Of a DNA stretch of 35,033 nt, positions 1 to 35,033 are shown piece after piece (within the stretch, counting starts at the first letter, position 1; every line of letters starts with the position of its first letter). The DNA comes from Acidobacteriota bacterium (GTDB taxonomy: Bacteria > Acidobacteriota > Terriglobia > Bryobacterales > Bryobacteraceae). The DNA lies in the NCBI GenBank assembly GCA_016213755.1, contig JACQZT010000241.1, forward strand, positions 1 to 35,033, read 5' to 3'. The notes under the pieces are model-generated. The model saw only the letters and a list, made by a program, of their open reading frames with translations. It did not search any database and was not told the DNA's origin. The translations under genes were made by a program, and so were the position numbers.

Positions 1-174
1 CGCCAGGCGGACATCGAAGACGAATTCAGCCGCCTTTTGCGCGCCCAGGTGGTCATTGTCGGCAGCGTTCGGAAGCTCGCCGACTCTCAGCGCCACGCCG
101 ATGAGCGCATGAACGCCCTCATCGCGGTGGCTGGCGGCCTGGTCCGCCGCACTCCGCCCCACGCCCAAGCGTAG
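1..174 (+). CDS. C-terminal fragment of a hypothetical protein (5' end outside window)
   Basis: Frame 1 is open from base 1 (RQADIEDEFSRLLRAQVVIVGSVRKLADSQRHADERMNALIAVAGGLVRRTPPHAQA) to TAG at 172-174; overlaps the 3' end of the convergent HAD gene. Confidence 0.55.
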   Translation, partial: RQADIEDEFSRLLRAQVVIVGSVRKLADSQRHADERMNALIAVAGGLVRRTPPHAQA

Positions 175-766
175 CTTCCACCAGCGACGGCATTTCGCGG
201 GCCCGCGGAACCATGACGCAGTCGAAGCCGGCGGCGCGGGCGCTTTCCATGCCGGCCGGCGAGTCCTCGACCACCAGCGGTGTTCGGGCGCCCAGCAGCT
301 CGGCGGCGCGCAGGTAGGGGTCCGGCGCGGGTTTCAGACGCGGCGTATCGTTGCCGAAGACCTCGGCGCCAAAGAAGCGGCGAATGCCCCCGGCCTCCAG
401 GAGCGGCGCAACTTCGCCGCGGCCGCTCGATGTGACCACGGCCAGCTTGTAGCCGTGCAAAGATGCCAGGAAACCCGGCAGCCCCGGAACCCAGGGCTGG
501 GATTCCAGGCTCCGGCGGCGGAACAGTTCTTTCTTGGCCGGGTGGTGTTCGAGCAGCGCGGCGCCCTCGACGGGAGGCTGGGCCAGCGGCGCCAGCTCGT
601 GCAGCATGGCCCGGTCGGAAACGCCAATCCAGCGCCGGGCATACTCTTCCCAGGTAAGATCGATGCCATAGGGCGCCAGCACCTGCATCCAGCAGGCGTA
701 GTGCAGCGGTTCGGTATCGATCAGAACGCCGTCGAAATCGAAAAGAATCGCGTCGTATGCGGGCAT
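119..766 (-). CDS. HAD-superfamily hydrolase (beta-phosphoglucomutase/phosphatase-like)
   Basis: DFDGVLIDTEPLH motif I, VVTSSGR motif II, KPAPDPYLRAAELLG and VVEDSPAGMESARAAG motifs. Confidence 0.9.
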   Translation of the reverse strand: MPAYDAILFDFDGVLIDTEPLHYACWMQVLAPYGIDLTWEEYARRWIGVSDRAMLHELAPLAQPPVEGAALLEHHPAKKELFRRRSLESQPWVPGLPGFLASLHGYKLAVVTSSGRGEVAPLLEAGGIRRFFGAEVFGNDTPRLKPAPDPYLRAAELLGARTPLVVEDSPAGMESARAAGFDCVMVPRAREMPSLVEATLGRGAECGGPGRQPPR

Positions 767-768
767 TC

Positions 769-2151
769 TCAGCGGCCAATCCGCAGCGACTGGAGCATTT
801 GGTTGAAAGTGCCCTCCAGGCGCGAATACTCGGATTTGGGCGCCACCAGGACCAGGTAGAGCAGATCGCCGCCGCGGTCGACAGTCACCAGCAGGTCCAC
901 CTCTTCGCCCTGGAAAGGAGACGGCGAGGACAGAGTGGTCACCATCGCGGGACGGCGGTCCACCGACACACTGCGCGCCGCGCGGGCCACGCGCAGGCCC
1001 GAGTTGGATTGCGTCAGTTGCCGCACCAGGTCCTGGGTGTCGCGCTCCAGATCGGCGCTTCCAGTCCGCGGCGTATAGACGTTGAGGATGGCTCCGAAAC
1101 CGACCGCGACATTGCCGTTCTGGCCTTGCACCAGGCCCTGGCGCGGCGCGATGGTCACGCTGGGCGACTGCGGGTCTTCGAACGTCTCCCAGTTGTCCGG
1201 ATAGGAGAGCGTGAATCCCCTGCCCCGGTACTCGCGCACGCCGCCGGAGGGCTGCACGGCGGGCGGCGGCCCGCCGCCGGACTGCGCCTGTCCCTGAGCC
1301 TGTCCCTGCGCGGGGCGCGGCTTGGGGGGCTCGGGCAAACGGTTCACGATGGCTTTGACGCTCTGCAACTTCCCTGTGTCGGTGACGTACTTCTTTTGCG
1401 GCAGGTAGCGGACCTCTTCCTCGATCGCCGCCATGCGGTTGCCCGGATTGGGGTGGTCGGAAAAGAACTGCGCCACGCGGCCGCCGGAGCCGCCCTCGGC
1501 CTGGAGCTTCTCGAAGAAGCGGGCCAGCTCCAGCGGATTGTAGCCGGCGCCGGCCATGATGCGGGCGCCCACCAGGTCCGCGTCGGCCTCGGCCGCGCGC
1601 GAGTACTTGAGCAGCACCGAATTCGCTCCCAGACCGATGCCCAACTGGGCCAGTTGGCCCAGCATCCCGCGGCCGGCCAGCGAGCCCGCCAGCATGGCCG
1701 GAATCTGGATCAGGTTGGCCTTGGAGGCCTGGTTGGTTCCATGGCGCAGCGCGACGTGCGCGATCTCGTGCGCCATCACGCCGGCGATCTGCGCCTCGTT
1801 GTCGGCGGCGGCGATCAGCCCGCTGTGAATGAACATGGGTCCGCCGGGCAGCGCGAAGGCATTGATGGTCTTCTGGTTGACCACCTGGAAGCTGTAAGGG
1901 TAGTCGCCCGCCAGCGGCTGGCTGGTGAGTTTCTTTCCGATGGAGCCGATATAGGCGTCCACCTCCCGGTCGCGCACCACCTGCATCTGTTTCTCGATTT
2001 CAGCCTTGGCTTCGCGGCCCAGTTGCACGTCGTCCTGAGGCGAGAACAGATTGAACCCGGGTTTCGGCTCGCGCCGTTTGGCCGGCTGCTGGGCGCAGGC
2101 CGCGTGCCACGCGAGAAGTGCCAGGGCGATCAGCGTTGTCAGTCTTCGCAC
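769..2151 (-). CDS. M48-family metallopeptidase with C-terminal PsbP/DcrB-like domain; GTG start
   Basis: N-terminal signal-like segment; HEIAH (HExxH) zinc motif in [15 protein letters not shown]-terminal [11 protein letters not shown]...[19 protein letters not shown] resembles PsbP/DcrB-like folds. Confidence 0.88.
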
Positions 2152-2203
2152 GGTGGGTTCCTCTCCCTACCAGTTTAAAACGGTTTCGGCGCGCGCCCTA
2201 CGC

Positions 2204-2209
2204 TATAAT
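2204..2209 (+). promoter_or_regulatory. -10 box TATAAT of ilvE, 7 nt before the ATG
   Basis: TATAAT ACTCAAC ATG; perfect consensus hexamer. Confidence 0.6.
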
Positions 2210-2216
2210 ACTCAAC

Positions 2217-3140
2217 ATGTTAACGCCCACCGAAAAGATCTGGCACAACGGCCGCTTCATCCCCTGGCAGGAGGCCAAGATCCATGTGCTTTCCCACGTC
2301 GTGAGCTACGGTTCGAGCGTCTTCGAGGGCATCCGCTGTTACGAGACTCCCTCGGGTCCCCGGATTTTCCGGCTGCGGGAGCACATCCGGCGCATGGAAG
2401 ACTCGTCGAAGATCTACCGCATGCCGGTTCCGTTTTCGAGCCAGCAGCTTCGCGAAGCGATGATCGAACTGGTGCGTCTCAACGGCCTGAGTTCGTGCTA
2501 CATCCGGCCCATCGTGCTGCGCGGATACGGCGAGATGGGCGTGCATTCGGGCCGCAACCCGGTGGAGGTGTACATCGCCTGCTGGGAATGGGGCAAGTAC
2601 CTGGGCGAAGAGGCGCTGGCGGCGGGCGTCGACGTCTGCGTTTCGAGCTGGAACCGCATCGCGCCCAACACGCTGCCGGCGCTCGCCAAGGCCGGCGGCA
2701 ACTACCTCAACTCGCAGCTCATGCGCATGGAGGCCAACCTCAACGGCTATGTGGAAGCCATCGCGCTGGACGAAGCCGGGTATGTGAGCGAGGGTTCGGG
2801 CGAGAACATTTTCGTGGTGCGCGACGGGAAGATTTTCACCCCGCCGCTGGGGGCCAGCGTCCTGCCCGGCATCACGCGCGACTCGATCCTGCAACTGGCC
2901 GCCGAAGCGGGTTTGCCGGTCATCGAGACCATCATCCCGCGCGAAATGCTCTACATCGCCGACGAAGTGTTCTTCACCGGCACGGCGGCGGAAGTCTCGC
3001 CCATCCGTTCGATCGACCGCATCACGGTGGGCGCGGGCTGCCGCGGCCCGATCACCGAGCGGCTGCAAAAGGAGTTCTTCGCCATCATCGACGGAAAGAA
3101 GCCGGATCGCTTCGGCTGGCTGACTCCGGTTGGGGCGTGA
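2217..3140 (+). CDS. ilvE: Branched-chain amino acid aminotransferase
   Basis: [42 protein letters not shown] typical of class IV aminotransferase; [33 protein letters not shown] motifs. Confidence 0.95.
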
Positions 3141-3367
3141 GAGGCTGGCTCGATCCGCAGGCGCGACCCAAACAGCGGCACCTCCCCCGAGATTCTCCGC
3201 TGGGGCCGCGCCCGTAGGGGATCAGTTGCTGTTGTAGCAGGAGCGGGCCGCGGGATGCCAGCGAAAAATGGACTGAAAAGGACGTTTTCAACAGAAATGA
3301 TCCCGCGCAGGATGAACAGGTTGAGCGCGGGCGGATGTGGGAAAGCTGTGAAAAAATCGTGAACGCC

Positions 3368-4558
3368 ATGAATTGTTTCGGCATTGACGCCCGCTCCGGC
3401 GCGGCAGTGCGAGTGGAGGGGGATGCGGTGATCGGCGCGGTGGAGCCGCTGATCTCCCCGCCGCCGGATCTTCCGCTGCTCGCGCCGGGTTTCATCGACC
3501 TGCAAGTGAACGGTTTCGCGGGCGCCGACTTCAACCAGCCCGCGACGCCGCACGAAGCCATCCAGGCCAGCCTGCGCGCGCTCTTCCGCACCGGCGTGAC
3601 GCGCTTTTTGCCCACCATCATTACCGGCCCGCCCGGTGGCATGGCGGGAGCGTTGCGCAACCTGGCCGCCGCGCGCGAAGCGCTGCCCGACGGGCCCGCC
3701 ATGGAGGGGTTTCACGTCGAAGGGCCGCACATCTCCGCCGAAGAGGGACCGCGTGGCGCGCACCCGGCGCAATGGGTCCGGCCTCCGGATGTCGAGGAGT
3801 ATCGCCGCTGGCAGGAGGCCTCGCAAGGCCAAGTGCGAATGGTGACGCTGTCGCCGGAATGGCCCGGCGCGCCGGCCTACATCGAGGCGCTGGTGCGCGA
3901 GGGCGTGGTGGCCGCCATCGGACACACCAGCGCCACGGCGGCGCAGATCGAAGACGCGGTGCGCGCCGGCGCAACCATTTCGACACATCTCGGCAACGGC
4001 GCGCACGCCCTGATCCCGCGCCACCCGAATTACCTCTGGGAACAGCTTGCCAACGACCGTCTCGCGGCCAGCTTCATCGTCGACGGCATCCACCTGCCGG
4101 CCGCGTTCCTCAAGGTCGCGCTGCGCGCCAAGGGCATCGAACGCTCCGTTCTGATTACCGACGCGGTGACGCCCGCCGCCTGCCAGCCGGGGTTCTACCG
4201 CCTGGGCGAGATGGACGTGGAACTGCACGCCAACGGGAGCGTGACCTTGCGCGGTACGACGCGCCTGGCCGGCTCGGCGCTGAAGATGGATTGCGGCATT
4301 GAAAACCTGATGCGGCTCGCCGGGCTCTCGCTAGTCGAGGCCCTGGCTATGACCACCCGCAACCCGGCCCGCGTAGCGCGCATCTCGGGCCGTCAGCGCG
4401 GCCTGACCCCCGGTGATCGCGCCGACCTGGTGGCCTTTCGCTTCGACCCCGACACCAAAAGCATCCGGATCGAACGGACCTGGCTGGGCGGCAAGCTGGT
4501 GTATTCGAGTTTCGGGCTACGAAACCCCGAAACTACTGGCTGCGGCCCCGCGCCGTGA
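3368..4558 (+). CDS. nagA: N-acetylglucosamine-6-phosphate deacetylase
   Basis: APGFIDLQVNGFAGADFN, GFHVEGPHIS, AIGHTSATAAQI, THLGNGAHAL, ITDAVTPA; probable ATG at 3368 inside the longer ORF 3335-4558. Confidence 0.93.
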   Translation: MNCFGIDARSGAAVRVEGDAVIGAVEPLISPPPDLPLLAPGFIDLQVNGFAGADFNQPATPHEAIQASLRALFRTGVTRFLPTIITGPPGGMAGALRNLAAAREALPDGPAMEGFHVEGPHISAEEGPRGAHPAQWVRPPDVEEYRRWQEASQGQVRMVTLSPEWPGAPAYIEALVREGVVAAIGHTSATAAQIEDAVRAGATISTHLGNGAHALIPRHPNYLWEQLANDRLAASFIVDGIHLPAAFLKVALRAKGIERSVLITDAVTPAACQPGFYRLGEMDVELHANGSVTLRGTTRLAGSALKMDCGIENLMRLAGLSLVEALAMTTRNPARVARISGRQRGLTPGDRADLVAFRFDPDTKSIRIERTWLGGKLVYSSFGLRNPETTGCGPAP

Positions 4559-5693
4559 TGGGCCAGACCGCCACGACGGCGTCGCCTTTCATCACCTGGA
4601 TGAAGTCGTAGAGGTTCACGGTGGGGTCGCAGTGCGGGACGATGAATTCGACGCGGTCGCCGAGTTCCACGGGCACGGGGCCGCCGCCGGCGGCGGTCAG
4701 CTTGCCGTGTTCGTCGCCCGCCCAGGCGTAGCTGACGCCGGTCAGCCCTTTTGCTTCGGGAGGGAACGGCTTGTCGGTGGAGAACGCTTTGAAGCCGCCG
4801 TCGACGATGGCGTTATCCTTGGCCGGCTTACTGATGACGGTGGTCAGCACCGTCAAGGCATTCTGAAAATCGCGGTACACCGGACCGCCGGCCCCGCCGA
4901 TGCGGTTGTAGTCCAGGTCCATGAACATGAAACTGCCGGGCTGGATTTCGGTGATGCCGTCGATCTCGCTGTCGATGTTGTAGGTTCCGGTGGAGCCGCC
5001 GGTGACCAGCGGGCAGGCGATGCCGCTCTTCTCGATGCGCTGGCGCGTTTCGACGGCGCGCGCCATGGCGGCGCGCGAGAAGCGCCTGCGTTCCTCGAAA
5101 CCGATGACGTGGGAAGAGTTGCCGGAGTAGGATTGAAGACCGGCCAGCTTGAGGTTGGGCAACTTGACGATCAGGCGCGCCAGCTCGGCGGCGCGCTCGC
5201 CCGGTTCGATGCCGGTGCGGTTGCCCACCAGCAGGTCGATGGCCAGGTTCAGCTTCAGGCGCGCCGCGCCCGCGGCGTCGTTCAGATCGCGCGCGTTGGC
5301 GGCATCGTCCACCGAGAAGATGGTCTCCGGATGCCGCCGGGCCAGGCGCACAGCGCGCTCGATGCGCCAGCGCCCGACCATGGCCGAGGTCAGCAGCAAG
5401 CCCGTCACCCCGCCGCCGGCCAGGGCTTCGGCCTCGCTGATCTTGGCGGCGCAAGCCCCCACCGCGCCGGCCTCTATCAGGCGGCGGGCGATTTCGGGGC
5501 ACTTGTGCGTCTTGGCGTGCGGCCTGAAAGCGCGGCCCTGTTTCTTCAGAAAGCCGGCCATGCGCTCCACGTTGGCGTTGAAAGCATCCAGATCGAGCAG
5601 CAGCGCGGGAGTGGGCAGTTCCGCGCGCGTCATCGCCTTGGCGGCCAGCGGGACTCCCGCGGCGGCGGTCAGAAACACTCGTCGGGTGGGCAT
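4533..5693 (-). CDS. DSD1-family/D-threonine aldolase-like PLP-dependent enzyme with Tat-type leader
   Basis: MPTRRVFLTAAAGVPLAAKA twin-arginine leader; ELPTPALLLDLDAFNANVERM, RPHAKTHKCPEIA (PLP lysine region), GGSTGTYNI, C-terminal VPHCDPTVNLYD. Confidence 0.9.
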   Translation of the reverse strand: MPTRRVFLTAAAGVPLAAKAMTRAELPTPALLLDLDAFNANVERMAGFLKKQGRAFRPHAKTHKCPEIARRLIEAGAVGACAAKISEAEALAGGGVTGLLLTSAMVGRWRIERAVRLARRHPETIFSVDDAANARDLNDAAGAARLKLNLAIDLLVGNRTGIEPGERAAELARLIVKLPNLKLAGLQSYSGNSSHVIGFEERRRFSRAAMARAVETRQRIEKSGIACPLVTGGSTGTYNIDSEIDGITEIQPGSFMFMDLDYNRIGGAGGPVYRDFQNALTVLTTVISKPAKDNAIVDGGFKAFSTDKPFPPEAKGLTGVSYAWAGDEHGKLTAAGGGPVPVELGDRVEFIVPHCDPTVNLYDFIQVMKGDAVVAVWPITARGRSQ

Positions 5694-5706
5694 GAAACAA
5701 CTCCTT

Positions 5707-6819
5707 TCAGCGTTGCCGCGCCTGCTCCACGGCGCGCATCAAACGTAACATGTTTCCGCCGTAAATCTTGCGGATATCGGCGGGCTTGTACCCGTGCTCC
5801 AGCAGCGCGCGGGTGAGGTTGGGGAACTGGCCCGGGTCGTCCACGCCCTGTGGCGTGCAACTGATGCCGTCGAAGTCGGTACCGATGCCGACGTGATCTA
5901 TCCCAGCCAGCTTCACCACGCGATCAATGTGCGCCACCACGTCCTGCACTGTGGCGCGGGGCATCTTTGTTCCGGCGGGCCGGCCGGGATTGATCCAGGC
6001 CGAAGCGTCGGCCGACTTCTGCGACAGGAATTCGCAGCCGAAGTTCATGTTCACCTGCCCGCCCCTGCGCGTGAGAGCCACGATCATCTCGTCCGTCAGG
6101 TTGCGCGGGATGTTGGATAGCGCCCGGCAGTTTGAGTGCGTCGCCAGCACCGGCGCGCGGCTCGTCTCCAGCACGTCCCAAAACGTTTTGTCCGAAACGT
6201 GAGATACGTCCACCATCATGCCCAGGCGGTTCATCTCGGTGACGATCTCGCGGCCCAGCGGCGTCAGCCCGTTGTGGTGTTTCACCTCCGGCCGGTCGAG
6301 GTCGCCCGACGAGTCGGCCCAGTTGTTGGTGTTGGCGTGGGTCAGCGTCATGTAGCGCGCGCCCAGGTCGTAGAAAGTCCGCAGCACGCGCACGCTGTCC
6401 TCGATGGCGTGGCCGCCTTCGACGCCCATCAGGGCCGCGATTTTGCGCCGCTTGTGCGCCTGCTCGATCTCCCGCGCGCTGGTGGCCAGCACGAAATCGC
6501 CCGAGTGCTTGTCGACGATGTCGCGTCGCACCGAGTCGAACACCTCCAGGGCGTGATGCGCCGCTCCGCCCTTGGTGGCATACTCGGGCGCGACGTAGAC
6601 CGCGAAAAACACGGCGCCCACGCCGCCCTGCTTCAGGCGTGCGATGTCGGTATGGCCGCGCTCGTTGCGGGCGCCGATGTCCATGCCGCGCAGAGTCTTG
6701 ATGGGGACGTCGTTGTGCGTGTCGATCAGCAGGGCGGAGCGATGGACCTTCGCCACCTCTTTGTCGCTCACCGCGAGAATCGGCACGGCCAGACACAGAC
6801 CCAGGAAGACTGTCTTCAT
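5707..6819 (-). CDS. M19-family (membrane/renal-type) dipeptidase, signal peptide
   Basis: LLIDTHNDVP, GVEGGHAIED, LTHANTNNWADSS, VDVSHVSDKTFWDVL, ATHSNCRAL, HVGIGTDFDGI motifs. Confidence 0.94.
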   Translation of the reverse strand: MKTVFLGLCLAVPILAVSDKEVAKVHRSALLIDTHNDVPIKTLRGMDIGARNERGHTDIARLKQGGVGAVFFAVYVAPEYATKGGAAHHALEVFDSVRRDIVDKHSGDFVLATSAREIEQAHKRRKIAALMGVEGGHAIEDSVRVLRTFYDLGARYMTLTHANTNNWADSSGDLDRPEVKHHNGLTPLGREIVTEMNRLGMMVDVSHVSDKTFWDVLETSRAPVLATHSNCRALSNIPRNLTDEMIVALTRRGGQVNMNFGCEFLSQKSADASAWINPGRPAGTKMPRATVQDVVAHIDRVVKLAGIDHVGIGTDFDGISCTPQGVDDPGQFPNLTRALLEHGYKPADIRKIYGGNMLRLMRAVEQARQR

Positions 6820-6846
6820 TATCTGTCAAGTTTATACAATCGGACC
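6820..6846. promoter_or_regulatory. 27-bp divergent promoter region between the M19 dipeptidase and prmA
   Basis: Start codons face away from each other; spacer TATCTGTCAAGTTTATACAATCGGACC contains TATACAAT. Confidence 0.55.
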
Positions 6847-7614
6847 ATGGTCGCGCTTCACATCCGTTGCGAACTCGAGGACAAGGACCGCATCCTGGCC
6901 GAGCTTTGGGAGCGCGGCACCGAGGGCGTCGTGGAAGAGGACCTCCCCGGGGGCGGCTGCCGCCTGCGAGCCTATTTCAACCAAACCTTCGACGCCGCGG
7001 AGTGGAACGGCGAATGGCGCGCGGAGGAAGAGCGCGACTGGGTGGCGGTGTCGCGGGAAGGCTGGGAGCCGCTCGAAGTGGGACGGCGCTTCTATCTCGT
7101 GCCGGCCTGGCGCGACGACCCGGCCCCCGCGGGCCGGCTGCGGCTGCCCATCGATTCGGGCCTGGCCTGCGGCACCGGCTATCACCAGGCCACTCAGCTC
7201 TGTCTGGAGGCGCTGGAACGCTGGCTGCGCCCCGGCGACACGCTGATCGACGTGGGCACTGGCTCCGGAATTCTCGCCGAGGCCGGGCTGCTGCTGGGCG
7301 CGGGCGCCGCCATCGGGTGCGACATCGAGCCGGACGCCGTGCTGTGGGCCCGGGAGCACACGCGCGCGCACCTGTTTGCCGGCAGCCTTCGCTCCGTGCG
7401 CGACGCGGCGGCCGACACGGTAGTGGCCAACATCAACCAAGCCGCGCTGGTGGCTCTGGCGGCGGACTTGCGCCGTGTGTGCAAGCCCGGCGGGCGGCTC
7501 ATCCTCGGCGGCTTCCGCACTGAGGAGATGGCCGCCATCGTGCGAGCAATTCCCCTGCCCTGCCTGGACCTGCTGGAAATGCAGGGCTGGAACTGTCTGG
7601 TGTGCGGCGAGTGA
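6847..7614 (+). CDS. prmA: Ribosomal protein L11 methyltransferase (PrmA-like)
   Basis: GLACGTGYHQATQLCLEALE, IDVGTGSGILAEAGLLLGA, VVANINQAAL (SAM-dependent methyltransferase motifs in PrmA order). Confidence 0.82.
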   Translation: MVALHIRCELEDKDRILAELWERGTEGVVEEDLPGGGCRLRAYFNQTFDAAEWNGEWRAEEERDWVAVSREGWEPLEVGRRFYLVPAWRDDPAPAGRLRLPIDSGLACGTGYHQATQLCLEALERWLRPGDTLIDVGTGSGILAEAGLLLGAGAAIGCDIEPDAVLWAREHTRAHLFAGSLRSVRDAAADTVVANINQAALVALAADLRRVCKPGGRLILGGFRTEEMAAIVRAIPLPCLDLLEMQGWNCLVCGE

Positions 7615-7627
7615 TACAATCCCCTTC

Positions 7628-8902
7628 ATGCGCAGACGCACATTCTTCGCCCTGGCCGGCGCGCCGGCCGTGCTCCCTCATCTCGAAGCTCTTCAGAGCC
7701 GCCCCAGTGGCGCGCTGAAAATCGCCGCGGTCGAATTCTGGCGCCTGGAGGGACGCCGCGAGACGGTGGCGGGGGTCACCGGCCAGCACCAGGTGCAGCC
7801 GCTGCACGTGTACGAGGAGCTGCGGCCCAAGGTGTTCCACGAAGGGACGCCGGCGCCGCGCACGGTGAATGCCAGCGCGCTGTATCTCAAGATCAAGACC
7901 GACGCGGGGCTGGAGGGGATTTACGGCCCCATCGACAAGGAAGCTGCCATCGTGGTCGATCAGCAGTTGCGCGGCTTCCTGCTGGGCAAGGACCCGCTGG
8001 CGGTGGAAACGCTGTGGGACCAGATGCACCGCTCCAACCGCCACTCCCGCCGCGGGCATTTCATGATGGCCATCAGCGCGGTGGACAACGCGCTGTGGGA
8101 CCTGCGCGGGCGCTACTTCAACGCCCCCGTGTACCGCCTGCTGGGCGGGCCGACGCGCCCGAGCGTGGAAGCCTACGCCAGTTGCCTGGGTTATTCCGTC
8201 GAGCCGGAGGCGGCGCGCAAGCACGCCCTCGAATACAAGAACCAGGGGTATCGGAATCAACAATGGTTCTGCGCCTCCGGCCCCAGCGACGGCGCCGCGG
8301 GACTGGCCAGGAACGTCGAACTGGTGCGGGTGCTGCGCGAGGCGGTGGGTCCGGAAACGGAGCTGATGTTCGACGCCTTCAACGGCTGGAACCTGGACTA
8401 CGCCATCGCCTGGGCCAAGCAGGTGGACCAGTACCGGCCGCGCTGGATCGAAGAGGCCTTTCATCCGGAGAAGATCGAGAGCTTCGCCGCCCTGCGCCGC
8501 GCGACCTCGGTGCCGGTGGCCACCGGCGAACACCTGTACGGGCGCTGGGAAGTGCACGACTACCTGCGCGCCGGCGCCATCACGGTAGTGCAGGCCGACC
8601 CGGAATGGTGCGGCGGGGTAAGCGAACTGGTGAAGATCTGCGCGGTGTCCTCGCTCTTCGACGCGCAAGTGATCCCGCACGGCCACGCCTTGCACGCCCC
8701 GCTGCACGTGGTGGCCGCGCAATCGCCCATGACCTGCCCGTTGGTCGAATTCCTGCTCACCAAGATGACCAACAACTACTACTACTTCGAGAAGCGCCAG
8801 CCAACCCCGGTCAACGGCCGCCTCGCCCTCCCCGACCAGCCCGGCTTCGGCATCGAATTCGACCCCGCCAAAACCGAAACCGTAAAAAAGGGGACAGCCT
8901 GA
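7628..8902 (+). CDS. Enolase-superfamily (mandelate racemase/muconate lactonizing type) enzyme with Tat-type leader
   Basis: MRRRTFFALAGAPAVLPHLEAL leader; SAVDNALWDLRGRYFNAPVYRLLGG, MFDAFNGWNLDYA, WIEEAF, ATGEHLYGRWE, QADPEWCGGVSE. Confidence 0.92.
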   Translation: MRRRTFFALAGAPAVLPHLEALQSRPSGALKIAAVEFWRLEGRRETVAGVTGQHQVQPLHVYEELRPKVFHEGTPAPRTVNASALYLKIKTDAGLEGIYGPIDKEAAIVVDQQLRGFLLGKDPLAVETLWDQMHRSNRHSRRGHFMMAISAVDNALWDLRGRYFNAPVYRLLGGPTRPSVEAYASCLGYSVEPEAARKHALEYKNQGYRNQQWFCASGPSDGAAGLARNVELVRVLREAVGPETELMFDAFNGWNLDYAIAWAKQVDQYRPRWIEEAFHPEKIESFAALRRATSVPVATGEHLYGRWEVHDYLRAGAITVVQADPEWCGGVSELVKICAVSSLFDAQVIPHGHALHAPLHVVAAQSPMTCPLVEFLLTKMTNNYYYFEKRQPTPVNGRLALPDQPGFGIEFDPAKTETVKKGTA

Positions 8903-8969
8903 CCTACCCGGGTTCTTCCGCGGCGCGAAAACCCGGGCAGGTCAGGCTGTCCCCTTTTTGGTTTCGGTT
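8872..8969. repeat. Palindromic REP-like element / bidirectional terminator hairpin (GGGGACAG family)
   Basis: Arms AACCGAAACC[GTA]AAAAAGGGGACAGCCTGACCTACCCGGGTT (8872-8914) and reverse complement of AACCGAAACCAAAAAGGGGACAGCCTGACCTGCCCGGGTT (8930-8969); T-tract follows the stem on each strand. Confidence 0.85.
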
Positions 8970-9841
8970 GGGGAGAGGGTTTCCAGGAAGGTGACGATGG
9001 CGGAATGGTCCAGGTCGCCTTTGCCTTGGTTCATGAGGGCGATCAGGGCCTGCTGCACCAGGCTGGTGAAGGGCAGGCTCACTTTCAGCGAGTCGGCCGC
9101 CAGCAGCGCGTTGCGCAGGTCTTTCTGGTGCAGCCGGATGCGGAAGCCCGGCTTGAAGTTGCGCGCCACCACCATGGGCGCCTTGGCGTTCAGCACGTTG
9201 GATCCCGCCAGTCCGCCCTTGACGGCGTTGAACACCACCTCGGGATCCAGCCCCGCCTTGGTGGCCAGCACCAGCGCTTCGCCCATGGCCGCGATGTTGC
9301 AGGCGACCATGATCTGGTTGGCCAGCTTGGTGACGTTGCCCGCGCCCACCGGACCGGTGAGGGTCGCCGACGCGCCCATGTTCTTCAGCACCGGCACGGC
9401 CTTCTCGAACACCTCGGGCTTGCCGCCCACCATGATGGCCAGCGTGCCGGCGATGGCCCCCGGTTCGCCGCCCGAAACCGGCGCGTCGAGGAAGTCGACG
9501 CCCTTGGCCGCGCACGCCGCGCCCACTTTCTGCGCCACCAGCGGGCTGATGGAACTCATGTCGATGACCAGCGTGCCGGGCCTGGCGCCTTCCAGCACTC
9601 CGCCCGCGCCGAGGATCGCCTGATCCACTTCCGGACCGTCGGGCAGCATCGTAACGACGATCTCGCTGCGCGCCGCCACGTCGGCCGCCGAAGCGCCGCG
9701 CGCGGCGCCATCGGCCACCACGGCGTCCACCGATTCGGGCACGATGTCATAGACCACCAGGCGGTGCCCCGCCTTCATAAGGTTGCGGGCCATGGGCTTG
9801 CCCATGATGCCTAAACCGACAAAACCAAGATTGCAGGACAT
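8942..9841 (-). CDS. NAD(P)-dependent oxidoreductase, 3-hydroxyisobutyrate dehydrogenase/tartronate semialdehyde reductase family
   Basis: GFVGLGIMGKPMARNLMKAGH, FLDAPVSGGEPGAIAGTLAIMVGG, GAGNVTKLANQIMVACNIAAMGEAL, KDLRNAL. Confidence 0.93.
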   Translation of the reverse strand: MSCNLGFVGLGIMGKPMARNLMKAGHRLVVYDIVPESVDAVVADGAARGASAADVAARSEIVVTMLPDGPEVDQAILGAGGVLEGARPGTLVIDMSSISPLVAQKVGAACAAKGVDFLDAPVSGGEPGAIAGTLAIMVGGKPEVFEKAVPVLKNMGASATLTGPVGAGNVTKLANQIMVACNIAAMGEALVLATKAGLDPEVVFNAVKGGLAGSNVLNAKAPMVVARNFKPGFRIRLHQKDLRNALLAADSLKVSLPFTSLVQQALIALMNQGKGDLDHSAIVTFLETLSPTETKKGTA

Positions 9842-9845
9842 GCAC

Positions 9846-12215
9846 TCATGCTACCTCAGGCCAGGCGTGTTTCGGATAGCGCCGCATCAACTCGCGCCGC
9901 ACCTGGGGGTAAAGCCGTTCCCAAAACCCGGCCAGGTCGCTGGTGGTCTGCACCGGGCGCTGGTTGGGTGCCAGCAGGCGCACCACCACCGGCACCGCGC
10001 CGCGCCCCACGCGCGGCGTCTCGCGCATCCCGAAGAAGTCCTGCAACCGGGACGCGATCCAGGGCGGCTGGCCCGGCTCGTAATGCACCCGCACGCGCCG
10101 TCCGCCCGGCAAACGAACGAACGCCGGCGCCACGCGCTCCAACTCGGACGAGGACACCCGCTCTTCTAATCGCCGCAGCAGGCCGCCGTCGCGCGCCGCA
10201 CTCTCCAGTTCGGCGAAACTTCGCAATCCGGCGCACAGCGAACGCAACGCCTCGCGCACCTCGTCCTGGCCCAGACACGCTATGGAGGAGTGCTCGGATG
10301 CAAACCGCACGCGGGAAAGGAACTCCTCGATCTGCTTGGGATCGGCGAAACGATGCAGCCCCGCCTCCAGCGCCCGCTCGGCCAGCAGCGCTGCGGCCGG
10401 CTTCGGATCCACGGCGCCGCTGCGGCTCTCGTCCAGGACCAGCGCATCGAACAGCAGCGCGCCCACCGATTCCACTCTCTCCGCCGCCCGGTTCCACTCG
10501 GCGCCCGCGCGCTCGGTGACGCGCTCGGGGAACAGGTCCAGAAGCCACTCGGGCTCGACCGCGCTGGCCAGGCGCACCAGCGGCAGGCGCTGATCGGAGC
10601 GTTCCTCGGCCTCCACTGCCACCAGGAATCGCGCGTCGCGCACGGTGCTCGATTCGGCCAGTTGAGCCGAGCCGCCGGAGGCCAGCAGCAGGTCGCCACC
10701 CTGCCGCCGGCGGGCCACGCGATCCGGAAACGCCGCCAGCACGGCGATGAGCAGAGCGTCGTCATTGCGCGCGCCCCGGCGCGCCGGCCGGGCGATGCGG
10801 CGGATCTGCTCGTACAAGCGCTTTTCTTCGCCGCGCCACTCGGCATCGAGCAGCGCCAGCAGATCCGAGCGGCCCGCGTGACGCCGTTCCTCGGGCAGCC
10901 GCGCCCCGGCGCTCAGCAGGGCCGCGACGGCGCAGCCATCGTCTCCCGCGCCGCGGGCGTCGGCTTCCACCAGCAGGCGGGCCAGGCGCGGATGCAGCGG
11001 GAGGCGCGCCATCTTGCGGCCCGTCCCGGTCAACTCCCCATGCGCGTCCAGCGCCCCCAGGCGTTCGAGCAGGTCTGCGGCGGCCGCCACCTGCGCCTCG
11101 GAGGGCGCTTCAAGCAGGTCCAGGTCCGCCCAGCGCCGGACGCCGAGCGAGCGCAGAGCGAGGGTGCTTTCCGCGAGCTCCGCGCGCAAAATCTCGGGCA
11201 CGTCGCGCTCCGGACGCCGGGCGAAGTCGTCCTCCGAGTACAAGCGGATAACCCGCCCTGGACGAGTGCGCCCGGCGCGGCCGGCGCGCTGAGTGGCGCT
11301 GGCTTTGCTGACTCGCTTGATGGTCAGCATGGGCAGACCGGTCCAGGGCGAAGCCGAGGCCGAGCGCGCCAGCCCGCTGTCGATCACCGCCCTCACGCCC
11401 TCGATGGTGAGCGAACTCTCGGCCACGTTGGTCGAGAGGATCAGCCGCGGCCGGTCGGCCGGCTCCAGCACCCGGGCCTGTTCTTCCAGACTGAGGTCGC
11501 CATGCAGTGGAAATACCGGAAGCCCAAAACCTTCGCACGCCCGCTGGGCGCGCCGGATCTCGCGCGCGCCCGGCAGGAAGACCAGGATGTCGCCGGCCGG
11601 ACCGCCGCGCGCCAATTCCATGACCGCATCGGCTACCTGCTGTTCCAGCGGCCGGGCCGAGTGCGGCGTGTAAGTTACCGTCAGATCGAAAAGGCGTCCC
11701 GTGGTTTCGAGCGCCGTGCACGGTTCCAGGTGCCGCGCCAGGGATGCGGCATCCATCGTCGCCGACATCGCCATCAGGCGCAGATCGCGGCGCGGTCCCT
11801 TCTGCAAACGCCGCAAGAGGCCCAGCGCCAGATCGGTGTCCAGATGCCGTTCGTGGAATTCGTCCAGCACCACAGCCGCCACGCCGGCCAGCCGCGGATC
11901 GTCCATCAGCTTGCGGACCAGCAGGCCCTCGGTGATGTAGAGCAGACGCGTGCGCGGGCCGGCCGCGGTCTCGAACCGCACCTGGTAGCCGGCGGTTTCG
12001 CCGATGCGCTCTCCGCGCAGGCTGGCGACCCGCTGGGCGGCCGCGCGCGCGGCGATGCGGCGCGGTTCCAGAACCAGGATCGTCCCGCGCAGAACCTCCA
12101 GCAGAGCGGGCGGCACGAGGGTGGTCTTCCCCGCCCCCGGCGGCGCCGTGAGGACCACGTTGCGCGCTCCGCGCACCAGTTCCGCAATCTGTCTCAGCGG
12201 AAGAATCTCGGTCAC
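9846..12215 (-). CDS. hrpB: ATP-dependent helicase HrpB; GTG start
   Basis: TAPPGAGKTTLVPPALL, LVLEPRRIAARAAAQRVA, DEFHERHLDTDLALGLLRRLQ, SATMD, STNVAESSLTIEGVRAVIDSGLAR, QRAGRAGR. Confidence 0.95.
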   Translation of the reverse strand: MTEILPLRQIAELVRGARNVVLTAPPGAGKTTLVPPALLEVLRGTILVLEPRRIAARAAAQRVASLRGERIGETAGYQVRFETAAGPRTRLLYITEGLLVRKLMDDPRLAGVAAVVLDEFHERHLDTDLALGLLRRLQKGPRRDLRLMAMSATMDAASLARHLEPCTALETTGRLFDLTVTYTPHSARPLEQQVADAVMELARGGPAGDILVFLPGAREIRRAQRACEGFGLPVFPLHGDLSLEEQARVLEPADRPRLILSTNVAESSLTIEGVRAVIDSGLARSASASPWTGLPMLTIKRVSKASATQRAGRAGRTRPGRVIRLYSEDDFARRPERDVPEILRAELAESTLALRSLGVRRWADLDLLEAPSEAQVAAAADLLERLGALDAHGELTGTGRKMARLPLHPRLARLLVEADARGAGDDGCAVAALLSAGARLPEERRHAGRSDLLALLDAEWRGEEKRLYEQIRRIARPARRGARNDDALLIAVLAAFPDRVARRRQGGDLLLASGGSAQLAESSTVRDARFLVAVEAEERSDQRLPLVRLASAVEPEWLLDLFPERVTERAGAEWNRAAERVESVGALLFDALVLDESRSGAVDPKPAAALLAERALEAGLHRFADPKQIEEFLSRVRFASEHSSIACLGQDEVREALRSLCAGLRSFAELESAARDGGLLRRLEERVSSSELERVAPAFVRLPGGRRVRVHYEPGQPPWIASRLQDFFGMRETPRVGRGAVPVVVRLLAPNQRPVQTTSDLAGFWERLYPQVRRELMRRYPKHAWPEVA

Positions 12216-13096
12216 CGGCTCAGTCCCGCCTCGCGCAGGAACGTGTGGGCCGCCGATTCGACGGCCACGCGGCCGGAAGCGAGCCGGGAATTGGCTTGTT
12301 TCACGGTTTCCAGGGAGACTTTCCCGCCCAGTTCCGCCAGCGCCTTTTGCAGGCCCGGATGCTCCCGCTCGGCTTCGGCGCGCATCACGAAAGCCGCCTC
12401 GCAGGGCAACAGCGCGCCCGCCGGGTCGGGCAGCACGACCAGGTCTTTGCGTTCCCAGACCACATCCGCAACGGCGGCGGCGACCACTTCCGCTTTAAAC
12501 TGGTCCAGTGCCTGCACGATTGCCAGCGGATCCATGACCACCGGCGCGCTGCTGAACGGAATGCGGTACTTCTGGCTGACCAGCGGCATTCCGTCCCGCC
12601 GGATCTCGAACTCGCGGGTCATCGCCACACGCCACCCGGGAACGCGCCGGGCCAGGTCGGCCATGGTCTTCACGCCGAACTGGTCCGCATCCGCCTTCCG
12701 GATCCCCACCACGAAGCGGTTGTCGAATCCCAGCGGAGGCGACCACAGCAGGTTGAAGCGGACCTCGTATTCGGCTCGCACACGCTCCCACATCGCGGCC
12801 GCGTTGGGAGTCACGCTGAACCGCAGCACCGTGGTCAGCGCGGCGCACGGGTGTTCCGGATAGAGGTCGATGTTGGAGCCGGTCAGGGCGGCGTGCGCGG
12901 TCTGCGTATCGCCCAGGTTCGGGCGGCGGTCGACCTTGACGCCCAGCCGGTTCTCCAGGTGCTGCGCCGCCACCTCCGCCAGGAAAGACTGCTCCACCGT
13001 GGACTTGCCGCCCACCGTCAGGGGACGCGCGGCCCGCTGGCAACCGAATACCACCCATAGGAGGCCAGCGGGGATCAGCAGCTTCGGTGCCAGCAT
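12212..13096 (-). CDS. Glycine betaine/osmoprotectant ABC transporter substrate-binding lipoprotein (OpuAC/ProX-like)
   Basis: Lipobox-like LWVVFGC; LTVGGKSTVEQSFLAEVAAQHLENRLGVKVDRRPNLGDTQTAHAALTGSNIDLYPE. Confidence 0.85.
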   Translation of the reverse strand: MLAPKLLIPAGLLWVVFGCQRAARPLTVGGKSTVEQSFLAEVAAQHLENRLGVKVDRRPNLGDTQTAHAALTGSNIDLYPEHPCAALTTVLRFSVTPNAAAMWERVRAEYEVRFNLLWSPPLGFDNRFVVGIRKADADQFGVKTMADLARRVPGWRVAMTREFEIRRDGMPLVSQKYRIPFSSAPVVMDPLAIVQALDQFKAEVVAAAVADVVWERKDLVVLPDPAGALLPCEAAFVMRAEAEREHPGLQKALAELGGKVSLETVKQANSRLASGRVAVESAAHTFLREAGLSR

Positions 13097-13124
13097 TTGC
13101 GCGCAGTCTCCGACAACCAGCTTC

Positions 13125-14192
13125 TCACACCGGCAAGGGGATCCGACACCAGCGGCCCGGCAGCCGGGCGCGGCAGTCCGGGCAAGCGCCGCCGGCCGTC
13201 ACGCGCTGTTCCAGGACCCGGAATCCCGACCGGCGAATCACCGTCGCGCCGCACCCCGGGCAAATCGTATCTTCCCCGCTGCCGACCTCTCCCGGCCGGT
13301 TGCCGCGGTACACAAAGCGCAGCCCTTCTCGCTGCCCGATCTCCGCCGCCCGATGCAGGTCGTCGGGGCGGGTGGCGCGCCCGCCGGTCATTTTGTAGTC
13401 GGGATGGAACGCCGTAACGTGCCACGGAATGTCGGGCGACACGGAAGCCAGGAACCCGGCCAGGCGCCCGAGTTCGTCCTCCGAATCGTTGAAATCCGGC
13501 ACCAGAAGCGTCACCACTTCGATCCACAGCCCCATTCTGTGGATCCGCCGGATGCTGTCCAGAATGGGCGCCAGCCGCCCGCCCAACTCCCGGTACCGGC
13601 CGCGGTCGAAAGACTTCAGATCGACCTTGAACAGATCCAGCCACGGACGCAGGAATTCGAGAACCTCCGGCGTGGCGTTGCCGTTGGAAACCACGCCGGT
13701 CAGCAACCCCGCCCCGCGCGCCAAACGAAAGACCTCCACGGCCCACTCGACGCTGATGAGCGGCTCATTGTAGGTGCTCACCACGGCATCCGCGCCGGAT
13801 GCGAGCGCTCTCTCAATCAGATCTTCGGGCGAAGCCTGCCGGACTCCTGTCCCGGCAGCCGGGTCCCGCAGCGCCTGCGAACTGAGCCAATTCTGGCAGT
13901 AGCCGCAATGCAGGTCGCAGCCCAGCATGCCGAAGCTGAACGCCAGCCCGCCCGGAAGCACATGGAAAAAGGGCTTCTTTTCGATCGGGTCGGCGTGATC
14001 CGCCGCGACATAACCATAGGGGGCGTACAGTCTGCCGTTGCGGTTGTAGCGGACCTTACAGATTCCCCGCTGGCCGTCGAAGATCGGACACCGGTGACCG
14101 CAGGCGAGGCAGCGCACCCGCCCGCCTTCCAAGGGCTCGCACAACTTCGAGGGGCGGACCCACTCATCGATGACGTTTTGCAGGGACGACAT
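13125..14192 (-). CDS. amrS: AmmeMemoRadiSam-system-type radical SAM protein (AmrS-like)
   Basis: CLACGHRCPIFDGQRGICKVRYNRNGRLYAPYGYVAADHADPIEKKPFFHVLPGG, GCDLHCGYCQNW (CxxxCxxC), C-terminal CPGCG...CPDC. Start at 14192 preferred over 14213 because a strong SD (GGGGGGAGGGG) precedes it. Confidence 0.9.
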   Translation of the reverse strand: MSSLQNVIDEWVRPSKLCEPLEGGRVRCLACGHRCPIFDGQRGICKVRYNRNGRLYAPYGYVAADHADPIEKKPFFHVLPGGLAFSFGMLGCDLHCGYCQNWLSSQALRDPAAGTGVRQASPEDLIERALASGADAVVSTYNEPLISVEWAVEVFRLARGAGLLTGVVSNGNATPEVLEFLRPWLDLFKVDLKSFDRGRYRELGGRLAPILDSIRRIHRMGLWIEVVTLLVPDFNDSEDELGRLAGFLASVSPDIPWHVTAFHPDYKMTGGRATRPDDLHRAAEIGQREGLRFVYRGNRPGEVGSGEDTICPGCGATVIRRSGFRVLEQRVTAGGACPDCRARLPGRWCRIPLPV

Positions 14193-14284
14193 TCCCCTCC
14201 CCCCTGCTAACATTATGACGATCGCGGCTCGGCATCCGGTACCGAGCCGCGACCGTCAGGGAGCGGTCATTCCCCGATGGGCGC

Positions 14285-14797
14285 CTACAAAGATCCCGCC
14301 GCAACACCGCTGGTTGTTTCCGCCGCAACGGCTGCGGGAAGGTAGTTCCCGTTAAAGGAATCCAGCCACTTTTGCATTTCCTCCTGGCTCTTCAGGAGAT
14401 CCTTGAGCGTGGTGGCCGTGAGCAGGTTTTCAATCATGTGCTGCACGGTATTCCAGAGACAACCCACCGAGCAGTCTTCCCGATGAACGCAGTTCTCCAA
14501 TACTCCGGAGTGTCTTTGGCAAAAAGCGGGGCCGAAAATGTTTCCGCCGAGCAACTCGAGGACTTCACCCACCGTAATCCGCTCTGCCGGACGGGCAAGC
14601 GTGTAACCGCCCGCCTGGCCGCGGGCGCTGGTTACGAATCCTCCTATTCGCAGTAACCGCATCAGCTTCGCCACGTTGGGGATGGAAAGCCCTTCCGCGC
14701 CGCTGATTTCCGGGATGCTCAAGCTTTCACCAGGCTCGATGCGCGCCATGTGGAGCAGGCAACGGAGCCCATATTCCTCCTGAGCGCTCAATTTCAT
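14285..14797 (-). CDS. Rrf2-family transcriptional regulator with cysteine cluster (IscR/NsrR-like)
   Basis: MKLSAQEEYGLRCLLHMA, LSIPNVAKLMRLLRIGGFVTSARGQAGGYTLARP, FCQRHSGVLENCVHREDCSVGCLW. Confidence 0.92.
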   Translation of the reverse strand: MKLSAQEEYGLRCLLHMARIEPGESLSIPEISGAEGLSIPNVAKLMRLLRIGGFVTSARGQAGGYTLARPAERITVGEVLELLGGNIFGPAFCQRHSGVLENCVHREDCSVGCLWNTVQHMIENLLTATTLKDLLKSQEEMQKWLDSFNGNYLPAAVAAETTSGVAAGSL

Positions 14798-14803
14798 GTC
14801 CTT

Positions 14804-14809
14804 ATTCTA
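14804..14809 (-). promoter_or_regulatory. -10-like TAGAAT of the Rrf2 gene, 6 nt before the ATG
   Basis: Minus strand TATAGAAT AAGGAC ATG. Confidence 0.5.
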
Positions 14810-14867
14810 TACTCGGGAGAACCGGATTGAAAGGTATTTTTTTAGCTCGAGTTAGCTATTTTTTGCC

Positions 14868-15965
14868 TTACCGAGCCAGGGCCAGGGCGCACAACGGATC
14901 GCCCACCACGATGTTTTGCCAACTTAGAGCGGGAATGGCAAGATAATAGCTTTCCGCAAGGTTGCGGCCGGCAAGATAGGCCGGCAGCAACTCTTGCGGA
15001 CGCGGCGTTAAACCGAGAAATGGCTCATAGACGTGTCCGGAAGCCCCGCTGGCGCCTTCCTGGATCAGGTCCGCGGTCAGCCCTTGCGGGGAACCGGCGA
15101 AGAACCGGTCCTTGTTCTGCCACGGGCCGGTGGTCCACTGCGCCGGAGGCCGCGCGAAAGTCCGCCCGTTGGTGGAGACGTATTCGGTGGCGATGGCCCC
15201 CGGCAGCCAGCCGAAGGCCAGGAATCGGTTCTTGCGGTGAGGATCGTTGGATCCCCAGGAGGCATAACCGATGACATCCTGGACGCGCTCCAGCACGCGC
15301 GGCGAGGCGTCCAGAATCACGCGATCCTTGGGCAGCCGGATGGCCGCATCGCGCAGCCAGGCGTTGCCCGGCGCTTCGTCGTCGGCGCTGAGATCCAGCA
15401 CCACGCGGCCGCGATTGACGGCCTCCAGCGAGCGGTCGATCATGCGCTTGACATCCTCCACCGAGTAAGCCGCCAGCCGGGTCGCCAGGTACAGCGGAAA
15501 GCGAGGATGCGCGAAGGCCTCTTGCCGGTGGCCGAAGAACGGGTTTTCGATGGGTCCATCCCGGCTCACCCGTTTTCCGCGGAGCTCCTGGTACAGGGTC
15601 GTCAGCTCGGAGTCCACGCTGGCAGCGTCGCCGTTGCGGCCGCCCTGGCCGCGGATTTTGAGCGGCACGCCCAGGGTCGTAACCATGTACAGGATGCGCT
15701 CGCTCAGCCGGCGGGAGCGGAGAAACGCGCGCACCGGGGCGGCAATTTCCTTTTCATACTCCTCGCGAGAGATCTCTTCCTCGCGCGCGGCGGCGATGCG
15801 GCACACGTTCGAGGCCGGAATGGCCCGGCGCCGGGCGTAGTACTCACCGATCCGGAGCGATTCCGGGGCGTTGCGGTTCACGATCAGCAGCACCCCTGCC
15901 GGCCCCTGGCCGGACAGGGCCGCCGCGAAAAAAAAGACCGCCGCCAATTGGGCCGGGTTTGGCAT
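14868..15965 (-). CDS. TIGR03790-family protein, exported
   Basis: MPNPAQLAAVFFFAAALSGQGPAG signal peptide; VLLIVNRNAPESLRIGEYYARRRAIPASNVCRI, YMVTTLGVPLKIRG, ATEYVSTNGRTF, GASGHVYEPF, VVGDPLCA. ATG at 15965 preferred over TTG at 16028. Confidence 0.85.
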   Translation of the reverse strand: MPNPAQLAAVFFFAAALSGQGPAGVLLIVNRNAPESLRIGEYYARRRAIPASNVCRIAAAREEEISREEYEKEIAAPVRAFLRSRRLSERILYMVTTLGVPLKIRGQGGRNGDAASVDSELTTLYQELRGKRVSRDGPIENPFFGHRQEAFAHPRFPLYLATRLAAYSVEDVKRMIDRSLEAVNRGRVVLDLSADDEAPGNAWLRDAAIRLPKDRVILDASPRVLERVQDVIGYASWGSNDPHRKNRFLAFGWLPGAIATEYVSTNGRTFARPPAQWTTGPWQNKDRFFAGSPQGLTADLIQEGASGASGHVYEPFLGLTPRPQELLPAYLAGRNLAESYYLAIPALSWQNIVVGDPLCALALAR

Positions 15966-16057
15966 GGGAACCAGCGAGAAGCCGTGTATTCCTAACCGTA
16001 TTTGAGCATCCGGTACACCAATCTTCAACCCCCAGCGGAGTGTGTTACTTTTTCGTG

Positions 16058-17329
16058 ATGAGCGCTACAAGTATCAATCGTCGTGAATTTGCCGCCCTGA
16101 CGGCCGGGAGCATGACCGCCCCCGCCCAGGAGCGCAAGATCCGCATCGGGGTGATCGGCTGCGGCTGGTACGGCATGGTCGACCTGAAAGCCGCTTTCGA
16201 CGCGGGAGGCGTGGATTGCGTCGCGCTGTGCGACATCGACACGGCGCACCTGGATGCGGCTGTCGCCGAGGCCGAGAAGGCGCAAGGCTCGCGCCCCAAG
16301 ACCTTCAAGGATTACCGCGAGCTGCTCGACTTGCCGGGCCTGGAGGCGGTGATCGTCGCCACCCCGCCGCACTGGCATGCCCTGCCCTTCCTCGCCGCCT
16401 GCCGCAAGGGGTTGGACATTTACTGCGAAAAGCCCCTGGCCTACGACATCCGCGAAGGCCAGGCCATGGGGGCGGCGGCCGAGAAGAGCGGCCGCGTGAT
16501 CCAGATCGGCTTCCAGCGCCGCCAGAGCGACGCCGTGCAACAGGCGGCCGGCTATATCCGCTCCGGCGCGCCGGGCCGTATCGTGCAGGCGGACGTGCAG
16601 ATCCACTACAAAGCCGCCATGCTCGATGCACGCGTGCAGGCGCCGCCCGCGACGCTGGATTGGGAGCTGTGGTGCGGCCCGGGACCCAAACTGCCCTACC
16701 GGCCCAACGCGGCCCACAGAAGCTGGCGCCTGGAAGCGGCGGTGGGCAACGGCCACCTGGTGGACTGGGGCATTCACCTGATCGACGCCACGCGCGTGAT
16801 TCTCGGCGAGAGCATGCCCAACGCGATCCAGGCCATGGGCGGCCTTTACGCGCTCAAAGGCCAGATCACCACGCCCGACACGCTCACGGCGCAGTTCGAC
16901 TTCGACCGCTGCCCGGTGGTCTGGCGGCACCGGCTGTGGGGCGCCAGCGAGTACAGCCCCGAGGTCTCCAACGGCATTTTCTTTTACGGCGAGAAGGAAA
17001 CCGTTTTCGTCACCGACAACAAGTGGATGGTGATTCCTTCGGCCAAGGGCGCCGAGCGCCGGCTGACCGAGGTGAAGACCGCCGGCGAATCGGGCCTGCG
17101 GCACATGCGCAATTTTCTCGAGTGCGTGCGCTCGCGCAGTAAGCCGCTGTGCCGGATCCAGGATGCTTTCCAATCCACCGCCACCGTGCAACTGGGCATG
17201 ATCGCCTGCCACACCGGCTCGCGGATCCAATGGGACCGGCAGAAGCTCGACATTCCGGGAAACCCGGCGGCGCAAAAGCTGTTGAAACGCGAGTATCGCC
17301 CGCCCTACCGGCATCCCTACGCGGGGTGA
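16058..17329 (+). CDS. Gfo/Idh/MocA-family oxidoreductase
   Basis: IRIGVIGCGWYGMVDLKAAFDAGG, VIVATPPHWHALPFLAACRKGLDIYCEKPLAYDIREGQAM; degenerate RR leader INRREFAAL. Confidence 0.93.
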   Translation: MSATSINRREFAALTAGSMTAPAQERKIRIGVIGCGWYGMVDLKAAFDAGGVDCVALCDIDTAHLDAAVAEAEKAQGSRPKTFKDYRELLDLPGLEAVIVATPPHWHALPFLAACRKGLDIYCEKPLAYDIREGQAMGAAAEKSGRVIQIGFQRRQSDAVQQAAGYIRSGAPGRIVQADVQIHYKAAMLDARVQAPPATLDWELWCGPGPKLPYRPNAAHRSWRLEAAVGNGHLVDWGIHLIDATRVILGESMPNAIQAMGGLYALKGQITTPDTLTAQFDFDRCPVVWRHRLWGASEYSPEVSNGIFFYGEKETVFVTDNKWMVIPSAKGAERRLTEVKTAGESGLRHMRNFLECVRSRSKPLCRIQDAFQSTATVQLGMIACHTGSRIQWDRQKLDIPGNPAAQKLLKREYRPPYRHPYAG

Positions 17330-17345
17330 GTGCATCCAACAGGGG

Positions 17346-18134
17346 ATGCATCCTGTTCCTTTGACGATGGAAGGCTCGGCCGCGCTGCACCAGATGTTCC
17401 GCGTGCGCCGGCCCGAGTGGCGCCGCGCGGGCGAGCGAGCGCGCATCCTGGAAGCCGCCGCGCCCGTGCTGGACGAAGCCGGGAAGAACGGCAGCGCGTT
17501 CTATTCGCTGTTCGGGCACAAGGGCGACCTGATGCTGGTGCACTACCGGCGCTCGTTCGAAGAGCTGAACGAGCTGGAAACGCGCCTGGCCTCGCTCGAG
17601 TTGTTCGACTACCTGGAACCCACGACGTCGTACCTGTCGGTGGTCGAACTGGGCCTGTACGATTCGTCGTTTCGTCTCTACAGCCAGCTTGCCGAGCGCG
17701 GCGTCGAGCCGTTCACGCCCGAATGGGACCGCGAGATGGAGGAGAACCTGGCCGTGCAGCGCAAGGCCATGGCCACGCGCCTTTGGCCCGAGATCCCTCC
17801 CCGCAAGTTCCTCTGCTTCTACCCCATGAACCGCCGCCGCGGCGAGGACAAGAACTGGTACACGCTGCCCATGGCCGAGCGGCGCCGCCAGATGCACGAG
17901 CACGGCCTGATCGGCCGCCGCTACGCGGGCGAAGTCCAGCAGGTAATCTCCGGCTCCATCGGCTTCGACGACTGGGAATGGGGCGTCGACCTCTACGCCG
18001 ACGACCCGCTGGTCTTCAAAAAACTGATCTACGAAATGCGCTTCGACGAAGCCAGCGCGGTCTACGCCGAATTCGGGCCGTTCTATGTGGGCGTGCGTAG
18101 CGTCCTACTTGAGGTATTTGGCGTACCAGGCTAG
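17346..18134 (+). CDS. hemQ: HemQ / chlorite dismutase-like coproheme decarboxylase
   Basis: CFYPMNRRRGEDKNWYTLPMAERRRQMHEHGLIGRRYAGEVQQVISGSIGFDDWEWGVDLYADDPLVFKKLIYEMRFDEASAVYAEFGPFYVG. Confidence 0.92.
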   Translation: MHPVPLTMEGSAALHQMFRVRRPEWRRAGERARILEAAAPVLDEAGKNGSAFYSLFGHKGDLMLVHYRRSFEELNELETRLASLELFDYLEPTTSYLSVVELGLYDSSFRLYSQLAERGVEPFTPEWDREMEENLAVQRKAMATRLWPEIPPRKFLCFYPMNRRRGEDKNWYTLPMAERRRQMHEHGLIGRRYAGEVQQVISGSIGFDDWEWGVDLYADDPLVFKKLIYEMRFDEASAVYAEFGPFYVGVRSVLLEVFGVPG

Positions 18135-20084
18135 GTAGCGCTCCAGGCGGTCCTGGATGTAGGTCGGCTTGCGGATGCCGTGGTTTTCACCCGGATAGAC
18201 CACCAGTTGGGTCTCCACTCCGTTGGCCTTGAGGGCCTGGTACATCTGCTCGCCGCCGATGATGGGGACGTTGAAGTCGCTCTGGCCGCCCAGGAAGAGC
18301 GTCGGTGTGCGGATTTTCTCGGCCTCGAAGAACGGGTAGGAGATCTTCAGCCACAGGTCCTTGGCCTTCCAGGGGAACCCGATTTCCAGGTCGTACTGCT
18401 CGACATACTGGTCGGAGCCGTACATGGCGATCTGCATGGCCGAACCCGCGCCGCTAATAGCCGCTTTGAAGCGCCCGTCGCGGGCGATGGTGTAATCGGT
18501 GAGGATGCCGCCGTAGCTCCAGCCGCCAATGCCCAGCCGAGCCGGGTCGGCGATGCCGGCCGCCACCACGTGATCGACCCCGGCCAGCAGATCGATCACT
18601 TCCTTGTTGCCCCAGTCGGCGAAGATCGCGGTCTGGAAGGCCTCGTCGCGTCCGGCGCTGCCGCGATAATTCACCTGTAACACCGCGTAGCCATTGGCCG
18701 CGAACAGGTGCCGCTCGAACTGGAAGGCGTGGCCGTCCTGGCCGTTCGGCCCGCCGTGAATGCGCAGCAGCGTGGGCACCCTCTGGCCTTCCTGGTAGTC
18801 GGGCGGCAGGGTCAGAAGGCCGTGTACCTCGGCGCTGTCCCGAGTTTTGAAACGGACCTCGCGGGTCTCGCCCAAGCGGATCTCCTTGAGCCAATCCTGG
18901 TTGTGCTGCGTGAGCGGCCGCAGCTTGCCGTTTTCGAGCGCGAAGATTTCGCCCGGCGCTTGATCGGTGGAGGCCGCCACGGCCAGATGCCCGGCGGCCG
19001 AGTTCTGGGAGTTGATGACCGCCTTCGCCTCCAGTAAGCGCCGCAAGCCCGCGCCCACCGACACGGGATACTCGCTCATGTCGTCGGTAACCAGCACGCC
19101 GATCTCTTTGTCCGACAGGGCGATGGGCGAACCCACCGAGCGGCCCAACGAGCGCGTGAGCAGGGCCGCCTCGCCGCCCGCGGCCGGAATCCGCGCCAGG
19201 TTCATGCGGTCATAGGCCCGGAATTTGCGCTCGCGGCCGGCCAAGAAGTAAAGCGACGATCCGTCGGCCGACCAGACCGCGCGGCCGCCGCGCCCGCCCA
19301 GACTCGCGGTCCCCGAAGTCACCTGCCGCACCGCCGCGCCCGCCTTGGCCTCGGCCACGCATAACTGCCGGTCGGCGTACATGCCCTTGTCCCCCGCGCG
19401 ATTGCTTACGAAAGCGATGCGGCCCCCGTCGGGCGACCAGCAGGGGGACGACTCGTCCAGGCTCTCCGCGGTCAATAACTCGGCCTTCTTCGCCTCAATA
19501 TCGAACAGCCAGATGCGGCTGGGCTTTTTGGTCCGATACCCTTCCATGTCCTGCTTGAAGTGATAGCGGTCGATCACGATCGGCTTGGCCGTCTTCGGTT
19601 TCTCGCCCTCTTTCTTGGGCTCCTCGTCCCGCTCCGCGATCACCAGCGCCAGGCGCTTGGAATCCGGCGACCAGGCGCAGTCGGAAACGCTCCCTTTCAC
19701 CGTGGTGAGCTGCGTCGCCTCGCCTCCGGCCACCGGCAGCAGCCAGACCTGCGTCCCTTCCTCGCGGTTGGCGCGCGACGAAAGGAATGACAGCCACTTG
19801 CCGTCGGGACTCCAGCGGGGCGAAGACTCGCCCTCCTTGCTGGACGTCAGGCGCTGCCGGCCTGAGCCGTCCCATCGGACCCGCCAGACGTCGCTGTCGG
19901 ACTTCTCGGCGGCCTTGTCGATGGTGGAAAGCGTGTACGCCACCCAGGCGCCGTCGGGCGAAACCTGGGGATCGCGGACATCCAGGACGCGGTGCACGTC
20001 CTCGACTTTCAATACGCGCGGCGCGGTCGATTGGGCCGCGGCGAGCGCAACAGCGGCGAGATACAGGGGGATTCTGCGAGTCAT
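18105..20084 (-). CDS. S9-family prolyl oligopeptidase with TolB-like beta-propeller
   Basis: WSPDGKWLSFLSSR propeller repeats; GGWSYGGILTDYTIARDGRFKAAISGAG nucleophile region; GENHGI terminal His; signal peptide MTRRIPLYLAAVALAAAQS. Confidence 0.94.
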   Translation of the reverse strand: MTRRIPLYLAAVALAAAQSTAPRVLKVEDVHRVLDVRDPQVSPDGAWVAYTLSTIDKAAEKSDSDVWRVRWDGSGRQRLTSSKEGESSPRWSPDGKWLSFLSSRANREEGTQVWLLPVAGGEATQLTTVKGSVSDCAWSPDSKRLALVIAERDEEPKKEGEKPKTAKPIVIDRYHFKQDMEGYRTKKPSRIWLFDIEAKKAELLTAESLDESSPCWSPDGGRIAFVSNRAGDKGMYADRQLCVAEAKAGAAVRQVTSGTASLGGRGGRAVWSADGSSLYFLAGRERKFRAYDRMNLARIPAAGGEAALLTRSLGRSVGSPIALSDKEIGVLVTDDMSEYPVSVGAGLRRLLEAKAVINSQNSAAGHLAVAASTDQAPGEIFALENGKLRPLTQHNQDWLKEIRLGETREVRFKTRDSAEVHGLLTLPPDYQEGQRVPTLLRIHGGPNGQDGHAFQFERHLFAANGYAVLQVNYRGSAGRDEAFQTAIFADWGNKEVIDLLAGVDHVVAAGIADPARLGIGGWSYGGILTDYTIARDGRFKAAISGAGSAMQIAMYGSDQYVEQYDLEIGFPWKAKDLWLKISYPFFEAEKIRTPTLFLGGQSDFNVPIIGGEQMYQALKANGVETQLVVYPGENHGIRKPTYIQDRLERYLAWYAKYLK

Positions 20085-20173
20085 GGCGAGAAATTCAGGA
20101 TACAACACGCCGCCGCCGCATTGTTGGACACTGGAATGGTAACCAGGAACCTTCCTGTGGGAGTCCCTTTGGC

Positions 20174-23100
20174 ATGTGGATCGTTCGACTCGCCCTGCGG
20201 CGGCCGTATACCTTCGTAGCGCTCGCCTTGCTCATCGGCATTCTCGGCGTCACCGCGATCCTGTCGATGCCGGTGGACATCTTCCCCAACATCGACATCC
20301 CGGTGGTGAGCGTGGTGTGGAGTTTCGACGGCGTCACGCCGGAGGAGATGGAACGGCGCATCGTCACCGTGGCCGAGCGCGCCATGACCACCACGGTCAA
20401 CGACATCGAGCACATCGAGTCGCAATCCTATAATGGCGTGGCGGTGATCCGGGTGTTCTTCCAGCCCAACGCCAAGATCGACCTGGCCATCGCCCAGATC
20501 ACCTCCATCAACCAGACCATTCTGCGCATCATGCCGCCGGGCATGTTCCCGCCCAACGTGATCAAGTACGACGCGGCCAGCGTCCCCATCCTGCAATTGG
20601 GCCTCAGCAGCAAGACCCTCAGCGAGCAGGAACTGTTCGACTACGGACTGAACTTCATCCGCACCCAGCTCGCCACCGTGCAGGGCGCATCGGTGCCGCT
20701 GCCCTACGGCGGCCGGTCGCGCCAGATCATGGTGGACCTGGATCCCCAGGCGCTGTACGCCAAACAACTCTCGCCGGTGGACGTCTCCAACGCGCTGAAC
20801 CTGCAAAACCTGATTCTGCCCACCGGCGCCGTGCGCATCCAGGGGCGCGAATACCAGGTGCGTCTCAACTCCAGCCCGGAGGTGGTCGAGCAGCTCAACA
20901 ACCTGCCCATCCGGACCGTGAACGGCGCCACCGTGTACATCAAGGACGTGGCTTACGTCCGCGACGGCGCGGCGGTGCAGCAAAGCGTGGTGCGCACCAA
21001 CGGCCGCCGCGGCGCTCTGCTCAGCGTGATCAAGAACGGACAGGCGTCGACGCTGGACATCGTGGAAGGCGTCCGCAACGCCCTGCCCAAGATCCTGGCC
21101 GGCCTGCCCCCGGCTCTCGAAGTGCGCGAGATGTTCGACCAGTCGCTGTTCGTGCGCGCCTCGGTGGAGGGCGTGGTCAAGGAGGCGGTGATCGCCGCGC
21201 TGCTCACCGGCCTGATGATCCTGCTGTTCCTGGGAAGCTGGCGCAGCACGGTGATTGTGTGCCTGTCGATCCCGCTTTCCATCCTCAGCTCGCTGATCGT
21301 GCTCAGACTGTTGGGCGAGACCATCAACGTCATGACCCTGGGCGGGCTGGCGCTGGCGGTGGGCATCCTGGTCGACGACGCCACGGTGACCATCGAGAAC
21401 ACGCACCGCAACATGGCCATGAAGAAGCCGCTCACCCGGGCGGTGCTCGACGGCGCGATGCAGATCGCCGCGCCGACCTTCGTCTCTTCGCTTTCCATCT
21501 GCATCGTCTTCGTCCCGGTGCTGCTGCTCACCGGCGCCGCGCGCTACCTGGTCACGCCGCTGGCCATCGCGGTGGTCTTCGCCATGATGGCTTCCTACCT
21601 GCTTTCGCGCTCCCTGGTGCCCACCATGATCCACTACCTGCTCAAGCAGGAGGCGCACCTGTACCGGGAAGGCCATCACGAAGACCTGCCCGCCAGCGCC
21701 GGTTTCCTCTGGCGCGTGCATTTCCTGTTCAACCGCCGCTTCGAACAGATGCGCGGCGCCTACACCGGACTGCTGGATTGGTCGCTGGATCACCGCGCCC
21801 TGGTGCTCATCGGCTTCGGGCTGTTCACCGCGGGATCGCTGGCCATGGCGCCCATCGTGGGACGCGACTTCTTCCCCACCGTCGATTCCGGACAAATGCG
21901 GCTGCACGCGCGCGCCCCGGCCGGCACGCGCATCGAAGAGACCGAGAGCCTGTTCGGGCGCATCGAGGATGTCGTCCGCGAGGTGATCCCTGCCGGCGAA
22001 CTGGACACCATCGCCGACAACATCGGCTTGCCCCTCGGTGGAGTGAACCTGGCCTTCAGCGACAGCAGCTCGATCGGCGTCAGCGACGGCGACATTCTCA
22101 TTTCGCTCAAATCCGAGCGAGAGGGCCGCACCGCCGATTACCAGCGCCGTCTGCGGGCGCGCCTCGAACGCGACTTTCCCGAGGCCACGTTCTACTTCCA
22201 GGCGGCCAACATCACCAACCAGATTCTGAACTTCGGCCTGCCCGCGCCGATCGACGTGCAGATCCAGACCCGCAACCCCAGGCTGGGCTACGACACCGCC
22301 GTCAAGCTGGCCGCCGAGATCGCGCGCGTACCCGGCGCCGTGGACGTCCATGTGCACCAGGTGGTGGATGCCCCGGCCGTGCGCGTCAACGTCGACCGCA
22401 CCAAGGCCAACCTGATGGGATTGACCCAGCGCGACGTCTCCAGTAACCTTCTCATCTCGCTCAGCTCCAGCGGGCAGGTGGCCCCCAACCAATGGCTCAA
22501 CCCGGTTAACGGGGTGAACTACCGGGTAGCCGTGCAAACCCCCATCTACCGGTTCCAGAACCTGGACGATCTGCTGCGCACCCCCATCGCGGCGGCCGGC
22601 GGCAGCGTGAATACCAGCACTCCCGACGCCATGACGGGCCTGGCGGACCCCGCGGCCAGTCCCACCGGCGTTGGCCCGGCCAAGGCCGATCTGTCCTACG
22701 GCAACCCCGGCGCCCGGCCGGGGCGCGCGCAACTGCTCTCCAACCTGGCCACGGTCGAGCGCGACCGGGCCATCCTGATTGTCAACCACTACAACGTGCA
22801 GCCGGTCTTCGACGTATATGCCAGCGTGGACCAGCGCGACCTGGGCGGCGTCACCGCCGACGTACAGAAGATCCTGGCCCGCACGCAGCCCAAACTGCCG
22901 CCAGGAACCCTTCTGACTATGCGCGGCCAGGCGCTCACCATGCAGAATTCCTTCTTCCGGTTGGGCCTTGGCATTCTGGGCGCGATCGCTCTGGTGTACC
23001 TGCTGATGGTGATCAACTTCCAGAGCTGGCTCGACCCGTTCATCATATTGATGGCCCTGCCCGGCGCCCTGGCGGGCATCGTGTGGAGCTTGTTTCTCAC

Positions 23101-23488
23101 CCAAACCACCTTCAACGTGCCGTCCCTGATGGGGGCCATCATGTGCATCGGCGTGGCCACCGCCAACAGCATCCTGATGGTGGTCTTCGCCAACGGCGAG
23201 CAACTGGCCGGGCTCACCGCCCGGCAGGCTGCGCTGTCGGCGGGCTACACCCGCATCCGTCCCGTGATTATGACCGCCCTGGCGATGGTGATCGGCATGA
23301 TTCCGATGGCCCTGGCCCTGGGCGAAGGCGGCGAGCAGAACGCGCCGCTGGCCCGCTCGGTGATTGGCGGCCTGGCCGTGGCGACGGTCACGACGATATT
23401 CGTGGTGCCCGTTGTGTACAGCCTGCTGCGCAAACACAAACCGGTCGACTACGACCGGCTGATCTCTTTCGAGGAACACGAAGAATAG
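20174..23488 (+). CDS. RND-family efflux permease (AcrB/HAE1-like)
   Basis: MWIVRLALRRPYTFVALALLIGILGVTAILSMPVDIFPNIDIPVVSVVW; GLALAVGILVDDATVTIENTHRNM; GRDFFPTVDSGQMRLHARAPAGTRIEETE. Confidence 0.96.
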   Translation: MWIVRLALRRPYTFVALALLIGILGVTAILSMPVDIFPNIDIPVVSVVWSFDGVTPEEMERRIVTVAERAMTTTVNDIEHIESQSYNGVAVIRVFFQPNAKIDLAIAQITSINQTILRIMPPGMFPPNVIKYDAASVPILQLGLSSKTLSEQELFDYGLNFIRTQLATVQGASVPLPYGGRSRQIMVDLDPQALYAKQLSPVDVSNALNLQNLILPTGAVRIQGREYQVRLNSSPEVVEQLNNLPIRTVNGATVYIKDVAYVRDGAAVQQSVVRTNGRRGALLSVIKNGQASTLDIVEGVRNALPKILAGLPPALEVREMFDQSLFVRASVEGVVKEAVIAALLTGLMILLFLGSWRSTVIVCLSIPLSILSSLIVLRLLGETINVMTLGGLALAVGILVDDATVTIENTHRNMAMKKPLTRAVLDGAMQIAAPTFVSSLSICIVFVPVLLLTGAARYLVTPLAIAVVFAMMASYLLSRSLVPTMIHYLLKQEAHLYREGHHEDLPASAGFLWRVHFLFNRRFEQMRGAYTGLLDWSLDHRALVLIGFGLFTAGSLAMAPIVGRDFFPTVDSGQMRLHARAPAGTRIEETESLFGRIEDVVREVIPAGELDTIADNIGLPLGGVNLAFSDSSSIGVSDGDILISLKSEREGRTADYQRRLRARLERDFPEATFYFQAANITNQILNFGLPAPIDVQIQTRNPRLGYDTAVKLAAEIARVPGAVDVHVHQVVDAPAVRVNVDRTKANLMGLTQRDVSSNLLISLSSSGQVAPNQWLNPVNGVNYRVAVQTPIYRFQNLDDLLRTPIAAAGGSVNTSTPDAMTGLADPAASPTGVGPAKADLSYGNPGARPGRAQLLSNLATVERDRAILIVNHYNVQPVFDVYASVDQRDLGGVTADVQKILARTQPKLPPGTLLTMRGQALTMQNSFFRLGLGILGAIALVYLLMVINFQSWLDPFIILMALPGALAGIVWSLFLTQTTFNVPSLMGAIMCIGVATANSILMVVFANGEQLAGLTARQAALSAGYTRIRPVIMTALAMVIGMIPMALALGEGGEQNAPLARSVIGGLAVATVTTIFVVPVVYSLLRKHKPVDYDRLISFEEHEE

Positions 23489-23490
23489 TT

Positions 23491-24753
23491 ATGACAGACC
23501 GCATCCCCGATCCCCAGCGCCCGTCGGCGCGCCGAATCGGAATCATCCTGACGCTCATTGTTCTGCTCCTGATCGCCGGGTTTGCCGCCGGCTACCTGCC
23601 TCGTCACCGCCGCGAGCTGGCGGTTCGAGCCGCGGCGGACGGCGTTTCCGCGGCGGTTCCCATCGTGAACACGACCCGCTCCCGGCTCTCCGATCCGGTC
23701 AGCGCCATCGAGCTTCCCGGCTCCATTCAAGCCGTCACCGAGGCCCCGGTTCTGGCGCGCGCCGACGGCTATCTGAAGCGCCGCCTGGCGGACATCGGCG
23801 ACCGCGTCCGCGCCGGCCAGCCGCTGGCGGAAGTCGAGGCCCCGGAACTCGACCAGCAGGTCGAGCAGGCCCGCGCCGCGGTGCTGCAAGCCCGCGCCGC
23901 CGTCGAGCAATCCCGCGCCAGCCTGGAACAGGGCCGCGCGACCCAGGCGCTGGCCAAAGTCACCGCCGAGCGCTGGAGCAACCTGCTCGCGCGCGGCGCC
24001 GTCTCCCGGCAGGAACACGATATCTACCAGGCCCAATACAAAGCCCAGAGCGCCAGCGTGCGGGCGCTCGAAAAGGCCGTGCAGGCCTCGGAGAGCAACC
24101 AGGCCGCGGTCGAGGCGAACCTCAGCCGCCTGGAGCAGTTGCAGGACTACAAGACCATCCGCGCGCCGTTTGCCGGCGTCATCACGCTGCGCAACACCGA
24201 CACCGGCGCGCTGATCACGGCCGGCCAGACCCTTTTGTTCCGCATTGCGCAGACCGGCATCCTGCGCGCCTACTTAAACGTCCCCCAATCCTACGCCGAG
24301 GTGGTGCGCGCGGGCGGGCGGGCCGAGGTCTCGGTCACCGAGTTTCCCGGACGCGTGTTCCCGGCCACGCTGGCGCGCACGGCCAACGCTCTGGACGCGT
24401 CCAGCCGCACTATGCTGGCCGAGTTGCGCATCCCCAACCCGGGCGGCGTGCTGATGCCCGGCATGTACGCGCAGGTCCGCCTGACGACGGCGCGCGTCGC
24501 CCGCCCCGTGCTGGCGCCCGGCGATACGCTGGTGATCCGCGGCGGCAACCCGCAGGTGGCCGTGGTGCGCGGCGGCGTCATTCATTTCCAGAAGATCCGC
24601 ATCGGGCGCGATTTCGGACGCGACGTCGAGGTGCTGGATGGCCTGGCCGACGGAGAGGTTCTGGTGGTCAATCCCGGCGACGACGTGCGCGAAGGCGGCC
24701 GCGTCGAGGCCCGCGCGATCGCCACCGCTCCCGCCGAAGGCAAGAAGCGCTGA
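23491..24753 (+). CDS. RND efflux periplasmic adaptor (membrane fusion protein)
   Basis: N-terminal TM; PVLARADGYLKRRLADIGDRVRAGQPLAEVEAPELDQQVEQARAAVLQARAAVEQSRASLEQG; YKTIRAPFAGVITLRNTDTGALI. Confidence 0.95.
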   Translation: MTDRIPDPQRPSARRIGIILTLIVLLLIAGFAAGYLPRHRRELAVRAAADGVSAAVPIVNTTRSRLSDPVSAIELPGSIQAVTEAPVLARADGYLKRRLADIGDRVRAGQPLAEVEAPELDQQVEQARAAVLQARAAVEQSRASLEQGRATQALAKVTAERWSNLLARGAVSRQEHDIYQAQYKAQSASVRALEKAVQASESNQAAVEANLSRLEQLQDYKTIRAPFAGVITLRNTDTGALITAGQTLLFRIAQTGILRAYLNVPQSYAEVVRAGGRAEVSVTEFPGRVFPATLARTANALDASSRTMLAELRIPNPGGVLMPGMYAQVRLTTARVARPVLAPGDTLVIRGGNPQVAVVRGGVIHFQKIRIGRDFGRDVEVLDGLADGEVLVVNPGDDVREGGRVEARAIATAPAEGKKR

Positions 24754-24765
24754 CCCGGAGCAACC

Positions 24766-26541
24766 ATGCGACCCACCACTGCCCTTCTGGTCCTGCTTCC
24801 CTTCGCCCTGGCGGCTGCCGAAACCAACTCGCAGCGAGCCGAGAAGTTGATCCGCGCCGGCAAGCTGTACCTCTCCCTGGAGGACGCCTTCGCGCTGGCC
24901 ATCGAAAACAATCTGGATGTCGAGATCCAGCGTCTCAACCTGGGCGTCGCCGCCACCGAGATGCTGCGCACCCAGGCGGGCGGCGTCACGCGCGGCCTCA
25001 ACTACACGCTGGCCGAGGCGCCCGCCGGCGTGGGCGGGCCGACATCGGCGCTGCTCACCTCCAGCGCCACCCAGCGTGTGCTCCCCGGCGCCACCATCTC
25101 CACCAATCCCATGGAGACCGGCGCGCTGGGCCAGATTCAGTCGAACCTCAGCCTGCTGGGCAACGTCCCGCTCTCCAATGGCTCCAGTGTCCCCAACCTG
25201 GACCCCTTCTTTGGCGCGCGCACGCTGTTGCAGCACATCAGCACTCCGCAGACCAACGTGAACCTGGCCGGCGTGCCCAACCTGGTGACCGGCAACTGGT
25301 CGGCCGGCGCGGGCTTGCGCCAGTCGTTCGCCTCGGGCGCGCAAGTGGGACTCAGCTTCGACAACCTGCGCCAAACCACCAACTCGCTGCGCAGCGCCTA
25401 CAGCCCGTACAGCGCTTCCGCTCTTTCGCTCACTCTCACGCAACCCCTGCTGCGCGGCTTCGGCCTGCGCGTGAACCGCCGCTACCAGCGCATGGCCGGC
25501 AACGAGCGCAAGATCCTGGACCTGCTGTTCCGCCAGCAGCTCATCAACACCGTCTACGGCGTTTCGCGCCTCTATTTCGACTTCGTCGCGCTGGCCGAAG
25601 ACCTCAAGGTGAAGCAGGAAACGCTGGCCCTTTCCGAGAAACTGTTCGCCGATACCAAGGCGCACGTCGAAGAGGGCACGCTGGCCAGTGTCGAACTGGC
25701 GCGCGCCAACGCGCAGGTTTTTTCGGCGCGCCTGGACCTGGAGCGCTCGCGCGCGCTGGCCGAAGAACAGCAGGCCATCTTGAAGAACGTGCTCAATTCC
25801 CGGGTGAGCGCCGAGATCGTTCCGACCACTCCGCTCGAACCGGGCGAGCGCCCCGCGGCCAAACTCGAGGAGCTCTTCGAACTGGCGCTCCGCAATCGCG
25901 CCGACCTGGCCCAGGCCGCGCTGCAACTCGCCAACAGCGAAATCGGCCTGGAAGGCGCGCGCAATGCCGTCAAGCCGCAACTGGACCTGGTGCTCTCGGC
26001 TCAGAACAACGCCCTGGCAGGCCAGGCGAATCCGCTGGCTGCCAACGTCGATCCCACCCATCTGGGCGGTTACGGCTCGGCGCTGGCGCAGGTCTTCGGC
26101 CGCAATTTCCCCACCTATGCCGCCGGCATTCAATTCGACCTGCCGCTGCGCAATCGCCTGGCCGAGGCCGATCTGGCGCGCGACCGGATCCAGGTGCGGC
26201 AGACCGCCGTCCGCGTGCGGCAGCTTCAGAACCAGGCACGGCTGGAAGTCGAGGACGCCTACATCGCGCTGGGCCGCGCCCGCGCCGCTTACGACGCCGC
26301 GGTTCAGGCCCGCCGCTTTCAGGAAGAGTCTTTCCAAACCGAACAGGCCAAGTTCGAGGTGGGCGCCTCCACCAGCTACCTGGTGATCCAGTTCCAGAGC
26401 CAGGTAGCCCAGGCGCGCTCGGCCGAGGTCGCCGCGCGCGGCGCGGTGGTCAAAGCGCGCGCCGCGCTGGCCCGCGCCACCGGCGCCATCCTGGAAGAGA
26501 ACCACATTTCGATTGAAGCCGCCCGCCAGGGAACGATGTAG
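24766..26541 (+). CDS. TolC-family outer membrane efflux protein
   Basis: Signal peptide; LTLTQPLLRGFGLRVNRRYQRMAGNERKI; second OEP repeat AAGIQFDLPLRNRLAEADLARDRIQVRQTAVRVRQLQNQARLEVEDAY. Confidence 0.94.
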   Translation: MRPTTALLVLLPFALAAAETNSQRAEKLIRAGKLYLSLEDAFALAIENNLDVEIQRLNLGVAATEMLRTQAGGVTRGLNYTLAEAPAGVGGPTSALLTSSATQRVLPGATISTNPMETGALGQIQSNLSLLGNVPLSNGSSVPNLDPFFGARTLLQHISTPQTNVNLAGVPNLVTGNWSAGAGLRQSFASGAQVGLSFDNLRQTTNSLRSAYSPYSASALSLTLTQPLLRGFGLRVNRRYQRMAGNERKILDLLFRQQLINTVYGVSRLYFDFVALAEDLKVKQETLALSEKLFADTKAHVEEGTLASVELARANAQVFSARLDLERSRALAEEQQAILKNVLNSRVSAEIVPTTPLEPGERPAAKLEELFELALRNRADLAQAALQLANSEIGLEGARNAVKPQLDLVLSAQNNALAGQANPLAANVDPTHLGGYGSALAQVFGRNFPTYAAGIQFDLPLRNRLAEADLARDRIQVRQTAVRVRQLQNQARLEVEDAYIALGRARAAYDAAVQARRFQEESFQTEQAKFEVGASTSYLVIQFQSQVAQARSAEVAARGAVVKARAALARATGAILEENHISIEAARQGTM

Positions 26542-26550
26542 GGCGCGTCC

Positions 26551-27402
26551 CTACCGGCTCAGGAGGGCCCGAAGCCAGGTCAGGGAGCGTTCGATCATCG
26601 GGCCTCCCTGCCCTTCGCACTCGATCGACAGCACACCGTCGAAGCCGCCTTCCACCAGAATCTCGACGCAGCGCCGTATGTTGTCCGCGTTGACCCCGTC
26701 GCCGATGGCGCAGTGGCTGACGGCGATGCCGGTCAGATCGCCGCGCGCGGCGGCGGCCAGCGAGGGGCTGACGTCCTTGATGTGTACGTGGCTGACTTCG
26801 TTTTCGAAGCGCGACAGGAACGCCACCGGGTCCTGGCCCGCGATGAACGTGTTGCCGGTGTCCATGTTCAGGCGCAGATAGGGCGAGTCGGAAAACGCCA
26901 GCATCTCGGCCATGAACTCGGGCTTGGTGGTGAAGTGGCCGTGGGGCTCGATGTTGATGACGATGTCGTAAGCCTCGGCCACCGGCAGCACCTGCTCGTA
27001 GATGCGCCGCATGTGCTCCATGGCTTCGCGCTCGCTCATGCCTGCTGGCGGGAAGCGGTCGTCGGTAGTGTCGATGCGCGGGCAGCCGGCCAGCTTGGCC
27101 CAGCGGATGGAGTGCAGAATGTACTCGACGCCCAGCGTGGCGCCTTCGGGCTTCGAGAGCGGAAACGCGGCGTCCAACTGCGAGAACCGGACCCCGTAGC
27201 CGTCCATCTTCTTGCGCAGTAGCAGCGGGTCTTCCCACAGCGCGATGTGGGGCTGATAGCCCAGGCCGTGAATCCAGCTCACGCCGTCGATGGCCCCGCA
27301 CTCGATGTGGTGCAGCCCGTTGCGCTGGGCCCACTGGAGGCATTGCTCGAAGCTCCAGTAGGCCGAATTGAAGGCGTCGGTGTGGAAGCCGATTTCAAGC
27401 AT
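26551..27402 (-). CDS. Sugar phosphate isomerase/epimerase (xylose-isomerase-like TIM barrel)
   Basis: MLEIGFHTDAFNSAYWSFEQCLQWAQRNGLHHIECG; IVINIEPHGHFTTKPEFMAEML; LNMDTGNTFIAGQDP; SHVHIKDVSP; LSIECEGQGGP. Confidence 0.9.
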   Translation of the reverse strand: MLEIGFHTDAFNSAYWSFEQCLQWAQRNGLHHIECGAIDGVSWIHGLGYQPHIALWEDPLLLRKKMDGYGVRFSQLDAAFPLSKPEGATLGVEYILHSIRWAKLAGCPRIDTTDDRFPPAGMSEREAMEHMRRIYEQVLPVAEAYDIVINIEPHGHFTTKPEFMAEMLAFSDSPYLRLNMDTGNTFIAGQDPVAFLSRFENEVSHVHIKDVSPSLAAAARGDLTGIAVSHCAIGDGVNADNIRRCVEILVEGGFDGVLSIECEGQGGPMIERSLTWLRALLSR

Positions 27403-27408
27403 GGCACG

Positions 27409-28179
27409 CTACCACTGGTCCAACCCCTCGGTCAGTTCGATATAGGCGCCCCACGGGTCGGTGAGGAACGCCAGCCCGAGTTTGAGCTTGGGAACCTGGC
27501 GGTAAGCCACGTCCAGCTTGACGCCCGCCGCTTCCAGCTTCTGGCAGAACGCTTCCAGGTTTTTGACTTCGAATCCGATGTGATCGAGCGCGCGGCCCTT
27601 GGTGGGCGCGGTGGCCGTCTCCGCCAGGGCGAAGGTCAGGTTCGCGCCGGGAATGTCGGCCGCCTCGAAATTGCCGCGCTTGCCGGGCACGGCGCCAAAA
27701 TGTTTCGCATACCACGCCTGGGTGGCTTTCACGTCCCGGTTGTACCAGTGAATGTGATGATGCGCCACCGGCGTCGTCAGGGCGGGGTCTTCGGTAAGCT
27801 CGACCTTTACCTCTTCCGGACCCATGACCATCGCCTGCCGGCCAACCTTCTCGGGCATCTTCACGCCCAGCGCGGCCAGGCGGGCCAGCGTGCCCTTCAT
27901 GTCGCGCACCAGGAAAGCCAGATGGCCGATGACCGAGCCGTCGGTGCCGCCCGACGGCTCGCCCTTCTGGATCAGAATCAGCGTGCCGGGCATCTTCACC
28001 ACGTCGAAGTTGCCAACTTTGATGGCCCCGGCCCCGAGACCGTCGACGAAGAACTTTCGCTGGGCCTCGGTGTCGCGCACGCGCAGGTGCAGGTGGCCGT
28101 TGGTCACTCCGGCCGCGTTGGGGGGCGCAAGCTGCGCGCTCGCGACCGTGGCGGCGAATAGCAGCATGGCGGGGCGCAT
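27409..28179 (-). CDS. Exported VOC (glyoxalase/bleomycin-resistance) protein with two VOC modules
   Basis: MRPAMLLFAATVASAQ signal peptide; TNGHLHLRVRDTEAQRKFFVDGLG and HHHIHWYNRDVKATQAWYAKHFG modules. Confidence 0.87.
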   Translation of the reverse strand: MRPAMLLFAATVASAQLAPPNAAGVTNGHLHLRVRDTEAQRKFFVDGLGAGAIKVGNFDVVKMPGTLILIQKGEPSGGTDGSVIGHLAFLVRDMKGTLARLAALGVKMPEKVGRQAMVMGPEEVKVELTEDPALTTPVAHHHIHWYNRDVKATQAWYAKHFGAVPGKRGNFEAADIPGANLTFALAETATAPTKGRALDHIGFEVKNLEAFCQKLEAAGVKLDVAYRQVPKLKLGLAFLTDPWGAYIELTEGLDQW

Positions 28180-28183
28180 CGTC

Positions 28184-29044
28184 CTACGCCGCCGCCAGCC
28201 CGCGCAGGTTCCAGCCGCAAATGACGCTGGCTTCGAACTTGTTTCCGCCCGGGCCGGGCCAGTGTGTCTCCAGGCTGAGGTAGCCCTTGTAGCCGTCGGC
28301 TTGAAGGGCCGCGATTTGACCCTTCCAATCCACCGAGCGTGTGCCCAGCGGCCCCCACACCGGCTTGTGGTCCTCGATGTGGCAGTCCTTGGCGTGCACG
28401 TGGGCGATACGGTTGGCCGGCAGCAGGCTGTAACCATATGGGAACGGCTCCTCGCCCGCGCACAGCGCGTTGGCCGGATCCCAGACCACCTGCAAGGCCG
28501 GATTCGAAACCGCCTTGAGCACCGCCGCGGTCTCGGCCGCCGTGGCCACGTTGCAGGCGTGCTCGTTTTCGAGCCCAATGATCAGGTCTTCCTTGGCCGC
28601 CTTCTCAGCCAGCTCCGCCAGCCCCTTCACCACGCCGTCAAAGCACTTCTGCGGCTCCACCGTCCGCCAGTAGGTGAAGACCCGGATGATCTTGCAGCCC
28701 ATCAGCTTGGCGATCGAGAAGGCATGCTCGGCCAGGCGCGGCTGGTCCTCGAACGTGTGCTTGGAGGCAAACACGTCGTGCTGAATGCGCGCATCCACGG
28801 GCGGCGAATCCGGCAGCACGCACTTGAGCAGCGGCGAGGCGATACCCACCACCTTCAACCCCTTGGCGGCCACCAGGTCGCGCGCGCGAAGCAACTCGTC
28901 CTGGGACAGGTCCATAATGTTCTTGCCCCACAAGACGCGCAACTCGGCGCCGGTCATGCCGGTGGCAACCATCGGCTCCAGCGCTTTTTCGAGGTCCGGG
29001 GAGTACTCGTCCGTAATAGCGGCAATCGGGAATTTGGGCATCAT
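28184..29044 (-). CDS. Sugar phosphate isomerase/epimerase (xylose-isomerase-like TIM barrel)
   Basis: MMPKFPIAAITDEYSPDLEKALEPMVATGMTGAELRVLWGKNI; LIIGLENEHACNVATAAETAAVL; VVWDPANAL; IAHVHAKDCHI. Confidence 0.9.
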   Translation of the reverse strand: MMPKFPIAAITDEYSPDLEKALEPMVATGMTGAELRVLWGKNIMDLSQDELLRARDLVAAKGLKVVGIASPLLKCVLPDSPPVDARIQHDVFASKHTFEDQPRLAEHAFSIAKLMGCKIIRVFTYWRTVEPQKCFDGVVKGLAELAEKAAKEDLIIGLENEHACNVATAAETAAVLKAVSNPALQVVWDPANALCAGEEPFPYGYSLLPANRIAHVHAKDCHIEDHKPVWGPLGTRSVDWKGQIAALQADGYKGYLSLETHWPGPGGNKFEASVICGWNLRGLAAA

Positions 29045-29053
29045 AACGTGCCT

Positions 29054-29059
29054 ATTGTA
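29054..29059 (-). promoter_or_regulatory. -10-like TACAAT upstream of the 29044 isomerase gene
   Basis: Minus strand TATACAAT AGGCACGTT ATGATG. Confidence 0.45.
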
Positions 29060-29089
29060 TAACGGCGGGGGGTGCGGGCGGATCAGGCC

Positions 29090-29187
29090 TGCGCGATGCA
29101 GGTGTTCCTCGTTGAACGCTACCACCTCGGCTTCCAAACGGCGCAGAAAAGCGAAGACCATCGGACACGCGTCCTGGCCAGGACCAT
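29090..29187 (-). pseudogene. Degenerate VapC-like toxin remnant
   Basis: Directly after the VapB stop: ATGGTCCTGG start (MVL..., VapC-like) at 29187; then, in a different frame, LRRLEAEVVAFNEEHLHRA (29146-29090), which resembles the mid-region of PIN-domain VapC. Only about 150 bp separate VapB from the next gene. Confidence 0.4.
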
Positions 29188-29190
29188 GCC

Positions 29191-29463
29191 TCAGTAGCCT
29201 TCCGCACCATAACCCAGGATCTGGTCTTCTTCCTCGCGACTCATCACCCGCCCCAATTCGCCAGGCGGCATCAGGGGCCACACATTCTGCTCCAGGTACT
29301 CCCTCAGGCTCTTGCGGCCACCGGGCTTGCCGCTCCGGGCCTGGAGCCGGGCCCGGCGTTCCACCAGCGCCCGCCGGATAGCTTCCGTCTTGGTCTCATG
29401 CGCCAGGCTGGCCACTTCACCGGCCAGCTTCTCGACGTCGGCATTCTTGATGTTCAGCGCCAT
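29191..29463 (-). CDS. vapB: VapB-like antitoxin (Rv0623/PSK_trans_fac-type)
   Basis: MALNIKNADVEKLAGEVASLAHETKTEAIRRALVERRARL typical N-terminus; C-terminal GELGRVMSREEEDQILGYGAEGY. Confidence 0.85.
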   Translation of the reverse strand: MALNIKNADVEKLAGEVASLAHETKTEAIRRALVERRARLQARSGKPGGRKSLREYLEQNVWPLMPPGELGRVMSREEEDQILGYGAEGY

Positions 29464-29508
29464 GGTGGAATGCTGCCTATAATTCCACCATTCTACCTTG
29501 TCAGCGCA

Positions 29509-30450
29509 TTATCCTTCCACCACCGCCTGAATCGTGGCCGGCGCGTTGCCCTCCAGGCGGTTGTTCACGAAGATGTAGGCTTCCTGCCGCTCTTCGCGGG
29601 CGCGCCGGATGAGGTCTCTTATCGACTCGCGCGCGGCCGGGTCGGGGTCCTGCACTTCCTTGTAGGGGGAGAACCGTTTCACCGCGTCTTCGTAGCTGCG
29701 ACCGTGGCGCAGCAGGGCGCGCGTGAGGGTGAAGTCCGCCGTGCGGGCGCCGTCGAGGCCGGTCTGATGGCGCAGTTCCGGCATGCGCGTCCAGGCGTTG
29801 AAGACGTGCGCCACGTTGTGCGACCGCAGAACGCCGAAATACTCCGGACCCAGGTAGTCGGGGTTGCGAATCTCGACCGCATAGCGCCAGTCCCCGGCCA
29901 GCGACGCCAGGAACGGATCGAGCGCGGAGAGGAACTGGTCCGCGCCGGCGAAATCCTTCTTCGAGAAAGTTCCGAACTCGAAAATGAACGCCGCCACGCG
30001 CGCGCGGTGCGGTTCGAGGGCCCGCAGAAAGGCCCCCTCGAACAGCGCGCGGTTCAAGAAACTGTCGTTGGTTTGTCCAGCGCGCGAGCCGTAGCGCGCA
30101 TGGCCGGGGAAGGTGCGGACGGTGATGTCCTCCGGCACTTTGAAGGCGAAGCGCAGCGAGGCCGGCGCGGAGGCGAACAGGCGGCGCCAGTAATCGTCCG
30201 AGGGGAACTGGTAGAAAGTGAAGTCGCCGCACACCACGGGGAACGTCTCGGCATACTCGGCCAGGCACTCGGCCTCGAACTTCTTCTTCGAAAAGCGCCC
30301 GCGGGTGAAGTACCGCTCGGCGGTGTAAATCTGCCCCAGCCAGCCTTCATACTTCCACGAGCTTGTGCCCAGGCAGATCCCTTCGGCGGCCAGAGCCGAC
30401 AGTCGCTCGGCCAGAGGCGAACGCGGCGGTTCCTCGAACAGCGGCAGCAT
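29509..30450 (-). CDS. DUF72-family protein (YecE-like)
   Basis: ICLGTSSWKYEGWLGQIYTAERYFTRGRFSKKKFEAECLAEYAETFPVV; FAFKVPEDIT; RYAVEIRNPDYLGPEYFGVL; AYIFVNNRLEGNAPATIQAV. Confidence 0.93.
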   Translation of the reverse strand: MLPLFEEPPRSPLAERLSALAAEGICLGTSSWKYEGWLGQIYTAERYFTRGRFSKKKFEAECLAEYAETFPVVCGDFTFYQFPSDDYWRRLFASAPASLRFAFKVPEDITVRTFPGHARYGSRAGQTNDSFLNRALFEGAFLRALEPHRARVAAFIFEFGTFSKKDFAGADQFLSALDPFLASLAGDWRYAVEIRNPDYLGPEYFGVLRSHNVAHVFNAWTRMPELRHQTGLDGARTADFTLTRALLRHGRSYEDAVKRFSPYKEVQDPDPAARESIRDLIRRAREERQEAYIFVNNRLEGNAPATIQAVVEG

Positions 30451-30453
30451 GAA

Positions 30454-30529
30454 CTGGGGACAGTATACTCAAACACCAATTCCGAAAGACAGTTGACCGG
30501 GAACTTTGGTGTGAGTGTACTGTCCCCAG
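30454..30529. repeat. Palindromic REP-like element (GGGGACAG family), imperfect
   Basis: Left arm CTGGGGACAGTATACTCAAACACCAATTCC; right arm (reverse complement) CTGGGGACAGTACACTCACACCAAAGTTCCC. Confidence 0.8.
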
Positions 30530-30604
30530 CTTGCGACTGGGCAGGGGTGGCATAATAGACGGTTGCACTATATTGCTCCCCAAACCGGCGCGCGGTCCGA
30601 GCGG

Positions 30605-33529
30605 ATGCGGTATTTCGGCTTTGCCGGCGCCGTCGGAATCCTGCTTCTGCTCAACCTGGCCGGGATCTGGAAGACCGTCTTCGGCCTCGACACCGCAGCC
30701 ATCCTGACCGTCGTCGCCGGCTACCGCATCTTCTACAACGCCGTCTCGCAGCTTCTCGAAAAGAAGATCTCGGCGGACCTGGCCATCTGCATCGCCGTCA
30801 TCGCGGCGCTGGCCGTGGGCGAGTACCTGGCGGCGGCCGAAGCGATGTTCATCATGCTGGTGGGCGAGGGGCTGGAAGGCTACGCCGCCGGCCGCACCGA
30901 GGCCGCCATCCACCGCTTCGTGGAGCAATTGCCGCGCCGCACCCGGCGGGTTCGCGACGGCGCCGAGGAAGAGGTGGACGCCTCGGCCCTGGAGGTGGAC
31001 GACGAGATCCTGGTCCGCTCGGGCGAACGCATCGCCGCCGACGGCGTGGTGGCGCAGGGCGTCTCCTCGGTCGACGAAAGCGCCATCACCGGCGAGTCGC
31101 TGCCGCGCGACAAGCAGCCCGGCGACGAAGTATTCTCGGGCACCCTGAACGGAAACAGTCTGCTGCGCATTCGCGTCACCCGGGCGGGCGAAGATACCAC
31201 CCTGGCGCGCGTCATCCGCCTGGTCGAGGACGCCAGACAAAAGCGCGCGCCGGTCGAGCGCCTGGCCGACCGCTGGGCGCGCTACTTCCTGCCCGCCCTC
31301 CTGCTGGCCGGCGGGCTCACCTACTATTTCACCAACGACTGGCTGCGCACCGTCTCCGTGCTCATCGTGGCCTGCCCCTGCGCCCTGATCCTGGCCACGC
31401 CCACGGCCATGGTGGCCGCCATCGGCGGCCTGGCGCGGCGCGGCATCCTGGTGCGCGGCGGAACCGTGTTGCAGGAAGCCGCGCGGGTCAACACCGTTGT
31501 GTTCGACAAGACCGGAACGGTGACCGAGGGGCGCTTTGAAGTCGTCAAGATCCTGCTCGATCAGGCGGCGTCGGAAGAAGAATTGCTGCGCCTGGCCGCC
31601 ACCGCCGAGAGCGGCTCGGATCACACCCTGGCGCTGGTGATCGTCGAAGAGGCCGCGCGCCGCGGCATCTCACCTCCCGCGACGGAAGACGCGCGCGTCA
31701 TCCCCGGCCGGGGCGCCGAATGCACGCTGGCCGGCCGCACCATCCGCGCCGGCAACGCGCAGTTCCTGGCCGATCATGGCATCCGTGGCGCCGAGCCGGC
31801 GCTCGAAGAAGCCGACCGGCTGGGCGCCACCACCGTGCTGGTGGCCGCGGGCGACCGCCTGGCGGGCGCTATTCTGCTGCGCGACCGCCTGCGCGCCGGC
31901 GCCCGGCAGGCCGTTCTCGCCCTCCGGAAAGACCTCGAGATCCCCTGGCTGGTGATGCTCACCGGTGACCGCCGCCAGGCTGCGGAAGGCATCGCGCGCG
32001 AGACCGGCATCCCCAACGTGGAAGCCGAGCTGCTGCCGGAGCAGAAGGCCGACCGCGTCCGGCAACTCGCCTCGCAGGGCCGCGTGGTGGCCATGGCCGG
32101 CGACGGCATCAACGACGCCCCCGCGCTGGCTGCCGCCAGCGTGGGCGTGGCGGTGCACGGCGCCAGCGACATCACCGCCGAAGCGGCGGGCGTGGTCTAC
32201 ATGGGCCACTCGCTCGAGAAGCTCCCCAAGCTGTTCGAGGTGAGCCGGCGCGCGGTGCGCACGGCCTGGCAGAACATTATTCTCTTCGCCGGCGTGGTGA
32301 ACCTGCTCGCGGTGGGTGCGGCGGCCTACGGCCAGATCGGTCCGTTGGGCGCGGCGTTCACCCATCAACTCGCTTCCCTGTTCGTGATGCTGAATTCGCT
32401 GCGGCTGCTGCGGGTGGAACGGCCGCGGCGGCGCCGGCAGTGGCTCCACCGCGCCCATCATCTCGCCGCCGCGATCGATCCGAAGGACTGGTTCAACTGG
32501 GTAGTGGCTCGGCGGCGCGAACTCGCCCGGCCCGCGCTGGGCGCGGCGGTCCTGCTGGCCGCACTGAACGGCTTCTACATTCTGAACCCGAATGAAGTGG
32601 GCGTCATCGAACGCTTCGGCCGCCGCGTGCTGCCTTCCCGCGAGCCGGGATTGCACTACAAGCTGCCCTGGCCGATCGAGAAACTGACTCGTGTCGAGGC
32701 GCGCCGCGTGCGCACGATCGAAGTGGGCTTCCGTTCGAGCGGCGCCGTTCAGGGCGCCGAGCCGGCCGCTTACGAGTGGAACGTGCAGCACCGAGCGGGG
32801 CGCTTCCAGCGCAAGCCGGAAGAGTCGCTGATGCTCTCCGGCGACCAGAACATGATCGAGGTCAACGCCACGGTGCATTACCGATTGACTCGGCCCGACG
32901 AGTTTCTCTTCCGGCAACTGGACGGTGAGACCACGGTGCGCGCGGCGGTGGAGTCGGTGTTGCAGTCCATCGCCTCCACCACGCCGCTGGACGACATCTT
33001 CACCGTCGGGCGGCGGGCCATCGAGGCGCGCGCCAAACGGGAGATCCAGCAGAGGCTGGAACGCTATGCCGCAGGCGTCGAGGTGCTGGACGTGAGGCTG
33101 CTGGACGTGCACCCGTCTTTGGAGGTGGTGGACGCCTTTCGCGAGGTCTCCGCGGCTTACGAAGAGAAGAGCCGCCTGGTCAACGAAGCCGAGGGCTACC
33201 GCAACGAGCAGGTGGCGCTGGCGCGCGGCAACGCGCAGGCCCGCCTGGCCACGGCCGCCGGCTACTCGGCGGGAAAGAAGAACCGCGCGGCGGGCGACGC
33301 CGACCGGTTCCGCCAGGACGAAGCGGCCTTCCGCGCGGCGCCTGGCCCCACCGAAATCAGGCTGTACCTGGAGACCATGGAGCTGGTGCTTCCGGGCCGC
33401 AATAAAATCATTGTCGACGGCGGCCGCGGCCGCCGCCACCTGGTGCTGTTGGACGACGGAGTGGAGATCGGCCCGGCCATCGCGCCGGCGGTGGCCGCGC
33501 CCCGCGCCGCGCCCCTGGAGGAGCGTTAG
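30605..33529 (+). CDS. P1B-type heavy-metal ATPase fused to an HflK-like SPFH/prohibitin domain
   Basis: ITGESLP, ACPCALILATP (CPC), VFDKTGTVTEG, MAGDGINDAPALAAASVGVA, then an extra TM (ALGAAVLLAALNGFYIL) and NPNEVGVIERFGRRVLPSREPGLHYKLPWPIEKLTRVEARRVRTIEVGF ... PTEIRLYLETMELVLPGRNKIIVDGG (HflK hallmarks) in one uninterrupted frame. Confidence 0.92.
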   Translation: MRYFGFAGAVGILLLLNLAGIWKTVFGLDTAAILTVVAGYRIFYNAVSQLLEKKISADLAICIAVIAALAVGEYLAAAEAMFIMLVGEGLEGYAAGRTEAAIHRFVEQLPRRTRRVRDGAEEEVDASALEVDDEILVRSGERIAADGVVAQGVSSVDESAITGESLPRDKQPGDEVFSGTLNGNSLLRIRVTRAGEDTTLARVIRLVEDARQKRAPVERLADRWARYFLPALLLAGGLTYYFTNDWLRTVSVLIVACPCALILATPTAMVAAIGGLARRGILVRGGTVLQEAARVNTVVFDKTGTVTEGRFEVVKILLDQAASEEELLRLAATAESGSDHTLALVIVEEAARRGISPPATEDARVIPGRGAECTLAGRTIRAGNAQFLADHGIRGAEPALEEADRLGATTVLVAAGDRLAGAILLRDRLRAGARQAVLALRKDLEIPWLVMLTGDRRQAAEGIARETGIPNVEAELLPEQKADRVRQLASQGRVVAMAGDGINDAPALAAASVGVAVHGASDITAEAAGVVYMGHSLEKLPKLFEVSRRAVRTAWQNIILFAGVVNLLAVGAAAYGQIGPLGAAFTHQLASLFVMLNSLRLLRVERPRRRRQWLHRAHHLAAAIDPKDWFNWVVARRRELARPALGAAVLLAALNGFYILNPNEVGVIERFGRRVLPSREPGLHYKLPWPIEKLTRVEARRVRTIEVGFRSSGAVQGAEPAAYEWNVQHRAGRFQRKPEESLMLSGDQNMIEVNATVHYRLTRPDEFLFRQLDGETTVRAAVESVLQSIASTTPLDDIFTVGRRAIEARAKREIQQRLERYAAGVEVLDVRLLDVHPSLEVVDAFREVSAAYEEKSRLVNEAEGYRNEQVALARGNAQARLATAAGYSAGKKNRAAGDADRFRQDEAAFRAAPGPTEIRLYLETMELVLPGRNKIIVDGGRGRRHLVLLDDGVEIGPAIAPAVAAPRAAPLEER

Positions 33530-33534
33530 CCGAG

Positions 33535-34425
33535 ATGCAGTTAGAAAAGTACAGGCGATACTTCCCCGCCCTGGCCGCCCTGGGCCTGCTGGTCTTGCTG
33601 TGGCTGACCTTCTTCACGGTGCGCGAAACCGAGTTCGTGCTGGTGACCCAGTTCGGCCGGCCGCTGTACACGGTAACCGAGGCGGGCTTGCACGCCAAAT
33701 GGTTTTTCCAATCCGGCACTTTCTTCGACCGCCGTCTGCGCATCTACAATCCGCGCCCGTCGGAGTTCCTGAGTCGCGACAAGAAAAACCTGGTGATCGA
33801 GAGCTACGTCGCCTGGCGCATCCGCGATCCCAAGCGCTTTGTCGAAACCGTGGGCGACCCGGTGGCGGCCGAGATGCGCCTGCACGACATCGTCTGGTCG
33901 GGCCTCGCCGCCGCGCTGGGCACGGTGGACTTTGAGTCCATCGTCACTACCAACCGCGAAGCGGCGCAGGCCGCGCGCCTTCAAGACAGCCTCTCGACGT
34001 CCGCCGACCGCGCCGCGCTGGAGCAATACGGCATACAGGTCGTGGACGTGCGCATCAAGCGCCTGAACCTGCCCGAACAAAACAAGCAGAGCGTGTTCGC
34101 GCGCATGCGCGCCGAGCGCGAGCGCATCGCGCGCCAGTACCGCGCCGAGGGCGAGGAGCAGGCCCTGAGCATCCGCGCCGGCGCCGACCGCCAGCGCGAG
34201 GAGATCCTCTCGGCGGCCTACAAGGAAGCCGAGAAGACCAAGGGCGAGGGCGACGCCGAATCGACCCGCGTCTACAGCCAGGCCTACTCGCGCAACCCGC
34301 GGTTCTACAAACTGCTGCGCACGCTGGAGTCGTACAAGAAGATCCTGGACGACAAGACCACGGCCATTCTCAGCTCGGATTCCGAGCTGCTCAAGATCCT
34401 CATGCGGGGCGAGACGGCGCAATGA
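33535..34425 (+). CDS. hflC: HflC-like SPFH protein
   Basis: N-terminal TM; FFTVRETEFVLVTQFGRPLYTVTEAGLHAKWFFQ; VVDVRIKRLNLPEQNKQSVFARMRAERERIARQYRAEGEEQALSIRAGADRQREEILSAAYKEAEKTKGEGDAESTRVYSQAYSRNPRFYKLLRTLESYKKIL. Confidence 0.94.
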   Translation: MQLEKYRRYFPALAALGLLVLLWLTFFTVRETEFVLVTQFGRPLYTVTEAGLHAKWFFQSGTFFDRRLRIYNPRPSEFLSRDKKNLVIESYVAWRIRDPKRFVETVGDPVAAEMRLHDIVWSGLAAALGTVDFESIVTTNREAAQAARLQDSLSTSADRAALEQYGIQVVDVRIKRLNLPEQNKQSVFARMRAERERIARQYRAEGEEQALSIRAGADRQREEILSAAYKEAEKTKGEGDAESTRVYSQAYSRNPRFYKLLRTLESYKKILDDKTTAILSSDSELLKILMRGETAQ

Positions 34426-35033
34426 ACCGGCGCAAGATCTTGGGGCTTTTCGCCGTGCTGTGGCTGGCCTCCGGCATCTACATCGTGCCGGCCGACCAGC
34501 AGGCGGTGGAAACGCGCCTGGGCCGCGTGGTGGCGCCGCGGGTTCTGCCCGGCATTCACCTTTCGATGCCCTGGCCCATCGACCGCGTCTACAAGCTCAA
34601 GGTGCGGCAGCTTCAGCGGCTGGTGGTGGGCGGCGAGGCGGCCGACGGCGTGCTGGGCCGGGCGCAGCCGGTGACCTCGCAATTTCTCACCGGCGATCAG
34701 AACATCCTCCACCTGCGCATCGCGGTGCAGTACTGGGTGGGCGTTCCGGCCGACTATCTCTTCCGGGCCGCAGATGTCTCTCGCACCGTGGGCGCGGCGG
34801 TGGAATCCGCGCTGGCCGGGCGCATCTCGTCGCGCACTGTGGACGCCGTGCTTACCACCGAGAAGGCCGCCATTCAGGAGGAGGTCCGCGCGGCGGCGCA
34901 GAAGACCCTCAACGACTATCGCGCCGGCGTGATCCTGTCCACCGTGAACCTGGAGACGGTCGCGCCGCCGCCGGAGGCCGCCGATGCTTTCCGCGACGTG
35001 GCCAGCGCGCGCGCCGCTTCGCTGCGCATCGTC
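34422..35033 (+). CDS. Second HflK-like SPFH protein (truncated by window end)
   Basis: ATGA overlap with hflC; MNRRKILGLFAVLWLASGIYIVPADQQAVETRLGRVVAPRVLPGIHLSMPWPIDRVYKLKVRQLQ ... LTGDQNILHLRIAVQYWVGVPADYLFRAADV; open to the last base. Confidence 0.88.
   Translation, partial: MNRRKILGLFAVLWLASGIYIVPADQQAVETRLGRVVAPRVLPGIHLSMPWPIDRVYKLKVRQLQRLVVGGEAADGVLGRAQPVTSQFLTGDQNILHLRIAVQYWVGVPADYLFRAADVSRTVGAAVESALAGRISSRTVDAVLTTEKAAIQEEVRAAAQKTLNDYRAGVILSTVNLETVAPPPEAADAFRDVASARAASLRIV

Follow-up and report, generated by a model that had tools for sequence, protein, structure and literature searches.

HflK of E. coli has one transmembrane (TM) helix in front of its SPFH domain and is encoded next to HflC (TIGR01933 and TIGR01932; PDB 7vhp and 7wi3), and both proteins are known partners of FtsH, which the C-terminal extension of HflK has been reported to contact (PMC12005517). 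In eukaryotes, stomatin domes enclose AQP1 and UT-B (PMC12407830), which is an SPFH assembly with transporters like the one proposed below, but there the cargo is held non-covalently and does not include a pump. P1B pumps that are gathered by a scaffold are known from mycobacteria, where PacL gathers CtpC in membrane foci; PacL, however, is a DUF1490 protein and not an SPFH protein, and the foci form without flotillin (PMC9374683). In P. aeruginosa, the cluster PA2434-PA2439 holds the gene of the metal P-type ATPase HmtA, described as an atypical importer, together with three genes of the HflC/HflK family (PA2437-2439), and it is up-regulated in zinc depletion (PMC4542158, PMC11761036). The locus described here resembles this cluster in gene content, but whereas hmtA and the hfl genes are separate, here the ATPase and one HflK are joined in one gene, and this covalent link tells what one SPFH assembly has as its cargo. 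No description of a fusion between an SPFH or HflK domain and a P-type ATPase was found in the open-access full-text literature, and the word ATPase is absent from a 2009 survey of prokaryotic SPFH proteins. Both domains are known but their fusion is apparently undescribed in the open-access literature, and as far as that literature shows this agrees with an earlier sequence-only reading in which the locus was the best candidate for an undescribed system.

The window, by which we mean the whole stretch of DNA that was analysed, is the entire contig C99 of 35,033 bases from the 5.78-Mb draft genome of a soil bacterium that is in 503 contigs. Positions 30605-33529 of the forward strand, on which the hflC, second hflK, and protein features given below also lie, form a single open frame from an ATG at 30605 to a TAG at 33527-33529, which codes for 974 aa. 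The frame is already open upstream from a GTG at 30515, and this GTG falls within a palindrome with 30-nt arms that are 80% complementary (30454-30529), just upstream of the gene. The true start is probably the TTG at 30563 (TTG CAC, MHYIAP...), since relatives start with MH, VH, or LH at the same place, and the fusion gene would then be 30563-33529 with 988 codons. A palindrome related to that at 30454-30529 was also seen on contig C25 of the same genome.

With residues counted from the ATG, Pfam matches were found to E1-E2_ATPase (residues 108-279, 183.5 bits), Hydrolase (residues 296-511, 97 bits), and Band_7 (residues 659-864, 79.4 bits), and the protein scored 549.5 bits with NCBIfam TIGR01525 (cut-off 346) and 193.6 bits with TIGR01933 hflK (cut-off 159.4). 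By alignment and by AlphaFold2/Foldseek, the P1B ATPase part with helices MA, MB, and M1-M6 is residues 1-604 (30605-32416) and it is without an N-terminal HMA domain. It is followed by a basic linker (residues 605-636, 32417-32512), by a ninth TM helix seen in the hydropathy and in the AlphaFold2 model (residues 637-654, 32513-32566), and by an HflK-type SPFH1/SPFH2 region with a long helix, which is supported by Pfam, NCBIfam, and the model (residues 655-945, 32567-33439). SPFH1 contains an insert with the motif YEWNxQHRxGR, picked out by alignment and dN/dS (residues 714-749, 32744-32851). In the AlphaFold2 model, with a mean pLDDT of 78, the P1B ATPase leads through two linker helices to the ninth TM helix, and after it come SPFH1/SPFH2 and then the long helix; the confidence is low in the SPFH1 insert and at the C-terminus. 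The ATPase, the basic linker, the extra TM helix, and the complete HflK-type SPFH domain do share one frame, as the sequence-only reading had proposed.

In its ATPase half the fusion has in common with CopA, ZntA, and CoaT (TIGR01525), whose structures were matched by its model in Foldseek, the P1B fold, the catalytic motifs, and CPC in M4, but it differs from them in having HQxxS in M6, no HMA domain, and a C-terminal SPFH domain. TGE, CPC, DKTGT, LTGD, and GDGINDAP are all present in the window protein, which confirms the TGE, CPC, DKTGT, and GDGINDAP motifs that had been noted before. The CPC ion-binding motif (residues 257-259, 31373-31381) is invariant in an alignment of 50 fusions (alignment A2). 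In 65 frames of relatives, CPC, GDGxND, and the HQ of HQxxS (residues 587-588, 32363-32368, placed by alignment) were present in every one, TGE was present in 64 with TGD in the exception, and the DKTGT phosphorylation motif (residues 301-305, 31505-31519) was also present in 64, the exception being DKTGS in locus L101. The M6 motif HQxxS differs from MxxSS (Cu), HDG (Zn), and HEG (P1B-4) and it matched no named class. In M6, MxxSS is typical of P1B-1 and a D-containing motif of P1B-2. When the fusion was aligned with LpCopA and read by eye, the M6 Met was found to be replaced by His and the M5 Asn to be kept. In P1B-4 ATPases, whose M6 motif is HEGxT, the M6 His lies between the SPC residues (PMC8880997), and by analogy the M6 His of the fusion may play a similar part.

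An unfused sister P1B ATPase of the same HQ type, with HQVSS (L140, 3654-5910, reverse strand), adjoins a gene for a CsoR-type metal-sensing repressor. This neighbour, the His-rich additions found in some fusion operons, and the zinc-depletion cluster of P. aeruginosa are hints on the metal and on the direction of transport, both of which we infer, as we do the stoichiometry of the cage; the metal is probably a soft or borderline one (Cu, Zn, or similar). Export by the fusion is not certain because HmtA is called an importer. A rather unlikely possibility is that the fusion is likewise an importer that brings zinc or copper into the cell, the SPFH dome collecting periplasmic ions. It would fit with the clustering of hmtA with three hfl genes and their joint rise in zinc depletion (PMC4542158, PMC11761036), whereas the CsoR-type repressor beside the HQ-type sister is a neighbour often found with exporters and the two other types of fusion described below belong to efflux families.

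In 72 of 72 fusions the linker has a net positive charge and by the positive-inside rule it is presumably cytoplasmic, and we infer that the SPFH domain is on the periplasmic side. In one fusion (L046, which is the same as L180:3986-7069 on the forward strand, from carrier G278) the linker contains 18 His. The fusion shares with E. coli HflK an SPFH domain that scores over the hflK cut-off, the single TM helix, which is equivalent to the ninth TM helix of the fusion, and an adjacent hflC. It differs in that the N-terminal tail is swapped for a whole P1B pump, in the YEWN insert, and in an operon that has a second hflK. Y, E, W, H, and G of the insert are invariant in the 50 fusions of alignment A2, and YEWN was found in 63 of the 65 frames, with YEWS and YEWD in the other two.

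On balance, the protein is probably a working heavy-metal pump that is at the same time an HflK subunit, built into an SPFH assembly of three components, namely pump-HflK, HflC, and plain HflK. Going by the topology, the eight TM helices of the ATPase would leave its end in the cytoplasm, where the basic linker follows, and the ninth helix would bring the SPFH domain into the periplasm, so that the pump would stand in for the cytoplasmic N-terminal tail of HflK. If they behave like E. coli HflK/C, to which they are homologous, the subunits would form a periplasmic ring or dome, which would bring several pumps together and lie over the side on which the ion exits. Its role would probably be to concentrate and control metal transport, and possibly a partner within the dome would receive the ion. 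Plain HflK would dilute or space the pumps, and as a partner of the YEWN insert the small protein encoded in the operon is a candidate.

When the 41 genomes around that of the window were examined, the fusion was found in one frame in 24, one of these ending at a contig end, and in a further genome it was broken by an assembly gap. Identity to the window fusion over the whole length was 84% in another genome of the genus and 59-73% in other genomes of the order, and identity beyond the genus was 59-77%. The samples of the class and the phylum yielded more fusions, among them some in other classes of the phylum, with identity down to 44%. GTDB representative genomes were also scanned with the SPFH half and the best 80 of 280 relatives were taken. 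These loci are from Acidobacteriota and Armatimonadota and include records labelled Armatimonadetes and Zipacnadia, identity goes down to 43-50%, and the fusion is present in all 80 as far as the length of the contig permits a judgement. A frame of at least 900 aa is present in 65 of the 80; the remaining loci have contig ends or runs of N or are continuous on tblastn. The frame is interrupted by N in L058, L087, and L133, and L124 and L134 each gave one continuous tblastn match across the fusion. A natural split in L087 (genome G015) was considered and rejected because the break is a run of N and not a stop. Among 291 genomes of the same phylum that were searched around an Armatimonadota locus, about 11 were carriers. 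The sequence-only reading had asked whether homologues span both halves, and they do, so that the fusion is conserved in other genomes; it had also held that a stop or frameshift in the linker region would make two genes of one, and none was found there, the relatives keeping the same frame. That the fusion is an artefact of misassembly, of a missed stop, or of chance read-through might be thought of with a draft genome of 503 contigs, but it is exceedingly improbable because many independent assemblies, single-contig chromosomes among them, have the same frame, and assembly error or frameshift was rejected as the relatives keep the fusion in one frame.

Purifying selection acts on both halves. 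In three comparisons the ATPase part had dN/dS values of 0.15, 0.26, and 0.30, the SPFH part had values of 0.12, 0.25, and 0.29, and the values for the YEWN insert, 0.05, 0.15, and 0.20, were the lowest among the regions tested. In FastTree trees with a limited sampling of unfused relatives, the ATPase halves formed one clade with a support of 0.88 and the SPFH halves formed one clade with a support of 0.77, and therefore a single old fusion event is likely for P1B-HflK. None of the conclusions depends on the E. coli HflK tip of the SPFH tree. No relative of the fusion was found in viral_contigs, so a viral origin is unsupported, and among the plasmid matches listed none covers 80% of the P1B-HflK fusion query.

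The order of the operon in the relatives is the fusion, hflC, a second hflK, and a gene for a small membrane-anchored protein. In the window, hflC is at 33535-34425 (215 bits with TIGR01932, over the cut-off) and the second hflK, which has no pump, is at 34422-35033, where it is cut by the contig end and still scores 112.6 bits with TIGR01933 on the fragment. Because the window is a whole contig the operon ends within this gene, of which complete copies are present in the relatives. The small protein, of about 165 aa and from an uncharacterised family, was found at 43 loci, for example at L080:10070-10564 on the forward strand. Its model, with a pLDDT of 90.5, has an N-terminal TM helix and a predicted NTF2-like fold, the matches of which are weak and include YbjP on a TolC pump. 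No Pfam match over the cut-off was found in three members of this family, and neither in these three nor among the Pfam matches of the fusion is there PacL/DUF1490. The genes flanking the operon are not conserved, and metal genes were not enriched among 97 neighbours when the 25 commonest families were examined, so metal regulation of P1B-HflK is unsupported. In carrier G398 (L176:2647-7575, forward strand), the fusion and HflC have His-rich N-termini and a His-rich membrane protein without Pfam or NCBIfam match is encoded just upstream.

The operon might instead encode an ordinary HflK/C cage around FtsH in which the pump would make the proteolysis of membrane proteins metal-responsive, and this was the second function put forward in the sequence-only reading. 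Besides the known partnership of HflK and HflC with FtsH, it is in keeping with this that a single ftsH scores over the cut-off in the source genome and that no hflK reaches the cut-off in seven fusion-free genomes picked from the family, from which it follows that in carriers of that family the operon may be the only HflK/C. This ftsH, however, is on another contig than the fusion, and one carrier, G398, has a separate stand-alone hflK elsewhere. The fusion matches E. coli HflK to about residues 353-366 of 419 and 26 residues are left after the TIGR01933 match, and thus the long C-terminal extension that is reported to contact FtsH (PMC12005517) is missing. The other fusions of metal transporters to HflK likewise suggest that metal transport is what these proteins have in common. 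Control of FtsH finds little support and we consider it quite unlikely. Two other carriers (L173 and L174) also hold a second three-gene SPFH cluster.

Two further kinds of metal transporter were found joined to an HflK-like domain. The first is an SO_0444-type permease in proteins of 773-774 aa, which are encoded at L173:2687-5005 on the forward strand (genome G028) and at L174:5820-8141 on the reverse strand (genome G029), and whose N-terminal part matches the SO_0444 Cu/Zn efflux family with 319 bits (cut-off 300). The gene is followed by hflC and hflK-like genes, and L173 has two further genes nearby, one for an outer-membrane efflux protein and one for a ZIP transporter. This fusion is known from three genomes, all of Acidobacteriota, the third being carrier G278, in which a truncated piece from the end of this arrangement stands at the end of L179. 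The second, seen once, is at L181:6308-7852 on the forward strand of an Aquibium oceanicum plasmid (NZ_CP018172.1), where a protein annotated as HflK has Cation_efflux (89 bits) and Band_7 matches, and its gene is followed by hflC, hflK, a peptidylprolyl isomerase gene, and a gene for a P-type ATPase that has HMA domains. Hence, the annotation as plain HflK needs correction for at least one plasmid gene, which encodes a transporter fusion. Both arrangements are like P1B-HflK in that a metal transporter is joined to an HflK-like domain and is followed by hflC and hflK, but the transporter families SO_0444, CDF, and P1B are unrelated and thus the fusions are separate events.

That fusion to an HflK-like subunit happened at least twice more suggests that cages of the HflK/C type serve to organise metal transport, and with this recurrence a function of HflK/C-type assemblies in metal transport can be tested directly. 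The earlier proposal that pumps are set on an SPFH scaffold gains from these SO_0444 and CDF fusions and from the hmtA and hfl genes of P. aeruginosa, while its cage continues to stand on homology. If true, it would also explain why three hfl genes accompany hmtA in its cluster. The fusion might, on the other hand, be mere tethering, which would keep two separately working proteins at equal amounts or stability, or the SPFH domain might be an aid to folding or stability. Gene fusions often come from adjacent genes of one operon. PacL scaffolds, moreover, keep CtpC stable in mycobacteria (PMC9374683). Tethering, however, does not sit well with three unrelated transporters on the same kind of subunit and a highly conserved insert in the fused SPFH domain, and we give it a low probability. 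Beyond the pump-HflK assembly that we favour, homology and recurrence together raise a tentative possibility, that SPFH assemblies of the HflK/C type include compartments for metal transport, with P1B, SO_0444, and CDF transporters as subunits of the dome, so that ions would pass through the membrane into or out of a covered chamber in the periplasm and be handed over to partners in it.

The plasmid hflK genes of Tistrella, Azospirillum, and Alkaliphilus were rejected as further cases, being ordinary hflK-hflC with no metal transporter listed in the stretch. In plasmids of Vibrio, Roseibium, and Paracoccus (L186, L187, and L188), hflK-hflC is near nhaA, the gene of a Na+/H+ antiporter, which overlaps the hfl genes in Vibrio and is on the opposite strand in Roseibium and Paracoccus; this may be a related association.

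Follow-up and report, generated by a model that had tools for sequence, protein, structure and literature searches.

Exporters of three mutually unrelated folds are found fused to the first HflK of HflK–HflC–HflK (K-C-K) operons, which probably encode a specialised HflK/C-type SPFH assembly with a built-in metal exporter that would expel ions at or under its dome, the number of pumps perhaps being limited by the second, pump-free HflK. The window from which the operon is described here is an entire contig (C99, 35033 bases). It belongs to a draft genome of 5.8 Mb that, at the fusion locus, has a Bryobacterales MAG as its nearest named relative. In the preliminary description of this DNA, the fusion stop (TAG) was placed at 33527-33529, the hflC ATG 5 nt further on at 33535, and an ATGA overlap between hflC and the next gene at 34422-34425. 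All these coordinates are correct and, together with the Pfam and NCBIfam domains, they uphold its account of two HflK-like subunits and one HflC encoded by tightly coupled genes. The two HflKs are referred to as K1 (exporter-bearing) and K2 (plain), and the features of the locus are as follows.

30563..33529, + strand: gene 1 (K1), fusion of a P1B-type metal ATPase with HflK; start at TTG 30563 or ATG 30605, the longest open frame running from GTG 30515.
30605..32440, + strand: P1B-ATPase part of K1 (TIGR01525, 549 bits; homologue alignment; AlphaFold2; Foldseek).
32441..32528, + strand: positively charged linker of K1, predicted to be cytoplasmic (13 K/R and 4 D/E over 46 aa).
32531..33526, + strand: HflK part of K1 (TIGR01933, 193.6 bits; AlphaFold2; alignment to E. 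coli HflK 7vhp).
33535..34425, + strand: gene 2, HflC (TIGR01932, 215.3 bits, cut-off 134.4).
34422..35033, + strand: gene 3 (K2), plain HflK with one TM helix; 5' 204 codons, the rest being cut by the contig end.

The E1-E2_ATPase, Hydrolase, and Band_7 domains are all found in gene 1 (Pfam, NCBIfam), and the HflK part of its product comprises a single TM helix (aa 643-661, counted from the ATG start), an SPFH domain, and a long coiled coil. This part exceeds the hflK equivalog cut-off of TIGR01933 (159.4 bits), as gene 2 does that of TIGR01932 for HflC, while the K2 fragment reaches 112.6 bits for TIGR01933, a score that reflects only the present part of an incomplete gene. The translation of gene 1 may begin at TTG 30563 (LHYIAP...) instead of ATG 30605, because a near-identical LHYIAP stretch occurs in the nearest homologue, L040, and because the starts of other homologues, MHQH... 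or VHVV..., lie at a similar distance. Elsewhere in the window, an RND-type tripartite efflux set (RND permease, periplasmic adaptor, and TolC-type outer-membrane protein) lies upstream of the fusion at 19787-26541 (+); the best matches of its adaptor are RND_mfp and CzcB/NccB-like, and its permease scores below the curated cut-offs. A small gene for an Rv0623-like transcription factor (PSK_trans_fac, antitoxin-like) is located at 29191-29463 (-), near a DUF72 gene.

Gene 3 is shortened by the contig end and not by mutation. In relatives, the second HflK is untruncated, with about 300-350 aa (302-348 aa in the nearest ones), and that of L040 reaches 216.5 bits for TIGR01933, above the hflK cut-off. 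It is a true HflK-type SPFH protein and stands beside the fusion in practically all loci examined, so that neither of the objections foreseen in the preliminary description, a truncated gene 3 or an unrelated SPFH clade with no co-occurrence, is borne out. An HflK-like fragment at the edge of another contig (C214) was considered as the missing end of K2 and rejected, as it reads as the start of a stomatin-like SPFH protein. Gene 3 is present in 30 of 61 genomes (the window's own and 60 relatives), and in most of these an HflK frame as long as the fusion lies about 2 kb upstream of it. When 84,980 species genomes were scanned for gene 3, 80 loci were retained. Among the 79 loci examined for the layout of the ATPase class, 73 have the complete trio in the K1-HflC-K2 order, which is beyond chance, and most of the other loci end at contig ends. 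The gaps in ATPase-class loci are mostly a few bases or ATGA overlaps, and genes 2 and 3 share the ATGA overlap in many of them. Moreover, the 3' neighbour of K2 in 70 of 79 ATPase-class loci is a fourth gene, often joined by ATGA (e.g., L095:10903-11403), which encodes a conserved protein of about 160 aa with one TM segment and a predicted NTF2-like fold (AlphaFold2/Foldseek). This gene is not claimed as part of the window locus: it is absent after K2 in L040, and the homologue in the window's genome lies elsewhere (G000:C381:1233-1703, - strand), adjoining a hemL-like gene.

The same chassis carries other exporters. Among the fetched loci, 118 K-C-K operons were counted, a figure in which some loci overlap or come from one genome twice, and in 114 of them a recognisable metal exporter is fused to the first HflK. 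These exporters comprise 79 P1B-ATPases, 17 CDF domains (PF01545; e.g., L114, L115, and L119), and 18 SO_0444/ArsP-type Cu/Zn permeases (PF03773, NF033936; e.g., L120-L128), and all three folds join HflK on the same side. No recognised exporter was found on HflK in the 32 ordinary HflK-HflC pairs. The four K-C-K operons lacking a recognised exporter include a broken ATPase frame (L098), a contig-cut locus (L214), and two with unassigned N-termini (L186 #2 and L212). In the K-C-K operon at L186:14764-18425, the first HflK begins with six predicted TM helices, no exporter signature was found in the N-terminal membrane part of L186 #2, and a separate P1B-ATPase gene directly follows the operons of L186 #2 and L212.

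By gene spacing, K-C-K operons were read from tables of phylum draws, part of them being fetched. There were 21 among 297 genomes in one draw, taken as Acidobacteriota because it includes G065, which holds a locus with the title Acidobacteria gp18, and 7 among 198 genomes in that of Desulfobacterota. Over both draws, the first frame is long in all except G265 (460 aa), where the contig cuts it. One Desulfobacterota genome (G144) holds three K-C-K operons of different kinds, further operons come from Methylomirabilota genomes, and a CDF fusion operon is located on the conjugative plasmid NZ_CP018172.1 of the alphaproteobacterium Aquibium oceanicum. The evidence comes mostly from MAGs, and some bins are mislabelled or have common contigs. 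For G266, a MAG with Cytophagales in its title, 118 genomes of the same phylum were sampled, and the pattern was confined to G266 itself, whose operon contig is also present in an acidobacterial bin. One stretch of operon contig occurs in both MAGs of L046/L048 (Acidobacteria UWPOB_ACIDO1 and Cytophagales UWPOB_CYTO1), and this sharing suggests cross-binning.

The fused exporters look functional, as judged by their catalytic and metal-site motifs. The ATPase of K1 has 8 expected TM helices, scores above the TIGR01525 cut-off (346 bits), and keeps the TGE, CPC, DKTGT, and GDGxND motifs. DKTG, TGE, and CPC are found in 66/66 full-length ATPase fusions and GDGxND in 65/66, and an Asn in TM7 and a His in TM8 are invariant in an alignment of 48 ATPase-fusion homologues. 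With the full catalytic core and CPC in TM6, K1 is similar to the P1B-type ATPases CopA (3rfu), ZntA (4umv), and 7qbz but differs from them in its C-terminal HflK and in having no N-terminal metal-binding domain. Its TM8 (H..[ST]..V..N.LRLL) resembles that of 7qbz, a Cd-named ATPase, and this coexistence of CPC in TM6 with a 7qbz-like TM8 gives no clear match to a described P1B metal specificity among the subgroups considered, P1B-1 (Cu), P1B-2 (Zn/Cd), and P1B-4. The AlphaFold2 model of K1 (mean pLDDT 79.6) contains the ATPase core, the HflK TM helix, the SPFH domain, and a long coiled coil, and its Foldseek matches are P1B ATPases.

In the other two classes, the CDF and SO_0444 membrane domains (PF01545; NF033936; PMC3219624) are those of the known families, here fused to HflK in K-C-K operons. 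The CDF fusions match PF01545 with values down to 1.5e-27 and carry HxxxD of TM5 in 12/13 cases and the strict TM2 form in 9/13; by eye, the CDF domains of L115 and L152 show HxxxD with variant prefixes. In the CDF fusions looked at, the HflK TM helix follows TM6 after about 27-61 residues, which leaves scant space for the C-terminal cytoplasmic domain typical of CDF transporters. The CSC motif is present in 16/16 permease fusions, and His-rich loops with up to 13 His per 30 residues occur in the SO_0444-type domain (L120-L126, L128, and L187). The NF033936 score is 319.4 bits for L120 (cut-off 300) and 157.8 bits for L127, a partial protein. In Shewanella, mutant fitness has tied SO_0444 to the tolerance of Cu and Zn (PMC3219624). 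In examples of each exporter class, a basic linker precedes the HflK TM helix and, by the positive-inside rule, this linker would be cytoplasmic and the SPFH domain periplasmic, as in E. coli HflK.

Phylogeny places both HflKs of these operons apart from the canonical ones. In a tree of 120 HflK domains, the canonical HflKs of hflKC pairs form their own clade (support 97), with K1 and K2 outside, and the K1s of the ATPase class form another (98). A constraint placing all K1s of all exporter classes in one clade withstood the AU test (p 0.815), with a likelihood above that of the free search. The K2s lie on one side of a branch in the best tree, with a support of only 30, and the operon HflCs are split from canonical HflCs by a branch with a support of 100. 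A phylogeny of both HflK domains had been set beforehand as a check, and the trees of K1 and K2 proved to be mirrored, their distances being correlated across operons (Mantel r = 0.94, n = 49). K1 and K2 are separate lineages in every exporter class, old and specialised, and the simplest history would be a single old K1-C-K2 chassis with exchange of its exporter. Several origins may be the alternative, deep branches being weak and some rows long. The preliminary description had proposed a hetero-oligomer in which HflC is combined with a pump-bearing and a plain HflK. This is the natural reading of the co-occurrence and the mirrored phylogeny, although the plain subunit is to be seen as an old lineage in its own right rather than as a recent duplicate.

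In the assembly proposed here, the C-terminus of the K1 pump would lie in the cytoplasm and lead through the short basic linker and the HflK TM helix to the periplasmic SPFH domain and coiled coil, while HflC and pump-free K2 would complete a ring or dome with several pumps at its membrane base. The pump is exchangeable (P1B-ATPase, CDF, or SO_0444/ArsP-type permease) and the K1-HflC-K2 chassis conserved. Metal ions would be pumped out of the cytoplasm at the SPFH dome or beneath it, which would confine export to a patch of membrane and periplasm, and the confined ions could be kept from re-entry or passed on. As far as composition and predicted topology are concerned, a three-subunit assembly is well supported by the sequences. 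We infer that the three proteins would co-assemble, that metal would be discharged under the dome, and that K2 would set the number of pumps. In E. coli, FtsH is surrounded by 24 alternating HflK and HflC subunits arranged as a cage or an open nautilus (PMC12048511). It may be sterically impossible for each HflK position of a complete dome to hold a pump of at least eight helices, and K2 could therefore be needed for space, restricting the count of bulky pumps in the ring. Furthermore, a K1-C-K2 repeat may be favoured over strict K-C alternation because, judging by the translation coupling, the three proteins may be made in roughly equal amounts. A pump density set by the subunit ratio, as the preliminary description had it, is matched equally well by a purely structural K2 or by such a repeat. 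A more far-reaching version, in which these operons would encode modular metal-export compartments, i.e., a K1-HflC-K2 cage with unrelated exporters plugged in that release ions into a protein-enclosed periplasmic space, can be put forward only tentatively. The idea of a sealed lumen is weakened by the finding that native HflK/C can be open instead of closed (PMC12048511).

It might alternatively be supposed that the SPFH ring acts only as a scaffold that clusters or stabilises exporters in a microdomain or shields them from FtsH, metal being freely released and the dome irrelevant. SPFH proteins have been proposed as organisers of membrane domains (PMC12005517, PMC13086221), and the sequence evidence of fusion and co-conservation fits this explanation equally well. 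However, neither a second specialised HflK lineage nor a restriction of the fusion to exporters would obviously be needed for a scaffold, and the identified partners all belong to metal-exporter families, which makes this reading rather unlikely. Less probable still is a link to FtsH quality control, in which the pump would serve as a metal-dependent switch or anchor and would, via the SPFH ring, either recruit FtsH or hold it back, so that the turnover of membrane proteins would follow metal stress. The HflK residue Arg191 is said to contact FtsH (PMC12048511). In favour of such a link, ATPase-class K1, full-length K2, and HflC exceed the HflK/HflC equivalog cut-offs, and FtsH is present in the carriers checked. 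Moreover, the genome of the window lacks any further full HflK, its HflK-type genes over or near the cut-off being found only in the fusion operon, and relatives without the K-C-K operon give no HflK match. Nevertheless, each of the six carrier genomes checked has a single ftsH gene, located outside the operon, and many genomes possess a canonical hflK besides the K-C-K operon. A switch, moreover, would not need three different exporters, and the pump motifs are retained. Finally, a loose fusion, in which ATPase and HflK were joined by chance within an operon and work independently, would account for the family features retained by each half but is hardly credible for a K1 lineage that is old, occurs in dozens of species, and bears exporters of three unrelated families, in each case at the first HflK of K-C-K operons.

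The preferred reading, an HflK/C-type assembly with a built-in exporter, differs from each of the known systems with which it was compared. As in the E. coli HflK-HflC-FtsH complex (7vhp, 7wi3; PMC12048511), K1 and K2 contain an HflK-type SPFH domain and coiled coil, HflC is encoded by gene 2, and a single TM helix is oriented N-in. However, there are two specialised HflKs, one of them exporter-bearing, no ftsH in the operon, and subunits outside the canonical clades. Instead of the one hflK and one hflC of the canonical HflKC modulator of FtsH, the locus presents K-C-K with an exporter on the first K. The PaFlo5-PaFlo6-PaFlo7 operon of Pseudomonas aeruginosa (PMC13086221) likewise has three SPFH genes and is patchy across bacterial classes; compared by description only, it differs in that a transporter link is absent from the text of PMC13086221. 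SPFH-NfeD operons (SPFH1, 2, 5; PMC2636767) also combine an SPFH gene with a membrane partner, whereas the partner in K-C-K operons is the fused exporter, and the neighbours scanned included no NfeD. No description of HflK/SPFH–metal exporter fusions was found in the open-access literature searched, which suggests that exporters built into an SPFH membrane cage are a so far undescribed arrangement.

The purpose of HflK/C-type SPFH cages beyond FtsH modulation is an open question, for which the fused exporters offer a testable biochemical function, with metal export and tolerance as its readout. They suggest that SPFH cages may serve as compartments or organisers for transporters, and the K-C-K operons are a candidate new class of metal-handling operons in Acidobacteriota, Desulfobacterota, Methylomirabilota, Armatimonadota, and on an alphaproteobacterial conjugative plasmid. 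The flanks in the window and in most Bryobacterales loci show no obvious metal genes. CusB- and OEP-type genes, ZIP, and an ABC-3 permease are found by other K-C-K operons, and the CDF operon of NZ_CP018172.1 is surrounded by a copper island with PCu(A)C, SCO, CopC, CopD, and P-type ATPase genes. Genes for PpiC-type peptidyl-prolyl isomerases also lie beside operons of the CDF class, upstream of K1 in L114 and L213 and downstream of K2 in L152 (19134-20831).
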